Source of the DNA: Chordicoccus furentiruminis
GTDB lineage: Bacteria > Bacillota > Clostridia > Lachnospirales > Lachnospiraceae
Direction: 5' to 3'
DNA: 64,000 bases
Assembly: GCF_019355395.1 (NCBI RefSeq)
Contig: NZ_CP048829.1
Location: 2,259,501-2,323,500, forward strand
Of this stretch, positions 1 through 64,000 are shown piece by piece. Under the pieces are notes generated by a model. The model ran no database searches, was not told the DNA's origin, and saw only the letters and a program-made list of their open reading frames with translations. Position 1 is the first letter of the stretch. Every line of letters starts with the position of its first letter. The translations under genes and the position numbers were made by a program.

Positions 1-471
1 ACGGTATGTTCCGATCCGGTGATGGTGTCCGTTTCCGTAAGACCGTCAAGGCTGACGCATGACTATATTGAGAAGACGGGAGAATTCGTGATCAATCTGA
101 CGACCCGGAAACTGACGAGGGCCGCCGATCTGGCCGGCGTGAAGAGCGGCCGGGATGCCGACAAATGGGCGCTGACCGGGCTGACGCAGCTGCGGTCTTC
201 CAGCGTCGCGGTTCCGGGCGTCGCGGAGAGTCCGGTGTGCCTTGAATGCCGGGTGCGGAACACGCTGCATCTGGGTTCCCATGACATGTATGTGGCGGAG
301 GTTCTCGCCGTCGACGTGGATTCTTCCCTGCTCGACGGAAAAGGCCGGCTGGATCTCGGGAAGGCGGATCTGATCGCCTACTCGCACGGAGAATACTTTG
401 CCCTCGGGGAAAAGCTCGGAAGATTCGGGTTTTCTGTGAGGAAGCCCGACAGAAAAAGAAAACAGACATAA
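1..471 (+). CDS. Flavin reductase family protein (FMN-binding split barrel), 5'-truncated by window edge
   Basis: The frame is open from the first base, reading TVCSDPVMVSVSVRPSR, and ends at TAA 469-471. The CSDPVMVSVSVRPSR-HDYI segment matches the N-terminal part of flavin reductase-like FMN-binding proteins, where a conserved Arg-Pro-Ser segment lies by the flavin phosphate. Later residues (GEFVINL, GVAESPVCLECRV, GSHDMYVAEV) are also typical of the family. The GTG/ATG at 19-24 is probably internal, so the true start lies upstream of the window. The likely role is cytoplasmic NAD(P)H-dependent FMN reduction or FMN storage; the exact substrate cannot be told. Confidence 0.8.
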   Translation, partial: TVCSDPVMVSVSVRPSRLTHDYIEKTGEFVINLTTRKLTRAADLAGVKSGRDADKWALTGLTQLRSSSVAVPGVAESPVCLECRVRNTLHLGSHDMYVAEVLAVDVDSSLLDGKGRLDLGKADLIAYSHGEYFALGEKLGRFGFSVRKPDRKRKQT

Positions 472-479
472 GAAGGGGC

Positions 480-528
480 TCCGGTCCGGCCGCCATGTTT
501 GAATGGCAGCCGGACCGGATTTCTGCTT
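480..528. terminator. Terminator between convergent genes
   Basis: An 11-bp perfect stem (480-490 with 509-519) is extended by an inner GCCAT/ATGGC stem and followed by TTTCTGCTT. It lies between the flavin reductase gene and the convergent DUF134 gene, so it may serve both. Confidence 0.65.
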
Positions 529-560
529 GTGAGAAATGGCGGCTCCGGACGGATGGCTGC

Positions 561-1337
561 TTAAGAATGGCAGCCGTGACCGCAGGTACCCGCCTCATGT
601 CCGCAGTCCCCGCCGTGATGCTCACCGTGATGGTCGCAGCGAACGTCCTCCTGATAATGCAGGCTGCCGTTCAGGAAATCGGAGACCGCCTGATCGGCGC
701 TGCCGCTGCAGCCCCCGTACAGCCGGATTCCCGCTTCCGACAGCGCCATCTGCGCGCCGCCGCCGATGCCGCCGCAGATCAGCGCGTCTGCCTTCAGCTC
801 TTTCAGAACGCCTGCGAGCGCGCCGTGACCCTGGCCGTTCGTGCTGACCACACGGGAGCCGGCGATCCGTCCGCCGTCGAGTTCGTAGACCTTGAAATAC
901 TCTGTTCGTCCGAAATGCTGGAAGATATCGCCTGTTTCCTTTTCATAGGTGACGGCTACATTCATTGTCTCTTTTCCTTCCTTTCTTAAACCGTTGATGC
1001 CGCCGACCGCCGGCACAGACCGGAACTCCCATCTGCAGCAGCCGAAACGGCTGTCATCGGAGTATTCGACGTTTCCGCCGGCGATATGGATGGACTTTCC
1101 GTTGACCAGCGCGTCGGCTACTTTGCCGCGCGCGCCGCGGAGGATGTTCTGGGCGGTGGATCGCGCGACATGCAGCCGTTCCGCGCAGGCGGACTGATCC
1201 AGTCCCTCCTGATCGGTCAGCCGGATTGCCTCCAGCTCATCCAGCGTCAGAGATATATCGCCGGAAGAGGGGTCGGCGAGAAAACTCCTGCAGACCGGAA
1301 GCTGGTAGACGGTTCTCATTTTCTGCGGTCTCGGCAT
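561..1337 (-). CDS. DUF134 HTH domain fused to NifX/NifB-type (dinitrogenase iron-molybdenum cofactor) domain
   Basis: The N-terminal ~100 residues (MPRPQKMRTVYQLP, then LDELEAIRLTDQEGLDQSACAERLHVARSTAQNIL) form a DUF134 sigma-70-region-4-like helix-turn-helix. Residues ~125-230 (MNVAVTYEKETGDIFQHFGRTE to GGIGGGAQMALSEAGI) form a dinitrogenase Fe-Mo cofactor-type domain. The C-terminus is rich in His and Cys (HHGEHHGGDCGHEAGTCGHGCHS), suggesting metal binding. The ATG at 1337 was chosen because an AGGAGG sits about 5 bases upstream and family members begin MPRP; ATG 1340 or TTG 1355 are less likely. The fusion is known in Clostridia. A metal- or Fe-S-responsive regulator is an inference. Confidence 0.85.
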   Translation of the reverse strand: MPRPQKMRTVYQLPVCRSFLADPSSGDISLTLDELEAIRLTDQEGLDQSACAERLHVARSTAQNILRGARGKVADALVNGKSIHIAGGNVEYSDDSRFGCCRWEFRSVPAVGGINGLRKEGKETMNVAVTYEKETGDIFQHFGRTEYFKVYELDGGRIAGSRVVSTNGQGHGALAGVLKELKADALICGGIGGGAQMALSEAGIRLYGGCSGSADQAVSDFLNGSLHYQEDVRCDHHGEHHGGDCGHEAGTCGHGCHS

Positions 1338-1359
1338 CATGACCTCCTGTTGCAATTAT

Positions 1360-1371
1360 TGGCATATGCCA
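1360..1371. promoter_or_regulatory. 12-bp perfect palindrome upstream of DUF134 gene, candidate operator
   Basis: TGGCATATGCCA lies 22 bases before the chosen start codon of the minus-strand DUF134-NifX gene, in the position expected for an operator in its 5' region. Autoregulation is an inference only. Confidence 0.35.
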
Positions 1372-1546
1372 TTAACTGCATGATACACCTTCTGCCCGGG
1401 GTATGCAACACTTCGTTCTGACTTTGTCGATTTGGCATGGAAAGAACGATTCTGTGTCAAAATCAGTCCGAAAATGTTGGGAAGGCAACCGACGCGCGGA
1501 CCGTATGGCTCCATAATGAAGGCAGAAAGACAGGGAGGACATCGAA

Positions 1547-3172
1547 ATGAGTAAAATGATCGATCTTAACCGTTCGGTTTTTGAACTGGTCACAGAATAT
1601 CCGGAGATCGGGGACATCATGGAGAAGCTGGGATTCAGGGAGATCAGAAAGCCGGCCATGCTGCACTCGGTCGGAAAGCTGATGACGCTGCCGCGGGGAG
1701 CCAGGATGAAAAATATCCCGATGGAAAAGGTGATCGCGGCGCTGACGGAGCACGGCTTCACGTTTTCGGAGGAGAAGCCCGCGCCGCAGCCGCCGCGCCC
1801 GGAAAAGCCGGAAACACAGCCCGCGCCGCAGCCGCCGCACCCGGAAAAGCCGGAAACACAGCCCGCGCCGCAGCCGCCGCGCCCGGAAAAGCCGGAAACA
1901 CAGCCCGCGCCGCAGCCGTCGCGCCCGGAAAAGCCGGAAACACAGCCCGCGCCGCAGCCGTCGCGCATGGAGGATCTCAAGGGCTATCTGCGCCGTCTTG
2001 GCGCGGGCGAATCTCTGGAGAGCGTCCGGAAGGATTTCGCGGAAAAGTTCCGCGATGTGGAGGCTTCCGAGATCATGCAGGCTGAGCAGGAGCTGATGCG
2101 TGAGGGAACGCCTCTGACGGAGGTTCAGAAGCTCTGCGACATTCACTCCGCGCTGTTCCACGGCGCCACGAGGGAGGAACAGATCGCCAATGCGGAAAAA
2201 GAAGTTATGGCATCTGTTAAGAGGGCGAAGGAACTCGCGGCGCGGAAGGACTACGGAGGCAAAAAGGAACGGGCGGCGGAGCTGGCGGCCGTTGACGGGC
2301 ATCCGCTGAATACGCTGACGAGGGAAAATGAAGCTCTGGCCGGCCGGATCGCGGAGGCGAAGGCGCGTCTGGACGCCGGCGAAGAGGTGGACGGCCTGCT
2401 TTCCCGTATCCGAGAGCTCTCTGTCCACTATGCGAAAAAGGGCGATCTTCTGTATCCTCTGCTGAAGGTACACTATGAGATTTCCGGTCCCGCGGATGTG
2501 ATGTGGACCGTCGACGATGAGATCCGGGATGAGCTGGCGGAGCTCGGGAAGATCCGGGAGCATGACGCGGCGTGGACGGAGCGGCTGCGGGCAGTTCTGA
2601 AAAGAGCGGAGGAGATGATCTATAAGGAACACAATATTCTTTTCCCGATCTGCGCCGTGAATTTCACTCAGACAGAGTGGCACCGGATCTACCGGGACAG
2701 CAGAGACTATGACGACTGCCTCGGTGTGAAGGGCGAAAGATGGCCGGAGGCGGAGCAAGAGGCGCCGGCGGCGCTTTCCGCGGGAGAGGGCGAGGTGGTC
2801 ATGCCCGGCGGACATATGACGGTCGAACAGCTCACGGCTCTTCTCAACACGATACCGGCGGAGCTGACGTTTGTGGACGCGGACAACATCAACCGCTACT
2901 TCAACGAGGGACATAAGGTCTTCAAACGGCCCGGTATGGCCATCGACAGAGAAGTGTTTTCCTGCCACCCGCCGAAGATCGAGCCGATGGTCCGCGCCAT
3001 CCTTGACGATTTCCGGAACGGACGAAGAGACCGCGTTCCCGTCTGGATGGAGAAAAACGGCCGCACCGTCCTCGTGACCTACATGGCAGTGCGGGACAGA
3101 GACAGAAAGTATCTCGGCACTCTGGAAGTCGTGCAGGACATGGAGTTCGCGAAGGAGCATTTCGCACAGTGA
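1547..3172 (+). CDS. DUF1858/DUF438 protein with hemerythrin-like and PAS domains
   Basis: The 541-residue protein starts with a DUF1858 domain (residues ~1-70, IDLNRSVFELVTEYPEIGDIM). A proline-rich 14-residue repeat follows at ~78-140. A DUF438 region (~143-225), a hemerythrin-like His-rich helical region (~230-375, including EHNILFPICAVNF) and a C-terminal PAS-like domain (~420-535, EVFSCHPPKIEPM, GTLEVVQDM) come next. This order is common in anaerobic Clostridia and is thought to sense redox or gases through heme or iron; the ligand cannot be read from sequence. The start ATG 1547 follows GGGAGGACATCGAA. It stands alone, with no partner overlapping it. Confidence 0.85.
   Translation: MSKMIDLNRSVFELVTEYPEIGDIMEKLGFREIRKPAMLHSVGKLMTLPRGARMKNIPMEKVIAALTEHGFTFSEEKPAPQPPRPEKPETQPAPQPPHPEKPETQPAPQPPRPEKPETQPAPQPSRPEKPETQPAPQPSRMEDLKGYLRRLGAGESLESVRKDFAEKFRDVEASEIMQAEQELMREGTPLTEVQKLCDIHSALFHGATREEQIANAEKEVMASVKRAKELAARKDYGGKKERAAELAAVDGHPLNTLTRENEALAGRIAEAKARLDAGEEVDGLLSRIRELSVHYAKKGDLLYPLLKVHYEISGPADVMWTVDDEIRDELAELGKIREHDAAWTERLRAVLKRAEEMIYKEHNILFPICAVNFTQTEWHRIYRDSRDYDDCLGVKGERWPEAEQEAPAALSAGEGEVVMPGGHMTVEQLTALLNTIPAELTFVDADNINRYFNEGHKVFKRPGMAIDREVFSCHPPKIEPMVRAILDDFRNGRRDRVPVWMEKNGRTVLVTYMAVRDRDRKYLGTLEVVQDMEFAKEHFAQ
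1778..1966 (+). repeat. 42-bp in-frame tandem repeat (4.5 copies) encoding a Pro-rich linker
   Basis: The unit encodes PAPQPPRPEKPETQ. Four full units and one partial unit run head to tail, with only R/H and P/S changes. It forms an extended linker between DUF1858 and DUF438. Copies are nearly identical at the DNA level, so the length is probably variable between strains. Confidence 0.9.
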
Positions 3173-3270
3173 GATACGGCGGCGTCTTCCTGCCTTTCTT
3201 TCCAAAACACACGGAAAGTGGCATAATGCAGAAAGACTTGATGACTGACTGCATGTAAGGGAGACTGACT

Positions 3271-4101
3271 ATGAGTTTGACGAAGAAAAATCACAGGACG
3301 CTGGCGGCCGGCGTCCTGATTCTGCTGTTCGCACTGGGACTTCTGATCAATGAATCGGACTTTATCGGACAGGACAGCACGGCCGCAGTGCAGTATCTGA
3401 AGGTGTACAGCGCCTTTCTGCCGTTTCTGGCATATATCGTTCCGTTTGGCATCTTCATGAGACGGGTAAGCGCAAAATACCGGATCAGCGGGCTTGAACT
3501 GCTGGCCGCCGCCGGATGCGGGGCGTTTATCTCGTCCGCCTTCGCCGGGGAGCTGAACGGAGGGTTCGACGATCTGATGACCGGCCTGATGGGAAAGGCC
3601 TATTCCTACGCGTGGCTCGGTTCTCTCGAAACCGGCATCGCGGAGGAACTCCTGAAGCTGGGGACGGCAGCGCTGCTCCTGTATGCGCTGGGGCGGAAGT
3701 CGCTGAAGGATTATCTCAGCATCGGCATGTGCGTCGGGATGGGCTTCCAGATGGAGGAGGATATCGCCTACATCACGGACAGCGGCTTCAAGGACGTGAA
3801 TCAGGCGTTTCCGGCGGCGCTGGACAGGGTTTCCTGCTCACTCGGATCGCACTGGGCCTATGCGGCGGTGACGGCAGCCGGTCTTTATCTGATCGTGAGG
3901 ACCTCCGGCAAAAACCACAGGCGAAAGGGCCTCGGCTGGATTCTTCTCGTGATGGCGGACCATTTTCTGTTTGATTCGCCGATCGGAGACCCGCAGCTTT
4001 TCAACGCGCTGCTGACCGTCGCGGTCGTGCTGCCGGTGATCCTGTTTTTCAGAAGCCCGGAGATGAGGGCGGAGGAGAGCGAAGCCAGTGGCGCGGCATG
4101 A
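3271..4101 (+). CDS. PrsW-family intramembrane metalloprotease-like protein
   Basis: The 276-residue protein has about eight hydrophobic segments. It carries the PrsW/CAAX-like motif set: EELLK near residue 125, GMGFQMEEDIAYI near 155, SHWAYAAVTAAG near 195 and DHFLFDSPIG near 230. These acidic and histidine residues match the metal-binding positions of PrsW, which in Bacillus cleaves an anti-sigma factor. The substrate here is unknown, as no sigma/anti-sigma pair is adjacent. The start ATG 3271 follows AGGGAGACTGACT. Confidence 0.75.
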   Translation: MSLTKKNHRTLAAGVLILLFALGLLINESDFIGQDSTAAVQYLKVYSAFLPFLAYIVPFGIFMRRVSAKYRISGLELLAAAGCGAFISSAFAGELNGGFDDLMTGLMGKAYSYAWLGSLETGIAEELLKLGTAALLLYALGRKSLKDYLSIGMCVGMGFQMEEDIAYITDSGFKDVNQAFPAALDRVSCSLGSHWAYAAVTAAGLYLIVRTSGKNHRRKGLGWILLVMADHFLFDSPIGDPQLFNALLTVAVVLPVILFFRSPEMRAEESEASGAA

Positions 4102-4314
4102 TGTCTTTCCGGCATCTTGTGATCTTCATCCGGATGGCTCTTTCTGTTATACTCGACTCTGTCAGAAGGATAGAAAACTGGCGGAGAACACAGAATCAGC
4201 GTGTATCGACAAAAGCAGGCGCTTCAAATTTTCTGCCGGCTGCCGGAATGCATCTGCGTTCCGGCAGCCGGCCGTTCGTTTTTTACCGCCAGTGCTTCAT
4301 TAAAGGAGAACAGA

Positions 4315-7300
4315 ATGCTTCAGATTCGCGATATCTGCAAACAGTACCGGACGGGAGACTTCGTCCAGAAGGCGCTGGACGGCGTGAGCCTCAGTTTCCG
4401 GGACCACGAGTTTGTCTCGATCCTCGGCCCGTCCGGATCCGGAAAGACCACGCTGCTGAATATCATCGGCGGCCTTGACCGCTATGACGCCGGGGATCTG
4501 ATCATCAACGGCGTCTCCACCCGCCGCTTCCGCGACCGGGACTGGGACGCCTACCGCAACCACACCATCGGCTTCGTGTTCCAGAGCTACAATCTGATCA
4601 TGCATCAGAGCGTGCGGTCCAACGTGGAGCTTGCGCTGACGATCTCCGGCATCACCGGAGGGGAGCGAAAAAGGCGGGCCGAGGAGGCGCTGCGGAAGGT
4701 CGGTCTTGAAAAGCATATGGATAAAAAGCCGGATCAGCTCTCCGGCGGGCAGATGCAGCGGGTGGCCATCGCGAGGGCGCTGGTCAATGACCCTGACATC
4801 ATTCTGGCGGACGAGCCGACCGGCGCGCTGGACAGCGATACCAGCGTGCAGGTGATGGAAATCCTGAAGGAGATCGCGAAGGTCCATCTTGTGGTCATGG
4901 TGACGCATAATCCGGAGCTCGCCCGCCGGTACGCGACCAGAACCGTGACCATCCGCGACGGAAAGCTTCTTTCGGACACGGATCCTTTTGAGCCGGATGG
5001 GACAGGAGAGGAGGCTGCGCGGCCGGTGCGGAAGAAGTTTTCCCGATCCGGCATGTCGTTCCGCACGGCGCTGTCGCTCAGCCTCAGCAATCTGAGAACC
5101 AAGAAAGCGAGAACGCTGACCGTGTCGGTCGCCGGTTCTATCGGCATCATCGGCATCTCACTTGTGCTCGCGCTGTCAAACGGGGTCAACCGCTATATTT
5201 CCGATCAGGAAACGGCGGCGCTGTCCCAGTATCCGGTGGAGATTGACCGGACCGGGATCGATGTGGCGTCTCTGATGGGCGGGACATCCGACGCATCCGG
5301 TATGGCGAACCTGTCTGCGGACGGAAGGGAAGGAAAAGAGAAGAACGGAGACGGCCGGATCGGCGTGCGGAATATGATGAAGGGCCTGCTCTCGAACGTC
5401 ACCACGAATGATCTCGCCTCCTTTAAAGCATGGCTCGGGAAGGACGGGCGGATCCGGGGAGAGAGCGACGCGGTCGAGTATCGCTACGATGTCACGCCGC
5501 TCATATACCGGGAGGGGAACGGAAAGACGGTACAGGTTAATCCGGCCAACCTCCTTGAGGGGCTGGATCTCGGCGACTCCCAGATGAGCACCATGATGGG
5601 CAACGCCATGAACATGGATGTGTTCTCCATGCTCCCGGAGAGCAGACGGATCCTTTCCCGGCGGTATACCCTTGAGGCGGGCCGCTGGCCGGAACAGGCG
5701 GAGGATATCGTGCTGATCCTCTCCGCGGACGGCCGGGTGAACGACAGCGTGCTCTACGCGCTTGGCATGCGGGACAGAAAGGAGCTCGGAAAACTGGTAC
5801 AGGCGAAGGATGAGGAGAAGAGCCGCGCCGGCATCATGGACAGCGACGGAACGACCTACCGGTACGGCGACTTCCTCGGCATGCATTTCAAGGCCGTAAG
5901 TCGGTCCGCCCTGTATGAGCGCGATGACAAAAGCGGTCTCTGGATCGACCGGTCCGGGGACGATTCTTATGTCCGGAAAGCGCTGAAGGAAGGGATCACC
6001 CTTACGGTGTCCGGAATCGTGCGCCAGAAGGACAGCAGCTCTTCCGCCATGAGCGACTCCGGCTTCGCGTATACGGAGGACCTTCTGTCCGGGCTGATGC
6101 GGCGGGCTGCGGAGAGTGCCATCGTCAGGGATCAGATGGGCCGGAAGGACATCAATGTGCTGACCGGCCACACCTTTGAGGCGGACAATGACCCGGATCA
6201 GCTGGATCTCGGAAGTCTGATCACGGTCGATCAGGACGCCGTGCAGAACCTGCTCGCCTCCGCGGGTCTTCAGTCAGGCGGTCTGAGTCTGGATATGTCC
6301 TCGCTGGCGGATGCCTTCTCGGGAATGGACCTGAGCGGGCTGAATCTGCCGAAGAGCCTTGATCTGTCTGCGCTGCAGAGCGCGCTGCCGCAGATGAGCG
6401 GGGGACAGCTGGAGGGGATGCTGGACGGCGTGATCCGGGATGTGCCGCAGGAAGAGCTCAGGAGCCTGTTCAGCAAGGTGATGCAGCACTATACGGCCTA
6501 CGCCGCGGCGGATCCGTCCACGAATTATGCCGGGCTTTCCGACGCGCTGCTTCAGTATCTCATGTCGGACGAAACGGCGAAAACCGTGCAGACCTTTCTG
6601 CAGCAGAAGCTTACGGAAACGGGGAACCAGCTCGTATCCCGCGACGATCTGCTGAATCTGACGTCGGATGTGATGGCGGATTTCCCGGCTTATCTTGAAA
6701 AACGGCTTTCGGAGAATGCATCCGGCTCCTCCGGCGGCGTCCTGCAGCCGCTTTCCGCACAGGCCGTCCGGGCGCTGCTGGATCAGAAGCTTTCGGAGAC
6801 GGGGAGGGATACGTTCACGCGGGAGGAACTGCTGAATCTGGCGTCGGATGTGATGAACAATCTGCCGTCCTATCTTCAGGCGCTCCTGCCGGACGGCACG
6901 GGCAGCCTCCCGGATTCGGGCGCGCTGTCTCAGATTCTTCAGGACTATCTTCAGGAACCGTCCACGCGGGAAAAGGCGGATCAGGCATTCTCGGATCTTA
7001 CGGGGAGATTCCGGAATCTTACCCTTTCGCAGGATGAACTGGGGGATCTGATGCAGAAGCTCGCGGCCGGCTATACGCCGTACGCCCGGGACCATCAGCT
7101 TCCGGATCCTTCCCGTCTTACGGAATCCCTTCCGGCCTATTTCAGGACCGATGAAGGGAGAAAGGATCTGTCTCAGATGATGGCGGCGGTCCTCGACACC
7201 GACCGGCTTCAGAAGAACCTGAGCACTATGGTGTCCGACGGTCTTTCGGGCATCGCCGGCGTGGTGACGGCGCAGCTTCAGACCGCCCTCCGTCAGGGAC

Positions 7301-8109
7301 TCGAAAGCGCGGCCGGAGCGATCCAGACCGCGCTCTCAGATCAGATGGGGCAGCTGATGGCGGGGATGGCGGGCGGCCTCTCCGGCCTTGCCGATCCCGG
7401 AAAACTGCAGAACATCATGAAGATGAACCTTGCGCCGGATCAGATCCGCAGCCTTCTGACCGGCATGCTGACCGGAAACGGGGTGAGTTATGAAGGAAAT
7501 CTGACGAAGTTCGGCTATGCCTCGACGGATGATCCTTCGGAGATCGACATTTACCCGAAGGATTTCAGCGCGAAAAACAGGATCAAAAAGCTGATCACGA
7601 AGTATAACGACCGTGCCGCCGGCGCGGGGGAGGAGGAGAAGACGATCTCCTATTCGGATATGATCTCGGCGATGATGTCGTCTGTGACCAATATCGTGGA
7701 CACGGTCAGTGTCGTCATGATCGCGTTCATCTCCATCTCTCTCGTCGTCTCGTCCATCATGATCGGCGTGATCACCTACATCAGCGTTCTCGAACGGAAG
7801 AAGGAGATCGGGATTCTGAGGGCGATGGGCGCCTCGAAGCGGAATGTCGCGAACGTGTTCAACGCGGAGACGTTTCTCACCGGCCTGCTCTCCGGCACGA
7901 TCGGCGTGGTTTCGGCTCTCCTTTTCTCGATTCCGGTGAACCGGATTCTGCCCCGCTTCGTCAACGGCGCTGATGTGAAAATCTTCCTGGCCCCCAGAAG
8001 TGCGGCGCTGATGATTCTTCTGAGCATCGGACTGACCCTTCTGGCGGGGCTGATCCCTTCCACGCAGGCTTCCAGAAACGATCCGGTCCGGTCACTGCGG
8101 TCCGAATAA
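4315..8109 (+). CDS. MacB/LolD-type ABC transporter, ATPase fused to FtsX-like permease with giant extracellular domain
   Basis: The ATPase occupies residues ~1-235, with Walker [10 protein letters not shown] near 38, signature LSGGQMQRV near 142 and Walker [13 protein letters not shown] near 162. One TM segment (~270-292, [17 protein letters not shown]) leads into an outside domain of about 830 residues. The C-terminus is FtsX-like with three TM helices and [19 protein letters not shown]. The ectodomain contains a duplicated ~36-residue unit 60 residues apart (about 762 and 822). ATG 4315 was chosen because AAAGGAG precedes it; the frame is open further upstream to 4201. MacB-type pumps move peptides, lipids or drugs by mechanotransmission; the substrate here is unknown. 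The 213 bases upstream show only a TATACT-like box near 4144. Confidence 0.9.
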
Positions 8110-8129
8110 GAGAAAGAAAGCGGGATTCC

Positions 8130-8158
8130 TTGACAGATGCATTTCAATATGATATTAA
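8130..8158 (+). promoter_or_regulatory. Sigma-A promoter for SPFH gene
   Basis: TTGACA (8130-8135), a 17-bp spacer and TATTAA (8153-8158) lie 70 bases before the SPFH start codon. An inverted repeat TGATAT-taaa-ATGATATCA overlaps the -10 region and could be an operator. Confidence 0.65.
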
Positions 8159-8228
8159 AATGATATCAAACCAATGCGGCGGAACGATCCGCCGAAGGAA
8201 GAGATGCGAATGCATCCGGGAGGAAATC

Positions 8229-9212
8229 ATGGAAGAAAAGACAATGAGACACGCGGGGCAGGGCATGCCGGTCCTTTTGGGCGTCATCGCGCTGGAGATT
8301 CTGCTGATCGCGGCGGCCGTGCTGCTTCCGCTTAACGAAACCTCGCCGCTCTTCGTTCTGCTGATCATTCTGATCTGCGTCGCGTGGATCCCGCTCGCCG
8401 GTCTCCGCGTGCTGAAGCCCGAGGAAGCGCTCGTTGTGACGCTGTTCGGCACATATGTCGGGACGCTGAGAGGCCCCGGCTTCTTCTGCATCAACCCGTT
8501 CAGCGCCAGCGTCAACCCGGCCGCGAAGACCGTCCTCGGCCAGAGCGGGGATGTAAAGGCGGAGAGGAAAAGCCAGGTGAGCGGGCAGTCTATGACGAAC
8601 AACAAGATCTCGCTCAAGATCATGACGCTCAGCAACGCGCGTCAGAAGATCAATGACGTGCTGGGAAATCCGGTGGAGATCAGCATCGCGGTGATGTGGC
8701 AGGTGAAGGATACGGCGAAGGCCGTGTTCGCGGTGGACAATTTCAAGGAATACCTGTCCCTGCAGTGCGACAGCGCGGTGCGGAACATCGTGCAGATCTA
8801 TCCCTATGATGTGGCGCCGAATATCGACACGACCGGCGACGGCAAGGCGGACGACGGCTCTCTCCGCGGCTCCACGGAGGTGGTCGCGCGGCGGATCCGC
8901 GACGAGATTCAGCGGAAGGTGAGCAACGCAGGTCTTGAGATTCTGGACGCGCGGATCACCTATCTCGCGTACGCGCCGGAGATCGCGGCGGCGATGCTGC
9001 AGCGGCAGCAGGCATCCGCTGTCATCGACGCGAGAAAGATGATCGTGGACGGCGCGGTCGGAATGGTGGAGATGGCGCTGGAGCGTCTGAACGAAAACCA
9101 TGTGGTTGATCTGGATGACGAAAGGAAAGCGGCGATGGTTTCCAATCTGCTGGTGGTTCTGTGCGGAAACCGCGACGCCCAGCCGGTCGTCAATTCGGGA
9201 AGCCTGTACTGA
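8229..9212 (+). CDS. SPFH/Band 7 (prohibitin-like) membrane protein
   Basis: Two N-terminal hydrophobic helices (residues ~14-60) are followed by an SPFH domain (LKPEEALVVTLFGTYVGTLRGPGFF to IQRKVSNAGLEILDARITYLAYAPEIAAAMLQRQQA). This is the standard layout of Band 7 proteins, which assemble on membranes and organise microdomains or proteases. ATG 8229 was chosen over 8130 because GGGAGGAAATC precedes it. The next gene starts 3 bases after the stop, so the two are probably translationally coupled. Confidence 0.9.
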   Translation: MEEKTMRHAGQGMPVLLGVIALEILLIAAAVLLPLNETSPLFVLLIILICVAWIPLAGLRVLKPEEALVVTLFGTYVGTLRGPGFFCINPFSASVNPAAKTVLGQSGDVKAERKSQVSGQSMTNNKISLKIMTLSNARQKINDVLGNPVEISIAVMWQVKDTAKAVFAVDNFKEYLSLQCDSAVRNIVQIYPYDVAPNIDTTGDGKADDGSLRGSTEVVARRIRDEIQRKVSNAGLEILDARITYLAYAPEIAAAMLQRQQASAVIDARKMIVDGAVGMVEMALERLNENHVVDLDDERKAAMVSNLLVVLCGNRDAQPVVNSGSLY

Positions 9213-9215
9213 GAA

Positions 9216-9410
9216 ATGGCTGACAAGAAACAGATCCCGCTGAGGCTCAGCGCCAGCCTGTACGATGCGATCGCCGCCTGGGCGGCGGACGACTTCCGGT
9301 CCGTGAACGGCCAGATCGAGTATCTGCTGACCGAGTGCGTCCGGCAGAGGAAGAAGAACGGCGGGCATATCCCGGAGAAGCTGGATGAACCACCGAGGCT
9401 GGATCTGTAA
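9216..9410 (+). CDS. Small ribbon-helix-helix (Arc-like) protein paired with SPFH gene
   Basis: The 64-residue product begins [35 protein letters not shown], which fits an Arc/MetJ-type beta strand followed by two helices. It is encoded 3 bases behind the SPFH gene, a pairing that also occurs in other Firmicutes. Such proteins bind DNA as dimers; a direct target cannot be seen. It is convergent with the Lrp gene, 13 bases away. Confidence 0.7.
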
Positions 9411-9423
9411 AGGACATCTTCCG

Positions 9424-9882
9424 TCACAGCCGCAGACCCTTGATGTCCTTGATGCGGTCCAGAATGACATTCGTCCGGATCGACGTGACGCCGGGCAGCG
9501 GATCGATGACGTCCCGGAGAAAGTCCTCCAGTTCCTGCTGGCCGGCCGCAACGGCATGGACATGCAGGTGGCAGCTTCCGGTCGTCCGGTAAATCTGCGT
9601 GACGGTGGGACAGCGCTGCAGCGCCTGCGTCACCGCCGGGAACCGGTCCGGCGTCGTCTCGATCTCGAAATAGCAGGAGACGGCGCTGCTCATCCGCCGG
9701 GGATTGATGACGGCGGTATAGTTCTCGATGATTCCCCTCTTTTCAAGATCATTCATATGATTCTTGACGGCCACCCTGGAGATGCCGAGCCTCTGGCCGA
9801 TTTCGGAGTAGGTGTAGCGGGCATTTTCGATCAGCAGGGAGAGAATTTTCCGGTCCAGCGGGTCTACATCATCAAGGAACAT
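9424..9882 (-). CDS. Lrp/AsnC family transcriptional regulator
   Basis: The 152-residue protein has an N-terminal HTH (LDRKILSLLIENARYTYSEIGQRLGISRVAVKNHMNDLEKRGII). A C-terminal RAM (ligand-binding) domain follows (YFEIETTPDRFPAVTQAL, TGSCHLHVHAVA). ATG 9882 is preceded by AAGGAGGCAGCC; the frame extends upstream to 9957 without a better site. It is transcribed divergently from the acetyltransferase gene. Family members sense amino acids; the effector is unknown. Confidence 0.88.
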   Translation of the reverse strand: MFLDDVDPLDRKILSLLIENARYTYSEIGQRLGISRVAVKNHMNDLEKRGIIENYTAVINPRRMSSAVSCYFEIETTPDRFPAVTQALQRCPTVTQIYRTTGSCHLHVHAVAAGQQELEDFLRDVIDPLPGVTSIRTNVILDRIKDIKGLRL

Positions 9883-9993
9883 GGCTGCCTCCTTCTCGCC
9901 GCCCGGAGGCGGACGCGTCTGCATAAAAAACATAGCACGGGACGGCTGCATTTTCAACGCGGGACGGGATTTTCAGCGGAAGGGAGAGACACG

Positions 9994-10563
9994 ATGACGG
10001 TGATTCGGGACGCAGGACCGGAGGACGCGGAGACACTGCAGAAAATTTACGACTGGTATGTGCGGAACACGGCGGTGACCTTCGAGTACGAGACGCCGAC
10101 TGCCGCGCAGTTCCGTGAGCGGATGGAGCGGACGATAGAGCGGTATCCCTATCTGATCGCCGAAACGGATGGCAGGGCGGACGGATACTGCTACGCGGGG
10201 CCGTTTGTGGGGCGCGCGGCCTATGACTGGTCCTGCGAACTCAGCATCTATCTCCGGCCCGATGTCCGCAGGAACGGCATCGGACGGATGCTCTACGGGG
10301 AGATGGAGAGGCGGCTCCGCGCGATGGGAATCCGCAATCTGTATGCCTGCATCGGAGTGCCCCGCGGGGAGGATGCGTATCTCACGAGGGACAGCGAGCG
10401 CTTTCATAAGCGGATGGGCTTCACGACCGTTGGAACGTTTCGGGCCTGCGGCGCCAAGTTCGGCCGCTGGTATGATATGATCTGGATGGAGAAGATGATC
10501 GGATCCCACAGTCCGGAGCCGGAGCCGGTGAGATGGGCTCCGGAGATTTCAGATCAAAAATGA
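9994..10563 (+). CDS. GNAT N-acetyltransferase, phosphinothricin/methionine-sulfoximine acetyltransferase type
   Basis: The 189-residue enzyme reads IRDAGPEDAETLQKIYDWYVRNTAVTFEYETP and ELSIYLRPDVRRNGIGRMLY, followed by SERFHKRMGFTTVGTFRACGAKFGRWYDMIWMEK. These are the hallmarks of the PAT/YncA branch of GNAT enzymes, with the acetyl-CoA loop RRNGIG. Members acetylate amino acid analogues such as methionine sulfone; the physiological substrate is not certain. The start at 9994 follows AGGGAGAGACACG. It is divergent from the Lrp gene, which may regulate it. Confidence 0.85.
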   Translation: MTVIRDAGPEDAETLQKIYDWYVRNTAVTFEYETPTAAQFRERMERTIERYPYLIAETDGRADGYCYAGPFVGRAAYDWSCELSIYLRPDVRRNGIGRMLYGEMERRLRAMGIRNLYACIGVPRGEDAYLTRDSERFHKRMGFTTVGTFRACGAKFGRWYDMIWMEKMIGSHSPEPEPVRWAPEISDQK

Positions 10564-10615
10564 GTCTCCGGCGCGGAGAGACAGAACGAAAAAGACGGCG
10601 AACGGCCATAAAAAA

Positions 10616-10670
10616 GACCGTCCGGCGCGGCAGATTCCATGCAGAGGATCTGCACGCCGGACGGTTCTTG
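10616..10670. terminator. Hairpin after GNAT gene, probable terminator
   Basis: ACCGTCCGGCG (10617-10627) pairs with CGCCGGACGGT (10655-10665), and an inner GCAGAT/ATCTGC arm extends it. The run on the plus strand is only TTCTTGTT. On the minus strand six A residues at 10610-10615 would give a good U-tract, so it may act in both directions. Confidence 0.55.
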
Positions 10671-10698
10671 TTACACTTTGTCACTCATGTGGTATACT
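10671..10698 (+). promoter_or_regulatory. Extended -10 promoter for the GGDEF/EAL gene
   Basis: TTACAC (10671-10676), 16 bp, then TATACT (10693-10698), with TGG directly before it giving an extended -10. It lies 80 bases before the start of the GGDEF/EAL gene and is the only promoter-like site in the gap. Confidence 0.5.
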
Positions 10699-10777
10699 AC
10701 GGACGGTAAAGACTCGGGGAGCGGCAGCCGGTGCGGATTCGGCCGCTGCGAGACCGGAAGCGGGGGCTTTGGATAAG

Positions 10778-13700
10778 ATGGCGATGGTGAATATCAGCGC
10801 GCGGGAACGATATCATCGGTATTATGATCTTCTCGAGGGAGGCGTCTGCCTTATACTGGCGGACGGTTCCGAGCAGGTCGTGTTTGCGAGCGCCCAGACG
10901 GCCCGGCTTTACGAATGCGAGTCGGAGGAGGAGTTCCTTGATTTCTGCTCTTCTTCCTACCGGAATATGATGGAGGCGGAGGATTATGTCCCGATCGCAT
11001 CAAGTGTGAACGGGCACACAAACCACTTTCATCTGACGTTTCATTACCGTACGAAAGGCGGACACTTCCGAAAGGTGGAAGGATTCGGATGGCTGAAGGA
11101 GACATCCTTCGGGGCGGCGTACGTCGTTCAGATCTTTTCAGCGGAGCAGATCGCGGAGGATCGGAAGAGAGATGGCACGACGGATCTGCCGGGCATGCAT
11201 GATTTCTACAAAGAGGCTTTCAAACGCGTGGCGAAGCGGAAGGCCGATGGAACGCTGAGCGCGTTTTGCCCGGTGATCTTCGATATCACCCGTTTCAGGG
11301 AATACAACCGGATCCACGGCACGCACAGGGGAGATCTGTGTCTCAAGAAAGCCGCAAAAACGATCACCGACTCGTTCCCCGGATCGCTTGTCGGCCATCT
11401 GACGGCCGACCGTTTCGTCGCTCTGCTGCCCGCTGACAGCCTGGAGGCGAAGCTCGAGCAGGTATGCAATGAGATCAATCACTACATCGACGACGCCGGC
11501 ATTCAGATGAAAGCGGGCGTCTACCGCATCGAGCCGGACGCAGCGGAGGAAGAGATCAGACATTCCTTTGACTCGGCGAAAGTGGCCTGTGACAGCATCA
11601 AACAGGACGGCAACCGCGTGGTCGCTGTCTATGAGCCGTCCATGGGGGAATATCTCAACAAGAAGATGTATGTCCTCCGCCATTTCAGCGAGGCGCTGGA
11701 GAAGTGCTACATCAAGGTGTATTTTCAGCCGGTGATCCGGACGATGACGGGGCGCCTATGCGGATTCGAGGCGCTGGCCCGCTGGGAGGATCCGGAGATC
11801 GGCATGATTTCGCCGGCAATCTTTGTCCCGGTTCTCGAGGAAGCCCAGCTGATCAACCGGCTGGACCGGTTCGTTCTGGAACGGGTTCTGAAGCTTCTCA
11901 GAAACCGCATGGACAACGGACTTCCGCTGATCCCGGTTTCGATTAATCTCTCCGGCTATGATTTTGAGGTGGCGGACCCTTTTCATTCCATTCAGACAAT
12001 GGTGAGACGGTATCAGGTGCCGCGCAGTGCGCTGCGGTTCGAGATCACGGAGCGGGTTATGATACGCAACCGCCTCAGCATGGTCTCGACGATCCGCCGT
12101 TTTCAGGAGGCCGGGTATCAGGTCTGGATGGACGACTTCGGAAGCGAGTACTCCTCACTGACGTCGCTTCACTACTACCATTTTGATGAGATCAAGATCG
12201 ACATGGGTTTTTTCAGCCACTTCGATGACCGGAGCCGTCAGATCATCACTTCCGTCGTGATGATGGCAAAAAGGCTGGGCGTGCTGACGCTGGCTGAGGG
12301 AGTGGAAACGGCAGAGCAGGTTTCGTTTCTCAGAAAGATCGGCTGCGGCCGGATTCAGGGCTACTATTACGGACGGCCGATGTTTCTCGAGGACTGCCTC
12401 GATTACATGCATGAGAAGAAGATGGGGCTTGAGGATCCGGAGGAAGGCCAACTTCTGGATGCCGCGGAGAGCGTCAATGTGGTGACGGATTCACCGACCG
12501 CGCTGTTTCACTTTGACGGGAAGGACATCACGCTCCTGATCGAAAACGACGCTTACCGGCGGGAGCTGAGAAGCACCGGAACGCAGGACATGGAGGAGGC
12601 GAATCTGAATCTTCATGCCATGGACTATCCGTTCCGAGGCAAATTCACCCAGCTGCTGTCGAAGGCGCTGAAGTCGCGGACGGAGGAGACGATGGTCTAC
12701 GTGGATAACGGGCAGTTTATTCGGGTCAGCGTCCGCTGGATCGCGGGCGGAGAACGAAACTGGGTAGGAGAATCGAAAATATACAATGTCAGTTCCCAGT
12801 CCGGTATCCGTGACGCGGGAGAGATGGACGTTCTGCTCCGAAACCTCTATCAGCTCTATGATGGTCTCTATCTGATGGATCGCGGGAAGGACGAGATCCG
12901 GGTTCTTCAGTGCGATCATCCGAAGGTGCGCCCTGGGACCATTATACGCTCGATCATGCCGTCCTTTGCCTCCTATGCGGATGAGCTGGTCCATCCGGAC
13001 GACCGGGAGAGGTTTCTTGCGTTTGTCCGGCCGGAGAATATCGAAGAGAAAGGAGGCCGGGCGACAGAGCTGGTCCGCGTCCGCAGGGAGGACGGAACCT
13101 ACCGATGGACGGTATTCGACGCGATGGAGATCTTCAAGAGCCTTACGAAGAATATTCTGCTCTGCGAGCGGGAGGATATCTGGGAACGGAAACACAGCCG
13201 TGACACGCTTCTTCCCGTCTTCTGCCGCTCCTTCGGCGTCGGGACATGCGCCGCCGGCGTGCAGGCCGAGCCGGCGGAGAGCAGTCTGTTCCGCGCGCTG
13301 CGGGACCGCTCTCCTTATCCGTTCTTCTGGAAGGACCGGGACGGACGGATTCTCGGCGCCAGTCTGGCCTTTTTGAGAAAGACGGGATTCGATGATGAGG
13401 CGGCGCTCCGCGGCAGGACGGAGAAGGAACTCGGATGGCGGCTCGATTCTTCGGAGTCGGATGAGGCTGAGGAAATGGTGCTCCGCCATGGTGAGAGATT
13501 GGCGGAAACGAAGGGACAGGCGCTGGCCGGAGGCAGACTCGAGAGTGTACGCATCGCGTGGACGCCCTGGTACAGGGAGAAGGAGATGACCGGCACGCTG
13601 GCTATGATCAGCGCAGTCGGTACGTCCGGCCGGGAGGAACGGCGCCAGGGCATGTCGGATACGGAGACCGGATTCCTCAGCTATCGCGGAGCGATCGAGG

Positions 13701-15460
13701 TCGGACTCGCGTTCGCGGATCAGTACCGTCTCAAGGATGTCGATTATGTGGGGTATCTGATCGATATCGCCGCTTACGCGGAGGTGGCGAAGGAGGATGC
13801 CCGGAAAGCCGGGGCCCTGCTGAAGGAAATCACCCGGATTCTCCGGCAGGCCTTCCCTTCCGGCTGGGCGATCGCCCGGGTCGGACTTTGCTGTTTTCTG
13901 CTTTTCGGCCGGAAGGAAAACGCGTCGGATCTCGGACGGAAAGAGGAATCTTTGTCCGGCCTGATGCCGTCCCTCAGAAAACGGCTGGGACTCCGGCCGG
14001 ATCTTGTCCTGACGGACGCGGCCGCGTACGGATCGGAGGTGAAAAGTCTGGACGAGATGCTTCAGCTTCTGGTTCACCGGCTGAGCAGCTCCGAGAAACG
14101 TTTATACGGAGACAGCCTGTGCACGGGAGACAGAGTTGTCATTCGCCGGGAGGCATTTGAAGACCTGCCAGAGAGAGTGATCATCAGCGATCCGAAGAAC
14201 TGGAAGCTGATCTATCTCAATCAGTCCGCAAGGAGGGATGTGGGGATCGCGCCGGATGAGAGTCTGGCGGGAAAGCTCTGCTATGAAGCGCTGGAGGGAT
14301 GCAGCCGGCCATGCAGAGACTGTCCGAATCTGCTGCTCCGTCAGGATTATTTCTATGCCGCGTCTCACTTGTACCGCAGGACAGGCGACACCCTTCTTGT
14401 CCGCGCCTGCCTGATCCCGTGGGAAGGGCACAGCGTGCGGCTGACAATAGCCTTCAATATGGAAGAGTACGCCCGGACGATGATGAAGGATCATGAGTTG
14501 ATCTATCAGGAAATGCAGGCCAACAACGCGATTACGGTCGGGATGGCGGAGGAGGATCCGGATCTCGGAATCAATAAGACCATCGGCTGCATTTCCAACA
14601 ATCTGAAGCCGGAGAGGTTTCTGATCTTCGAGGAGCGGGACGACAACACGGTCAGCGCCGTCTACGAGTGGACGGCGCACGGTCTTCCGCCTCTCAAGGA
14701 AGAGCTTCAGAGCATCCCGAGGACAGAGCTCCGGGCGCTGTACAGGGAATTCAGCTCCCACCATGTTGTGATGGTCAGCGACATGGATGCGTTCCGGGCG
14801 AAGTATCCGGGGTTCTCTCTGCGGATCCACGGTGTCCGGCGCTTCGTATCCGGTCAGCTGATGCTGCCGGACCGGACGGTAGGATTCACGATGGTGATCA
14901 ATCCGTCGAAGGATACGTTCCGGATGACGAGTCTGCTGCTGTCCACGCTGACGGATTTCATTGCGATCATGATCCGCAACCGGAACAGCATGCGCCGTCT
15001 GGAGGAGCAGAGCATGAGGGATCAGCTGACCGGAGCCGGGAACCGGTGGGGGATGGAGAGGAGGATTCGGGCGTTTAAAGGGGAGGGCCCGCTGGGTGTG
15101 ATCTCAATCGATCTGAACGGGCTGAAGAATACCAACGACTCCGAGGGCCATCACGCGGGCGACATGCTGATCTGTGAGACGGCAAGGATTCTGCAGGAAT
15201 GTGCGGGAGCGGAATGCGTCTTTCGGACAGGCGGCGACGAGTTTGTCGTGGTGACGGAGGGGATGGAGGAAGACGATATCCGGCTTCTGATCCAGCATAT
15301 CCACGAGCGTGCGAGGGACAACGGCATCAGTATGGCGGTCGGCTATGCCGTCAGTCAGAGGATGGTGAGCGATTTTGACGCACTGCTCACGAAAGCGGAC
15401 CTCAAGATGTACGAGGACAAGGGACACAGCTACCGGAGAAGAAGTACCGACAGGGAATGA
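10778..15460 (+). CDS. Multidomain cyclic-di-GMP protein: PAS, degenerate GGDEF, EAL, PAS, degenerate GGDEF, C-terminal GGDEF
   Basis: The ~1560-residue protein has no obvious TM helices, so it is probably cytoplasmic. A PAS-like domain (~10-125) is followed by a degenerate GGDEF (~133-290, LTADRF at the motif). A full EAL phosphodiesterase follows (~300-550: FEALARW, INLSGYDF, EITERV, MDDFG, IKID, AEGVET, IQGYYYGRP). More PAS-like sensor domains and a second GGDEF-like domain without motif (~965-1110) come next. A Cys-rich sensor segment (EGCSRPCRDCPN near 1171) leads to a C-terminal diguanylate cyclase domain with intact GGDEF near 1485 and no RxxD inhibitory site. Both catalytic activities therefore appear possible. 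The start could be TTG 10769, ATG 10778 or ATG 10784, since the ribosome site is weak. Confidence 0.88.
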   Translation: MAMVNISARERYHRYYDLLEGGVCLILADGSEQVVFASAQTARLYECESEEEFLDFCSSSYRNMMEAEDYVPIASSVNGHTNHFHLTFHYRTKGGHFRKVEGFGWLKETSFGAAYVVQIFSAEQIAEDRKRDGTTDLPGMHDFYKEAFKRVAKRKADGTLSAFCPVIFDITRFREYNRIHGTHRGDLCLKKAAKTITDSFPGSLVGHLTADRFVALLPADSLEAKLEQVCNEINHYIDDAGIQMKAGVYRIEPDAAEEEIRHSFDSAKVACDSIKQDGNRVVAVYEPSMGEYLNKKMYVLRHFSEALEKCYIKVYFQPVIRTMTGRLCGFEALARWEDPEIGMISPAIFVPVLEEAQLINRLDRFVLERVLKLLRNRMDNGLPLIPVSINLSGYDFEVADPFHSIQTMVRRYQVPRSALRFEITERVMIRNRLSMVSTIRRFQEAGYQVWMDDFGSEYSSLTSLHYYHFDEIKIDMGFFSHFDDRSRQIITSVVMMAKRLGVLTLAEGVETAEQVSFLRKIGCGRIQGYYYGRPMFLEDCLDYMHEKKMGLEDPEEGQLLDAAESVNVVTDSPTALFHFDGKDITLLIENDAYRRELRSTGTQDMEEANLNLHAMDYPFRGKFTQLLSKALKSRTEETMVYVDNGQFIRVSVRWIAGGERNWVGESKIYNVSSQSGIRDAGEMDVLLRNLYQLYDGLYLMDRGKDEIRVLQCDHPKVRPGTIIRSIMPSFASYADELVHPDDRERFLAFVRPENIEEKGGRATELVRVRREDGTYRWTVFDAMEIFKSLTKNILLCEREDIWERKHSRDTLLPVFCRSFGVGTCAAGVQAEPAESSLFRALRDRSPYPFFWKDRDGRILGASLAFLRKTGFDDEAALRGRTEKELGWRLDSSESDEAEEMVLRHGERLAETKGQALAGGRLESVRIAWTPWYREKEMTGTLAMISAVGTSGREERRQGMSDTETGFLSYRGAIEVGLAFADQYRLKDVDYVGYLIDIAAYAEVAKEDARKAGALLKEITRILRQAFPSGWAIARVGLCCFLLFGRKENASDLGRKEESLSGLMPSLRKRLGLRPDLVLTDAAAYGSEVKSLDEMLQLLVHRLSSSEKRLYGDSLCTGDRVVIRREAFEDLPERVIISDPKNWKLIYLNQSARRDVGIAPDESLAGKLCYEALEGCSRPCRDCPNLLLRQDYFYAASHLYRRTGDTLLVRACLIPWEGHSVRLTIAFNMEEYARTMMKDHELIYQEMQANNAITVGMAEEDPDLGINKTIGCISNNLKPERFLIFEERDDNTVSAVYEWTAHGLPPLKEELQSIPRTELRALYREFSSHHVVMVSDMDAFRAKYPGFSLRIHGVRRFVSGQLMLPDRTVGFTMVINPSKDTFRMTSLLLSTLTDFIAIMIRNRNSMRRLEEQSMRDQLTGAGNRWGMERRIRAFKGEGPLGVISIDLNGLKNTNDSEGHHAGDMLICETARILQECAGAECVFRTGGDEFVVVTEGMEEDDIRLLIQHIHERARDNGISMAVGYAVSQRMVSDFDALLTKADLKMYEDKGHSYRRRSTDRE

Positions 15461-15478
15461 ATCAGAACGAAATGATTC

Positions 15479-15522
15479 CGGGCCGGGCATGCTGTTGCGC
15501 AGGCAACAGCGCGCCCGGCCCG
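15479..15522. other. Very stable GC-rich hairpin after the GGDEF/EAL gene
   Basis: CGGGCCGGGC (15479-15488) pairs perfectly with 15513-15522, with a second perfect 8-bp inner stem GCTGTTGC/GCAACAGC. There is no T-run, so it is not a canonical intrinsic terminator. It could be a transcript 3'-end stabiliser or part of the asr leader. Confidence 0.55.
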
Positions 15523-15614
15523 TGTCTGTTACACTGAAGGCATTGGCCGGCGGCAGTGCGGACGGTGCGGCTGCGCCGGCGGTTGGGAGCAGGCAGGCAA
15601 AAAGGAGGGTGGAC

Positions 15615-16646
15615 ATGGGATATATTCTCAGTGCGGACGGCTTCGCGGCGCTGATCGAAAAGCTTCGCGGGACGTACCGGATCTATGCGCCGGTCCGTAA
15701 GAAGGGCGCCGGGCGGTTCACTGACACCGACGTGATCCTTTATGACGAGGTGAGCGGGGCGTCGGACATCGAGCTCGGGAAAAAATCGGACTACGCGTTC
15801 AAGGAATTTCTGACGCCGCTCAGCGAGACGCTGTTTTTCTTCACGGAGAAGGAGGTGAAGGAGGCGGATCTGAATCCGAAGCCGGTGCTGATCTTTCTCC
15901 GGAGCTGCGATCTTCACGCCGTGAAGCGTCAGGACCAGATCTATCTCGCCAACGGGAAGGAAAAGGACTGGTTTTATCAGCGCCGGCGCGATCTCGTGAA
16001 GTTCGTGCTGATCGGCTGCGGGGAGAGTTTCGACAACTGCTTCTGCGCCTCGATGGGCAGCAACCGGTCCGACGACGGCTATCTCTTCTCCGTGGATGTC
16101 CGGGACGGAAAGTACTGCAGCGACGTGAAGGACGCTTCGCTTGCGCCGCTTTTCGAGGAAGCCGGAGGAGAGAAGGCGGATATCACGCCGCTTTTCGTCA
16201 CGGAGAACAAGACGAAGGTGACGATCCCGGAGAAGGTGCCGCTCAGCATCTTCAGGGATCCGCTCTGGGATGAGTACACGACGCGCTGCATCGGCTGCGG
16301 CCGCTGCAATTTCGTATGTCCGACCTGTACCTGCTATTCGATGCAGGACGTTTACTACACGGAGAACGGAAAGGTCGGCGAGCGCCGCCGCGTCGCCGCC
16401 TCCTGTATGGTGGACGGCTACACTGACGTGGCCGGCGGCGGTCAGTACCGGAAGTCTCAGGGCGACAGGATGCGCTTCAAGGTGCTTCACAAGATCTACG
16501 ATTACCGGAAGCGCTTCGGCTATGACATGTGCGTGGGCTGCGGCCGCTGCGACGACGTCTGTCCGGAGTATATCTCCTACACGAACATTATCGGGAAGGT
16601 CAGCGCCGCCTGCGCGAAGGCGGACGGAGAGGAGGCCAGATCATGA
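15615..16646 (+). CDS. asrA: Anaerobic sulfite reductase subunit A
   Basis: The 343-residue protein has two ferredoxin-type [4Fe-4S] motifs in the C-terminal third, CIGCGRCNFVCPTC near 225 and CVGCGRCDDVCPEY near 305. The N-terminal part matches hydrogenase-beta/AsrA-like proteins (FLRSCDLHAVKRQD, LIGCGESFDNCFCAS). AsrA passes electrons within the cytoplasmic AsrABC complex, which reduces sulfite to sulfide with NADH. ATG 15615 follows AAAGGAGGGTGGAC. Its stop overlaps the asrB start by 4 bases. Confidence 0.93.
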   Translation: MGYILSADGFAALIEKLRGTYRIYAPVRKKGAGRFTDTDVILYDEVSGASDIELGKKSDYAFKEFLTPLSETLFFFTEKEVKEADLNPKPVLIFLRSCDLHAVKRQDQIYLANGKEKDWFYQRRRDLVKFVLIGCGESFDNCFCASMGSNRSDDGYLFSVDVRDGKYCSDVKDASLAPLFEEAGGEKADITPLFVTENKTKVTIPEKVPLSIFRDPLWDEYTTRCIGCGRCNFVCPTCTCYSMQDVYYTENGKVGERRRVAASCMVDGYTDVAGGGQYRKSQGDRMRFKVLHKIYDYRKRFGYDMCVGCGRCDDVCPEYISYTNIIGKVSAACAKADGEEARS

Positions 16647-17434
16647 GCATGAATCCTTATCTTCCTTTTCCGTCTAGAATCCTCGACGTGATCCGTCACA
16701 CCGGAAAGGAATATACATTCCGGATGCATTTCACGGGAGACGTGAAGCCGGGCCAGTTCTTCGAGGTGTCCGTGCCGAAATTCGGCGAGGCCCCGATCTC
16801 CGTCAGCGGCATCGGACCGGACTATGTGGACCTCACGCTGCGCCGGGTCGGCCGGGTGACGAATGAGGTTTTTGAGAAATACAAGGGCGACACGATGCTC
16901 CTCAGAGGCCCCTACGGCAACGGCTTCGATCTCAGCCTTTACGAGAAGGGCGAGACTGTGGTGGTGGCCGGCGGTACCGGCGTCTCCCCGGTCCGCGGCG
17001 TGGTTTCCGCGCTCGCCGGGATGGACAACGCGAAGGACAAGTACGTCATCGTCGGCTTCCGGAGCCCGGACGACATGCTGTTCCGCGATGATTTGAAGGC
17101 GTGGGACAGCGCGCTGAATCTCACGCTGACCGTGGACGGCGCGCCGGATGGCTACACGGGCCGGATCGGTCTTGTCACGAAGTACATCGCGGATCTTCCT
17201 CTGAAGGATCCGGAAACGGCGAAGGCCGTGGTGGTCGGTCCGCCGCCGATGATGAAATTCACGATCATCGAACTGAAGAAGAAAGGCTTCCTCGACGAGA
17301 ACATCACCGTCTCCTATGAGCGGAAGATGTGCTGCGGTCTCGGTAAATGCGGTCACTGCCGCGTGAACGACCGCTATATCTGTCTGGACGGGCCGGTCTT
17401 CAACTATACCGAAGCCAGAGAAATGATGGACTAA
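16643..17434 (+). CDS. asrB: Anaerobic sulfite reductase subunit B (FAD/NAD-binding)
   Basis: The 263-residue product is a ferredoxin-NADP reductase-like flavoprotein. It has the FAD-binding GPYGNGFDL region, the pyridine-nucleotide segment VVVAGGTGVSPVRG near residue 110 and GPPPMMKF. A C-terminal cysteine cluster (CCGLGKCGHCRV, YICLDGPVF) binds a [2Fe-2S] centre in homologues. It feeds electrons from NADH to AsrA/AsrC. It overlaps asrA (ATGA); a second in-frame ATG lies 6 bases on. Confidence 0.93.
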   Translation: MSMNPYLPFPSRILDVIRHTGKEYTFRMHFTGDVKPGQFFEVSVPKFGEAPISVSGIGPDYVDLTLRRVGRVTNEVFEKYKGDTMLLRGPYGNGFDLSLYEKGETVVVAGGTGVSPVRGVVSALAGMDNAKDKYVIVGFRSPDDMLFRDDLKAWDSALNLTLTVDGAPDGYTGRIGLVTKYIADLPLKDPETAKAVVVGPPPMMKFTIIELKKKGFLDENITVSYERKMCCGLGKCGHCRVNDRYICLDGPVFNYTEAREMMD

Positions 17435-17444
17435 GGAGGACGCG

Positions 17445-18425
17445 ATGGGCGAACTGGATATCAACGTCGGCAAACTGAAGAAAAATGCATTCCGCTACTC
17501 CAAGGTCCGCGGCGAGACCGCCTCGCGTATCCGGATCCCCGGCGGCGTGATCGACGCGAAGGCGATGCAGCGGATCGTCGAGATCGCTGAAAAGTACGGA
17601 AACGGCGTCATCGACATCACGAACCGTCAGGGCATCGAGATCCCCGGCATCGCGCTTGAGGATATGGAGAAGGTGAACGCCGAGGTGCAGGCCGTCATCG
17701 ACTCGGTCGGAACGAACCAGGCGAAGCGGGACGCGGGCTATCCCTCGTCCGGCACACGGAATGTCGTCGCCTGTCCGGGCGAGCGTCTCTGCCCCTTCGG
17801 CTGCTACGACACGACGGAGCTGGCGCGGAAGATGGAGGCGCAGATTTTCCCCAATGACCGCCATGTGAAAATCGACTTCACGGGCTGCTCCAACGACTGC
17901 GCGAAGGTGCGGATGTCCGATGTGGGCGTCATCGGCATGACGGAGCCCCAGTATGATCCGGACCGCTGCGTCGCCTGCGGCCAGTGCGTGAATTTCTGCC
18001 GCCGCCGCTCTGTGGGCGCGCTTTCGCTGGTCAACGGCAAGGTCGTCCGGGACACGAAGAAATGCATCGGATGCGGCGTCTGCGTCGTCTACTGCCCGAC
18101 CCGTGCCTGGACGCGCAGCAAAGAGCACTATTTCCGGATTGTCCTTCTCGGGCGCACGGGCAAGAAGAACCCGCGGATGGCGGAGGACTTCATCAAGTGG
18201 GCGGACGAGGACACGGTGCTGAAGATCGGGAAGAACGTTTACGCCTACATCGAGGAGTACATCGACCCGAACGCGGTGGAGCACAAGGAGCATATCGGCT
18301 ACATCGTCGACCGGACCGGCTTCGATGAATTCAAGAAGTGGATTCTGAAGGACGTGGAGCTGGGACCGAAGGCGGAGGTGACAGAACGTCTCTACTGGGG
18401 CGGGAAGCACTACGACGAGAAATAA
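17445..18425 (+). CDS. asrC: Anaerobic sulfite reductase subunit C (siroheme catalytic subunit)
   Basis: The 326-residue catalytic subunit carries the coupled siroheme-[4Fe-4S] cysteines in CPGERLCPFGC near 107 and TGCSNDC near 147. Two ferredoxin motifs follow (CVACGQCVNFCRRR near 175, CIGCGVCVVYCPTRA near 206). The first deviates in that the usual CP is CR. A ribosome site AAGGAGG lies 7 bases before ATG 17445, 10 bases after asrB. With asrAB it makes a complete operon for sulfite reduction. Confidence 0.93.
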   Translation: MGELDINVGKLKKNAFRYSKVRGETASRIRIPGGVIDAKAMQRIVEIAEKYGNGVIDITNRQGIEIPGIALEDMEKVNAEVQAVIDSVGTNQAKRDAGYPSSGTRNVVACPGERLCPFGCYDTTELARKMEAQIFPNDRHVKIDFTGCSNDCAKVRMSDVGVIGMTEPQYDPDRCVACGQCVNFCRRRSVGALSLVNGKVVRDTKKCIGCGVCVVYCPTRAWTRSKEHYFRIVLLGRTGKKNPRMAEDFIKWADEDTVLKIGKNVYAYIEEYIDPNAVEHKEHIGYIVDRTGFDEFKKWILKDVELGPKAEVTERLYWGGKHYDEK

Positions 18426-18483
18426 GAGAACACAGAAAAGAGATGAAAAGGGGCTGCCTGCGGGCAGCCTGCCGGAATGACGA

Positions 18484-18516
18484 GCGGAATCCATTGATGG
18501 ATTCCGCTTCTTCTCT
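18484..18516 (+). terminator. Terminator of the asr operon
   Basis: GCGGAATCCAT (18484-18494) and ATGGATTCCGC (18497-18507) form a perfect 11-bp stem followed by TTCTTCTCT. A second hairpin GGCTGCC/GGGCAGCC lies just before it at 18455-18472. The rest of the gene-free stretch 18426-18759 is AT-rich with a TATAAT at 18716-18721, probably the -10 of the wecB operon; no matching -35 is clear. Confidence 0.75.
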
Positions 18517-18759
18517 GTGAAAACGGCTCAGTGCGCAGGGGCTGAAGGAAGAGCGGCGGGAGATGGCAAGAAAAGACAGGACTTTGAAATCGGACAATCC
18601 GGAATGATTTCGGAAAACAGGAAGCAAAATTATAAAATAACCGCACAATAAAAGCGAAAAACAGCAGAACAGTGGTTCTATTTGCATGCATGGCCCACTT
18701 TTTCGGGACATATTATATAATTGTCTGAGTTGACCTGGTGACAAGCAGGCGGGGGATAG

Positions 18760-18909
18760 ATGAAGAAGATCATGCTTGTTTTCGGCACGCGGCCGGAAGC
18801 GATCAAGATGTGTCCTGTTGTGAAGGAATTGCAGTCGAGAAAGGGGCTGAGCGTCACGGTATGCGTGACGGGCCAGCACAGGGAGATGCTGCAGCAGGTT
18901 CTGGACGTT
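18760..18909 (+). pseudogene. wecB: UDP-N-acetylglucosamine 2-epimerase, 5' fragment (interrupted by IS21)
   Basis: The first 50 codons read [20 protein letters not shown] and [16 protein letters not shown], the conserved N-terminus of WecB/MnaA-type epimerases including the FGTRPEAIK nucleotide loop. The frame then runs into the IS21 end at 18910. Removing the IS and one copy of GACGTT joins codon 50 to the 3' part at 21401 in frame, giving a normal 374-residue enzyme. The enzyme makes UDP-ManNAc from UDP-GlcNAc. As it stands the gene is broken. Confidence 0.93.
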
Positions 18910-18985
18910 TGTATATTGTCAATAGGTAATCCTCAAAATTGTCATCAAAATTCCCTGTTTTTGGAAAGGGAATTCCTTGTTGTTG

Positions 18986-19765
18986 TCAGGACACGATTTC
19001 TTCATTCCGGGGTACTGTCTGGCGCATCAATGCATGCTGCATCCGATAACTTTTCCCGTCGAACATGATTAAGTGTCCATGATGGACGAGACGGTCAATC
19101 ATCGCGGCAGCCATCTGTTCATCCGTAAAGATGCCTCCCCATTTTGAAAATTCGATATTTGTGGTCAGAATCAGACTCCTGCTTTCGTAGCTGTCCGATA
19201 TCACCTGAAAAAGCAGCTCGGATCCATCCCGATCTACCGGCACATACCCCCACTCATCGAGGATCAGCAGGTCCTGTTGGTTAAGAGTTGTTCTCAGGCG
19301 CTCCAGCGTACCGTTTTTTCGCGCCTCGGCGAGTTTCAGAACCAATTCAGTCACCGTATAGAAACGCACCTTATAGCCTTTTTTGCAGGCCAGTACGCCT
19401 GCGGCGATTGCCATGTGTGTCTTCCCAAGCCCCACTGGTCCATAGAGAACCAGGTTCTGCTTCTTTTCGATGAAAGAGACATTTAACAGATCCTCTTTTG
19501 CCAGAGCTGGAGGCAGTTTGGTTTGGCAAAAGTCATAGCCATCAAAGGTTTTATAAACGGGGAAGCAGGCTCGTTTGATCAGCCGGTGGATGTGATTGAT
19601 CTCCCGATTTTCGATTTCCTTTTTGAGGGCATCGCGCAGATACTCGATCTGCTTAGGGGTACCATCCGTCTGGCACATTTCTGGGATTGCTGCCGTGAAA
19701 AACAGTTTTTTGCAGTAACCGTTGATGTCGTCGAGTATCCCGGTCTGTTCCTTTGCTGTCATCAT
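18986..19765 (-). CDS. istB: IS21 family helper ATPase IstB
   Basis: The 259-residue AAA+ ATPase has Walker [10 protein letters not shown] near residue 111 and Walker B LLILDEWG near 172. IstB regulates target choice and stimulates IstA. The ATG overlaps the istA stop codon (ATGA), showing coupled translation. Confidence 0.93.
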
Positions 19766-21231
19766 GATGCCTCATCCTCCCTTCCTGGACCCAAAAACGC
19801 CCTATCATACACTTCTAAAGATGGTCCTGACTCCGGAGGAGTATCAATACCATAGCCTGTGATGCGTTGCGCAATAATCGTGGCATCGGATGAATTAACA
19901 TCTCCGTTTTTAAGGGACATAGTCATGGCATCCACAGCCGCTCTGTAACCATACTCATCGTTAAGCCCGCTCATAAGTCTGAGCTTTTCCTTAAGCTCCG
20001 GTTTTTCCAGTCCGTCCAGGTAATCCCTGAGCGGATCCGGAAGTTCCTTCCGTATACCGCTGTTGTTCCAGGCACCGGCATTTCGGGAAAGTACACTGAG
20101 TGTCGTGCTGTAATCAGAAACGTCGGTCCGTACATCGCCGTATTGACGTCGGTGCCGTACGATCAACTGACCATTTTCCTCGAGAACATCAATGTAATGA
20201 GCTCTGATACCGATTAACACTTTCTGATTATGGAGTTCAGGTTTGGTTGAATAGTAATGCTTTCCGTCAATGCATACCTTGCCGTAGCCATCCGCCTTGA
20301 ACCAATCATACCGACATACATCAAATGGCCTTGATGGAAGGGACAGGAACTGCTTCTGATCTTCTTTGAAGAGATCTTTGATCAGCTGCAACTTCTTGTA
20401 ATGAGGCTTGGCAGCCTTGCGCTCATTCATTGGGAGCAGAGTCTTGTTATATTCGACCATGTCATGATAGTGTGGCGCTGGCACAAAGAGGTTTCTCCGG
20501 ATCGTCCCTACTTTATTCTCGACATTGCCCTTTTCCCAGCCGGATTCCGGATTACAGTACCTGACCTGAAAGCGGTATTGAGCACGGAACTTTTTAAACA
20601 TCTCGGTTTCGATGACTTTGTCATGTACCCGATGGCCGACTCCGGTAGCATTGTCGAAGATCAGGACCGGCGGAACTCCTCCGATGTGGGTAAAGATATC
20701 CTCAAGTCCCTGACAGACGCACTCTGCGTTTTCACCACAGAAGAGCTGAGTATAGGAGTCATTGCTGAACGGAAACGAAACGACCAGATATTTCCTGCGG
20801 ACGCAACGGTTGTCCTCATAGAAATCCGCCTCTCCGAAATCCACTTGAGCATAGCCGGGATCCCAGACCAGTTCCTGCGAAGCTTTGTTCTGGACATCCT
20901 TACGGATCTTTTTCAGATACCGCTGTACTGTCTCATAGCTGCCTGTATAACCTTGTTCCTCAACCAGCCGGTCGTAGACCCGCTGTGCTGTATGATGTTG
21001 TTTGCACCAGTGTTTTCGGTCCTCTTCAAGCCACTGCCTGATCACCGGTTTAAACGGATCAAGAATGGATGCCTTTGGCGAAACCGTAACTGGGTTGTCC
21101 GAAAAATCCTCCTTCTCCAGGTATTTCTTTATGGTTTTTGGATCAGCACCGGTTTTTTTATGAATTTCACTGATCTTATAGCCACTTTGGTATAAATCTC
21201 TGATATGATTGATATCGGACATGCTGAGCAT
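19762..21231 (-). CDS. istA: IS21 family transposase IstA
   Basis: The 489-residue transposase has an N-terminal HTH (IRDLYQSGYKISEIHKKTG) and an RNase H-like DDE core. The core carries YAQVDFGEAD near 132, IFDNATG near 195 and KGNVENKVG near 238. It cuts and joins the element ends. ATG 21231 follows GGAAAGGAAG. The length is typical of the family and no frameshift is seen. Confidence 0.93.
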   Translation of the reverse strand: MLSMSDINHIRDLYQSGYKISEIHKKTGADPKTIKKYLEKEDFSDNPVTVSPKASILDPFKPVIRQWLEEDRKHWCKQHHTAQRVYDRLVEEQGYTGSYETVQRYLKKIRKDVQNKASQELVWDPGYAQVDFGEADFYEDNRCVRRKYLVVSFPFSNDSYTQLFCGENAECVCQGLEDIFTHIGGVPPVLIFDNATGVGHRVHDKVIETEMFKKFRAQYRFQVRYCNPESGWEKGNVENKVGTIRRNLFVPAPHYHDMVEYNKTLLPMNERKAAKPHYKKLQLIKDLFKEDQKQFLSLPSRPFDVCRYDWFKADGYGKVCIDGKHYYSTKPELHNQKVLIGIRAHYIDVLEENGQLIVRHRRQYGDVRTDVSDYSTTLSVLSRNAGAWNNSGIRKELPDPLRDYLDGLEKPELKEKLRLMSGLNDEYGYRAAVDAMTMSLKNGDVNSSDATIIAQRITGYGIDTPPESGPSLEVYDRAFLGPGREDEAS

Positions 21232-21400
21232 CTTCCTTTCCTCCCTTATCTATTGGTTGTGCTTTAGATAAAGGATAATTTTGATGGGTTGGTGTTTCAA
21301 CGTGTCCTTTCCATTTATAAGTTATAAGGAATTCCTTTTCCGATTTCAGGGATTTTTATTTCCAATTCCTGGTATTATTAGTTTACAACATACAGACGTT

Positions 21401-22375
21401 TTTGATGTACGGCCGGACTACGATCTGTCCGTGATGAAGAACCGCCAGACGCTGTTCGATATCACGGACGCCGTCCTTCTCGGCATCCGGACGGTGCTGG
21501 AGAAGGTCAGACCGGATGTGGTGCTGGTGCACGGGGACACGACCACCACATTTGCGGCGGCGCTCGCCTGCTTTTATCTGCAGATCCCGGTGGGTCACGT
21601 GGAAGCAGGGCTTCGCACTTATAATCTGTACAGCCCTTATCCGGAGGAATTCAACCGTCAGGCGGTGAGCATCATCAGCCGATACCATTTCGCACCGACC
21701 GCTCTCGCGAAAAAGCACCTGCTGGAGGAAAAGAAGGATCCGGCGTCGATTTTTGTCACAGGCAATACCGCGATTGATGCGCTGAAGACGACAGTCCGCA
21801 CGGATTACCGGCACCCTGAGCTAAAGTGGGCGGAAGGCTCCCGCCTGATCCTGATCACGGCTCACCGGAGAGAAAATCTGGGCGAGCCGATGGAGCATAT
21901 GTTCCGGGCGATCCGGCGGGTGATCGATGAGCATCCGGATGTAAAGGCGATCTATCCGATCCACAAAAATCCGGCGGTCCGCGAAACAGCCGACCGGATT
22001 TTTGAGGGAGAGGACCGGCTGCATCTGATTGAGCCGCTTGACGTGCTGGATTTTCATAACTTCATGAAGAAATGCTATCTGATTCTGACGGATTCCGGTG
22101 GTATTCAGGAGGAAGCGCCTTCTCTCGGCAAGCCGGTTCTGGTGATGCGTGACACGACGGAACGGCCGGAAGGGATCGCCGCAGGCACTCTGAAGCTGAC
22201 CGGCACGAAGGAGGAGAGCATTTATCAGGCTTTCACGGAGCTGCTGGATGATCCGGCGGCCTATCAGAGGATGGCGTCCGCTTCCAATCCCTATGGAGAC
22301 GGGTACGCATCCCGGAGAATCGGCGACATACTGGAATCCGGAAGAATCGGTGACTGGGACAGGAGCGGACTATGA
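21401..22375 (+). pseudogene. wecB: UDP-N-acetylglucosamine 2-epimerase, 3' fragment
   Basis: Reading resumes exactly after the second GACGTT copy with FDVRPDYDLSVMKNRQTLFD. It contains VLVHGDTTTTFAAALACFY, VGHVEAGLRT, LITAHRRENLGEP and LTDSGGIQEEAPSLGKPVL, all conserved in WecB. The remaining 324 codons run to TGA 22373-22375, which overlaps the ATG of the next gene by 4 bases. This coupling places wecB as the first gene of the exopolysaccharide operon. An internal start could give a partial protein lacking the N-terminal nucleotide loop, so activity is unlikely. Confidence 0.93.
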
Positions 22376-24012
22376 GCATATGGAAGATCCGCCGACATTC
22401 CCGTCTCCTTCCGGCGCTGCTCGCCGTCTGCCTGCTGACAGGCTGCGGCGCGGCGGACCGCGGAGGTCAGAGCGCGGCCCAATCTGTTTCGTCGGTGTCT
22501 TCGGAAAGCGGAACGCTGGCGCAGCCGGAGGACTTTCTTCCGCAGAATCTGGCGTACGGCGAGCGGCCGCCGGCTTCCGATCTGGAGGACGCGAAGGGGA
22601 ACGCGGTTTCTCTGACGGACGCGTACAGCGGCGTACCCGTGTGGATCGTGTTTTTTGCGAGCTGGTGCCCGGACTGCGACGGGCAGCTGGACAGTGCGTC
22701 CCGGATGCAGCGGATCGCGGATGAGGAGGGCGCAAGGCTTGTCTTCATTGACAGGCTCAGCCCGGACAGGGAATCCGTGAACGCGGCAGAGAAGAAGCTG
22801 GACGAAAAGGGCGTGACATGGTCGCCTTTCCCGTCAAAGGAATCGGGGAAGGCCGACCTTCTGATCGACCGGAATGAGGCACTGTACCGGCAGTGGGGCA
22901 TACAGGAAATTCCCACGTCTGTGTTTCTGGACAAGGCTGGCCGGGTGACGGCCATGAAGAACAAGACGATGACGGCGGGCGAGTGTGAGGGCTTTGTGGA
23001 GAAAGGACTGAAAGGCGGCGCCTTTCTGGTGAATACCTTCCTTCGCGCCAGGCTGATGACCGAATCGGACGGTGAGACGGCGGTCCGGACGGGAACGGCG
23101 AGGACATCGGATACCCCTTCCGGAGCGGATGTACTTTCCGAGAGCCAGGGACTCCGGATGCAGTACGATATCATGGCGGGCGATCTGGATGACTTTGCCT
23201 GTGTCTGGTCCTTTGTGAAGGACAGGATGCTGGTCAGCGGCCTGCCGGCATGGTACGTGACAGAGAGTGGAAAGCCGGCCGAGGCGGATGCTTTTCTGGA
23301 TGATATCCGCATCTGGGACGCACTGGATCAGGCCGGAAGCGAGTACCAGAAAGATGCGGACGCGCTGTTTGAGGCGATCGCGGAGGGATGTCTCACGGAC
23401 AACGGGGCGGTGAGCTTCGTCAGTCTGGGTAAGGGGAAAAAGCTTTCGAGGGCGAAGCGCTCAGACAGTATTTCGCTGTGCTACCTCGACCTCTCTGTCC
23501 TTGGCCGGATGGCGGAGCGGGACAGCCGCTTCCGCAAGGCGTACAGGGAGGCGGAGAAGGTCCTGGAGGGCGGGTATCTCGGCGATTCATTCCCGCTGTA
23601 TGCATCTTCCTACAGCTACGCAGATCGTGCTTACAGCGACAGTGAGCTGAACACGGTCGAGGCGCTGTGCACATTCTTGAATCTTGCCCGGGCGGGAAGG
23701 CTGCCGGACGCGAGCCTTGCCTGGCTTAAGAAGAACACAGCAGCGGGAACGCTTTATGCCCGCTACACCACGGACGGGACCGCTGTCAGCGGGTATACCT
23801 ATTTCGCCACTTCGGTGTACGGCCTCGCGGCGCTGATCGCGGAAGAAGTGGGAGACAGCGAACTCAGAGAACAGGCGGTCCGGAAGATGGAGCGGTACCA
23901 GAGACTTGATGCGGAGGATGACTGGTTCGGCGGATTCTGTGCGGAGGGCGTGGATACCTCGGCCTTTGACCAGCTCATTCCGCTTCTGGTTTACGAAGAG
24001 GGAAATTTCTGA
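22372..24012 (+). CDS. Lipoprotein with thioredoxin/TlpA-like domain fused to GH8-like glycoside hydrolase domain
   Basis: A signal peptide ends in lipobox LLTGC (Cys25). Residues ~50-215 form a TlpA-like thioredoxin fold with a WCPDC redox motif near 98 and cis-Pro EIPTS. From ~255 the sequence SESQGLRMQYDIMAGDLDDFACVW matches the start of GH8 domains, whose catalytic Glu lies in S-E-G-x-G. Helical repeats follow to the C-terminus. GH8 enzymes (BcsZ, PssZ) accompany synthase-dependent polysaccharides and trim the polymer outside the cell. The thioredoxin part is unusual here; it could maintain disulfides or simply anchor. The start overlaps wecB. Confidence 0.75.
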   Translation: MSIWKIRRHSRLLPALLAVCLLTGCGAADRGGQSAAQSVSSVSSESGTLAQPEDFLPQNLAYGERPPASDLEDAKGNAVSLTDAYSGVPVWIVFFASWCPDCDGQLDSASRMQRIADEEGARLVFIDRLSPDRESVNAAEKKLDEKGVTWSPFPSKESGKADLLIDRNEALYRQWGIQEIPTSVFLDKAGRVTAMKNKTMTAGECEGFVEKGLKGGAFLVNTFLRARLMTESDGETAVRTGTARTSDTPSGADVLSESQGLRMQYDIMAGDLDDFACVWSFVKDRMLVSGLPAWYVTESGKPAEADAFLDDIRIWDALDQAGSEYQKDADALFEAIAEGCLTDNGAVSFVSLGKGKKLSRAKRSDSISLCYLDLSVLGRMAERDSRFRKAYREAEKVLEGGYLGDSFPLYASSYSYADRAYSDSELNTVEALCTFLNLARAGRLPDASLAWLKKNTAAGTLYARYTTDGTAVSGYTYFATSVYGLAALIAEEVGDSELREQAVRKMERYQRLDAEDDWFGGFCAEGVDTSAFDQLIPLLVYEEGNF

Positions 24013-24067
24013 TACAGACAGTTTATGGAAGCGGGAAATTTGTCCGCGGCTTGCGGGGAAGGAACGT

Positions 24068-25627
24068 ATGGCACAGGCCATTGAGAAACAATCAGCGCAA
24101 CGGAAGGTCCGGGGCGGACTGAAGAAAGCGGGACGCGCTCTGACTACTTTGCGCAGGCGGTTCAACGACAGACTGGCTGGGAAATACTCTCCCCGGACGG
24201 CGGCGCTTCTCACGGCGGCCGCGGTCGGCGTGATCGCAGCCGTCCTGCTGCTGACGCCGCAGTCGGTCGGTGTGGCGGATGACGGATCGCTGTCTGACGT
24301 CATGAAAAGGGCGGGACTGAAATGCCGCAAGATGGATCTGGAGTATCCGACGGGCGCCTACTTTGTCCGACAGTACCTGTACGCGGCGCCGGAAGGTACC
24401 CGTGTGTCCCTTCTCTTTCTGATGATCCGCTGGGCGGAGGCGATCGACTCATTTTTTACTGGTGACAATTTGTTTGATATCCATTTTTTAGCCGCGCTGT
24501 ATCTGGTTTTTTATCTGCCGGCGGTCTGGCTTGCCACGACGGAACTGATCCGGCGGGTTCACTATGCGTCCGAGGCGCTGGTCATCGCGCTTCTCGGCAT
24601 TTTCCTGTTTGGCGACGGCGCGATCCTCTGCTATTTTAATTCGCTTTATCCGGAAAGCTGCTGGATCATTCTCCTTCTGTATATCTTCGGTCTGTGCCTT
24701 GCCATGCAGTCCGGGGACAGGGTCACGCGGGAAGCTGCTCTGATCGGGCTCGGCGCCGTCGGCGTGCTGATCGCATTTGTGGAGTCACATTGTGTCGTGA
24801 TCACCATCGGGGTCGTGATTTTTGTCGTTCGGCAGATCATGATCCGGGGCACGGAGTTTCAGACAAGAGTGATCGCGGCGGCCGAAGCGTTTGTACTTGC
24901 ACTGTCGGTATTTATGGGAGCGCGGCAGGGTTTTTCTCGGTTTACCGTGGAATCAAAATTCAACGCCATGACGACGGGGGTGCTGCTGGAATCGAAGAAT
25001 CCGGCGGAAACGCTGGAGGAGTTCGGCATCGACGGGCGCTTCGAGGTGCTGACGGACACCTCGGTTTATCAGGATTATCCGGTGACGCGCACGGACAACA
25101 GGGAGCTGAAGAAGGATTTTCTGGATCAGTACACGGTGGCGGATATCGGCTTTTACTATCTTCGCCATCCGCTGCAGATGTTTTCGCTTCTCAGTCTGGG
25201 AGTCCGTTCTTCTTTCCAGATGAACCGGACGTATGTGGGAAACTTCGAGCGGTCGGCGGGGCTTCCGGAACGCGCCAGAAATGTATTATTCACTGTCTTT
25301 TCAACCTTTACAGGCACGACGGCGCCCCGGACCATCGGCTTGCTGGTGATTCTCGCGGTGCTCTATGCATTCCAGTTCCGGAGAACGAGACAGCGAAGAG
25401 GAAGGCAGCAGACGGAGCGAAGCAGGATCGCCGCGCTGGACACGTTCTTCCTTGCGTTCGGGCTGGCGGTCGGCCATACCCTGTATATTGTTCTGAGGAG
25501 CGGATCTTCGGAGATTGAGCGGTACGGGACTGTCTGCGGCTTCTGCATCTGGATTATGAGTGCCATGTTTGCGGCGGAAATTCTGCACCGGGCCGGTCTG
25601 GTCAGAACGGAGGACAGGAAGGGATGA
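24068..25627 (+). CDS. Polytopic membrane protein of the exopolysaccharide operon
   Basis: The 519-residue protein has a basic N-terminus and then about eight to nine hydrophobic segments with an internal soluble loop (~305-390). I do not recognise a characterised family with confidence. Listeria Pss and other Gram-positive clusters hold a comparable large membrane protein beside the synthase. ATG 24068 was chosen because GGGGAAGGAACGT precedes it; the frame is open upstream to 23906. The stop overlaps the next start (ATGA), so it is translationally coupled within the operon. Confidence 0.65.
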   Translation: MAQAIEKQSAQRKVRGGLKKAGRALTTLRRRFNDRLAGKYSPRTAALLTAAAVGVIAAVLLLTPQSVGVADDGSLSDVMKRAGLKCRKMDLEYPTGAYFVRQYLYAAPEGTRVSLLFLMIRWAEAIDSFFTGDNLFDIHFLAALYLVFYLPAVWLATTELIRRVHYASEALVIALLGIFLFGDGAILCYFNSLYPESCWIILLLYIFGLCLAMQSGDRVTREAALIGLGAVGVLIAFVESHCVVITIGVVIFVVRQIMIRGTEFQTRVIAAAEAFVLALSVFMGARQGFSRFTVESKFNAMTTGVLLESKNPAETLEEFGIDGRFEVLTDTSVYQDYPVTRTDNRELKKDFLDQYTVADIGFYYLRHPLQMFSLLSLGVRSSFQMNRTYVGNFERSAGLPERARNVLFTVFSTFTGTTAPRTIGLLVILAVLYAFQFRRTRQRRGRQQTERSRIAALDTFFLAFGLAVGHTLYIVLRSGSSEIERYGTVCGFCIWIMSAMFAAEILHRAGLVRTEDRKG

Positions 25628-26595
25628 GTGAGCAGGAAAAAAGAGAACATACTGGGAAATCCGCGGACGGCAGCGCGAAAAAAGGGAAGGGGATCCGGAT
25701 GAGTCTGACCGTTCCGACAGAGAACACGAAGGGAACGCGGGCAAGCGGCGTCTTGCTGCGGCAGGATCTCGGCCTTCTGATGTTTCTTTTCGGGCTGCTC
25801 GGCGCGGCCGTTCTGGTTTCGCTCAGTTCCACGGATGCGCTGAGAGTACAGAATATGACCCTGATGCTGGTGCTGGCGACGGTCTGCATGCTGGCCATGA
25901 TGCGGGCGGGAACCGCTGCTGTGATCGCGGCTGCGCTGGAGATTCTGTTTTTTACGATCTACAAGCTTTTTGATTATGCGGAGAACGGGACTCCGATCGA
26001 AACCGGCGCGTACTGGTGGCCGGCGCTTATCGTGGTGACCGTGGCCGGCGCGCTGCTCTTTATCAGAGGATTTTCCAGGATTGAGCAGATCAACGGCATC
26101 CTGAACGAAAGAGTCGGGGAACTGACTGTGACCGATCCGCTGACAGGACTCCAGAATCTCCGGGGCCTGTATGCGACGCTTTCCCGGGATATGGCCAATG
26201 CGCACCGCCACGAGGAGATGAAGTTCGGACTGATGATGATCCGGCTGCGGTACGCGGACGAGATCCGCAAGGTACTGACCCGGGGGGAGTTCGATGAGGT
26301 CCGCATCCGGATCGCCCGGATTGCCGAAAAAACCCTGCGGCTTGAGGATGAGGTCTTTACGATTGACGATGAAGGCTCTGTCGCCGTCATCTGCATTACC
26401 GATGAGGAGGGCGCGGCGGTGGTGAGAGATCGGCTGATGAGCGCGCTGACAGCGGACGGCGCGTTTCCTGCTATCAGAGAACGCACCCTGCGGCTGGACT
26501 TTTCCGCCGTTTACCGGATGTATGAAATGGAACTGAACCATGACGCCATGAAATATGTGGAGCTTGTCGAAAACGAGTTCGCCTATGAGGTATGA
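25624..26595 (+). CDS. Membrane protein with degenerate GGDEF domain
   Basis: Residues ~45-165 contain about four TM helices. Residues ~175-320 start with LTVTDPLTGLQNLRGLYATL, the normal opening of a GGDEF domain. At the active-site position the sequence is IDDEGSVAV instead of GGDEF, so cyclase activity is not expected. It could be a c-di-GMP or nucleotide receptor, or a structural partner of the synthase. It overlaps both neighbours (4 and 11 bases), which supports one operon. Confidence 0.75.
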   Translation: MSEQEKREHTGKSADGSAKKGKGIRMSLTVPTENTKGTRASGVLLRQDLGLLMFLFGLLGAAVLVSLSSTDALRVQNMTLMLVLATVCMLAMMRAGTAAVIAAALEILFFTIYKLFDYAENGTPIETGAYWWPALIVVTVAGALLFIRGFSRIEQINGILNERVGELTVTDPLTGLQNLRGLYATLSRDMANAHRHEEMKFGLMMIRLRYADEIRKVLTRGEFDEVRIRIARIAEKTLRLEDEVFTIDDEGSVAVICITDEEGAAVVRDRLMSALTADGAFPAIRERTLRLDFSAVYRMYEMELNHDAMKYVELVENEFAYEV

Positions 26596-28453
26596 GAGAA
26601 ATCGGAAAATCAGAGATCGGAGGACAGCTCCGGCGCCTGTTCTGACGCTGTTCCTTGCGCTGACCCTTTTTCTGACGGCGGGAACGGGTTCGGTCCGTGC
26701 GGCTGACTCCATGCCTGGAGATGAGCTGCAGGCGATTCTCAATCCCAGAGCGGAGAGCGTTCCGGAGACGCCGGCGGACAGTCATGAGCCTGGCGAATTT
26801 CTGGTGATAGCGGATGAAAAGCAGGACGCTTATACGGCGGATACCCTTGGGACGCTGGGCTATGAGCTCACGGCGATGGGGTACCGGGCGGATTATACGA
26901 CCAGCCGGATCTACAGCGGGAAAACCCGGTCCTTCGACGAGACTTATGACAGGATCATCTGGGTCACGTCCTCGAGGCAGACGTCAGAAAAGGACTTGCT
27001 CCGGTGTCCGGATACGGCTTATGGCGGGAGCCTTCTGATGCTCGGAGCCATGCCGGAGGAACTGACGAAGCGGAATAATCTTGGTCAGGGCTTCGTCAGC
27101 ACAGAGGAAGTGTCGGGGACTGCGTCTTATCAGATGAAGGGCCAGAACGTATTCACTTCCCTTGTCAGCCTCGACGTTTCAAGACTGTACAGGACGGCGG
27201 ATTACATGTCCGGCACGTGGAAAACGACGTCCGGCACCTACCCGCTGACGGTGGGATGGGGAACGCTCCGCAATCTGGTGCTGCGCGACTACCGCTCTGA
27301 TTTTGCGAAGGCGGTGCTGATGGAGGAGATCACGCTCTGGCTCTGGCCTTATCACAACGCACCCCATAGCGATTCCTCCTGTCTGGTGCTGGATGAGCTC
27401 AAGAGGTATAAGAACGGAGGCACGACTTCGGATTCCTCCTGTCTGGTACTGGATGAGATCTACCCTTATACCGATCCGGAACGGCTGCTCAGGCTGGTGA
27501 AAGAGCTTGAGTCCAGAAACATGAACTATGTGCTCAGCGTCATGCCGCTCTACCGGCACTCGGATTATCCGGGTATGAAGCAGTTCTGTGAGGTCCTCCG
27601 CTACGCTCAGGCTCACGGAGGTACGGTGATTCTTCACAGCCCGATTATACAGAACGGCGTCGAAACGAACGAACTGCAGGAGAGCCTCACATCCGCGTTT
27701 GAATCATACATTGAGAATGACGTCTATCCGATCGCGCTTTCCATTCCGTCCGCATGGATTTTTGACGACGATCTTCACGAGACGCTGGGGCGGTACCGCA
27801 CGCTTTTTCTGGAGGACACGGCCGCTTTTTCCGAAAAAAGCGGGGATACGCTGGCATCCGCCTGCAACCGCTTTCTCTCTCTGGGGACGCAGCTGTTTAC
27901 GCCGGCCATCCCGCTGGATGATACGGGTGTGTCCTATCTGGACACCTGCGCGACCGCCGTCTATGTCAATGCGGAGGAAGATGATGAGAAGATCGTCCGG
28001 ATCATCGACGCGGCACGCTATTCGCCCGTCTCCATGGAGTCTCTCTGGGATATGGATCAGGCGGTTTACACGAACCGGAGCCACTATCTGACATGGGACG
28101 GGAAAAACCTGATCTGCGACGGCGGGACGGTTTCTCTTGCCTATCATCCGAAGCCTTACGATGAGAACTTCAACTATAAGAGGAATGTCTATTACCGCGC
28201 AACCGCGGATCTGGCTCGTGAAAATGTCCTGCTGATCTTCTTCTCCCTGGCGGTGAGCATTCTGTTCGTGGTCCTGATTCTGGCAGCGAGACGGCAGATG
28301 GAGCGGCAGTTCCTGTTCAGAAGGAGGTCGGACCGTCCGCCGGACGCGGCGGATCCCGGCGGATATCATCCGGAAGGCCCGCGAACAGGCGGAAAAGACA
28401 GGAAAGAGAATACTGGCTCGGAAGAGAACGACGACAGGAACGACAGCCGCTGA
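26585..28453 (+). CDS. DUF2334 (polysaccharide deacetylase-like) secreted, membrane-anchored protein
   Basis: The 622-residue protein has a signal peptide (LTLFLALTLFLTAGTGSVRA), a large outside domain and a C-terminal TM helix near 560-580 with a charged tail. The DUF2334 core reads LVLDEIYPYTDPERLLRLVKEL to AHGGTVILHSPI. The DxxxxY start is recognisable, but the usual R-D-D and HG.TH metal residues are replaced by L-D-E and HSPI, so catalysis is doubtful. ATG 26585 overlaps the previous gene by 11 bases. In synthase-dependent systems such proteins deacetylate or bind polymer outside the cell. A 20-codon duplication lies near residue 265. Confidence 0.7.
   Translation: MRYERNRKIRDRRTAPAPVLTLFLALTLFLTAGTGSVRAADSMPGDELQAILNPRAESVPETPADSHEPGEFLVIADEKQDAYTADTLGTLGYELTAMGYRADYTTSRIYSGKTRSFDETYDRIIWVTSSRQTSEKDLLRCPDTAYGGSLLMLGAMPEELTKRNNLGQGFVSTEEVSGTASYQMKGQNVFTSLVSLDVSRLYRTADYMSGTWKTTSGTYPLTVGWGTLRNLVLRDYRSDFAKAVLMEEITLWLWPYHNAPHSDSSCLVLDELKRYKNGGTTSDSSCLVLDEIYPYTDPERLLRLVKELESRNMNYVLSVMPLYRHSDYPGMKQFCEVLRYAQAHGGTVILHSPIIQNGVETNELQESLTSAFESYIENDVYPIALSIPSAWIFDDDLHETLGRYRTLFLEDTAAFSEKSGDTLASACNRFLSLGTQLFTPAIPLDDTGVSYLDTCATAVYVNAEEDDEKIVRIIDAARYSPVSMESLWDMDQAVYTNRSHYLTWDGKNLICDGGTVSLAYHPKPYDENFNYKRNVYYRATADLARENVLLIFFSLAVSILFVVLILAARRQMERQFLFRRRSDRPPDAADPGGYHPEGPRTGGKDRKENTGSEENDDRNDSR
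27371..27457 (+). repeat. 60-bp tandem duplication inside the DUF2334 gene
   Basis: A 27-base segment at 27371-27397 recurs at 27431-27457 with one mismatch, exactly 60 bases apart. It encodes DSSCLVLDE twice, keeping frame. The duplicated piece sits at the first catalytic strand of the DUF2334 domain. Confidence 0.85.
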
Positions 28454-28482
28454 CCGCGGCGGTCTGACGGGAGGAGAGTGGA

Positions 28483-29051
28483 ATGTCTGCAGCTGATGTT
28501 ATCAGTATTTATGCGATCGCGGCCATCTGGGCCATGATGGCGCTGAACGTTGTGCTCTCTGTCGGAGGGTACCGGTACATTCTGAAGACCAACCGGACAA
28601 GCGGGGAAGTGAAATGTCGCCGGAAGGATCCGTTTGTCTCGATTCTGGTCCCGGCGCATAACGAGGCGCTGGTGCTCCGACGGACACTGACTGCGCTGAT
28701 TGACTTTGACTATCCGGCTGACCGGTATGAGATCATTGTCGCCAATGACAATTCGTCTGACCAGACAGTGGAAATCATCGGGGAGCTTCAGAAGAAGTAT
28801 CCGGAACACAGACTTTTCTGCGTGAGCACGGACAACGTAGTCGGAGGCACCGGCAAATCCAACGCGCTGAACATTGCGTATTCCATATCCAAAGGAAGCG
28901 TCATCGCCATCTATGACGCCGACAATACGCCGGAAAGAAAGGCGCTCCGTCTCCTCGTTGAAAATCTGATGACAGATCCGAAGGCTGCCGCCGTGATCGG
29001 CAAATTCCGCACCCGGAACCGGAACGCGACGCTCCTCACGAGATTTGTCAA
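28483..29051 (+). pseudogene. Processive family 2 glycosyltransferase (BcsA/IcaA-like), 5' fragment
   Basis: The fragment has an N-terminal TM helix and the GT2 catalytic start: DPFVSILVPAHNEALVLRRTL, then YDADNTPE with the D-x-D metal motif near residue 147. It stops at the IS at 29052. Removing the IS plus one TTGTCAA restores FVN-IETLMHQ in frame with the 3' part and a 435-residue synthase. The enzyme would polymerise a nucleotide-sugar and extrude the chain. It is broken in this sequence. Confidence 0.92.
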
Positions 29052-30740
29052 CACTGAAGCATCATTTTTTACGTAATAGATCGACTCCGAGTGTATCCAG
29101 GATTGCTTGAGTCTTTTTCTGGATTGCGGAGATCCGGATTCCCTCTTTGTCGCCGGTGTCGACACGGTAGATATTCTTCGTCAGTTTCAGTACATCCTCC
29201 GCGGAATACCTGTCGTCCAGTTTCGTGTTCCTGACCGCGTTCAGAAGGCCGTAGTAATAGAGCAGGCTGACATGGTTCAGGAACGCCCAGCCTCGGAAGT
29301 AATCATCCGTATGGGCATGGGATGCATTTGTTGATACGCTGTTTTTCAGGTAGTCGAAGCACTGTTCGATGTCCCAGCGTTCCTTATAGTCGAGATAAAT
29401 CTCCCTCGGCTCGACATCGAGGTTGCTACAGAAGGAGAAATAGCCCATGCGTACTTCATTCACGACGTCCTTCGGCCGACGTTCTTCTTCGCCATAATCT
29501 TTCTCTGCCCGCTCCACGAAGTGACCGACCAGTTCCGCCCGTCTGGAATCATCGCGAAACGTGTAGATGAAGTTACCGCGATTCCCGCTCCTGCGCTTCC
29601 GGCACCAGACGGCGCGTTTGTTGTAAGAAAAGACATTGTCCCACTTACCGTCGCTTGGATTCTGGTAGAACTCCGGCTCGACATTAACGGTGTTTTCCTG
29701 TAGTGGAAGAATGTAACGCATGCCCGCATTCAGAAGGGCAGACACGTTCGGCTTGGAGTAGAAGCCTTTGTCCGCAATGATGATGCAGTCACTGCACCCA
29801 GCAGCGTTAACGGTATCCATGAAAGCACTCTTATCGACGATGGATCCCTGCACGACGCGGTAGAACACAGGCTTGTGGGAATCCTTTTCGAAGACATACA
29901 GAAGGCGCGCCTGAGGGTCGAGACTATGATCCGGGTTATACCCTTTCGCCGCGAGCGAATCGGCAGACTTTGTGAAGATGGAAGTCCCGTCGAAAAGGAG
30001 CGTTGTTCCCGGCATAACCTGGGATTTCATGAACGCGTCGATTCTGTCCTGTTTCGAACCAAGACCGGCAATGAACTTCCGGACGGAGCCTTCCGATATC
30101 GAGATGTCCCCGCAGATGTCGCTCATGTAGGAATCAAGGAACAGCGGCTGGATCATCTTTGCGGACGAGATCTTGTCCACAAGGCGAATCAGGGAGAGCG
30201 TACGGATCTCACGGAATGAATCAGGAAAGTATTTCCGGAGGCTGTCGCTGAGATCCGGCGTCAGCTGCTGCAGGACTTCGTACGCGCCATAATTCTTTAC
30301 GGACGGAGCGACATCCGGCATAAGCCGCATTTCCTGCATGAGACGGAGACCATTGGTGTTCGGTATGAAGCCGTCCGCCTCGGTGATCTTGCCGATGCTC
30401 TTTCCTGTGACCTTCTGAGGCCTGCCCTTGGCGGCATCCCACTTGGAAGAAACCAGGTAAGTGTAATAATGCCCGCCGATAAAGCGGATCTCGACTGCTC
30501 CGAACTGGGTCGGCCGTCTGCTCTTGATTGATTCAGGAATGCTCATTGAAAGTCCTTTCTATTAACGTAACTTACGTAATAATTATACTTCTGATGAGCC
30601 GCTAAATCAAGTAAAAGTGAGGCTAAATATGTTGAAAACAGCGTATTTTCAAGGTGTCCGATGCTACCCGTAGCATGGGTGGATGCGTAAAACGGCTAAT
30701 TAGCCGCATTTCTATTAACGTAAAATTTGAGGTTTCAGTG
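29052..30740 (-). mobile_element. IS4/IS1634-superfamily insertion sequence in the synthase gene
   Basis: The 1689-bp element has imperfect terminal inverted repeats starting CACTGAAGCATCA on the left and CACTGAAACCTCA on the inverted right end. It is flanked by a 7-bp direct repeat TTGTCAA (29045-29051 and 30741-30747). It encodes one intact transposase on the minus strand and a ~190-bp AT-rich leader. The exact family within the IS4 superfamily cannot be settled by eye. Confidence 0.9.
29062..30546 (-). CDS. IS4/IS1634-type DDE transposase
   Basis: The 494-residue transposase has the DDE pattern LLFDGTSIF near 188, IIIADKGFYS near 262 and the Y-x2-R-W-x-I-E signature (YKERWDIEQCFDYLKN) near 397. 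Downstream helices include the RGWAFLNHVSLLYY segment. The length is normal and no frameshift is seen. The start follows AGAAAGGACTTTC. Confidence 0.9.
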   Translation of the reverse strand: MSIPESIKSRRPTQFGAVEIRFIGGHYYTYLVSSKWDAAKGRPQKVTGKSIGKITEADGFIPNTNGLRLMQEMRLMPDVAPSVKNYGAYEVLQQLTPDLSDSLRKYFPDSFREIRTLSLIRLVDKISSAKMIQPLFLDSYMSDICGDISISEGSVRKFIAGLGSKQDRIDAFMKSQVMPGTTLLFDGTSIFTKSADSLAAKGYNPDHSLDPQARLLYVFEKDSHKPVFYRVVQGSIVDKSAFMDTVNAAGCSDCIIIADKGFYSKPNVSALLNAGMRYILPLQENTVNVEPEFYQNPSDGKWDNVFSYNKRAVWCRKRRSGNRGNFIYTFRDDSRRAELVGHFVERAEKDYGEEERRPKDVVNEVRMGYFSFCSNLDVEPREIYLDYKERWDIEQCFDYLKNSVSTNASHAHTDDYFRGWAFLNHVSLLYYYGLLNAVRNTKLDDRYSAEDVLKLTKNIYRVDTGDKEGIRISAIQKKTQAILDTLGVDLLRKK

Positions 30741-30747
30741 TTGTCAA

Positions 30748-31486
30748 TATCGAGACGCTGATGCATCAGTGTATGAATCAGGCCGGCCGGTATGCCTTTT
30801 TCAGACTCTGTACCATCCCGGGGACGAATTATGTGATCCGCAGAAGCATCGTGGAAAAGGTGGGCGGATGGGACGTGAAAGCGCTGTCGGAGGACACGGA
30901 GATTTCCTTCCGCATCTACAGGATGGGCTATTATATCAAAATGCTGCCGCAGGCGGTGACATGGGAGCAGGAGCCGCAGTTTCTGAAGCAGTGGTTCAAG
31001 CAACGCGTCAGATGGGCGCGCGGCAATCTGTACGTTATGGTCAAGAACTTCAAATACACCTTCGACCCCAAGGCGGGGCCGATGCGGCTGGATATCGTGT
31101 ATTACGTTCTGACGTACGGCATCATGCTGTCGAGTCTTGTCGCCTCTGACATCATCTTCTTAGGCGGCATCCTTGGCGTGATCCATGTGAAGCTCGCGGG
31201 ATTTTCCTCCCTTCTCTGGATGATGGCCATACTGGTCTTCATTGCCAATGTCATGCTGACGCTGTCGCTGGAGAAAAATGAATTTACGCTTCAGTCCCTG
31301 GGGCTGGTGGTGCTGATGCTGTTCACCTACGCCAAGCTCTGGGTGCTCGTGGTCGTCAAGGCTATCTGGGATTCCGCGGGAGACGCGATTTTTCATCGTG
31401 AAGTCAAGTGGGACAAAACCGTACGGTATGCGGAAAACGCAACAGATGAGAATCCGGATATATCTTCTATCGGCGGAAGAACCTGA
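30748..31486 (+). pseudogene. Processive family 2 glycosyltransferase, 3' fragment
   Basis: Reading resumes right after the second TTGTCAA with IETLMHQ. The part holds the catalytic base LSEDTE near the start and the QRVRWARG motif (Q-x2-R-W) that marks processive synthases such as BcsA and IcaA. Four TM helices follow. No ribosome site suitable for independent translation is obvious, so a functional product is unlikely. Confidence 0.92.
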
Positions 31487-31581
31487 GGCGGCGGATTGAA
31501 ACAGGAACCTGAGGAATTGATGAACCGCCGGTAACCGGCATCCATACAGATCATTTACAAGAACAGGCAGGAGTGAGAGCG

Positions 31582-33975
31582 ATGAAAAACTGGAAGATGT
31601 TCCTCGCAGCAATGGCACTGAGCGCCGCCATGATCGCGGAGACTGTTCCTGCGGGCGCCGCTGCAAAGAGAGGTGCAGTGCGCACGGCTTCAAATGCTGC
31701 GAGCGCTGCTTCCGCGGCTGTGAATTCGGGATCAAAAACCGCGAACGCGGCGGATTCTGCGGGCGCCGCAGCGACCGTTTCGGATGATGCAGCCGGAACG
31801 GCGGACAGCGGAAGCGGAACCATCCCCGTGAAGGAAGGCACGGAGATCAGCCGCTATGTGCTTTCGTCCGATCCGTCATCGGCCGGAGCGCCCGTCACGG
31901 AACCGCCGGACGTTCCGGAATCACAGTACGCGAAGACGTTCCATTATTCCTCGAGGGTTACGTTCAGCGGAATCTATAAGACCAATACCTTTTCCTTCAA
32001 AAAGGAAGAATACTGGGAGACACGGTACGCCTACGCCCAGATCGAATTTTCCGTCAGTCCCCTCATCACAGACGGTGTTCCTGCCTCACTGACCTTTTCG
32101 GTGAATGATACGCCGGTTTCCTCCTGCAGGATTGACTACAGCCTCGGCGAAACGCAGACCGCCTATGTGACGATTCCGGTGGACCTCCTGAACGACGGAT
32201 ACAACAATCTTTCTGTCACCGGGTATGTTCTGCTGTACGATGAGGAAGGATGTCTGGATGACTTTTCCAATGCCAACTGGATCTGCATCTCGGAAAATTC
32301 ACTGGTGCGGATGGGGTACGACGTCGATGACTCCGGAAATCTGCTGAAGTACTATCCGTTTCCGCTGGTTTCATCCATGGACGAGACAGGGGAAGAGTGC
32401 GGTGTGTATGTTCCGGATGACGCCACTTCCGGCGAACTGACGGCGGCCATGATGCTCCGGTCCCAGCTGGGAGCCGGGACTACGGACAGCGATGATATCA
32501 GTATCGCAGACTTTTCGGCGATAGGTGACAGGGCGCAGCGGCTGATCGTCGCGACGCAGGACAGACTGCCGTCAGATGTAAAGAAACAGATGCCGGACAC
32601 GGCGGGAGACGGCTCCTCCTACGATCTTTCAAAAGGCTCCCTCGTCTATGAATATTCGGACAAAAAGGGAACGGTTCTCGCCGTGACGGCCGGCAATGAG
32701 AAGGATCTGGCGGAAGGCGCGGCCATGCTGATGGACGATGACCTCCTTGCGCAGGAAAACAGCTCCGCCGCTTTCGTTCCCTCCGGAACAAAGGCAAAGG
32801 TGATCCGGAACAGGTCCCTGTCCGATCTGATCGTGGATCATGAGACCATCACAGGGATCACCAATGAGAAGGGTCTGGTCTTTGTTGGTCCGTTCCGTCA
32901 GGAACAGACGGTCTTCCTCCCGCTGACCGGCGGATTCGTACTGGCGGAGGGGGGAAAGATCAGCCTCAGTTTCCGCTATTCCGAGAATCTTGACTTTAAC
33001 CGCTCGCTGCTGACGGTCTACTGGGGCGATACGCCGCTCGCTTCGAAGAAGCTGACGAAGGAGAAGGCGGACGGAGACAGTTTCTCCTTCACGATCCCCT
33101 CGGACGTTGTCGGCACATATGCCAGCAGCATCCGGATCGCCTTTGATCTGGAGATCAGGGATCTGTACTGCACCAAGCGGACCGATGAGATGCCGTGGGC
33201 TTATGTGAGCGGAGATTCAACCCTGTATCTTCCGGCAGGCCAGAGCACGGATTACTCGCTGGCGCTGCGGCCGTATCCGTTTCAGACTCTGGGACTGTTC
33301 AACGATCTGGCGCTGGTCCTTCCGGACAAGTATACCGGCGAGGAGCTGGAGCTGGCGGGCTCCGTGATGTCGCTGATGGGAAGCGCCATCAGCCCCTACG
33401 GCAGTTTCCAGACCGTAAAAGCGTCGGATTATGATCCGTCTGCCGGAACGGAAGACTCCGCAGACGACAAGAGCGGAAACAACATCATCGCCATCGGCAC
33501 GTATCAGGACAATTCGCTGATACAGAGCCTGAACCAGAACCTTTCCTTCCGCTTTCTGGACGACGGCAGCGGATTTGACTCCAACGACCAGCTGCTCGTC
33601 TCGTCGGATTACGGGAAGCGGGTCGGAATTCTGCAGATCATCCGGTCGCCCTATGCGGATAAGCGGGCCGTGCTGACCGTTTCCGCGGCGGACACAACCG
33701 GTCTTGAGAGCATTCAGAATTACATCCGTCTGCAGAAAAACAACCGCTCGATGAACGGCGACGCATTCCTGATCGATACGGACGGTGATACTTCATCCTA
33801 CACGTTCCTGAAACATGAAGAGACGGATCAGGTTTCGCTGAAGGAGAAGGTTAAGCAGAACAAGAACGCCATTCTCTTCACGCTGATCGGATCTATGGCG
33901 ATGTTCATTCTGTTCATCGGGGTGATCATCACGCTGGTTCATTACCGCAGAAACAGAAGAGACGAAGACAAGTAA
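31582..33975 (+). CDS. BcsB-like cellulose-synthase-regulatory/EPS protein
   Basis: The 797-residue protein has a signal peptide, an Ala/Ser-rich stretch and beta-rich modules (FHYSSRVTFSGIYKTNTF, GVPASLTFSVNDTPVSS, VTIPVDLLNDGYNNLSVTGY). These match the carbohydrate-binding and flavodoxin-like repeats of BcsB, and a C-terminal TM anchor follows (LIGSMAMFILFIGVIITLVHY). BcsB guides the growing polymer outside the membrane and is needed by its synthase. ATG 31582 was preferred over GTG 31573 because GGAG lies 8-10 bases before it. It follows the synthase gene, as bcsB follows bcsA. Confidence 0.8.
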   Translation: MKNWKMFLAAMALSAAMIAETVPAGAAAKRGAVRTASNAASAASAAVNSGSKTANAADSAGAAATVSDDAAGTADSGSGTIPVKEGTEISRYVLSSDPSSAGAPVTEPPDVPESQYAKTFHYSSRVTFSGIYKTNTFSFKKEEYWETRYAYAQIEFSVSPLITDGVPASLTFSVNDTPVSSCRIDYSLGETQTAYVTIPVDLLNDGYNNLSVTGYVLLYDEEGCLDDFSNANWICISENSLVRMGYDVDDSGNLLKYYPFPLVSSMDETGEECGVYVPDDATSGELTAAMMLRSQLGAGTTDSDDISIADFSAIGDRAQRLIVATQDRLPSDVKKQMPDTAGDGSSYDLSKGSLVYEYSDKKGTVLAVTAGNEKDLAEGAAMLMDDDLLAQENSSAAFVPSGTKAKVIRNRSLSDLIVDHETITGITNEKGLVFVGPFRQEQTVFLPLTGGFVLAEGGKISLSFRYSENLDFNRSLLTVYWGDTPLASKKLTKEKADGDSFSFTIPSDVVGTYASSIRIAFDLEIRDLYCTKRTDEMPWAYVSGDSTLYLPAGQSTDYSLALRPYPFQTLGLFNDLALVLPDKYTGEELELAGSVMSLMGSAISPYGSFQTVKASDYDPSAGTEDSADDKSGNNIIAIGTYQDNSLIQSLNQNLSFRFLDDGSGFDSNDQLLVSSDYGKRVGILQIIRSPYADKRAVLTVSAADTTGLESIQNYIRLQKNNRSMNGDAFLIDTDGDTSSYTFLKHEETDQVSLKEKVKQNKNAILFTLIGSMAMFILFIGVIITLVHYRRNRRDEDK

Positions 33976-34021
33976 TAATGCACCGGCACAGATACCGCAG
34001 CCAAGATAGGAAAACAGTCTT

Positions 34022-35845
34022 ATGAAGATCAGACGAAGCTGGTTTTATACGCTGGCCATGTTCATTTTGATGGCCGTACTCTTTCTGGCCATGACGTTTG
34101 CCGTGAACCGGATCGGTAACGGGCAGGAGTATCCGTACCTGCTCAAGGGGAAATGGATCATCGGGATGCTGGCGCTGGCTTTTGGTCTGGTTATCGCGGG
34201 GAAAATCTATGCGCGCCTCCAGCTTTCCCATTTCTTCGCCTCGCACCCGAAGGCCGCGGCCGTTCTGGAAGGAGGACTGGCCGCTGCACTTCTGGCCGCG
34301 GGCTTCGCGATCCGGCTTCATTATGTGCGCACCATGCCGATGAAGCCGGAATCCGATTACAAGACCTACTATGAAGTGGCGCAGCTTATCCTGAAAGGAA
34401 CGCTGCTGACCGATGGACCCGGATACTGTGACTATATCGCGGTTTTCCCGCATGTCTACGGGTATCCGTATGTGCTTTCCATCCTGTTCCGCTTTACGGG
34501 TGTGTCCGTGAAGGCGGCGCTGTATTTCAATGTGGCGCTGGCGGTCGGAACGGTTTTCTTCTGCTGGCGCACAGCCCGGCTCATCGCGGGACGGAAGGCG
34601 GGTCTCGTGTCTCTCGCCATCGCCGATTTCTGGCCGTCCATGATTCTTTTCAGCAACTTTGTCGCCAGCGAATATCTTTTTACATTCCTTCTGATGGTCT
34701 GCGTCTGGCTTTTCGTCATCATCATGAAGGATACGGGATACAAAAAGAAGCATACATTTGCCCGGTTCTGGGAAATCGCTCTTCTGGGACTGCTCATCGC
34801 GGTCACAGGCGCCGTCCGGCCGATGGCCCAGCTGTTTCTGGTATCTGTGATCGTGGTTTTTCTCATGGTCCGGCCGGAGATACATGACAGACCGGCCAAT
34901 GACGTGCCCCTCGGCGTTCGGGCCGTGGACAGGGGATGGAAGATGATTCTGATCCTCCTTCTGGTCTATCTGCTTTTCACAAGACTGTTCAGCGCGTCTG
35001 TAGCCTATGCGGTCAATGAGAAGCCGGCCGGCGGCTCTTCCTCTTTCGGCTACAATCTGCTTGTCGGTCTCAATCAGGAGAGCTGCGGCGGGTTGAACCA
35101 GGATGACGCGGACTATATGTACGCTGCGCTCGACAAGACCGGGTCGGCAGAGAAGGCGCAGCTTGCCTGCCGCGATCTTGCGCTGAAGAGACTGAAATCG
35201 GATCCGAGGTCGCTTCTGAATCTATTCGTCCATAAATTTGAGGTGCTGTGGGGAAACGACGATTTCGGATCCTCATGGAACATCCTGTTCATGGACCAGC
35301 AGGGAAAACTGACGAGTGCGAGGAAATCTTTCTATTACAGCATGATGGACCGGAGCGATCTCTACTATCTGACGATCCTCGCCATGACGCTCCTCTGTGC
35401 TCTGTATTGCTGGAAAAAAGAGCCTGACGCGGTTTTTACGATCCAGCTTATGCTGCTTGCCACGGCTGCGCTGCACCTTCTGGTGGAAAACCAGAACCGG
35501 TATCATTATCACGTGCTGGCCTTGCTGGCCGTGATGACCGGGGTTGCGGCCGCGCAGGTCTTTGAGACGGAAGAGAACCGGGTGATGGCGGCTCTCCATG
35601 AGAAGGAAGCGGTGAAAATAAGGGAGCGAGAGGCGCAGGAACAGATTCAGGCACGGCTTCAGGAGGAGGCACGGATACAGGAGATGAGGGCGAAGGCGCT
35701 TCACGCCCGGTTTGACATGGAAAGGGCGCTCCGGGAAGGTCATATCACCATCACCGCGAGCGAGGCGGTGAGAAAAGCGGCAGAAGCCGGTGAATACCGG
35801 AGTCAGGAGGATATGAAGGATCCCTTTGATGATGAGACGCCATGA
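34022..35845 (+). CDS. Polytopic glycosyltransferase-like protein (GT39/ArnT-PMT type) with C-terminal coiled coil
   Basis: The 607-residue protein has about 11-12 TM helices. The first outside loop contains KPESDYKTYYEVAQLILKG, the Asp/Glu motif of C-type glycosyltransferases that use lipid-linked sugars. HVYGYPYVLSILFRFTG follows. The tail from ~510 is charged and helical (EKEAVKIREREAQEQIQARL), predicting a cytoplasmic coiled coil. At the end of the EPS operon it could add side branches to the polymer outside the membrane, as C-type enzymes do. The substrate is inferred. Confidence 0.72.
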   Translation: MKIRRSWFYTLAMFILMAVLFLAMTFAVNRIGNGQEYPYLLKGKWIIGMLALAFGLVIAGKIYARLQLSHFFASHPKAAAVLEGGLAAALLAAGFAIRLHYVRTMPMKPESDYKTYYEVAQLILKGTLLTDGPGYCDYIAVFPHVYGYPYVLSILFRFTGVSVKAALYFNVALAVGTVFFCWRTARLIAGRKAGLVSLAIADFWPSMILFSNFVASEYLFTFLLMVCVWLFVIIMKDTGYKKKHTFARFWEIALLGLLIAVTGAVRPMAQLFLVSVIVVFLMVRPEIHDRPANDVPLGVRAVDRGWKMILILLLVYLLFTRLFSASVAYAVNEKPAGGSSSFGYNLLVGLNQESCGGLNQDDADYMYAALDKTGSAEKAQLACRDLALKRLKSDPRSLLNLFVHKFEVLWGNDDFGSSWNILFMDQQGKLTSARKSFYYSMMDRSDLYYLTILAMTLLCALYCWKKEPDAVFTIQLMLLATAALHLLVENQNRYHYHVLALLAVMTGVAAAQVFETEENRVMAALHEKEAVKIREREAQEQIQARLQEEARIQEMRAKALHARFDMERALREGHITITASEAVRKAAEAGEYRSQEDMKDPFDDETP

Positions 35846-35894
35846 CGTCCGTTCGAGAAAAGACGGCTGCGCTGAGAAGATCATGTCACTGAAT

Positions 35895-35946
35895 AAAGAG
35901 GCGGATTCTCCGATTGAAAATAATCAGGAGGGACGGCCTCTTTTTT
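35895..35946 (+). terminator. Terminator of the exopolysaccharide operon
   Basis: AAAGAGGC (35895-35902) pairs with GGCCTCTTT, with an inner TTCTCC/GGAGG arm, followed by TTTTTT (35941-35946). The remainder of the gene-free stretch 35846-36237 holds the left end and leader of the IS30 element. Confidence 0.75.
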
Positions 35947-36145
35947 ATGTCTGACAAAGCGATTCAAACCGACAACGCATAGCGCGGCGGGATGGATTCC
36001 TTTTTGTAAGGAGGGATGCGTGTAAGCTGTCAATTATGGTTCTTGACCCTCAACTGTAAAACGAGATGCAACCCCTCTCGTTCTGGCCAGAGGCCATAGT
36101 AGTGATTAAGTGAATACCTGCCGGGAGGTTGCATCCCGGCTTGCA

Positions 36146-36176
36146 AAGAGATCAGCCAGGGCTGGTCTCTTTTTCT
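36146..36176 (+). terminator. Terminator in the IS30 leader
   Basis: AAGAGATCAGCC pairs with GGCTGGTCTCTT (one G-U type mismatch) and is followed by TTTTCTTG, about 60 bases before the transposase start. Together with a GCCGGGA/TCCCGGC hairpin just upstream it probably limits read-through transcription into the transposase. Confidence 0.65.
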
Positions 36177-36237
36177 TGTCATCTCTTTTCTCTGTGCGAT
36201 ATCCTCATCCAGTTGGCGGCCGGATATGGAGGATATC

Positions 36238-37182
36238 ATGGCAAAGTTTTTTACCTATGAAGAACGCTTAATGCTGCAGAGACTCCTGAAGGAGGGAATG
36301 TCCTTCAAGAAGATCGCTGCCCAGATGTATAAGGATCCGGCCACAATCTCCAGAGAAGTCCGAAAGTATGCCGTAGAGATCGCTACCGGAAAGCCCGGAT
36401 ATTCGTTTAATGCCTGTAAGAACCGGATGTCCTGCAAGATCAAGTCTCCTTTGCTCTGCGGAAAAGACTGCACGAGAACCGGAGGCCACAACTACTGCCG
36501 CTTATGCCGCTGCAATGAGCATTGTCCGGACTTCGTTGAAGAGGTTTGCGCAGTCAGAGTCCATGTTCCTTATGTCTGCAATGCCTGTCCGACGATTGAT
36601 AAGTGTACTCTGCTCAAGACTTTCTACGACGCTGAGAAGGCTCATCTGAAATCTCATCAGGTAATCTCCGTGTCTCGGAGCGGCCTGTCGACCAGCGAGG
36701 AGGAAATCGCCAGACTGAACCGGATCATCACACCACTTGTGAAGCAGGGGCATTCGATTCATGAGATCTATATCACACATCAGGACGAGCTGATGTGCAG
36801 TGAGAAAACAATCTACAACTATATCGATGACTGTCTTCTTGAAGTGCGGAACATCGATCTTCCCAGGAAGGTTCGATTCAGAGCCCGCCGTAAGAAACCG
36901 GAATTCAAGGTCGATAAGGGCTGTCGTCTTGGCCGTTCCTACAAGGAATTCGAGTCATTTATGGAAAAGAACCCTGATACGGCTGTCGTCCAGATGGATT
37001 CCGTGATCGGAACCGCCGGAGGAAAATGCCTGCTCACGATTCATTTCGTGGAGTCGTCCTTAATGCTGGCTTTCCTTCGTGATGCCAATACATCCAGGTC
37101 CGTGATCGAAGTTTTTGAAGACCTTGATGGACATCTCGGCGGAAAGTTGTTTAACCGACTGTTCCCGGTGATCTTAACGGAC
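36238..37182 (+). pseudogene. IS30 family transposase, 5' fragment
   Basis: The 315 codons carry the N-terminal HTH (FTYEERLMLQRLLKEGMSFKKIAAQM), a Cys-rich segment, the second HTH and the first catalytic Asp (AVVQMDSVIGTAGG). The fragment ends exactly at the second catalytic Asp in VILTD. ATG 36238 was chosen because GGAGG lies 6 bases before it. The frame continues after the inserted element with NGSEFSN. Confidence 0.9.
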
Positions 37183-37262
37183 TATGCCGAAGAAAAAACT
37201 ATGCCGAAGTTTTTCTTTGCTGCTTGAGTTTTCTTCGATGTCGAAAGATTCTTCGGCATAGT
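37181..37262 (+). repeat. Left 82-bp terminal inverted repeat of the RIT-like element
   Basis: It contains two direct copies of ACTATGCCGAAG (37181 and 37198), one inverted copy CTTCGGCATAGT at its inner edge (37251), and an internal palindrome CTTCGATGTCGAAAG. It matches the right repeat at 81 of 82 positions in inverse orientation. The motifs are probably recombinase binding sites. Confidence 0.92.
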
Positions 37263-37270
37263 ATTTCGGG

Positions 37271-38302
37271 TCAATCCAGAGAATAGAGCAGCTTCTTTAT
37301 AGCAGCTTTCTTCCAGATTTTTTCGTCATCCTCAAATGCCGGGGCGGCTTTATTCATTGCTTCTGTCATCATTTCAAGCGTTGCGAACGCATAAAAGCCG
37401 GATGTTGTTGACATACTTTCATGACCCAACAGCTGCATGATAAAAGGAAGCGGCACTCCATTGCGATATAGATCCATTGCTTTTGTTTTACGGATCAAAT
37501 GACAATGAACGTTTTCCGGGACCTCCGGACAAGTAATGCGAGCTGTATTCGCTGCCACTTTTAAAATCAGGCTTATGCTGCCCGTAGATAACTGATGAGG
37601 CTTCCCATCAAGTCGGCTATAGAACAGCGGTGCTTCCGTCAAGTCTGGATGGAATTCTTCAAGGTACTTTCTTAAGTGAGCCACTGTTTTATCCATAACC
37701 GGAACATTTCTTGTCTTGCGCCCCTTTCCGATCAGCGTAACAAATGGGTGGGGTACATCCAGATGAAGAGATGCCAACGACAGATCGGATAGCTCCTGTA
37801 CTCTTGCCCCAGTATCGTAAAGAAGTATCAGGATCATACGGTTCCGGCGATGTTTTGCCGTCCTGGTATCATAAGATGCCAGTATCGCTTTTGTCGCTTC
37901 CGGCTGCAGGTATTCGATTGGCTTTTTCTCTTCCTTGATTTTTCTGACTGTGCAGACATCATTGTAAATACCTCGGAGTTCAAAATCCTCATCTGCACAA
38001 TACTTAAGAAAAGAGCGGATTGCCGTCAGTTTCAAATTTATCGTTTTGGGAGCGTACTTTTTTTCGCGGAGCCATTCAACAAAGTCCTTAACATTACTTC
38101 GGTTGAATGCCTCAAATGTCACCTGATCTTCCCTTAATCTTTTCTCACTTTCCAAAAATAATAGATAGGAATTCAGGGACTGTTTATAAGCTGCAACAGA
38201 CTTGTCCGACTGGTTGCGTACCGCAGGCATAAAATCATGAAGATATGCCCGTGCCATCTGCCAGAAGTCTTTATCTTTCTTCCTCTTATACTTCATCGGC
38301 AT
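37271..38302 (-). CDS. Tyrosine recombinase, third of the trio (RitC-like)
   Basis: The 343-residue integrase has an N-terminal SAM-like core-binding domain (KSVAAYKQSLNSYLLFLE). The catalytic domain carries DTGARVQELSDL, the HLIRK segment (HxxRK), LLGHESMSTTSGFYAF (H and Y). It starts 17 bases inside the end of the second recombinase gene. Its order in the operon is last. It would act together with the other two on the element ends. Confidence 0.9.
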   Translation of the reverse strand: MPMKYKRKKDKDFWQMARAYLHDFMPAVRNQSDKSVAAYKQSLNSYLLFLESEKRLREDQVTFEAFNRSNVKDFVEWLREKKYAPKTINLKLTAIRSFLKYCADEDFELRGIYNDVCTVRKIKEEKKPIEYLQPEATKAILASYDTRTAKHRRNRMILILLYDTGARVQELSDLSLASLHLDVPHPFVTLIGKGRKTRNVPVMDKTVAHLRKYLEEFHPDLTEAPLFYSRLDGKPHQLSTGSISLILKVAANTARITCPEVPENVHCHLIRKTKAMDLYRNGVPLPFIMQLLGHESMSTTSGFYAFATLEMMTEAMNKAAPAFEDDEKIWKKAAIKKLLYSLD

Positions 38303-39251
38303 CCACCTCCGGTATCAATTCTTCTGTGGAGGCAGTCATGCCACGGTATTGGGGAAAGAAATCTGGTATCAGGTGTATGTAGTAATAAGTGCTTTCCAAT
38401 GAAGAATGCCCCATGTACCGCATCAGATACGGGAGCATTGCGTGGATGTCTTTGCCTTCCGACGCCCAACGCATGATATTTGCGCATGCAAAGTGATGCC
38501 GAAAATCATAAGCCCGAGGCTTGACTTTGCCGTCTCTTTTTAAGCCTGCTGACAGCCAGATATTTCTAAAGTTAGCAGATAAAGCAGTACTGGAACAGAT
38601 TTCTCCACGCCCACCAGGGAAAAAGTATTCTCTTTCCGGGAATACCTTGCGTATGGCAGCATTATAATCTATAAGATACTGCGTCAGTTCTTCTGATAAA
38701 AAAAGTCGCCTGTCACGGTGTGCCTTAGCCCACAGGATATCGACATAGCTTTTATCCAGATGAACATCCTGACACTTTAACTGTCTTGCTTCTGCTGATC
38801 TGACGCCGCAGCAATACATAAAACGGTATAGCGCTGGAAGGACATATGCCCTGCCCGGGATTTTTTTTCTGAGTACGTACTGATCGCATTCTTTAAAAAA
38901 GCAATGGATTTCAGCCTCTGTCATCAGGTAAACTTCCGGACGATGGCGTTGGATGATAAATGAATTATCCAATACATATGCGCTGATATCGCCGGTATTG
39001 ACAAGGTATCTGCCGAATTCACGGATCGGTGAGACCCAGCTTCTGTCGCTGGTAGTTGATTTTTCTGCATGTTCCAGTGCCCATCCATCAACGACCTCTT
39101 TGATAAGGGTGGGATGATCTCCGTGTGCGGCATTGTACCTGTCTAATTCTCGAAGATACACGGACGCTGATGTATATTTAATACCCAAAGCATGCTTGTA
39201 ATCCAGAAAGTCAGATATTAAAGGGCCGAGCCTGCTAACAAAAGTCGTCAT
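38286..39251 (-). CDS. Tyrosine recombinase, second of the trio (RitB-like)
   Basis: The 321-residue recombinase carries CCGVRSAEARQLKCQDV (Arg), YDFRHHFAC (HxxR-type box changed to F-R-H-H), YMGHSSLESTYYYIHL (His and Tyr). Its ATG overlaps the stop of the first gene by 4 bases, and its end overlaps the third gene. All catalytic positions seem to be filled, so it is probably active. Confidence 0.9.
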   Translation of the reverse strand: MTTFVSRLGPLISDFLDYKHALGIKYTSASVYLRELDRYNAAHGDHPTLIKEVVDGWALEHAEKSTTSDRSWVSPIREFGRYLVNTGDISAYVLDNSFIIQRHRPEVYLMTEAEIHCFFKECDQYVLRKKIPGRAYVLPALYRFMYCCGVRSAEARQLKCQDVHLDKSYVDILWAKAHRDRRLFLSEELTQYLIDYNAAIRKVFPEREYFFPGGRGEICSSTALSANFRNIWLSAGLKRDGKVKPRAYDFRHHFACANIMRWASEGKDIHAMLPYLMRYMGHSSLESTYYYIHLIPDFFPQYRGMTASTEELIPEVDADEV

Positions 39252-40450
39252 GTGTGCACCTCCCTTGAAATACCATCAAAAGGAAGGACGCACTCTTTAA
39301 GCCGGTTTTCGTCAGTTGTGATATAGATTCCGGTAGTATCGGGATCCGAGTGCCCAAGTATGGCGGCGATCGTCTCAACAGGAACTTCATTTCTGACCAT
39401 TGTCGATGCAGCGTTATGCCGGAGCATGTGCATTCCGAGAATACGGTCATCAGTAGATACGCTTGCCTTCTCAAGAATACGCTTGACCATCATGTAGCAG
39501 GATGAATGACATGAAAGCGGATCAAACGGAGCAATGAGTCTCACAAACAGGTAATCATTTGGTGCCTTTGGACGCTGCGTGGTCAGATATCGGGCAATCG
39601 CATTACCCACGGCCGGTGTTAAGGGAACACAAACGAGATTTCCTGTTTTGCTTTGTCTCCATGAAATCGTATCGTTCCGCCAGTCGATATCTGTTAGTCG
39701 AAGCTTGATTATATCGCATGCACGGATACCTGTGGATAATCCCAGGAGGATCATGGCGGAGTCACGCAATGGTGTAGCTTCATCATCAGTAACAGATTTA
39801 ATACGCTCTTGTTCCTCTGCTTCGAGAACCGGGATGATTCGATGATGTCGCAGGGCGTGAATGCCTGACAGTGCCGCCAGCAGATCATCCCGCTCAAGGT
39901 ATCGGCAGATTTTCCTGATTTCACAAAGAATTCCACGTTGCCGTTCGGGTTTAGAATTCTTTATGTAGTCAAGGAAGATAGCTGCTGTGAGATCTTCTAA
40001 TGGGACCACATCCTCTTTTCCCTCAAGGAAAGAAAGGAATGCATACATTCCATACTCATAAAAATGGCGAGTGTTCTCGTTTTCATACTCATCTTTTAGA
40101 TAGAAACAGTAATCCGTGTAGACTTTTCGATAATACGCATTCTCCGGTTGCAATCTTGACCTTGAAGTGGTCGTAAAAACAAACTGACCGGTCCTGATGT
40201 ACGAGTCAATAAGCCTGATAAAACGGCCTTGAAGATGATAACGCTCTTTACTGAACTTTCCGGTTTTGGGACTGATTACAGAATCAGCATAAAGCTTGCC
40301 GATTTCATGGTTATACTCCGCAGCATTGTGTTCTTTGCAGAATGTCTTAAACCTTCGTACAGCACCTTGGTAATTAAAAATGGTGGAATCATTATATCCG
40401 GCATCTTTCAAAGCATTGATAAGTAACATGCAGACAGTATCTATATCCAT
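39248..40450 (-). CDS. Tyrosine recombinase, first of the trio (RitA-like)
   Basis: The 400-residue enzyme has catalytic motifs STGIRACDIIKL (Arg), MHMLRHNAAST (HxxR), LGHSDPDTTGIYI (His, Tyr). ATG 40450 was chosen because AAGGAGGTG lies 7 bases upstream; the frame is open to 40531. It is the promoter-proximal gene, reading away from the right terminal repeat, which may contain its promoter. Confidence 0.9.
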   Translation of the reverse strand: MDIDTVCMLLINALKDAGYNDSTIFNYQGAVRRFKTFCKEHNAAEYNHEIGKLYADSVISPKTGKFSKERYHLQGRFIRLIDSYIRTGQFVFTTTSRSRLQPENAYYRKVYTDYCFYLKDEYENENTRHFYEYGMYAFLSFLEGKEDVVPLEDLTAAIFLDYIKNSKPERQRGILCEIRKICRYLERDDLLAALSGIHALRHHRIIPVLEAEEQERIKSVTDDEATPLRDSAMILLGLSTGIRACDIIKLRLTDIDWRNDTISWRQSKTGNLVCVPLTPAVGNAIARYLTTQRPKAPNDYLFVRLIAPFDPLSCHSSCYMMVKRILEKASVSTDDRILGMHMLRHNAASTMVRNEVPVETIAAILGHSDPDTTGIYITTDENRLKECVLPFDGISREVHT

Positions 40451-40492
40451 CTTGAAGCACCTCCTTAGAAATTGATGCTTCAAGTATAAAAT

Positions 40493-40574
40493 ACTATGCC
40501 GAAGAATCTTTCGACATCGAAGAAAACTCAAGCAACAAAGAAAAACTTCGGCATAGTTTTTTCTTCGGCATAGT
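40493..40574 (-). repeat. Right 82-bp terminal inverted repeat of the RIT-like element
   Basis: This is the inverse of 37181-37262 with a single C/T difference. It contains one ACTATGCCGAAG at the inner edge (40493) and two CTTCGGCATAGT (40546 and 40563) at the outer side. Confidence 0.92.
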
Positions 40575-40606
40575 CCGTTTTATGCCGAATTCAGGATAAA
40601 ACGGAC
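40575..40606. other. 32-bp extra sequence with inverted repeat between RIT repeat and IS30
   Basis: CCGTTTTAT and ATAAAACGG form a perfect 9-bp inverted repeat, extended to 11 bp if the flanking GT and AC are counted. These bases belong neither to the 82-bp repeat nor to the restored IS30 frame. They could be a coupling sequence carried from a previous site, or a recombinase core site. Confidence 0.6.
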
Positions 40607-40972
40607 AATGGAAGTGAATTCTCCAATCCAAAGAAAATCGAATACCGGGACTACGCTGTACCCGGCTATGGATTACGCCGAACCAGCATCTACTACTGTG
40701 ATGCCGGCTGTCCTTACCAGAAAGGGGCAATCGAGGTCAACCACGAATTGATCCGTCGGGTTCTCCCAAAGGGGAGCAGTTTTGACAACCTGACACAGGA
40801 GGACGTGACCCGGATGATGAACCACATCAATTCCTATAAACGAAAAAAGCTGAACGATCGCAGCCCATACGAAACGTTCAGCTTTCACTATGGAGAAGAG
40901 GTATTAGAGCTTCTGAGGTGTACTCCGGTAGCAACTGAAGACATCCTTCTGAAGCCTTCTCTTCTCAAGTAA
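40607..40972 (+). pseudogene. IS30 family transposase, 3' fragment
   Basis: The frame resumes with NGSEFSNPKKIEYRD and holds the catalytic Glu in QKGAIEVNHELIRRVLP. It ends KPSLLK before TAA. Joined to 36238-37182 it gives a 436-residue transposase with all three catalytic residues. Confidence 0.9.
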
Positions 40973-41124
40973 TACACCACGACAGAGCCGCCAACACCAC
41001 AAGCCCATACTAGCCAAAGCAGGGGTGGATTCTCCGATTACAAAAAAACCGAGAGGGAGTCGACCTCCTATTGGCATGCCTGTCAAGATCATCATATACG
41101 AAAAGAGCGGATCTGAACAGACTG

Positions 41125-41265
41125 CGTCTCGTGTACAAACGAAGCATCTCGTGTGCAAAACTGGCATCTGGTGTACAAAAGTGGCGTTTCGTTTACAAAT
41201 ATGTACTTTTCAATTTACAAATAAGCATCTCGTCTTACAAACTGGCGTCTCGGATTACAACTCAG
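41125..41265. repeat. Iteron-like array: seven tandem ~20-bp repeats
   Basis: Units start at 41125, 41145, 41165, 41185, 41205 (21 bp), 41226 and 41246. The consensus is about CATCTCGTGTACAAACTGG, with TACAAA nearly invariant. The array lies between the IS30 right end and the 3' end of the Crp/Fnr gene. There are no unique spacers, so it is not a CRISPR. A 20-bp period places each copy on the same face of the helix. Confidence 0.85.
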
Positions 41266-41277
41266 CGGCGGCAGCTG

Positions 41278-41937
41278 TTACCGGAGAATCCGGTAGCAGC
41301 TGCCGTCGTAGTCGATCAGGCCGTCATTCCGCATCGCGGCCAGCTCCCGTGTCATCGCGCTGCGGTTCGAGCAGAGATATTCCGCGAGCGCGGTGCGCGT
41401 CAGCGGGCTGACGACATAATCCGAATGCTGTTTCTCCTGAAGAATGCGGAGATAGGCCATCAGCTTCCCCCGCAGAGTGGGACGGGAGCAGATTTCGATC
41501 TTCTCGATCAGACGAAGATTTTTCTGACCGAGCAGATGGAAGAGGTTCTCCGAGATCCGCATGTGAAACGGGCACATATGCGGACAGGTGTGAATTACTT
41601 TGGAAACCGCGGCGAAGAGGACCGTCGTTTCCTCGCCGGCAAGGAAGCTGACCCGTGAGGCGGCGTCGGACTGGACCGCAAAGGTTTCTCCGAAGAGGTC
41701 GCCGGGCTGCATGAAGGCCAGCAGCGAGCGGCTGCCCTGCAGGTCCTCCTTGACCATATGCACGGAACCGGAGAGAACGACGCCGATATGATGCACATTC
41801 TCTTCATCGAGGATCAGGATTTCTCCCTTGTGGAATGATTTCTGATAGCCGCCGATACAGGGAAGAACCTTCCGGATTTCGGATGCAGTCAGCCGGTCGA
41901 ACAGCGGAACTTCTTCATAGGAAAAAGATTTCTTCAT
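41278..41937 (-). CDS. Crp/Fnr family transcriptional regulator
   Basis: The 219-residue protein has a cyclic-nucleotide-binding-like sensor domain (FHKGEILILDEENVHHIGVVLSGSVHMVKED, QPGDLFGETFA). A C-terminal winged HTH follows (RTALAEYLCSNRSAMTRELAAMRNDGLI). Cysteines in HTCPHMCPFHMR lie in the dimerisation region and might respond to redox, but this is not the Fnr N-terminal Cys cluster. ATG 41937 follows GGAGGGACGCACG; the frame is open further upstream. It is divergent from hsp20. The ligand is unknown. Confidence 0.85.
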   Translation of the reverse strand: MKKSFSYEEVPLFDRLTASEIRKVLPCIGGYQKSFHKGEILILDEENVHHIGVVLSGSVHMVKEDLQGSRSLLAFMQPGDLFGETFAVQSDAASRVSFLAGEETTVLFAAVSKVIHTCPHMCPFHMRISENLFHLLGQKNLRLIEKIEICSRPTLRGKLMAYLRILQEKQHSDYVVSPLTRTALAEYLCSNRSAMTRELAAMRNDGLIDYDGSCYRILR

Positions 41938-42043
41938 CGTGCGTCCCTCCACGCGGACAGATAGTCCTTCTGTTATTATAGGCGGAGTGAGCCGCTGCGG
42001 ACAAGCGGCATGCAGAATCAGCGACGAGAAAAAATTGAAATAA

Positions 42044-42070
42044 TTAGCACTCAACTATTGACAGTGCTAA
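42044..42070. promoter_or_regulatory. CIRCE element (HrcA operator) upstream of hsp20
   Basis: TTAGCACTC, a 9-base spacer and CAGTGCTAA match the CIRCE consensus TTAGCACTC-N9-GAGTGCTAA with one mismatch. The right arm overlaps the -35 of the hsp20 promoter, so HrcA binding would block transcription at normal temperature. Confidence 0.9.
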
Positions 42071-42086
42071 CAATTAGTGGTATAAA
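42058..42086 (+). promoter_or_regulatory. Sigma-A promoter of hsp20
   Basis: Perfect TTGACA (42058-42063), a 17-bp spacer and TATAAA (42081-42086). The 5' leader is about 100 bases and ends in AGGAGGAATGAC before the start. Confidence 0.88.
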
Positions 42087-42192
42087 CATAATCGAAAAGA
42101 GAAAAGGGATGCCGGAAAGGTAAAGAAGACATCCCGCAGATGCTTCAGCTATCAAGCAGTACAACATCTGAATAGACGAGGAGGAATGACAT

Positions 42193-42651
42193 ATGATGTA
42201 TTTACCGAGTTTGTTCGATGATCGCATGAATGAGATGGAAGACATGATGAATGACATGGACAGGGATTTCTGGAACGTCAGTTATCCGGTGTTCGGTCAT
42301 CGCGCGGACCGCATGATGAGAACGGACGTCCGGGAACATGACAACGGATATGAGCTGGACGTGGAACTGCCGGGCTTTAAGAAGGAAGAACTGAAGCTGT
42401 CGCTGAAGGACGGTTATCTGACCATCCACGCGGAGAAGACGCTGGATAAGGACGAGAAGGAAAAGAAGAGCGGCAAGCTGCTTCGTCAGGAACGCTACGG
42501 CGGGACGCTTGAGAGAACCTTCTACATCGGCGACGTGTACAGCGAGAGCGACATCAAGGCCCAGTATGAGAACGGCGTACTGAAGATCACGCTTCCGAAG
42601 AAGGATCAGAAGAAAGTCGATACAAATAAGTACATCGCGATTGTCGGCTGA
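42193..42651 (+). CDS. hsp20: Hsp20 family small heat-shock chaperone
   Basis: The 152-residue protein has a Met/Asp-rich N-terminal arm and an alpha-crystallin domain (RTDVREHDNGYELDVELPGFKKEELKLSLKDGYLTIHAEK). The C-terminal GVLKITLPK strand follows. It holds unfolded proteins during stress. Either ATG 42193 or ATG 42196 may be used. Regulation by HrcA is shown by the CIRCE site upstream. Confidence 0.93.
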   Translation: MMYLPSLFDDRMNEMEDMMNDMDRDFWNVSYPVFGHRADRMMRTDVREHDNGYELDVELPGFKKEELKLSLKDGYLTIHAEKTLDKDEKEKKSGKLLRQERYGGTLERTFYIGDVYSESDIKAQYENGVLKITLPKKDQKKVDTNKYIAIVG

Positions 42652-42672
42652 TGAAGCGGCCGGTTTCCGGGG

Positions 42673-42711
42673 AAAGGCTTCGGCGGACAACAATCCGCCG
42701 GAGCCTTTTTC
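42673..42711 (+). terminator. Terminator of hsp20
   Basis: AAAGGCTTCGGCGGA (42673-42687) pairs with TCCGCCGGAGCCTTT (42694 onward, one mismatch), followed by TTTTTC. Confidence 0.85.
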
Positions 42712-42724
42712 GATCAGCTTTTTC

Positions 42725-42752
42725 TTGCGGAATGCATGCCGCGGAATATAAT
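42725..42752 (+). promoter_or_regulatory. Promoter of the DUF308 gene
   Basis: TTGCGG (42725-42730), a 16-bp spacer and a perfect TATAAT (42747-42752), 65 bases before the DUF308 start. Confidence 0.6.
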
Positions 42753-42816
42753 GAAATCAGATCAGTGACTACGGGATGCGGCGGAACAGACCGCTGCCCG
42801 GCGAAGAGGAGGCATT

Positions 42817-43356
42817 ATGAAGGAATGGTTCAGAAGACTGCTTGACAGCAAGATCGTGATGGCGGTTGTCAGCATCGTTTTTGGTACTGTGCTGATCGCG
42901 GAACGGGGCGCGGCTGTGGCGTTTATCGTGAAGCTGTTCGGCTGGGTTATGGTGGCGGCGGCCGTGGTGCAGGTGATCCGCTACGCGGTGAAGAGAGAGT
43001 CGAGGGAACCGGGGATCCTGGCTTCGGCGGTTGTCTGCCTGATCATCGGCTTCATTTTCGTCGCGTCGCCGCGCGTGATTGTGGATCTTTTCCCGGTGCT
43101 GATGGGACTCGTGCTGATTGTGAGCAGCGCGGCGAACATCGCGGGTCTTCTCGGCTCCGTCTTCCGCAATTCATTCTGGACGGCCTCGCTGATTTTCGCG
43201 ATCCTCTCGCTGGTTCTCGGGGTGGTGGTGCTGCTGCATCCGTCCGCGGTCGCGGATCTGCTGCTGGTGATCGCGGGCTTCACCTTCGTGGTGAACGGAT
43301 TCACCGATCTGATGATGCTGAGCGCGTTCCGAAGCCAGATCAAAAAGAAAGACTGA
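42817..43356 (+). CDS. DUF308 (HdeD-like) membrane protein
   Basis: The 179-residue protein has six hydrophobic helices arranged as repeated pairs (FGTVLIAERGAAVAFIVKLFGWVMV, VCLIIGFIFVASPRVIVDLFPVLMG, LVLGVVVLLHPSAVADLLLVIAG). This repeated I-x-G-x3-L-P pattern defines the HdeD/DUF308 family. In enterobacteria HdeD is linked to acid resistance; the role in Firmicutes is unknown. The start ATG is preceded by GAGGAGGCATT. It sits next to hsp20, so a stress role is possible. Confidence 0.85.
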   Translation: MKEWFRRLLDSKIVMAVVSIVFGTVLIAERGAAVAFIVKLFGWVMVAAAVVQVIRYAVKRESREPGILASAVVCLIIGFIFVASPRVIVDLFPVLMGLVLIVSSAANIAGLLGSVFRNSFWTASLIFAILSLVLGVVVLLHPSAVADLLLVIAGFTFVVNGFTDLMMLSAFRSQIKKKD

Positions 43357-43437
43357 TTCTGATACAGGACAGAGGCTGCCGCATTGGGCCGCCGGGCTGC
43401 CGCAGGGCGCGGACTTCCGCAAGATTCCGTGGCCTTA

Positions 43438-43473
43438 CGCACAGCCCCGGCTCTGTGCGGCGGCTTTTTTTAC
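43438..43473 (+). terminator. Terminator after the DUF308 gene
   Basis: CGCACAG (43438-43444) pairs with CTGTGCG (43453-43459), extended inward by AGCC/GGCT, and followed by GCGGC and a seven-T run. The gap between the stem and T-run makes it slightly atypical. Confidence 0.6.
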
Positions 43474-43528
43474 TTTTTTCCGGACACGGAGCGGAATTTC
43501 GCAGGAGAAGGCCGATCGGCGGACCCCA

Positions 43529-45574
43529 TCAGCCGTGCGGTTCCGGTCCGGCTGACGGAACACCCGGGGCGGTTTCCAGCCAGAGCTCGTACCAATCCAG
43601 CAGCGTCTCCGTCCACTTCCTGCCGGCTTCCTCCAGACGGCGAGACAGCTCCTCAAGAGCGGCCCGGCTTCCGGGATCGGAGAAGAGCCAGTCCGAAAGC
43701 GATGGGACGGGAGCAGCCGGCATTTCCGCGATTTTTTCCGACGGAATCGCTGGGCGCTTCGCTGCTTTTTCTATAGGAAACTCTGATCGATTTGCATCTT
43801 CTTCCGTCGGAAGCCCTGAGCGCTTCGCGTACGCTTTCCGGTACGCTTCATCCAAAAGGATGAAGGCAGCCTCTGCCTTCTCCCGTTCCCGGCGGTTGAG
43901 CTCAAACCGCCAGTCGAGGGTCTCCTCTTCGGTGGAGAAGGGTCTGAGCCGGGGATGTTCCGCCTTCGGAACGGCGCGCAGCCCATCGATCAGCCGCTGG
44001 TTTTCCAGCGAACGCGCGGCGGCGGGGGACTGTCCGTCCGCTTTCTGATCCATCATCCTGCGGTAATGCCCGTAGCCAAAGGGATAGAAGAGAGCCTCGC
44101 GCTGACCGGGTTCAAGGATCAGCAGAGAATCCGCGACCTGCTGCAGAAAATACCGGTCGTGGGAGACGATGAGCATCGTGCCGCGATAGCTTCGGAACAG
44201 TGATTCCATCGTCTCACGGGCCGGAATATCCATATGGTTGGTCGGTTCATCGAGCAGCAGGAGGTTCGGCCGGCTCTCGAGAATGCCGGCCAGCGCGAGA
44301 CGGGACTTCTCCCCTCCGGAGAGACTTGAGACCGGCTTCGACAGATCGCGCCCGCGGAACAGATAGCCGGCGAGCTTCTCCCGGAGTTCCTTTTCCGTCA
44401 GAACCGGGGAACGGTCGTGAAACCAGTCATGTACCGTCCGGGGATCAGAGAACGCTGCGGTCATCTGGTCAAAGTACGCCGTATCGATATGCCCGCCCAT
44501 CGTCAGATGTCCGCCCAGAGGCGGGAGAAGCCCGGCGACGGTTCGGAGAAGGGCGGATTTGCCCGCGCCGTTCGGTCCGATGATGCCGAGCTTTGCGCCC
44601 CGGCGGATCCGGAGCGTCAGCTCCATCAGAGGCCGATCATAGCCGATCCGGAGATGATCGAAGCTGACGGGCCACCGGGTGCCGGGCCTCTCCGGCAGCA
44701 GCCCGCCGGTATGGATCGCCGCTTCGAGTGGATCCGGGCGCTCGACGCGCGGCATCCTCTCCAGCATCGTCCTCCGGGCCCGCGCGAAGGCGGCTTTTTT
44801 CGGCTTGTGACGGAACGTCTCGATCAGCTCTTCTTCGCGGGCGATCTCCGCCTGCTGCCGCCGCCACGCCTCGTACTGCTTCCGGTACTCCGCGGTACGG
44901 GCGTCCCGGAATGCCGTGTAATTGCCCGGATAGCGGAAGAGCCGCCCCCCGCGGACGTCCCATACGACATCGGCGAAGCGGTCGATGAAAAAACGGTCGT
45001 GGGAGACGGCGACGACCGCGTGCGGGTAGGCGGCCAGATACCGCTCCAGAAATTCCACGGCGGCCAGATCAAGATGATTGGTGGGCTCGTCCAGCAGCAG
45101 GACCTCCGGCTCCTCCAGCATAAGCCGGAGCAGGGAAAGCCGGACCTGCTCCCCTCCTGAGAAGGTGCCGCAGGCGCGGCTTTTGTCGCGTACATGAAAT
45201 CCCATCGCTGTCAGCATCCGGCTGTACTGCGCCTCTCGTCCGAACGTTTCCTTCTCGAAGCGCTCGTCCTCCGGACGGCCCATCCGGGCCGCTTCCGCCA
45301 GCATCTCTCCTACGGTTTGCGCCGGATCGAGAGAGGTCTGCTGCGAGAGCAGTCCCGTGGAGCAGGCGCGGGCCCAGACCAGCCCGGATGAGGGCCGGCT
45401 GTCATCGGTTTCGAGATCCAGTCGTCCGGCGATGATTTCCAGAAGCGAGGTTTTTCCGGCTCCGTTGCGGCCGACGATCGCGGCTTTTTCGGTGCCGCGG
45501 ATACTGAAGCTGAAATGAGAGAGGACGGTCCGGCCACCCCGCGTGACGGTGCCGTCCGTGATGGATAGTAACAT
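43529..45574 (-). CDS. ABC-F family ATPase (duplicated ABC domains)
   Basis: The 681-residue protein has two ABC domains and no TM helices. The first has Walker A GRNGAGKTS near 34, signature FSGGEQVRLSL and Walker B VLLLDEPTNHLD. The second has GPNGAGKSA near 335, LSGGEKSRLALAG and LLLLDEPTNHMD. The charged linker of ~70 residues (RKQYEAWRRQQAEIAREEELI) is the P-site tRNA interaction motif region. ABC-F proteins act on the ribosome as translation factors or antibiotic resistance proteins; which one cannot be told. The C-terminal ~150 residues after the second domain are long and Ala/Glu-rich. ATG 45574 follows CGGAGGCATCC. Confidence 0.88.
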   Translation of the reverse strand: MLLSITDGTVTRGGRTVLSHFSFSIRGTEKAAIVGRNGAGKTSLLEIIAGRLDLETDDSRPSSGLVWARACSTGLLSQQTSLDPAQTVGEMLAEAARMGRPEDERFEKETFGREAQYSRMLTAMGFHVRDKSRACGTFSGGEQVRLSLLRLMLEEPEVLLLDEPTNHLDLAAVEFLERYLAAYPHAVVAVSHDRFFIDRFADVVWDVRGGRLFRYPGNYTAFRDARTAEYRKQYEAWRRQQAEIAREEELIETFRHKPKKAAFARARRTMLERMPRVERPDPLEAAIHTGGLLPERPGTRWPVSFDHLRIGYDRPLMELTLRIRRGAKLGIIGPNGAGKSALLRTVAGLLPPLGGHLTMGGHIDTAYFDQMTAAFSDPRTVHDWFHDRSPVLTEKELREKLAGYLFRGRDLSKPVSSLSGGEKSRLALAGILESRPNLLLLDEPTNHMDIPARETMESLFRSYRGTMLIVSHDRYFLQQVADSLLILEPGQREALFYPFGYGHYRRMMDQKADGQSPAAARSLENQRLIDGLRAVPKAEHPRLRPFSTEEETLDWRFELNRREREKAEAAFILLDEAYRKAYAKRSGLPTEEDANRSEFPIEKAAKRPAIPSEKIAEMPAAPVPSLSDWLFSDPGSRAALEELSRRLEEAGRKWTETLLDWYELWLETAPGVPSAGPEPHG

Positions 45575-45760
45575 GGATGCCTCCGGGTGCATTTCCAGAT
45601 AACAGTTCTTTCCGTGACAGTGTACAATAAGAAAGGCCGTTCGTCACGGATCTTTCGGAGGCGCGCTTCCGATGAATGATGTGGCGGGCGGACGGACAGT
45701 TGGTGTATAATGCAGGTAAAGATTCTGTAAAGGCTGCGTAAAGGCAGCGGGGAGAAGCGA

Positions 45761-46096
45761 ATGAAACTGAGCGAACTGAAGGAGATAGTCAGGAGAAAAG
45801 GCTTCGGGACGAAGCTGTACGGCAATGTGAACGGCGAACCGGTTTATCTCTCATGCGGGGTCCGGGAGCTGTTTCTCGGAGGAGATCAGGACATGCAGAC
45901 GGTCATCGAGACCGTCGGGCGTTTTCAGGGAGGCGATTACGGCTCCGCCGCGGAGCGTGGCAAGACGTCCGCAGCGGGCCATGAGTACGGACGGTATGAG
46001 ATTGCTTCCGTCGAGACGGACACGGAGGATGACCCGGCCGTCTGGATTCACCGCGCGGAAGCGGCGCTGCTGGTGTATTTCCGGTTCGAACGATGA
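45761..46096 (+). CDS. Hypothetical protein
   Basis: The 111-residue product starts MKLSELKEIVRRKGFGTKLYGNVNGEPVYLS and is soluble and mostly acidic at its C-terminus. I do not recognise a family. It is preceded by GGGGAGAAGCGA and a TATAAT at 45706-45711, and lies 73 bases before the Na/Pi symporter gene, with which it may be co-transcribed. The frame and start region look like a real gene. Confidence 0.6.
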   Translation: MKLSELKEIVRRKGFGTKLYGNVNGEPVYLSCGVRELFLGGDQDMQTVIETVGRFQGGDYGSAAERGKTSAAGHEYGRYEIASVETDTEDDPAVWIHRAEAALLVYFRFER

Positions 46097-46169
46097 CGAG
46101 ATATCCGGCGGCGCGGAGAGGCCGCCATACACCGCAACTGGCCGGTGTAAGCTGAAAGGAGTATGAGAT

Positions 46170-48020
46170 TTGTCAATCCTTAACTTTGTGGAGCTTTTCG
46201 GTGGCCTCGCGTTCTTTCTGTACGGCATGACGCTGATGTCTGCCTCTCTCGAGAAGATGACCGGCGGCAAGCTGGAAAAGATGCTCAAGAAAGCGACGGA
46301 CGCGCCGTGGAAAGGCTTTCTCGTCGGCACGATCATCACCATCGCCATTCAGTCCTCATCGGCCACGACTGTGATGCTGGTCGGGTTCGTGAACTCCGGC
46401 ATCATGGAACTTCATCAGACCATCAGTGTGATTATGGGCTCGGATATCGGCACCACGCTGACGGCGTGGATCCTGTCGCTCACCGGCATCAACGACAAGG
46501 GCAGCCCGGCGCTTGCGATGCTGAAGCCGGAGAACTTCTCGCTGGTCTTTGCCGTCATCGGGATCCTGCTGGCGATGGTGTCCAGGCGCCAGAAGCGGAA
46601 GGATCTCGGATCGATTCTGGTCGGCTTCGCGATCCTGATGACCGGGATGAGCATGATGAGCAGCTCGATGAGCCCGCTGGCCGGTGATCCGCGGTTCCAG
46701 CATCTGCTGATCGCGTTCCGCAACCCGCTGATCGGCGTGCTGGTCGGCGCGGTGATCACGGGCATCATCCAGAGCTCTGCGGCGTCCATCGGCATCCTGC
46801 AGTCTCTGTCGATGACAGGACTGATCTCCTACGGCGTTGCGATTCCCATCATCATGGGCTGCAACATCGGCACCTGTATGACCGCGATTCTCTCGGCGAT
46901 CGGCGTCAACCGGAAGGCGAAGCGAGTGGCGGTGGTGCACGTTTCCATCAAGATCATCGGCACGATTTTCTGGCTGCTTGTGTTCCTTCTGCTGGACGGC
47001 ATTTTCCACTTTGTCGCTGTGGACGCGACGGCGAATACGGTCGGCATTGCGGTATGCCATACGATCTTCAATATCCTGACGATCCTGCTGCTGTTCCCGT
47101 TCCAGAAGCAGCTTGACCGTCTGGCGCATTTCCTGATCCGCGACACGGAGGAGGAAGAGGAGCTCTTCCTCGACGAGCGTCTGATGGCGACGCCTTCCAT
47201 CGCGGTGGCGGAGTGCGAGGAAGCGATGAACAAGATGGTGAAGAAGGCCCGCAAGGGTCTGGACGCTTCTCTGGAACTGCTCCGGGACGGCTTCACCCAG
47301 CAGAATTACGACTATATCCAGAAGAACGAGAAGAAGATCGATTCCTACGAGGATCATATCGGAAGCTACATCATGAAGCTGACGACGACGCAGCATCTTT
47401 CGGAGGATGACAAGCGGAAGGCAACCGTGATGCTGCAGGGCATCGGGGAATTCGAGCGGCTTGCGGACCATGCGGCGAATTTTGCCAACTCATGTCAGGA
47501 AATGCATGAGAAGGGTCTTCAGTTCTCCTCACAGGCCCAGGTCGAGCTCCGGAAGCTGCTGGACGCCGTGCATGAGATCTACATGGACGCGGTGAACGCC
47601 TACCGGAAACAGGATCTGGAGACGGCCCGGAAGATCGAGCCGCTGCAGGGCGTCATCTCGGTGATCTGCGCCTCGCTGAAGGAGCGTCATGTCGAACGTC
47701 TGGAAGCCGGTATCTGCAGCGCGGTACAGGGCTTTATCTATAACGACCTGCTCTACAGCTGCGGGCGGATCGCGGATCACAGCCAGAACATCGCGGCCAT
47801 TGTGCTCCGCTCGGCCAAGGCGACGCAGGGCGAGGGGTATATGCATGATATCAAGCTGCGGCATACGCCGGAGTATGAGCGGCTCTATGACGAATACTAC
47901 CGCACCTTTATGCCGGAGGCGGTGACGGCAATCGACCGGGAGGCGGATTCCGAGGCGGAGGCGGATATCGCGGTCCGGGCCGGAGAGGCGGGCGAGCCGG
48001 AACTTCAGGCGGCCAGATAA
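46170..48020 (+). CDS. Na+/phosphate symporter with C-terminal PhoU-like domain
   Basis: The 616-residue protein shows two repeats of the NaPi-II motif, TIAIQSSSATTVMLVGFVNSG near 50 and TGIIQSSAASIGILQSLS near 197, with about nine TM helices. Residues ~340-560 form helical PhoU-like bundles. This domain order is standard in bacterial Na/Pi cotransporters (COG1283 type). The start is TTG 46170, chosen because AAAGGAG lies 9 bases upstream; the nearer ATG at 46163 runs into TAA after six codons. Confidence 0.9.
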   Translation: MSILNFVELFGGLAFFLYGMTLMSASLEKMTGGKLEKMLKKATDAPWKGFLVGTIITIAIQSSSATTVMLVGFVNSGIMELHQTISVIMGSDIGTTLTAWILSLTGINDKGSPALAMLKPENFSLVFAVIGILLAMVSRRQKRKDLGSILVGFAILMTGMSMMSSSMSPLAGDPRFQHLLIAFRNPLIGVLVGAVITGIIQSSAASIGILQSLSMTGLISYGVAIPIIMGCNIGTCMTAILSAIGVNRKAKRVAVVHVSIKIIGTIFWLLVFLLLDGIFHFVAVDATANTVGIAVCHTIFNILTILLLFPFQKQLDRLAHFLIRDTEEEEELFLDERLMATPSIAVAECEEAMNKMVKKARKGLDASLELLRDGFTQQNYDYIQKNEKKIDSYEDHIGSYIMKLTTTQHLSEDDKRKATVMLQGIGEFERLADHAANFANSCQEMHEKGLQFSSQAQVELRKLLDAVHEIYMDAVNAYRKQDLETARKIEPLQGVISVICASLKERHVERLEAGICSAVQGFIYNDLLYSCGRIADHSQNIAAIVLRSAKATQGEGYMHDIKLRHTPEYERLYDEYYRTFMPEAVTAIDREADSEAEADIAVRAGEAGEPELQAAR

Positions 48021-48047
48021 GCGGCGGTTGCAGAACCCTGGAGCGGC

Positions 48048-48076
48048 TTGACAGCCGCCGGGGAAGAGAGTAAACT
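48048..48076 (+). promoter_or_regulatory. Sigma-A promoter with inverted repeat over the -35
   Basis: Perfect TTGACA (48048-48053), a 17-bp spacer and TAAACT (48071-48076). The -35 is centred in a perfect inverted repeat GCGGCT-TGAC-AGCCGC (48044-48059), which could be an operator or the end hairpin of the upstream transcript. Confidence 0.68.
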
Positions 48077-48104
48077 AATCATAGTTAGATCCATATAACT
48101 CCAG

Positions 48105-48130
48105 AACAGCTCCCGATTCGGGAGCTGTTT
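48105..48130 (+). other. Leader hairpin before the DUF2325 gene
   Basis: AACAGCTCCCGA and TCGGGAGCTGTT form a perfect 12-bp stem with a minimal loop, about 22 bases after the likely transcription start. Only three T residues follow, so it may be a weak attenuator or an mRNA stabiliser. Confidence 0.6.
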
Positions 48131-48188
48131 CAAAGTTCATTGGTTAGAGAAGTCAAACTTCCGATCCGAAAACAGCAGGAGGACAGAG

Positions 48189-48467
48189 ATGAGCGTAGTC
48201 ATTATCGGCGGCAACGAATGTATGGAGCGGCGGTACAAGGAACTCTGCAGGAAGCACGGCTGCGACGCCAAGGTGTTCTGCAAGTTCAGCAGCGGGATGA
48301 AGAACCGGATCGGCAAGCCGGATCTGATGATTCTTTTCACGCATACGGTATCGCACAAGATGGTGCAGTACGCGCTGGCGGAAACGGCCTCCGCGACGAC
48401 AGTGGTGCGCTCGCACACGAGTTCAATCGCTTCCCTCGAACGGATTCTCGGGGAAGCGGCCGGCTGA
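48189..48467 (+). CDS. DUF2325 domain protein
   Basis: The 92-residue protein starts MSVVIIGGNECMERRYKELCRKHGCDAKVF and ends with VVRSHTSSIASLERILGE. This fits DUF2325, a small Rossmann-like family found in Firmicutes, often near metal or phosphate genes. Four cysteines and several His could bind metal, which is an inference. The ribosome site AGGAGGACAG precedes the ATG. Confidence 0.82.
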   Translation: MSVVIIGGNECMERRYKELCRKHGCDAKVFCKFSSGMKNRIGKPDLMILFTHTVSHKMVQYALAETASATTVVRSHTSSIASLERILGEAAG

Positions 48468-48598
48468 ACAACCGGACGGCACATGGAGGACCCGGATCAG
48501 TACGGTACGCCGCCGGAAACGGAGACGCCGCGGATCCGGACTGGAACGGGCAGCGTCAGGAATGGAGACGCCGCGGAACAAAGAAAGAGGAGCGGGAT

Positions 48599-48859
48599 AT
48601 GTACAGAATCACAGTGAAAATTGACGGCATGGCGTGCGGTATGTGCGAGGCACATATCTGCGACGCGATCCGGAAAGCGTTTCCGGACGCGAGGAAGGTG
48701 AGCGCTTCCCACAGAAAGAAGGAGGCGTCGTTTCTGACGGACCAGCCGGCGGGTGAGGCCGAGCTGGGGCAGACAGTTGAGGCGACGGGGTATCACTACC
48801 TGTCCTCCGAGTCCGTTCCGTGGGAGAAGAAGGGGCTGTTCGGCGCCCGGAAAGCGTAA
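48599..48859 (+). CDS. Heavy-metal-associated (HMA) domain protein, copper-chaperone-like
   Basis: The 86-residue product reads MYRITVKIDGMACGMCEAHICDAIRKAF, with the M-x-C-x2-C metal motif (MACGMC) of HMA domains. CopZ-like proteins carry Cu(I) to a P-type ATPase, but no such ATPase is in the window. Its C-terminus (EKKGLFGARKA) is basic and extended. The start at 48599 follows AGAGGAGCGGGAT. Confidence 0.82.
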   Translation: MYRITVKIDGMACGMCEAHICDAIRKAFPDARKVSASHRKKEASFLTDQPAGEAELGQTVEATGYHYLSSESVPWEKKGLFGARKA

Positions 48860-48917
48860 GACGCGCCTTCTCGCCTGAGGAATCCTTCTTCCCGCGATGC
48901 ATCCGCAGGGCCGGCTG

Positions 48918-48926
48918 TGCTATACT
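48918..48926 (+). promoter_or_regulatory. Extended -10 element upstream of alpha-galactosidase
   Basis: TGCTATACT fits an extended -10 (TGnTATACT), 43 bases before the GH36 start. A -35 hexamer is not clear. Confidence 0.45.
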
Positions 48927-48968
48927 GATTCCGTCAGACTCATTTCACCATTTCGGAGGAGAAGACAT

Positions 48969-51146
48969 ATGGCAGTCGGAGTCAACGGGAAGAAGCGGAT
49001 CTTCACGATCCGGACGAAGCAGACGACCTACCAGATGATGGCGGACGCGCACGGCGCGCTGCTGCATCTTTACTACGGACCCCGCGCGGAGGGCGAGATG
49101 GATTATCTTCTCACCTATTATGACCGGGGCTTTTCCGGCAACCCCGGAGATGTCGGCAATGAGCGGAGCTACTCGCTGGATGTGCTGCCGCAGGAATATC
49201 CCCAGACCGGGACCGGCGACTACCGGTCGCCCGCGCTGACCGTGGAAGGCGCGGACGGCTACACGGGCTGTGACCTCCGGTATCAGGGGTATACGCTCGG
49301 CAAGGGAATGCCGGCTCTTCCGGGACTGCCGGCTGTCTATGCCGACGGCGCGGAGGCCGAGACGCTGACCGTGCGTCTCGCGGACGAATCGCGCGGGATC
49401 GCGGTGGACCTTCTCTACGGTGTGCTGCCGGGGTTGGATATCATCACCCGGAGCGCGGTGATCCGGAATACGGGGACGGAGGAACTCAGAGTAAAGAAGG
49501 CGCTGGCGGCAAGCCTCGATCTTCACGGGGACCGGTATGACGTGATCAGCTTCTACGGCCGGCACGGCATGGAGCGGAATGTGCAGCGCGCACCGCTGGG
49601 ACACGGGGAATTCCGGATCGGCAGCCGGCGCGGGACCTCCTCTCATGAATACAATCCGCTGCTGATTCTGGCGGACCGGGAGACGACGGAGACCGCCGGA
49701 TTCTGCTGCGCGATGGAATTTGTCTACAGCGGCGGCTTCAACGCGTCGGCCGAGACGGACCAGTACAACTCGACCCGGATGCAGATGGGACTGGCGGAGC
49801 ATCTTCTCGACTATCCGCTCGCTCCGGGCGAAGCCTTCACTGTGCCGCAGGTGATCATGACGGCCAGCGGGGACGGCTTCGGGACACTCTCCCAGAATCT
49901 GATGGACTGCGTGCGGAGCCACGTCTGCCGCGGGAAGTACCGCGACGCCTTGCGCCCGGTGCTGCTCAACAGCTGGGAGGCGTGCTACTTCGACTTCAAC
50001 GGGGAAAAACTGAGAGAACTGGCGAAAAACGCGGCCGGGCTGGGCGTGGACCTGCTGGTTCTGGATGACGGATGGTTCGGCAGCCGGTGCGATGACAACC
50101 GGGCTTTAGGGGACTGGACTGTCAACGAGACGAAGCTCGGCGGCCCGCTTACGGACCTGATCCGCGACGTGCACGCGGAGGGGCTGAAGTTCGGGATCTG
50201 GTTCGAGCCGGAGATGGTCAGCGAGGAGAGTCTTTTGTTCCGCACGCATCCGGACTGGGCGCTGACCGCGCCGGACGGACGGGCAGTCCGCGGACGGAAT
50301 CAGCTCGTACTCGATTTTTCGAGGCCGGAGGTGGTCGACGGAATCTATGAGCAGACGGCCCGGATTGTGGATCAGGGTGTCGATTATCTGAAGTGGGACT
50401 ACAACCGCAGCATCGCGGACGTCTTCACGCGGGGCGGACACGATCAGGGACGCGTCCTCTACGATTATATCCTCGGTCTGTACTGTTTTCTGGAGAGATT
50501 GCATACGGAGTACCCGGATCTGCTCATCGAAGGCTGCAGCGGAGGAGGAGGCCGTTTTGACGCGGGGATGCTGTACTATACGCCGCAGATCTGGTGCAGC
50601 GACAACACGGACGCCATCGACCGGATCCGGATCCAGTACGGCACATCCTTCGGCTATCCGGTTTCGGCGGTCGGCGCGCATGTGTCCGCCGTGCCGAACG
50701 AGCAGTGCGGCCGCGTGACGTCTCTTGCGGTGCGGGGTCTGGTGGCGATGGCGGGCACCTTCGGGTACGAGCTGGACCCGGCCCGTCTCACGGAGGAGGA
50801 GAAGGCCGAAATCAGACAGCAGATCAGCGACCGGAACCGCTGCGCGTCTCTGATCGCAGAAGGACGCTACTTCCGGCTGACTGATCCGTTCCGCGACCCG
50901 GTGGCCGCGTGGTGCTTCGTCTCCCGCGACGGCACGCAGGCGCTCGTCTGCGCCGTGACGCTGGAGGCGCACTGCAACAGTCCGGTGTCATATATCCGCA
51001 TCCGCGGTCTGCAGGAGGGCGCGGTGTATGAAAATGCAGCAGACAGCCGCCGCTATCCGGCGGACGGCCTGATGAACGCCGGTCTTCCGGTACCGCTTGA
51101 GATGGGTGAGTACCGTGCGTACCGCTGGGAGCTGCATCTGGTCTGA
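48969..51146 (+). CDS. Alpha-galactosidase, glycoside hydrolase family 36
   Basis: The 725-residue protein has the N-terminal beta-sandwich and a (beta/alpha)8 barrel. The catalytic nucleophile lies in YLKWDYNRS near residue 477 and the acid/base in WCSDNTDAIDR near 545, with EGCSGGGGRFD between them. LLVLDDGWFG and FGIWFEPEMVSE are also GH36 hallmarks. There is no signal peptide, so it acts on imported alpha-galactosides such as melibiose or raffinose. ATG 48969 follows CGGAGGAGAAGACAT. No sugar transporter is adjacent. Confidence 0.93.
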   Translation: MAVGVNGKKRIFTIRTKQTTYQMMADAHGALLHLYYGPRAEGEMDYLLTYYDRGFSGNPGDVGNERSYSLDVLPQEYPQTGTGDYRSPALTVEGADGYTGCDLRYQGYTLGKGMPALPGLPAVYADGAEAETLTVRLADESRGIAVDLLYGVLPGLDIITRSAVIRNTGTEELRVKKALAASLDLHGDRYDVISFYGRHGMERNVQRAPLGHGEFRIGSRRGTSSHEYNPLLILADRETTETAGFCCAMEFVYSGGFNASAETDQYNSTRMQMGLAEHLLDYPLAPGEAFTVPQVIMTASGDGFGTLSQNLMDCVRSHVCRGKYRDALRPVLLNSWEACYFDFNGEKLRELAKNAAGLGVDLLVLDDGWFGSRCDDNRALGDWTVNETKLGGPLTDLIRDVHAEGLKFGIWFEPEMVSEESLLFRTHPDWALTAPDGRAVRGRNQLVLDFSRPEVVDGIYEQTARIVDQGVDYLKWDYNRSIADVFTRGGHDQGRVLYDYILGLYCFLERLHTEYPDLLIEGCSGGGGRFDAGMLYYTPQIWCSDNTDAIDRIRIQYGTSFGYPVSAVGAHVSAVPNEQCGRVTSLAVRGLVAMAGTFGYELDPARLTEEEKAEIRQQISDRNRCASLIAEGRYFRLTDPFRDPVAAWCFVSRDGTQALVCAVTLEAHCNSPVSYIRIRGLQEGAVYENAADSRRYPADGLMNAGLPVPLEMGEYRAYRWELHLV

Positions 51147-51282
51147 GCGGAACCGGCCGGAGACGGAAGGGGCGGCTCTATGTCCGGACGGCCTCGGAAA
51201 AAGAACAGGCGGAACAACAGCGGCACGGGAGCCGGATGCGGACCGATCGGGCCGGCATCCGGCCGGATAAGGAGAACAGACG

Positions 51283-51912
51283 ATGACAGAAGAGGAACAA
51301 CGGCTGATGGAGCAGGGGGCGAACCCCGGTTCGCCGGAGGGCGCGCCGGGACACGCGATGCTGACCCGGATGAACCGGGAGCACGCGCCGCTGCGGGCCT
51401 TCGCCTTTTCCCATATGAAACTGGCCGACAAGGAACGGATCCTCGACGTCGGCTGCGGCGGAGGCGCGACGATCGCGGAGCTGCTTGCGCTCGCTCCGCG
51501 AAGCGAGATTGACGGGATCGATTACATGGAAGCCAGCGTCGAGGAGACCGGACGGCTGAACCGGGACGAGCTGGGACGGCGGCTCACAGTGCAGAGGGGC
51601 GACGTGCAGCATCTCCCTTACGCCGACGGTACCTTCGATCTTGTGACCGCGGTGGAGACGGTCTATTTCTGGCCGGATGTGACGGCGGCGTTCGCCGGGA
51701 TCCGGCGGACGCTGAAGCCGGGCGGCGAACTCGCGGTGATCTGCGAGGGCTGTGATCCGGACAACAATCAGTGGCCGAAGATCCCGGGCACGTTCCGGAT
51801 CTACCGGCCGGGCGAGCTGGTGCAGAAGATGTTTGAGGCCGGCTTCGATGAAGTGCATTTCTATCACGGGGAGGCGCAGATGATCCTCGTGCTGGGCGTA
51901 AAGAATCAGTGA
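51283..51912 (+). CDS. SAM-dependent methyltransferase (class I)
   Basis: The 209-residue enzyme has motif I RILDVGCGGGATIAELLA near 52, DGIDYMEASVE (motif II) and FDLVTAVETVYFWPD. A post-motif LKPGGELAVI follows. It resembles the UbiE/COQ5 type of small methyltransferases. The substrate is unknown. The start at 51283 follows AAGGAGAACAGACG, and it lies just before the M18 peptidase gene. Confidence 0.85.
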   Translation: MTEEEQRLMEQGANPGSPEGAPGHAMLTRMNREHAPLRAFAFSHMKLADKERILDVGCGGGATIAELLALAPRSEIDGIDYMEASVEETGRLNRDELGRRLTVQRGDVQHLPYADGTFDLVTAVETVYFWPDVTAAFAGIRRTLKPGGELAVICEGCDPDNNQWPKIPGTFRIYRPGELVQKMFEAGFDEVHFYHGEAQMILVLGVKNQ

Positions 51913-51922
51913 GGCGAGTGAT

Positions 51923-53242
51923 ATGGATCAGAAAACAGACAGAATCAGCGCGGAGCTGATCGACTTTCTTGACCGATCGCCGAACGCGTTTTTTGCCGTG
52001 GACAATATGAAGCGGATGCTGGCGGAGGCGGGCTTCCGGGAGCTGAAGGAATGCGAGAGATGGCATCCGGAACCGGGCAGGGGCTATTACGTGACGCGCA
52101 ACGGCTCCGCGCTGATCGCGTTCCGGATGCCGGAGAGGCCCTTCCGGGGCTATCAGATTATGGCCAGCCACTGCGACTCGCCCGCGTTCCGGGTGAAGAC
52201 GAAGGCGGGGATGGAGAGCGGCGCGTACGTGAAGCTGAACGTGGAGCGCTACGGGGGCATGATCCTGTCGACCTGGCTCGACCGGCCGCTTTCGCTTGCG
52301 GGCCGCGTGCTGGTGGATACGGGAAGCGGCGTGGAGAGCCGGCTGGTGAACATCGACCGGGACCTGCTGATCATCCCTTCTCTGGCGATCCATATGAACC
52401 GGGAGGCCAACGACGGATACCGCTGGAATCCCCAGACGGATCTTCTGCCGCTGCTGGGGATGGCGGAGAACGGACGGACCGTGGTGGAGCTGGCCGCCCG
52501 GGAGCTGGGGATCGACGCGGATACGATTCTCGACATGGATCTGATGCTGTACAACCGGATGCGCGGAACCGTGCTCGGCGCGGACGGAGAGTTCATCGCC
52601 AGCGGCCGGCTGGACGACCTTCAGTGCGCTTTTGCCTCACTGAAGGGTTTTCTGGCGGCGCTCCCTTCGGAAAGTGTCGCCGTGCACGCCGTCTTCGACA
52701 ACGAGGAGGTGGGAAGCGGAACGAAGCAGGGTGCGGCGTCAACCTTTCTCCGCGACGTTCTGGACCGGATCGCTTCGGCGTCCGGCATGACCGGGGAGGA
52801 CCAGATCCGGGCGCTTCGCTCCAGCTTCATGGTGAGTGCGGACAACGCCCACAGCGTCCACCCGAACCACGAGGAGAAGGCGGATCCGACCAACCGGCCG
52901 GTGATCAACGGCGGCGTCGTGATCAAGTACAGCGCCAACCAGAAGTACACGACGGATGCGGTGTCCGGGGCTGTCTTCCGGAAGATCTGCCGGGCGGCCG
53001 GGGTTCCGTACCAGACCTTCGCCAACCGCTCCGATCAGCCGGGCGGCTCGACGCTCGGGAACTTAAGCAGCCTTCAGGTCGCACTGAGCACGGTGGATGT
53101 GGGACTGGCGCAGCTGGCGATGCATTCCGCCTATGAAACCGCGGGCTCAAAGGACACGCTCTGGCTGGCGGAGGCCGCGCGCACGCTGTTTTCAGGGAGC
53201 GTCGCGGCGCTGGGAGACGGCGAGTACCGGCTGGATTTCTGA
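51923..53242 (+). CDS. M18 family aminopeptidase (aspartyl aminopeptidase-like)
   Basis: The 439-residue enzyme has M18 zinc-ligand segments ASHCDSPAFRVK near 80, SGRLDDLQCA near 228, FDNEEVGSGTKQGA near 255, SADNAHSVHPNH near 305 and the terminal MHSAYETAG near 400. These dinuclear metallopeptidases cleave N-terminal Asp or Glu residues from peptides in the cytoplasm. It follows the methyltransferase gene by 10 bases and may be co-transcribed. The downstream stretch 53243-53603 holds the amt promoter and leader. Confidence 0.93.
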   Translation: MDQKTDRISAELIDFLDRSPNAFFAVDNMKRMLAEAGFRELKECERWHPEPGRGYYVTRNGSALIAFRMPERPFRGYQIMASHCDSPAFRVKTKAGMESGAYVKLNVERYGGMILSTWLDRPLSLAGRVLVDTGSGVESRLVNIDRDLLIIPSLAIHMNREANDGYRWNPQTDLLPLLGMAENGRTVVELAARELGIDADTILDMDLMLYNRMRGTVLGADGEFIASGRLDDLQCAFASLKGFLAALPSESVAVHAVFDNEEVGSGTKQGAASTFLRDVLDRIASASGMTGEDQIRALRSSFMVSADNAHSVHPNHEEKADPTNRPVINGGVVIKYSANQKYTTDAVSGAVFRKICRAAGVPYQTFANRSDQPGGSTLGNLSSLQVALSTVDVGLAQLAMHSAYETAGSKDTLWLAEAARTLFSGSVAALGDGEYRLDF

Positions 53243-53382
53243 CGGAACGGTCCGGCGGCTGCATTTCCATCCGGAGGATCCGGATGACGGCGTGCTCACG
53301 GAAGAAAAGACTGCGTTTTGTATCAGAAGATATACATCCGGCTGAGCACGTGTACGAAATCCGTACATGAACCGGACGGCGA

Positions 53383-53411
53383 TTGACAGATCCGACTCTT
53401 GCCCATAGACT
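53383..53411 (+). promoter_or_regulatory. Sigma-A promoter of amt
   Basis: Perfect TTGACA (53383-53388), a 17-bp spacer and TAGACT (53406-53411), leading into a strongly folded leader. Confidence 0.7.
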
Positions 53412-53421
53412 GACACCATAC

Positions 53422-53474
53422 GAGGGAGAGCAAGGACGTTCTTTTCGGGGAACGTGCCTGCTCTCCCTTGTTTT
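53422..53474 (+). terminator. Intrinsic terminator-like hairpin in the amt leader (attenuator)
   Basis: AGGGAGAGCA pairs with TGCTCTCCCT, and the inner ACGTTC/GAACGT and GG/CC pairs extend the stem. TTGTTTTG follows. It starts a few bases after the expected transcription start, about 130 bases before the amt start codon. Nitrogen control by antitermination (for example an ANTAR protein) is an inference. Confidence 0.7.
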
Positions 53475-53603
53475 GTGACAGGGCCCGATGACCGGAAGCG
53501 GAGCGGACGGCCCGGAGCAAAAACGGACGGGCGGCGGACGAAAAGGAGAGACATGAAAGAAGACTGACGGCCGGCGCCGCTCACGGAAACGGGAGGGGAG
53601 AAT

Positions 53604-55355
53604 ATGAAGATCAATGTCAACACCGTCACATGGGTATTGCTCTGTGCCGCGCTCGTGTACTTCATGCAGGCCGGCTTCGCGCTCTGCGAGGCGGGGCTTA
53701 CGCGTGCCAAGAATACCGGCAATATCCTCATGAAGAATCTGATGGATTTCTGCATCGGCACACCCTGCTTCTGGCTGATCGGCTTCGGACTGATGTTCAA
53801 CGGGACGGGCCCCGTCATCGGGCATCTGGATCCGCTGATCAGGGGGACGTACACCGCGTCGAACAGCGTGGTGCCGCAGACGATGCCGCTCTGGTGCTAC
53901 GTGATTTTCCAGACCGTGTTCTGTGCGACGGCGGCCACGATCGTCTCCGGCTCGATGGCTGAGCGCACCAATTTCAAGGCTTACTGCATCTATTCGGCGG
54001 TGATTTCCCTCATCGTCTATCCGATCAGCGGCCACTGGATCTGGGGCGGCGGCTGGCTCTCTCAGCTCTCGTTCCATGATTTCGCCGGCAGCACCTGCGT
54101 CCATATGGTCGGCGGCCTGATCGCCTGCCTCGGAGCGGCGCTTCTCGGACCGAGAATCGGCAAGTATTCGAAGGACGGCAAGGCGCGCGCGATTCCGGGC
54201 CACAACCTGACGGCGATGGCGCTCGGCGTCTTCGTGCTCTGGTTCTGCTGGTTCGGATTCAACGGCGGCTCGACCGTCGCGATGGACGGGGCGGACGCCG
54301 CGAACACTGCGTCTCTCGCGTTCATGAACACGAACCTTGCCGCGGCGGTGGCGACGCTGACCACGATGATCTTCACATGGTTCCGCTACGGAAAGCCGGA
54401 TGTCTCGATGACCTTCAACGCTTCTCTGGCGGGCCTTGTAGCGATTACGGCCGGATGCGACTGCGTCAGTCCGGTCGGCGCGTTCTTCATCGGCCTTGTG
54501 TCCGGCATCATCGTGGTGCTGAGCGTCGAGTTCTTCGATCATGTCGCGAAGATCGACGATCCTGTCGGCGCCGTGTCCGTCCATATGGTGAACGGCATGT
54601 GGGGCACGATCGCGGTCGGTCTCTTCTCCACCGGAGCGGACGGCGTCGGCAAGGGCCTCTTCTACGGAGGCGGCGCGCGTCAGCTCGGCGTGCAGGCGCT
54701 CGGTGTCGTGGCGGTGGCGGCGTATGTGCTGATCGTGATGCGGATCGCGTTTGCGATCATCGACAAGGCAGTCGGCCTCCGTGTGCCGGCTCAGGTCGAG
54801 ATCGACGGCCTCGATCTTCATGAGCATGGCCTCGCTTCCGCTTATTCCGGCTTCGCGATCACGGATGTGACCGATATCGGCCTCGATCCCAACGAGAACA
54901 CGGATCTGGGCGAGGATGTGTACGAGAAGGCGTCCGACACCCAGAAGCAGGCGGCTGTCAAGGTTGTCCGCGAGCCGGAAGTCGTTCCGGAGCTGGATGC
55001 AGGGATTCACAAGGTTTCGATTATCTGCCGGCTCTCCAAATTTGACTCCCTCAAGAAGGCGCTCAACGAGCTCGGCGTCAGCGGCATGACGATGACCCAG
55101 GTGATGGGCTGCGGCATCCAGAAGGGCACGACGGAGCGCTACCGCGGCGCCGTGGTCGACTCGACGCTGCTCCCGAAGGTGAAGATTGAGGTGATCGTCG
55201 GCCAGATCCCGGTCGACAAGGTGATCGAGACGGCCAAGAAGGCGCTGTACACCGGCCACATCGGAGACGGCAAGATCTTCGTCTACAACGTCCATAAAGT
55301 CGTCAAGATCCGCACCGGCGAGGAAGGAATCGATGCGCTCCGCGATGTGGAGTGA
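53604..55355 (+). CDS. amt: Ammonium transporter Amt fused to C-terminal PII (GlnB/GlnK) domain
   Basis: Residues ~1-405 form the 11-TM Amt channel with DFAGSTCVHMVGG near 152, the pore histidine segments GHWIWGGGW near 138 and VHMVNGMWGTI near 330. After a ~65-residue linker, residues ~470-575 form a PII domain (HKVSIICRLSKFDSLKKAL, PKVKIEVIVG, TGHIGDGKIFVYNV). The T-loop reads QKGTTERYRGAVVDSTLLP, where the regulatory Tyr after YRGAE is missing, so uridylylation is not expected. A tethered PII would gate the channel in response to ATP/ADP and 2-oxoglutarate. The start follows GGAGGGGAGAAT. Confidence 0.95.
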   Translation: MKINVNTVTWVLLCAALVYFMQAGFALCEAGLTRAKNTGNILMKNLMDFCIGTPCFWLIGFGLMFNGTGPVIGHLDPLIRGTYTASNSVVPQTMPLWCYVIFQTVFCATAATIVSGSMAERTNFKAYCIYSAVISLIVYPISGHWIWGGGWLSQLSFHDFAGSTCVHMVGGLIACLGAALLGPRIGKYSKDGKARAIPGHNLTAMALGVFVLWFCWFGFNGGSTVAMDGADAANTASLAFMNTNLAAAVATLTTMIFTWFRYGKPDVSMTFNASLAGLVAITAGCDCVSPVGAFFIGLVSGIIVVLSVEFFDHVAKIDDPVGAVSVHMVNGMWGTIAVGLFSTGADGVGKGLFYGGGARQLGVQALGVVAVAAYVLIVMRIAFAIIDKAVGLRVPAQVEIDGLDLHEHGLASAYSGFAITDVTDIGLDPNENTDLGEDVYEKASDTQKQAAVKVVREPEVVPELDAGIHKVSIICRLSKFDSLKKALNELGVSGMTMTQVMGCGIQKGTTERYRGAVVDSTLLPKVKIEVIVGQIPVDKVIETAKKALYTGHIGDGKIFVYNVHKVVKIRTGEEGIDALRDVE

Positions 55356-55405
55356 CGCGTTCCGGCTGGATGGGACTCAGACTATATGAATAGGGCATGA
55401 AAGAC

Positions 55406-55448
55406 GGGCGGCGGCGCCGGAGCGGGACTCCGGCGCCGCCGCCCTTTT
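55406..55448 (+). terminator. Terminator of amt
   Basis: A perfect 17-bp stem GGGCGGCGGCGCCGGAG / CTCCGGCGCCGCCGCCC (55406-55422 with 55427-55443) is followed by TTTTATGG. After it the sequence becomes strongly AT-rich (55480-55584), with TTGACA at 55514 and TATAAT at 55545-55550, probably the orphaned start of the AT-rich island. Confidence 0.88.
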
Positions 55449-55584
55449 ATGGAAACGCCGGGATGAGGGAAGAAAACAGCGCATTAGTCATTGGCTATTA
55501 GTGAAAAAATCAATTGACAATAATGCAATCGGATGAATATGTAGTATAATATACAGCATAATACAGCAAAACAACGAACAACAT

Positions 55585-57121
55585 GAGGCTTCGTGCACAT
55601 GTGTGGGTAGGAAATAGCCTCTGCCTACCATAATAACAATTGAAAAGGTCATCGGACTCTCGTAATGTATAGCTGTCGAAGAAATACAGAACGGAGATTC
55701 CAATGACCTCAGCTAATACATTATTGAAGAACATCCTTGACGTCAAGGGTGCAGTTGTTCAAGGCGCCGATTTTTCTGTTGATGCACATGGAGTAAAGAA
55801 GCTCACAGTCCGTATGCGTCCCAAAAATCGGGAGTCTGACCGCTGTCCGATCTGCGGCCGACATTGCTCTGTCTATGACAGATCCAGTATTATCCGGTCC
55901 TGGAGAGCCCTCGACTTTGCCGGCATCCTGGTGTACATCAATGCGTATACCCAGCGGATCAGATGTCCGAAGCACGGCGTTCTGGTTGCTGCCGTTCCAT
56001 GGGCGTTCCACGATTCCGGATTCACCAAGAGCTTTGATCTGACTGCCACCTGGATGGCTGAGAATCTCAGCCGCAGCGCCGTAGCCGAGTACCTCCGGAT
56101 CGACTGGAAGACCGTTGCCCGCTGCATCACAAGAGTCCGCAAATACATTGAGCCTGATCCAGGTAAACGGCTGGACAACCTTGTCAACATCGGAATCGAT
56201 GAGACAAGCTATCGTAAGGGTCACAAGTACATTACCGTCATAGTGAACCACGATACCAATACGGTTGTCTGGGCAAGCAACAAGCACGGAAAAGAGATCT
56301 TTTCCAAGTTTCTGGAAAGCCTTACTCCAGAGCAGAGGGCATCCATAAAGGTTGTTACCGGTGACGGTGCCAGATGGATCGACCAGTGCATTGAAGAATA
56401 CCTTCCGAACTGTGCACGCTGCGTTGATTCCTTCCACGTTGTAGAGTGGGCAAACGAAGCACTTGATGCTCTTCGCAAGGAAGCGTGGCGCGATGCCCAT
56501 CAGGAACTCAAGGAGCTCAAGAAGACCGTTAAGCGCAAGCGCGGTCGCGGAGCTTTGAAGGATAAGGATTCCATTGCCGTCCATAAGGCGGAGGAGAAAG
56601 CGGCTGAAATAAAGGGCTCTGCTTACGCATTAGGGAAAGCACCGGAACACCTGACCAACAAGCAGGAAACGCAGCTGGCTGAAATCGCGGTCAGCAATAA
56701 ACGTCTGTATCGTGGGTACCTGCTGAAAGAGCAGTTGAGGCTCATTCTTCATATGGACGATGCGGATGAGGCAAAGGAAGAACTGGACAGGTTCTTCTGG
56801 AGAGCCACCCACAGCCGCATCGATGAATTCAAGGAGCTTGGTCACAAGATCCGCCGGCATGAAGAGCACATCCTCAATACGATTCGATTGAAGATGAGCA
56901 ATGCCAGAATCGAGTCGACCAACAACAAAATCAAATTGATCATCCGGAGAGCATTTGGCTTCCGAGATGTGGAGAGTATGATCGATATGATCATGCTTGT
57001 CTGCTCGAATATTAAGGTTCCTTTACCGAACAGGCCGATAGCGGAGCCAGAAAACTAACAATGGAGGGGCTTAACGGGCATTTCTGCCACGGATTTTACC
57101 CACAGGTACGCCCGAAGAGCC
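55585..57121 (+). mobile_element. ISL3-family insertion sequence, copy 1 (intact)
   Basis: The 1537-bp unit starts GAGGCTTCGTGCACATG and ends in the inverse of GGCTCTTCGGGCGTAC, the ISL3-type terminal repeat, both followed by TGTGGGTA. It carries one intact transposase. The second copy at 60719-63915, once its own insertion is removed, has the same 1537-bp length. An 8-bp target duplication is not evident; only AACAT is shared by the flanks. Confidence 0.88.
55703..57058 (+). CDS. ISL3 family transposase (copy 1)
   Basis: The 451-residue transposase has an N-terminal zinc finger (CPICGRHCSVYD, RIRCPKHG), an HTH (SRSAVAEYLRIDWKTVARCI), the first Asp in IGIDETSYRKGH, the second in VTGDGARW and a C-terminal Glu in NARIESTNNKIKLIIRRAFGFR. 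The protein is identical to that of copy 2. The length is normal. Confidence 0.95.
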   Translation: MTSANTLLKNILDVKGAVVQGADFSVDAHGVKKLTVRMRPKNRESDRCPICGRHCSVYDRSSIIRSWRALDFAGILVYINAYTQRIRCPKHGVLVAAVPWAFHDSGFTKSFDLTATWMAENLSRSAVAEYLRIDWKTVARCITRVRKYIEPDPGKRLDNLVNIGIDETSYRKGHKYITVIVNHDTNTVVWASNKHGKEIFSKFLESLTPEQRASIKVVTGDGARWIDQCIEEYLPNCARCVDSFHVVEWANEALDALRKEAWRDAHQELKELKKTVKRKRGRGALKDKDSIAVHKAEEKAAEIKGSAYALGKAPEHLTNKQETQLAEIAVSNKRLYRGYLLKEQLRLILHMDDADEAKEELDRFFWRATHSRIDEFKELGHKIRRHEEHILNTIRLKMSNARIESTNNKIKLIIRRAFGFRDVESMIDMIMLVCSNIKVPLPNRPIAEPEN

Positions 57122-57159
57122 AACATTAATGATGCATTCTTGGAAGGAGAAACATGTAA

Positions 57160-58137
57160 ATGAGAAGTAGAATTATCATAATTGCAATAACCTTGTGCAT
57201 GGCAATGCCTATAGCTTCTTGTGGAAATAAGGAAGAAACAGAGCATGTGTCTGAGTCGGTGGAGGCTTTGGATGATGTCGAACAAAACACTGTTGTTCCT
57301 TCGATCGAAGACCAGGAAGTGAATCCCGTTGTGCCAGATGCAGCTTCAGATAATACGACTGAAAACATCTCAAGTGAGTTAGAGGCAGATACGACTTTAG
57401 ATAATGGAGCGGATAGCATTTCTGAAGATCAGGCATATGCGGCAGTTATTAACTATTGTAAGGCAACTATCCCAGACTTTTCTGATGAGATTAACACTGA
57501 GGGATTCAGTGAGTATTGGGATGTGTCAACAAACGAAGATGGTGAAATAGTTGTTTTGTATCGCTCATATACTGCGGCACAGACACGATATTATATTGAC
57601 TCTGTCACAGGGGATACATATGTTACTGAGCTGGTGCCCGGAATTATTGATGACGAGCAGAGAACCGGAGAGACATTCAATGTGAGGGATTACCTAGTGG
57701 ATCCCGGTCAGCAGGATACTCCGACTCCACCAGAGAACAGCGCATCTGCTCCAGCGGAATATGAGACAGCAGACGGATTTATGAGCTCGTTTCTTTTATC
57801 CACTGAGAGGGATAAGATTGACACGACAAATGAGTATGGCACCTTCTACAGAGTTGTTTATGAGGCTTCACTGGAAGGAAACGAGCTTATCGCATGTGGC
57901 TCCATGGATTACAGAAATTCCATGGACCAGGATTCGATTTATATCTCTTCCGACCTGAAGCACATTTTTATAGTTGACGATAACACAGTATACCAGAAGG
58001 GTGGAGAAGAGAGCACTGTTACGGTTTCAAAGGATGAATTTGCGGAACTCCTCGACGAACGGAAGGACTCGGGTATGTTCCTTGGAGTAGAGATAAAGGA
58101 TGGAGTAGTTTCTACAGCCATGCTTTTCGCACAGTAA
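57160..58137 (+). CDS. Predicted lipoprotein of unknown function
   Basis: The 325-residue product has a short signal peptide with lipobox PIASC (Cys21) and then an acidic, Ser/Thr/Glu-rich stretch (~22-85). Two globular parts follow: one with EDQAYAAVINYCKATIPDFSDEINTEG (~88-160), and one with FYRVVYEASLEGNELIACGSMDY (~215-320). I do not recognise the family. Base composition is clearly AT-richer than the genes before 55 kb, which suggests transfer. An AAGGAG lies upstream, but the nearest ATG (57154) is followed at once by TAA and then the gene's ATG. Confidence 0.75.
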   Translation: MRSRIIIIAITLCMAMPIASCGNKEETEHVSESVEALDDVEQNTVVPSIEDQEVNPVVPDAASDNTTENISSELEADTTLDNGADSISEDQAYAAVINYCKATIPDFSDEINTEGFSEYWDVSTNEDGEIVVLYRSYTAAQTRYYIDSVTGDTYVTELVPGIIDDEQRTGETFNVRDYLVDPGQQDTPTPPENSASAPAEYETADGFMSSFLLSTERDKIDTTNEYGTFYRVVYEASLEGNELIACGSMDYRNSMDQDSIYISSDLKHIFIVDDNTVYQKGGEESTVTVSKDEFAELLDERKDSGMFLGVEIKDGVVSTAMLFAQ

Positions 58138-58214
58138 TGATTCATGATCATAGCTGTACACTTGCGTGGACAGAGCACTTCAAATCTGAATATTGGGAAA
58201 TAGATAGTCTTTAG

Positions 58215-58262
58215 GAGGCACACAGGACTGCCAGATGCAGTACCATGTGTGCCTCTTTTTTA
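58215..58262 (+). terminator. Terminator after the lipoprotein gene
   Basis: GAGGCACAC (58215-58223) pairs with GTGTGCCTC (58247-58255), followed by seven T residues. The rest of the gene-free stretch 58138-58529 contains small hairpins (GGTGC-GGA-GCACC at 58273, CATTTCC-GAAA-GGAAATG at 58301) and the promoter at 58462. Confidence 0.85.
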
Positions 58263-58461
58263 GTGTTCTGAGGTGCGGAGCACCGATAGAACGCGCAGCC
58301 ATTTCCGAAAGGAAATGATCAAAGGGTTTGGGAATTCCCAACAAGCAGAATCGATAAGAGCGAGCGGTAGCGGCGCCTCTTATCATTGCTTGCCAATATA
58401 GTAGTATTATGTTTTGGTGTCAGAAATATCTCTCACCATTGAGATGGAACAAGAGTTTATA

Positions 58462-58490
58462 TTGATATCCTTCTAGGTTTCGCGCATAAT
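58462..58490 (+). promoter_or_regulatory. Promoter of the HTH/DraG-HsdM genes
   Basis: TTGATA (58462-58467), a 17-bp spacer and CATAAT (58485-58490), 39 bases before the HTH gene start. Confidence 0.6.
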
Positions 58491-58529
58491 GTAAATACCG
58501 CATAAAACCGCCATTATTGGAGAATTCAA

Positions 58530-58730
58530 ATGAAGTATTTGTCTATAAAACAAACTTCAGTCAAATGGAATGTTTCAGGAAGAAGAATCAATGATCTTTG
58601 TATTTCAGGAAGAATACCAGGAGCAATAAAGATCGGATCTTACTGGGCAATCCCGGAAGATGCTGAAAAGCCTCGTGATGAAAGAATAAAGACAGGGCGT
58701 TATATAAAAATGAAACAGGAGGCGGAGTAA
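58530..58730 (+). CDS. Small excisionase-like helix-turn-helix protein
   Basis: The 66-residue protein reads YLSIKQTSVKWNVSGRRINDLCISGRIPGAIKIGSYWAIPEDAEKP. This is the winged-helix pattern of MerR/excisionase-like DNA-binding proteins (W-x-V-S-x-R-x-I, G-x-W-x-I-P). Its stop codon is directly followed by the ATG of the DraG-HsdM gene, whose ribosome site AGGAGGCGGAG lies inside this gene. It is therefore likely to be a regulator coupled to that gene. Confidence 0.75.
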   Translation: MKYLSIKQTSVKWNVSGRRINDLCISGRIPGAIKIGSYWAIPEDAEKPRDERIKTGRYIKMKQEAE

Positions 58731-60767
58731 ATGTTAGGAGCCATTATAGGCGATATTGCTGGTTCCCGGTTTGAGTGGAATAACATCAAGAGCAAAGAGT
58801 TTGACCTTCTGACTTATAGATGTGAACCGACGGATGACAGCATCATGACACTGGCTGTTGCTAAGGCTCTTCTTGAAAGCAAGGATGATTATCGCGTTCT
58901 TACAGACAAAACCATTAAATGGATGCAGACGCTAGGCAGAAAATATCCGCATGCTGGTTACGGCGGAAATTTTCATAAGTGGCTACTCAGCGATTCTCCT
59001 AAGCCTTATAACAGTTACGGTAATGGGGCGGCTATGCGGGTAAGTCCGTGTGCATATGTCGCCTCTTCTATGGATGAGGCTAAGCTTCTTGCGCGTATCG
59101 TGACGGAAGTCACGCATAATCACGCTGAAGGGATCAAGGGTGCAGAGGCTGTTACCGTTGCTATTTATATGGCTCTTCATGGAAGTAACCTTCTGGAAAT
59201 CCAAGACTATATCAACGCCAATTATTATCATATCACGTTTAAGTTGGATGATATTAGGCCAACATACACGTTTGATGTGAGTTGCCAAGGCTCTGTTCCG
59301 CAAGCATTAGAGGCATTTTTTGAATCCACGGATTATGAAGATACTATCAGAAATGCCATCTCAATTGGCGGAGACAGCGACACGATTGCTGCCATTGCCG
59401 GCAGCGTTGCAGAAGCCTATTATGGGATTCCCGCAGCGCTCCGTAAGCACGGGCTTACTTTTTTGGATGGGGACCAAATTAAAATATTAACCGATTTTGA
59501 GGACAAATTTGGATTCATCTCTGAAAAGGAAACGAAATCAGGACTTAAGAGAACAAAACACAAGCCTATGAAAGATGTGAGCAAAAATACCGAAGCATTA
59601 TCCAGGGAAGATATCGTACTTGAAGCAATAAAAGAATCAGACCTAGCAGATCGCACTACTGAGTATTGGAAGAAAATCACAAGTAACGCACTCTTCAATC
59701 ATTTATTTGAGGCGTGCAATATTTTGCGTGGTCCTATAGACCAGGACGACTATAAGTCGTACGTTATCCCGATTCTGTTTTTTAAACGCATATCCGATGT
59801 CTATGATGAAGAGACGGCTGAGAATGAAGAACAGTATGGTGATGACATCGCATTCTATCCAGAAGAAGAATTACACACTTTTGTGATTCCGAAGGGTTGC
59901 CATTGGAATGATGTGAGGAATACCAGCGAAGATGTTGGTAAAGCTATTGTAGACGCTATGATGGGTATCGAACATGCTAACCCAGATACAATGGCTGGCC
60001 TATTCTCTTCTTTTGATGATGCTAACTGGACTGATAAGACAAAACTGGATGATGAACGATTGAAGAACCTTATCGAGCATATGTCATCTATGCCGGTCGG
60101 AAATAAAAATTATTCCGCCGATGTAATGGGCGATGCTTATGAGTATCTAATCAAGAAATTTGCGGATATGAGCAAAAAGAACGCAGGAGAATTCTATACA
60201 CCGCGCTCAATTGTTAAGCTTATGGTTCAATTACTGAATCCCAAGTCAGGTGAGTCTGTTTATGATCCGGCATGTGGAACTGGAGGCATGCTTATTGAAG
60301 CCATTCGCAATATGGATGACGAAAAGGCTTCATATGGCAAGATTTATGGTCAGGAAAAAAATCTTTCCACCTCGGCTATTGCGAGAATGAATCTCTTCCT
60401 TCACGGAGCTAAGGAATTTAAGATTGTTCGCGAAGACACTTTACGAAAACCGGTTTTCATTCATAATGGTCAGCTTCAACAGTTTGACTGTGTTCTTGCG
60501 AATCCCCCGTTTGGATTGGATCACTGGGGGGCAGAGATTTTCGAGAATGATCAGTGGGGACGTAACATTTGGGGTAGCCCCACTGATTCAAATGCTGACT
60601 TTGCGTGGCTACAGCATATGTACAAGTCGATGCGTCCCGGAAAGGGGCGCTGTGCGGTAGTTATGCCGCAAGGTGTCTTGTTTCACGGTGGACGTGAGGG
60701 CGATATTCGGAAAAAAATGAGGCTTCGTGCACATGTGTGGGTAGGAAATAGCCTCTGCCTACCATAA
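58731..60767 (+). CDS. ADP-ribosylglycohydrolase (DraG-like) fused to type I DNA methyltransferase HsdM, 3' end lost to ISL3
   Basis: Residues ~1-255 form an ADP-ribosylglycohydrolase: GAIIGDIAGSRFEW, EPTDDSIMTLAVAKAL (metal site TDDS), GNGAAMRVSP, HNHAEGIKGAEA, GGDSDTIAAIAGSVAEAYYG. All expected metal residues are present. After a ~50-residue linker, residues ~312-450 match HsdM_N (NHLFEACNILRGPIDQDDYKSYVIPILFFKRISDVYDEE). Residues ~465-660 are the N6-adenine methylase domain with AGEFYTPRSIVKLM, motif I DPACGTGGML near 511 and motif IV LANPPFG near 590. The final ~17 residues (MRLRAHVWVGNSLCLP) come from the ISL3 end, so the C-terminal part of HsdM is missing. No HsdS or HsdR remains in the window. 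The fusion is in one uninterrupted frame. Confidence 0.88.
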   Translation: MLGAIIGDIAGSRFEWNNIKSKEFDLLTYRCEPTDDSIMTLAVAKALLESKDDYRVLTDKTIKWMQTLGRKYPHAGYGGNFHKWLLSDSPKPYNSYGNGAAMRVSPCAYVASSMDEAKLLARIVTEVTHNHAEGIKGAEAVTVAIYMALHGSNLLEIQDYINANYYHITFKLDDIRPTYTFDVSCQGSVPQALEAFFESTDYEDTIRNAISIGGDSDTIAAIAGSVAEAYYGIPAALRKHGLTFLDGDQIKILTDFEDKFGFISEKETKSGLKRTKHKPMKDVSKNTEALSREDIVLEAIKESDLADRTTEYWKKITSNALFNHLFEACNILRGPIDQDDYKSYVIPILFFKRISDVYDEETAENEEQYGDDIAFYPEEELHTFVIPKGCHWNDVRNTSEDVGKAIVDAMMGIEHANPDTMAGLFSSFDDANWTDKTKLDDERLKNLIEHMSSMPVGNKNYSADVMGDAYEYLIKKFADMSKKNAGEFYTPRSIVKLMVQLLNPKSGESVYDPACGTGGMLIEAIRNMDDEKASYGKIYGQEKNLSTSAIARMNLFLHGAKEFKIVREDTLRKPVFIHNGQLQQFDCVLANPPFGLDHWGAEIFENDQWGRNIWGSPTDSNADFAWLQHMYKSMRPGKGRCAVVMPQGVLFHGGREGDIRKKMRLRAHVWVGNSLCLP

Positions 60768-60771
60768 TAAC

Positions 60772-62426
60772 CCTGAATTATTCATGACGTTAGATTCCAA
60801 CTGGAAATCTCGTCAGATAATTGTTTGATGATGGCATCTCATTCGCAAAAGCAGAGAGTTATCCACAAAAAGGGCAAATTATCCCCTTGTTTATGAGTGG
60901 TTGCGTTTGAGATTGTCAAGGTTCACGAATTACTGCTTATTCCAGCAGTGGTTGTAGCTGCCTGATATTTAAGAGCGTTTCATTAAACTCTTTCTTGTAA
61001 GGGCAGCTGCTGCACAGCTTGAATATGATATATCTTGCTGAATGAACCGCTTTCGCGGCGATCTTCAGCAACTTCAAACGAACGGTATTGATCCGCTGCT
61101 TTCTCATGCCTGCGGGTAATACCAGTCGTCGAAACCAATTGAACAGGTTATAGGCAAGAGCATGTACTTGCAGGCGGTTTGCATTGACCACCTTGGAACG
61201 ACTGCTCACAGAAGAGAAATCGAACCCAGATTTTCCTTCTTTGATGAAGTTCTCCATCTTGCCCCGGCCACAGTAAAACTTAATGACCTGATATGGAGCT
61301 GTTTCCATCGTTGTGACGATAAAGGTATACAGATGGACCATCTGGTTATAGGGTTTCTCAATCTTAAAGACAACCCTTCTCGGATGAGGCCAACTGCCGG
61401 CCTGATATTCAAACTCGCCGTATTCCACAGCGTAATCAACCTGGTTTTCACGAGTAGCCCGGTAAAGGTCTTCATCCGCATCGGATGCATACTTGATTAA
61501 TGTCGAGTTCTGTTTCAGGCGGATCGCATACTTGCAGTCGTTTTCTTCACAGGCTTTATACAGTTCCGGCGAGGCAAAACCGCTGTCACCACGCAGATAC
61601 AAGGGCAATGATGGATATTTTATCCTGTACTCCTGCATCAGTGGAATCATGAACTGATCGGCATCCTTGCTGCAATACTGTGTACCATCACGCAGCTCCG
61701 ATTTCAGCAGATCTCCGGTCAGCCCATCGCAGCAAAGCAGCGGGTGATAGCCGTGGGCTTGATAATGAAAGTTGAAGCCTTCACCTTCCTGGCCGCCATA
61801 TGTGTTCAGTAGGGTGGAGTCCAGATCAAACAGCATAAACTCTGGCATTTTACTGGAATAAACAACATCTCTCATTTTTGACTGGATCATCGCCAACTGA
61901 GCGAGCGTATCTTCATCCATGCGGTTCCAGAAACGGGACAGTGTAGGCTGTGAAGCAAGTATATCTTTATCAAGGATTGCGGTCAGTACTGGATCGTTTG
62001 TCAGTTCATCGGCACAATCATCTTCGAAATAAGCAGCTATGATCTGATAGACCATCTGCATCAGGTTATCAGGGTCCGTGTGAATGCGGCAGTTCGTATG
62101 ATCGTTGGTCTTAAAAAGCTGTTTTACAAGCTTTGTCAGGCCGATCTTTGAGGCGAATTCTTTGATCAGAAGCAATCCGCCGTCAGAGGAAAGGTCGCCG
62201 CCGTCAAAATTTATTTTGATTTGCTTATTGCTTTCAAGTGAAATGGTGTTTAGAATTGTCATAGAGGACCTCTTTCTCTTGGTAATTGATTGATTCGACA
62301 CCTTGATTTTACCAAGAATAGGGTCCTTTTTCTATTCACTTTTCAAGTGAAAGCAGGAAAGCTGTGTAACCATAGTAACCATGCGACTTTTAGTCGCAAT
62401 CACCGCCTTGCGGTGAATAATTCAAG
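60772..62426 (-). mobile_element. IS1380-family insertion sequence inside ISL3 copy 2
   Basis: The 1655-bp element has terminal inverted repeats CCTGAATTATTCA and the inverse of CTTGAATTATTCA. It is flanked by a 5-bp direct repeat ATAAC (60767-60771 and 62427-62431). It carries one intact transposase on the minus strand. It inserted between the ISL3 left end and its transposase gene. Confidence 0.92.
60937..62262 (-). CDS. IS1380 family transposase
   Basis: The 441-residue transposase carries KINFDGGDLSSDGGLLLIKEF at the start, MLFDLDSTLLNTYG (first Asp), LYLRGDSGFASPELY (second Asp), and ENFIKEGKSGFDFSSVSS near the catalytic Glu. These are IS1380 hallmarks. ATG 62262 follows AGAGGTCCTCT; the frame is open to 62301. 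The length is normal. Confidence 0.92.
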   Translation of the reverse strand: MTILNTISLESNKQIKINFDGGDLSSDGGLLLIKEFASKIGLTKLVKQLFKTNDHTNCRIHTDPDNLMQMVYQIIAAYFEDDCADELTNDPVLTAILDKDILASQPTLSRFWNRMDEDTLAQLAMIQSKMRDVVYSSKMPEFMLFDLDSTLLNTYGGQEGEGFNFHYQAHGYHPLLCCDGLTGDLLKSELRDGTQYCSKDADQFMIPLMQEYRIKYPSLPLYLRGDSGFASPELYKACEENDCKYAIRLKQNSTLIKYASDADEDLYRATRENQVDYAVEYGEFEYQAGSWPHPRRVVFKIEKPYNQMVHLYTFIVTTMETAPYQVIKFYCGRGKMENFIKEGKSGFDFSSVSSRSKVVNANRLQVHALAYNLFNWFRRLVLPAGMRKQRINTVRLKLLKIAAKAVHSARYIIFKLCSSCPYKKEFNETLLNIRQLQPLLE

Positions 62427-62496
62427 ATAACAATTGAAAAGGTCATCGGACTCTCGTAATGTATAGCTGTCGAAGAAATACAGAACGGAGATTCCA

Positions 62497-63852
62497 ATGA
62501 CCTCAGCTAATACATTATTGAAGAACATCCTTGACGTCAAGGGTGCAGTTGTTCAAGGCGCCGATTTTTCTGTTGATGCACATGGAGTAAAGAAGCTCAC
62601 AGTCCGTATGCGTCCCAAAAATCGGGAGTCTGACCGCTGTCCGATCTGCGGCCGACATTGCTCTGTCTATGACAGATCCAGTATTATCCGGTCCTGGAGA
62701 GCCCTCGACTTTGCCGGCATCCTGGTGTACATCAATGCGTATACCCAGCGGATCAGATGTCCGAAGCACGGCGTTCTGGTTGCTGCCGTTCCATGGGCGT
62801 TCCACGATTCCGGATTCACCAAGAGCTTTGATCTGACTGCCACCTGGATGGCTGAGAATCTCAGCCGCAGCGCCGTAGCCGAGTACCTCCGGATCGACTG
62901 GAAGACCGTTGCCCGCTGCATCACAAGAGTCCGCAAATACATTGAGCCTGATCCAGGTAAACGGCTGGACAACCTTGTCAACATCGGAATCGATGAGACA
63001 AGCTATCGTAAGGGTCACAAGTACATTACCGTCATAGTGAACCACGATACCAATACGGTTGTCTGGGCAAGCAACAAGCACGGAAAAGAGATCTTTTCCA
63101 AGTTTCTGGAAAGCCTTACTCCAGAGCAGAGGGCATCCATAAAGGTTGTTACCGGTGACGGTGCCAGATGGATCGACCAGTGCATTGAAGAATACCTTCC
63201 GAACTGTGCACGCTGCGTTGATTCCTTCCACGTTGTAGAGTGGGCAAACGAAGCACTTGATGCTCTTCGCAAGGAAGCGTGGCGCGATGCCCATCAGGAA
63301 CTCAAGGAGCTCAAGAAGACCGTTAAGCGCAAGCGCGGTCGCGGAGCTTTGAAGGATAAGGATTCCATTGCCGTCCATAAGGCGGAGGAGAAAGCGGCTG
63401 AAATAAAGGGCTCTGCTTACGCATTAGGGAAAGCACCGGAACACCTGACCAACAAGCAGGAAACGCAGCTGGCTGAAATCGCGGTCAGCAATAAACGTCT
63501 GTATCGTGGGTACCTGCTGAAAGAGCAGTTGAGGCTCATTCTTCATATGGACGATGCGGATGAGGCAAAGGAAGAACTGGACAGGTTCTTCTGGAGAGCC
63601 ACCCACAGCCGCATCGATGAATTCAAGGAGCTTGGTCACAAGATCCGCCGGCATGAAGAGCACATCCTCAATACGATTCGATTGAAGATGAGCAATGCCA
63701 GAATCGAGTCGACCAACAACAAAATCAAATTGATCATCCGGAGAGCATTTGGCTTCCGAGATGTGGAGAGTATGATCGATATGATCATGCTTGTCTGCTC
63801 GAATATTAAGGTTCCTTTACCGAACAGGCCGATAGCGGAGCCAGAAAACTAA
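62497..63852 (+). CDS. ISL3 family transposase (copy 2)
   Basis: The protein is identical over all 451 residues to copy 1, including the zinc finger, HTH and DDE residues. Its own upstream region is intact from 62427, so it could be expressed despite the IS1380 insertion further upstream. Confidence 0.95.
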   Translation: MTSANTLLKNILDVKGAVVQGADFSVDAHGVKKLTVRMRPKNRESDRCPICGRHCSVYDRSSIIRSWRALDFAGILVYINAYTQRIRCPKHGVLVAAVPWAFHDSGFTKSFDLTATWMAENLSRSAVAEYLRIDWKTVARCITRVRKYIEPDPGKRLDNLVNIGIDETSYRKGHKYITVIVNHDTNTVVWASNKHGKEIFSKFLESLTPEQRASIKVVTGDGARWIDQCIEEYLPNCARCVDSFHVVEWANEALDALRKEAWRDAHQELKELKKTVKRKRGRGALKDKDSIAVHKAEEKAAEIKGSAYALGKAPEHLTNKQETQLAEIAVSNKRLYRGYLLKEQLRLILHMDDADEAKEELDRFFWRATHSRIDEFKELGHKIRRHEEHILNTIRLKMSNARIESTNNKIKLIIRRAFGFRDVESMIDMIMLVCSNIKVPLPNRPIAEPEN

Positions 63853-63915
63853 CAATGGAGGGGCTTAACGGGCATTTCTGCCACGGATTTTACCCACAGG
63901 TACGCCCGAAGAGCC

Positions 63916-64000
63916 CTTTTATTCTGACAGCGGAGATCGAAGATGCAGATGGAGATTATTCGGAGGAGTCAATTCGGCCTCTTGCTGCGGAAGCTTCCGA
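63916..64000 (+). other. Right flank of ISL3 copy 2, possible gene fragment
   Basis: One frame from 63915 is open to the window end, giving PFILTAEIEDADGDYSEESI and then RPLAAEAS. It is acidic and has no start codon, so it could be the 3' part of a host gene cut by the ISL3. It does not look like the missing part of hsdM. Too short to assign. Confidence 0.3.

Follow-up and report, generated by a model that had tools for sequence, protein, structure and literature searches.

An ADP-ribosylglycohydrolase fused to the m6A-type methylase subunit of a mobile type I restriction-modification system: a possible built-in eraser of ADP-ribosylation

The fusion gene and its disruption by insertion sequences

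The window, that is, the whole stretch of 64,000 nucleotides analysed here, contains an open reading frame, preceded by AGGAGG at 58717-58722, in which an ADP-ribosylglycohydrolase (DraG) domain is joined in frame to an HsdM methylase (Table 1). In Pfam searches with the fusion protein, ADP_ribosyl_GH (PF03747) matched residues 1-234 (123.2 bits against a cut-off of 26.2), HsdM_N residues 323-451 (85 bits; cut-off 24.5) and N6_Mtase residues 462-663 (231 bits; cut-off 20.4). The last match covers only positions 2-201 of the 311 in the model, so that the methylase is incomplete: unbroken relatives are about 803-811 residues long, whereas HsdM in the window ends at about residue 663 of 808, with some 145 C-terminal residues missing; the codons that follow belong to the left terminus of an element of the ISL3 family. 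The original prediction of a complete DraG domain followed in one frame by an HsdM_N and N6-methylase domain is borne out, as are all motifs named in it for both parts, with the caveat that the methylase is truncated. Rfam, tRNA and promoter scans yielded nothing useful.

Table 1. Coordinates of the fusion gene, its parts and the adjoining features in the window
Feature	Position	Strand	Basis
Second, upstream ISL3 copy; transposase 55703-57058	55576..57121	+	Pfam DDE_Tnp_ISL3, repeat match
Small HTH_17-like ORF, 66 aa	58530..58730	+	Pfam HTH_17, E 9e-4, below cut-off
DraG-HsdM1 fusion ORF, 678 aa, 3'-truncated by IS	58731..60767	+	Single frame, ATG start
DraG/ARH ADP-ribosylglycohydrolase domain, aa 1-250	58731..59480	+	PF03747, motifs
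DraG motifs, intact	TDDS 58830-58841; GNGAAMR 59019-59039; GGDSDT 59367-59384	+	
Variable linker, about 60 residues, aa 251-320	59481..59690	+	dN/dS in relatives
HsdM N-terminal domain	59697..60083	+	Pfam PF12161
N6-adenine methyltransferase domain, M1 type	60114..60719	+	Pfam PF02384; best solved match 7vru_A
Methylase motifs	NAGEFYTPR 60180-60206; DPACGTGG 60264-60287; NPPF 60501-60512	+	
Left end of the ISL3-family IS breaking hsdM1	60710..60771	+	60/62 bases identical to 55576-55637
Element inside the ISL3 copy, presumably IS1380-type; transposase 60937-62301	60772..62426	-	Pfam DDE_Tnp_1_4
Rest of the ISL3 copy; transposase 62497-63852	62427..63915	+	Pfam DDE_Tnp_ISL3

The element that breaks hsdM1 is itself interrupted. 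Its larger part consists of 1489 bases that are 100% identical to positions 55633-57121 of the upstream copy, and its two matching parts are divided by a second element, which we take to be of the IS1380 family and which has more copies elsewhere in the genome. Because both ISL3 parts flank this second element, hsdM1 was first interrupted by the ISL3 copy, at about residue 663, and the second element split that copy afterwards. Both ISL3 copies encode the same transposase and bracket the fusion remnant between them; target-site duplications were sought at both, and none was clear.

Searches of the whole 3.27-Mb contig for the components present in the relatives described below gave only distant best matches, all in other type I-like loci: 32% identity for the second HsdM (apart from the fusion itself); 31% for HsdR, with a 58-residue piece at 45%; 27% for HsdS, a weak search given that hsdS is highly variable; and 23% for the missing 145-residue HsdM1 tail. 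At 53.0-55.5 kb the G+C content is 60-63% and in the fusion 40-43%, a drop consistent with the acquisition of this DNA from another source. With the IS truncation and with the second methylase, the restriction subunit and the HsdM1 tail missing from the genome, a functional restriction-modification system in the window was rejected, and a working fusion enzyme is not supported. This copy is evidently a remnant, the methylase of which probably cannot work, and DraG is the sole part that could still be functional.

The stop codon (TAA) of the small HTH ORF abuts the ATG of the fusion, and this ORF had been proposed to control the fusion. In a tblastn search (E up to 1), a homologue was found only in the window genome among 187 loci, and none adjoins any of the 21 other fusions, which disposes of this ORF as a conserved regulator. 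The one exception in this search was a 16-residue match in locus L175, at the level of chance.

The fusion is uncommon and recurs at 21 other loci

Counting the window, the same in-frame fusion is present at 22 loci. It is far beyond chance, because 21 other loci hold the same join. The prediction of a genuine, conserved DraG-HsdM fusion that occurs in several genomes without the IS is accordingly confirmed among the relatives. The two explanations that could have undone it, that the domains are always encoded separately in relatives and that the linker is a local sequencing or assembly join, are both contradicted by these 21 loci.

A scan of genome contigs yielded 7 loci, all from metagenome-assembled genomes, mostly of sheep, goat and rabbit guts, of which 6 are fused (one, L031, with a frameshift) and one is a fragment (L033). 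Searches of whole genomes, in partly overlapping sets, added full or contig-end fusions in genomes G059 (among 99 genomes), G380 and G239 (397), G726 and G536 (392) and G761 (398); with so few fusions among the genomes searched, the fusion is uncommon. Viral contigs contributed 8 fusion loci among 33, together with L167 from a further search, and neither plasmids (72,556 records) nor phages (50,697 records) gave a match covering 80% of the query. Two of the fusions (L042 and L073) begin inside DraG, and two others (L157 and L031) carry a frameshift further along the reading frame. In the domains that were compared, L076 is identical to L156, and L072 is nearly identical to L042. Loci L033 and L170 begin inside the methylase and were left out of both the fused and the unfused counts. 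The ORF tables used throughout omit ORFs that overlap a longer one by more than 30% (50% in one table). A full-text search of the open-licence literature, a limited test, found no earlier report of a DraG-HsdM fusion: DraG and HsdM are known singly, and we did not find their covalent combination in the literature searched.

The methylase is the M1 subunit of a two-methylase operon

The best solved matches of the fusion methylase and of the second HsdM encoded in the relatives are 7vru_A and 7vru_B, respectively, the two M chains of PacII. According to the account of this enzyme in PMC9613975, AGEF and NPPF are the motifs of M1 subunits, which make m6A, and AAEF and NPPY those of M2 subunits, which make m4C. 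The motif AGE[FY]YTPR, three times in the AGEY form, and NPPF were present in 20 of the 20 fusions examined, window included, and AQEFYTNR and NPPY in all 15 second methylases examined at fused loci. Because motifs and best solved matches both pair with M1 and M2 of PacII, the fusion partner of DraG is assigned as the M1 (m6A-type) subunit of a non-canonical, putatively m6A/m4C type I system, a more specific identity than the plain type I methylase of the original prediction. An arginine (R29) is reported in that account for PacII M2 and not for M1; an arginine at this position is visible in 15 of 15 M2 proteins of the fused loci and also in 20 of 20 M1 proteins. A match to the MAD2 methylase of MADS (NF047738) reached 81.5 bits against a cut-off of 720, and MADS was rejected.

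The rest of the operon is well preserved in the relatives. A second hsdM lies directly 3' of the fusion in all 21, and hsdS sequence is found in 19, the contigs of the other two (L042 and L157) ending inside the second hsdM. A restriction gene is present in 13 of the 21 (in 12 after hsdS, in L167 ahead of the fusion); in seven of the other eight the contig ends first, and L031 lacks hsdR in the available DNA. The one HsdR that was checked, in L028, contains HSDR_N, SWI2/SNF2 and T1R_D3-like domains and scores 500 bits with the NCBIfam hsdR model (cut-off 284.55). The hsdS and hsdR neighbours sought for the fusion thus exist among the relatives; in the window genome neither was found, the search for hsdS being a weak one. 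In the 4 loci examined, hsdS copies share short direct repeats, which suggests possible specificity switching. DraG-less M1-M2-S-R operons occur on Exiguobacterium and Streptomyces plasmids, and 8 more distant M1 genes of viral contigs (47-54% identical, three of them near-copies) have no homology to DraG in the DNA read.

Relaxase, coupling-protein or recombinase genes adjoin the fusion in 4 of 4 loci checked with Pfam (L027, L032, L070 and L076), and a tyrosine recombinase is encoded at 10 of the 21 fused loci. A gene of about 535 codons, denoted X, lies upstream in 12 of the 15 clade-B fusions, the contigs of the other three starting inside or just before the fusion; by eye, 8 X proteins have a methylase-like part lacking the usual DPxxGxG and NPPY/F motifs, and the recognition domain of the one X protein tested has "Esub1" (8VSQ) as its best solved match. 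Other accessory genes are more scattered: a gene of about 640 codons, with an HTH or weakly capP-like product, in 5 fused loci; a GmrSD gene 3' of hsdS in L167; a WYL gene directly 5' of the fusion in L031 and a Nudix gene in L069, each seen in that fused locus only; and, within the operon of L103, a DUF2971 gene that might be a local partner. Among 19 accessory neighbours of the fusions, Pfam identified no member of an ADP-ribosyltransferase family, no DarT-type toxin gene and no phosphatase or chaperone partner. In four fusions (L034, L103, L155 and L076), a GGAGG sequence precedes, by 10 nt, an ATG at residue 291-292 of the linker, a possible internal start for free HsdM1; this arrangement is absent from the window and from L028, L031 and L074.

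The DraG domain retains its catalytic positions

The best solved chain for the DraG domain (phmmer) is ARH3, with which the TDD, GNG and GGDSDT sites align, as does, weakly, the stretch around E15. All 12 metal-binding and catalytic positions are kept in each of the 20 fusions with a full DraG domain, including that of the window, and the two fusions cut by contig ends keep all 8 of the 8 positions present. Because the sites are conserved and the domain is under purifying selection, as detailed below, the fused DraG appears to be maintained as an enzyme that is joined to HsdM by a variable tether.

Stand-alone relatives of this domain are found in diverse settings. In genome G561, the one most identical to the DraG of L030 (74%) forms a fusion with NADAR; others adjoin NADAR (G673), KptA (G160), AIPR (G699) or the restriction gene GmrSD (G096). 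Of the 93 loci at which DraG was matched, 10 contained macrodomain homologues (query confirmed by Pfam), 4 contained NADAR (2 genomes), 3 GmrSD (1 genome), 2 KptA and 2 AIPR (one genome in either case). These counts are lower bounds, given that many stand-alone loci span about 3.7 kb, and several of the loci repeat one genome. Many other stand-alone neighbourhoods hold nothing informative. Overall, the setting of this DraG subfamily seems to lean towards ADP-ribose and conflict biology.

Evolution and selection

For an alignment of 16 of the 22 fusions, dN/dS was calculated in 10 pairs; no dS estimate was possible for DraG in 6 of these, for HsdM1 in 8 and for the linker in 4, and the remaining pairs had high dS values (0.8-2.6). 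Within these limits, dN/dS was 0.025-0.046 for DraG (4 of 10 pairs) and 0.008-0.021 for HsdM1 (2 of 10); the linker gave higher values, 0.10-0.28 (6 of 10). Where measurable, both domains are, by this estimate, under strong purifying selection.

The fusions form two divergent clades, between which M1 is about 60-66% identical. In the M1 tree, the unfused L154 (G666) falls outside the fusion group, and two other unfused proteins, L102 (G175) and L173, fall inside it. Three changes are forced in this tree, which included 21 fusions, the duplicate L156 being omitted; a smaller tree with 20 fusions forced only one change, and the outgroup branches were long in both. Either one gain of DraG on M1 followed by two losses, or two gains and one loss, would fit. 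In a tree of the DraG domains, built from 20 of the fusions together with 32 stand-alone loci out of 91, fused and stand-alone domains are interleaved, with at least four changes forced. It follows that the DraG head was exchanged and is not tightly co-adapted with M1.

Possible functions of the tethered DraG domain

We tentatively favour the possibility that the DraG domain is a built-in eraser of ADP-ribosylation on the m6A methylase subunit and that it serves as an anti-anti-restriction device. The sequences themselves establish the fusion, its motifs, the operon, the selection and the truncation; on this basis the window gene is the IS-broken remainder of the M1 subunit of a mobile type I system of the non-canonical, putatively m6A/m4C kind, with an expected R2-M1-M2-S holoenzyme, and a predicted ARH3-like ADP-ribose hydrolase with intact catalytic residues is tethered to its N-terminus. 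In intact relatives, a phage or plasmid ADP-ribosyltransferase would modify the restriction complex, its presumed substrate, or proteins next to it on the DNA; the tethered DraG, if active, would strip the ADP-ribose, and the putative benefit is that restriction would go on. The suggestion in the original prediction that the fusion could shield the methylase against ADP-ribosylation by phage enzymes is plausible. That no ADP-ribosyltransferase was found beside the fusions, with 19 neighbours scanned, is what one would predict for a modifying enzyme of outside origin.

Two published lines of work provide the background to this proposal. AcrIF11 inhibits the type I-F CRISPR system by ADP-ribosylating Csy1/Cas8; in the experiments described in PMC12421852, human MacroD2 removes this mark in lysate, two viral macrodomains do not, and the macrodomains tried against AcrIF11 gave no protection in vivo, a result that speaks against the eraser. 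In section 3.8 of PMC9503650, DraG-type (ARG) domains that lack a coupled transferase are predicted to undo viral ADP-ribosylation, in systems some of which have nuclease effectors and WYL or Nudix regulators, and the WYL gene directly 5' of the L031 fusion recalls these; the words HsdM, methylase and methyltransferase are absent from the main text of that article.

Several observations weigh against the eraser. Unfused M1 proteins exist both inside the fusion group (L102 and L173) and just outside it (L154), so that the system seemingly manages without DraG; the DraG module has been exchanged with stand-alone domains; and the DUF2971 gene of L103 could be a local partner. The literature searched yielded no example of a phage enzyme that modifies a type I enzyme by ADP-ribosylation. 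That the system seems able to dispense with DraG agrees with a counter-counter-defence worth having only where phages of this kind are encountered, and it also agrees with a passenger domain, that is, a mobile stand-alone DraG that became fused to hsdM1 by accident and was kept for cell-wide ADP-ribose clean-up. The mixing of fused and stand-alone domains in the DraG tree, the existence of DraG-less M1 proteins and the many close stand-alone DraGs in varied settings without recognisable defence genes are all compatible with such an accident, which we nevertheless consider unlikely, given that two divergent clades have retained the fusion in frame, next to genes for conjugation or recombinases, and that both domains are under purifying selection where this could be measured.

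The two other readings that we considered assign DraG a different target or no catalytic task at all. If the substrate were ADP-ribosylated DNA, or DNA or RNA ends, to which the S subunit would bring the domain, DraG could clean host DNA hit by DarT- or KptA-like enzymes or clear tags that block methylation or restriction. The fusion to a DNA enzyme, ARH3 as the best solved relative, the association of kindred stand-alone DraGs with NADAR (G561 and G673) and KptA (G160), and the removal of ADP-ribose from RNA phosphate ends by the bacterial ARH3-like enzyme SCO5809, as described in PMC11833690, point in this direction; yet the ARH-like enzymes tested in the experiments described there left the ADP-ribose on guanosine bases of RNA, no DarT-like gene was found among the 19 fusion neighbours scanned, and a variable linker would seem to argue against precise placement on DNA, leaving a DNA substrate rather improbable. 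A role as a sensor, in which ADP-ribose or an NAD-derived signal binds to DraG during infection and switches the complex between methylation and restriction, would account for the fusion to the M1 subunit and for accessory regulators such as WYL (L031), the HTH/capP-like proteins of about 640 residues (5 loci) and Nudix (L069). A pure sensor would have no use for catalytic residues, however, and all of these are kept; WYL and Nudix, moreover, were each seen in a single fused locus. We therefore regard this role as less likely still.

Should the eraser hypothesis hold, there must be ADP-ribosyltransferases of phages or plasmids, still to be discovered, that disable type I restriction, and such anti-restriction enzymes would parallel the action of AcrIF11 against CRISPR. 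Phages often encode ADP-ribosyltransferases and, as the authors of PMC9503650 point out, the reversal of their action by bacteria is hardly understood. The covalent link between a hydrolase and a restriction methylase, kept at 22 loci, names a concrete object to protect, which makes the idea directly testable. For genome annotation, a match to DraG on a mobile element may be the head of a type I system with two M subunits.

Comparison with known systems

The fusions share with DarTG and DarT-NADAR the tie between ADP-ribose removal and phage defence, and differ from them in having no recognised adjacent ADP-ribosyltransferase and in the family of the hydrolase; with no DarT-type Pfam match in the 19 fusion neighbours, identity with DarTG was rejected. 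In sequence family (PF03747), in the TDD, GNG and GGDSDT sites and, by a weak alignment, in the glutamate E15, the DraG domain resembles the ARH3/DraG hydrolases, but the solved members are chains of single-domain size (297-366 residues), whereas the domain described here is tethered to a DNA methylase.

Closest on the methylase side is PacII (7VRU and 7VS4), which, as described in PMC9613975, has two M subunits, M1 with AGEF and NPPF and M2 with NPPY, and HsdS; the relatives of the window also encode R. The differences are several. The M1 chain of PacII, at 499 residues, leaves no room for DraG, which the M1 of the relatives bears; M2 of the relatives has AQEF in place of the AAEF of PacII M2; where PacII M2 has R29, M1 of the relatives also bears an arginine, which is not reported for PacII M1; the tyrosine recombinase at 10 of the 21 fused loci is a further distinction; and of the window copy, unlike PacII, only part of M1 is left. 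With the ARG-centred systems delineated in section 3.8 of PMC9503650, the fusions have in common a DraG-type domain, the conflict setting and, in L031, a WYL gene. Those systems lack a coupled ADP-ribosyltransferase; among the 19 accessory neighbours of the fusions scanned none was recognised, and the DUF2971 gene of L103 may be a candidate partner. The rhodanese phosphatase, chaperone and ARPP genes described for those systems were not seen among the 19 fusion neighbours; unlike in those systems as described, the partner of the DraG domain is a type I restriction-modification system, to which it is linked covalently.

Genes associated with the fused operons

Gene X, which is located 5' of clade B operons (12 of the 15 DraG-HsdM1 fusions in this clade), encodes a methylase-like domain joined to a recognition domain. 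The usual catalytic motifs were absent from the methylase-like domain in the 8 gene X proteins inspected by eye, and the best solved match of the recognition domain in L070 is Esub1 (8VSQ). Gene X looks like a pseudo-enzyme accessory subunit. In a single locus, L103, a DUF2971 gene lies between gene X and the fusion.

Several type I operons also include a gene whose ~640-aa product is an HTH protein or weakly capP-like; the sole member tested, that of L074, had no solved relative at E 0.01. A GmrSD gene, identified with Pfam, is present within one fused operon, 3' of hsdS. In the window, the start of the 325-aa protein encoded 5' of the fusion appears lipoprotein-like by eye, and this protein has no match in Pfam or NCBIfam.

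Features of the fused operons and of other loci encoding DraG-like sequences
Feature	Location	Context	Also in
Gene X	L070:6367-7986	5' of clade B operon	L034, L069, L071, L074, L075, L076, L103, L155, L156, L157, L167
325-aa protein	window 57160-58137	between upstream ISL3 copy and fusion	
~640-aa protein	L074:9694-11643	in type I operon	L069, L071, L073, L167, L181
DUF2971 gene	L103:4951-5913		
GmrSD gene	L167:10100-11923		
Recombinase and hsdS copies	L030:4253-7836		L027:11877-15198, L070:11891-15675
DraG-NADAR fusion	L153:5942-7324	genome G561	
GmrSD-type gene, then DraG-DUF6508 fusion	L108:3565-7765		
ADP_ribosyl_GH fragment	L002 (G000:C1:1509106-1509390, minus strand)	the window's own genome	

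Possible sources of variation

In three loci, a tyrosine recombinase is flanked by full and partial hsdS copies that share short direct repeats, an arrangement probably leading to specificity shuffling. Within the linker of the fusion, GGAGG precedes an in-frame ATG (around residue 291) by 10 nt in L034, L103, L155 and L076, where free HsdM1 could be produced from this start; the arrangement is absent in the window, L028, L031 and L074.

Other DraG-like sequences

The window's genome contains a further, fragmentary ADP_ribosyl_GH match (48 bits, profile positions 191-286) with one internal stop. In a 460-aa DraG-NADAR fusion, the DraG domain shares 74% identity with its counterpart in the L030 fusion. 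A GmrSD-type restriction gene followed by a DraG-DUF6508 fusion occurs in one genome, and this pair is a second tie between restriction and the DraG subfamily of the DraG-HsdM1 fusion.
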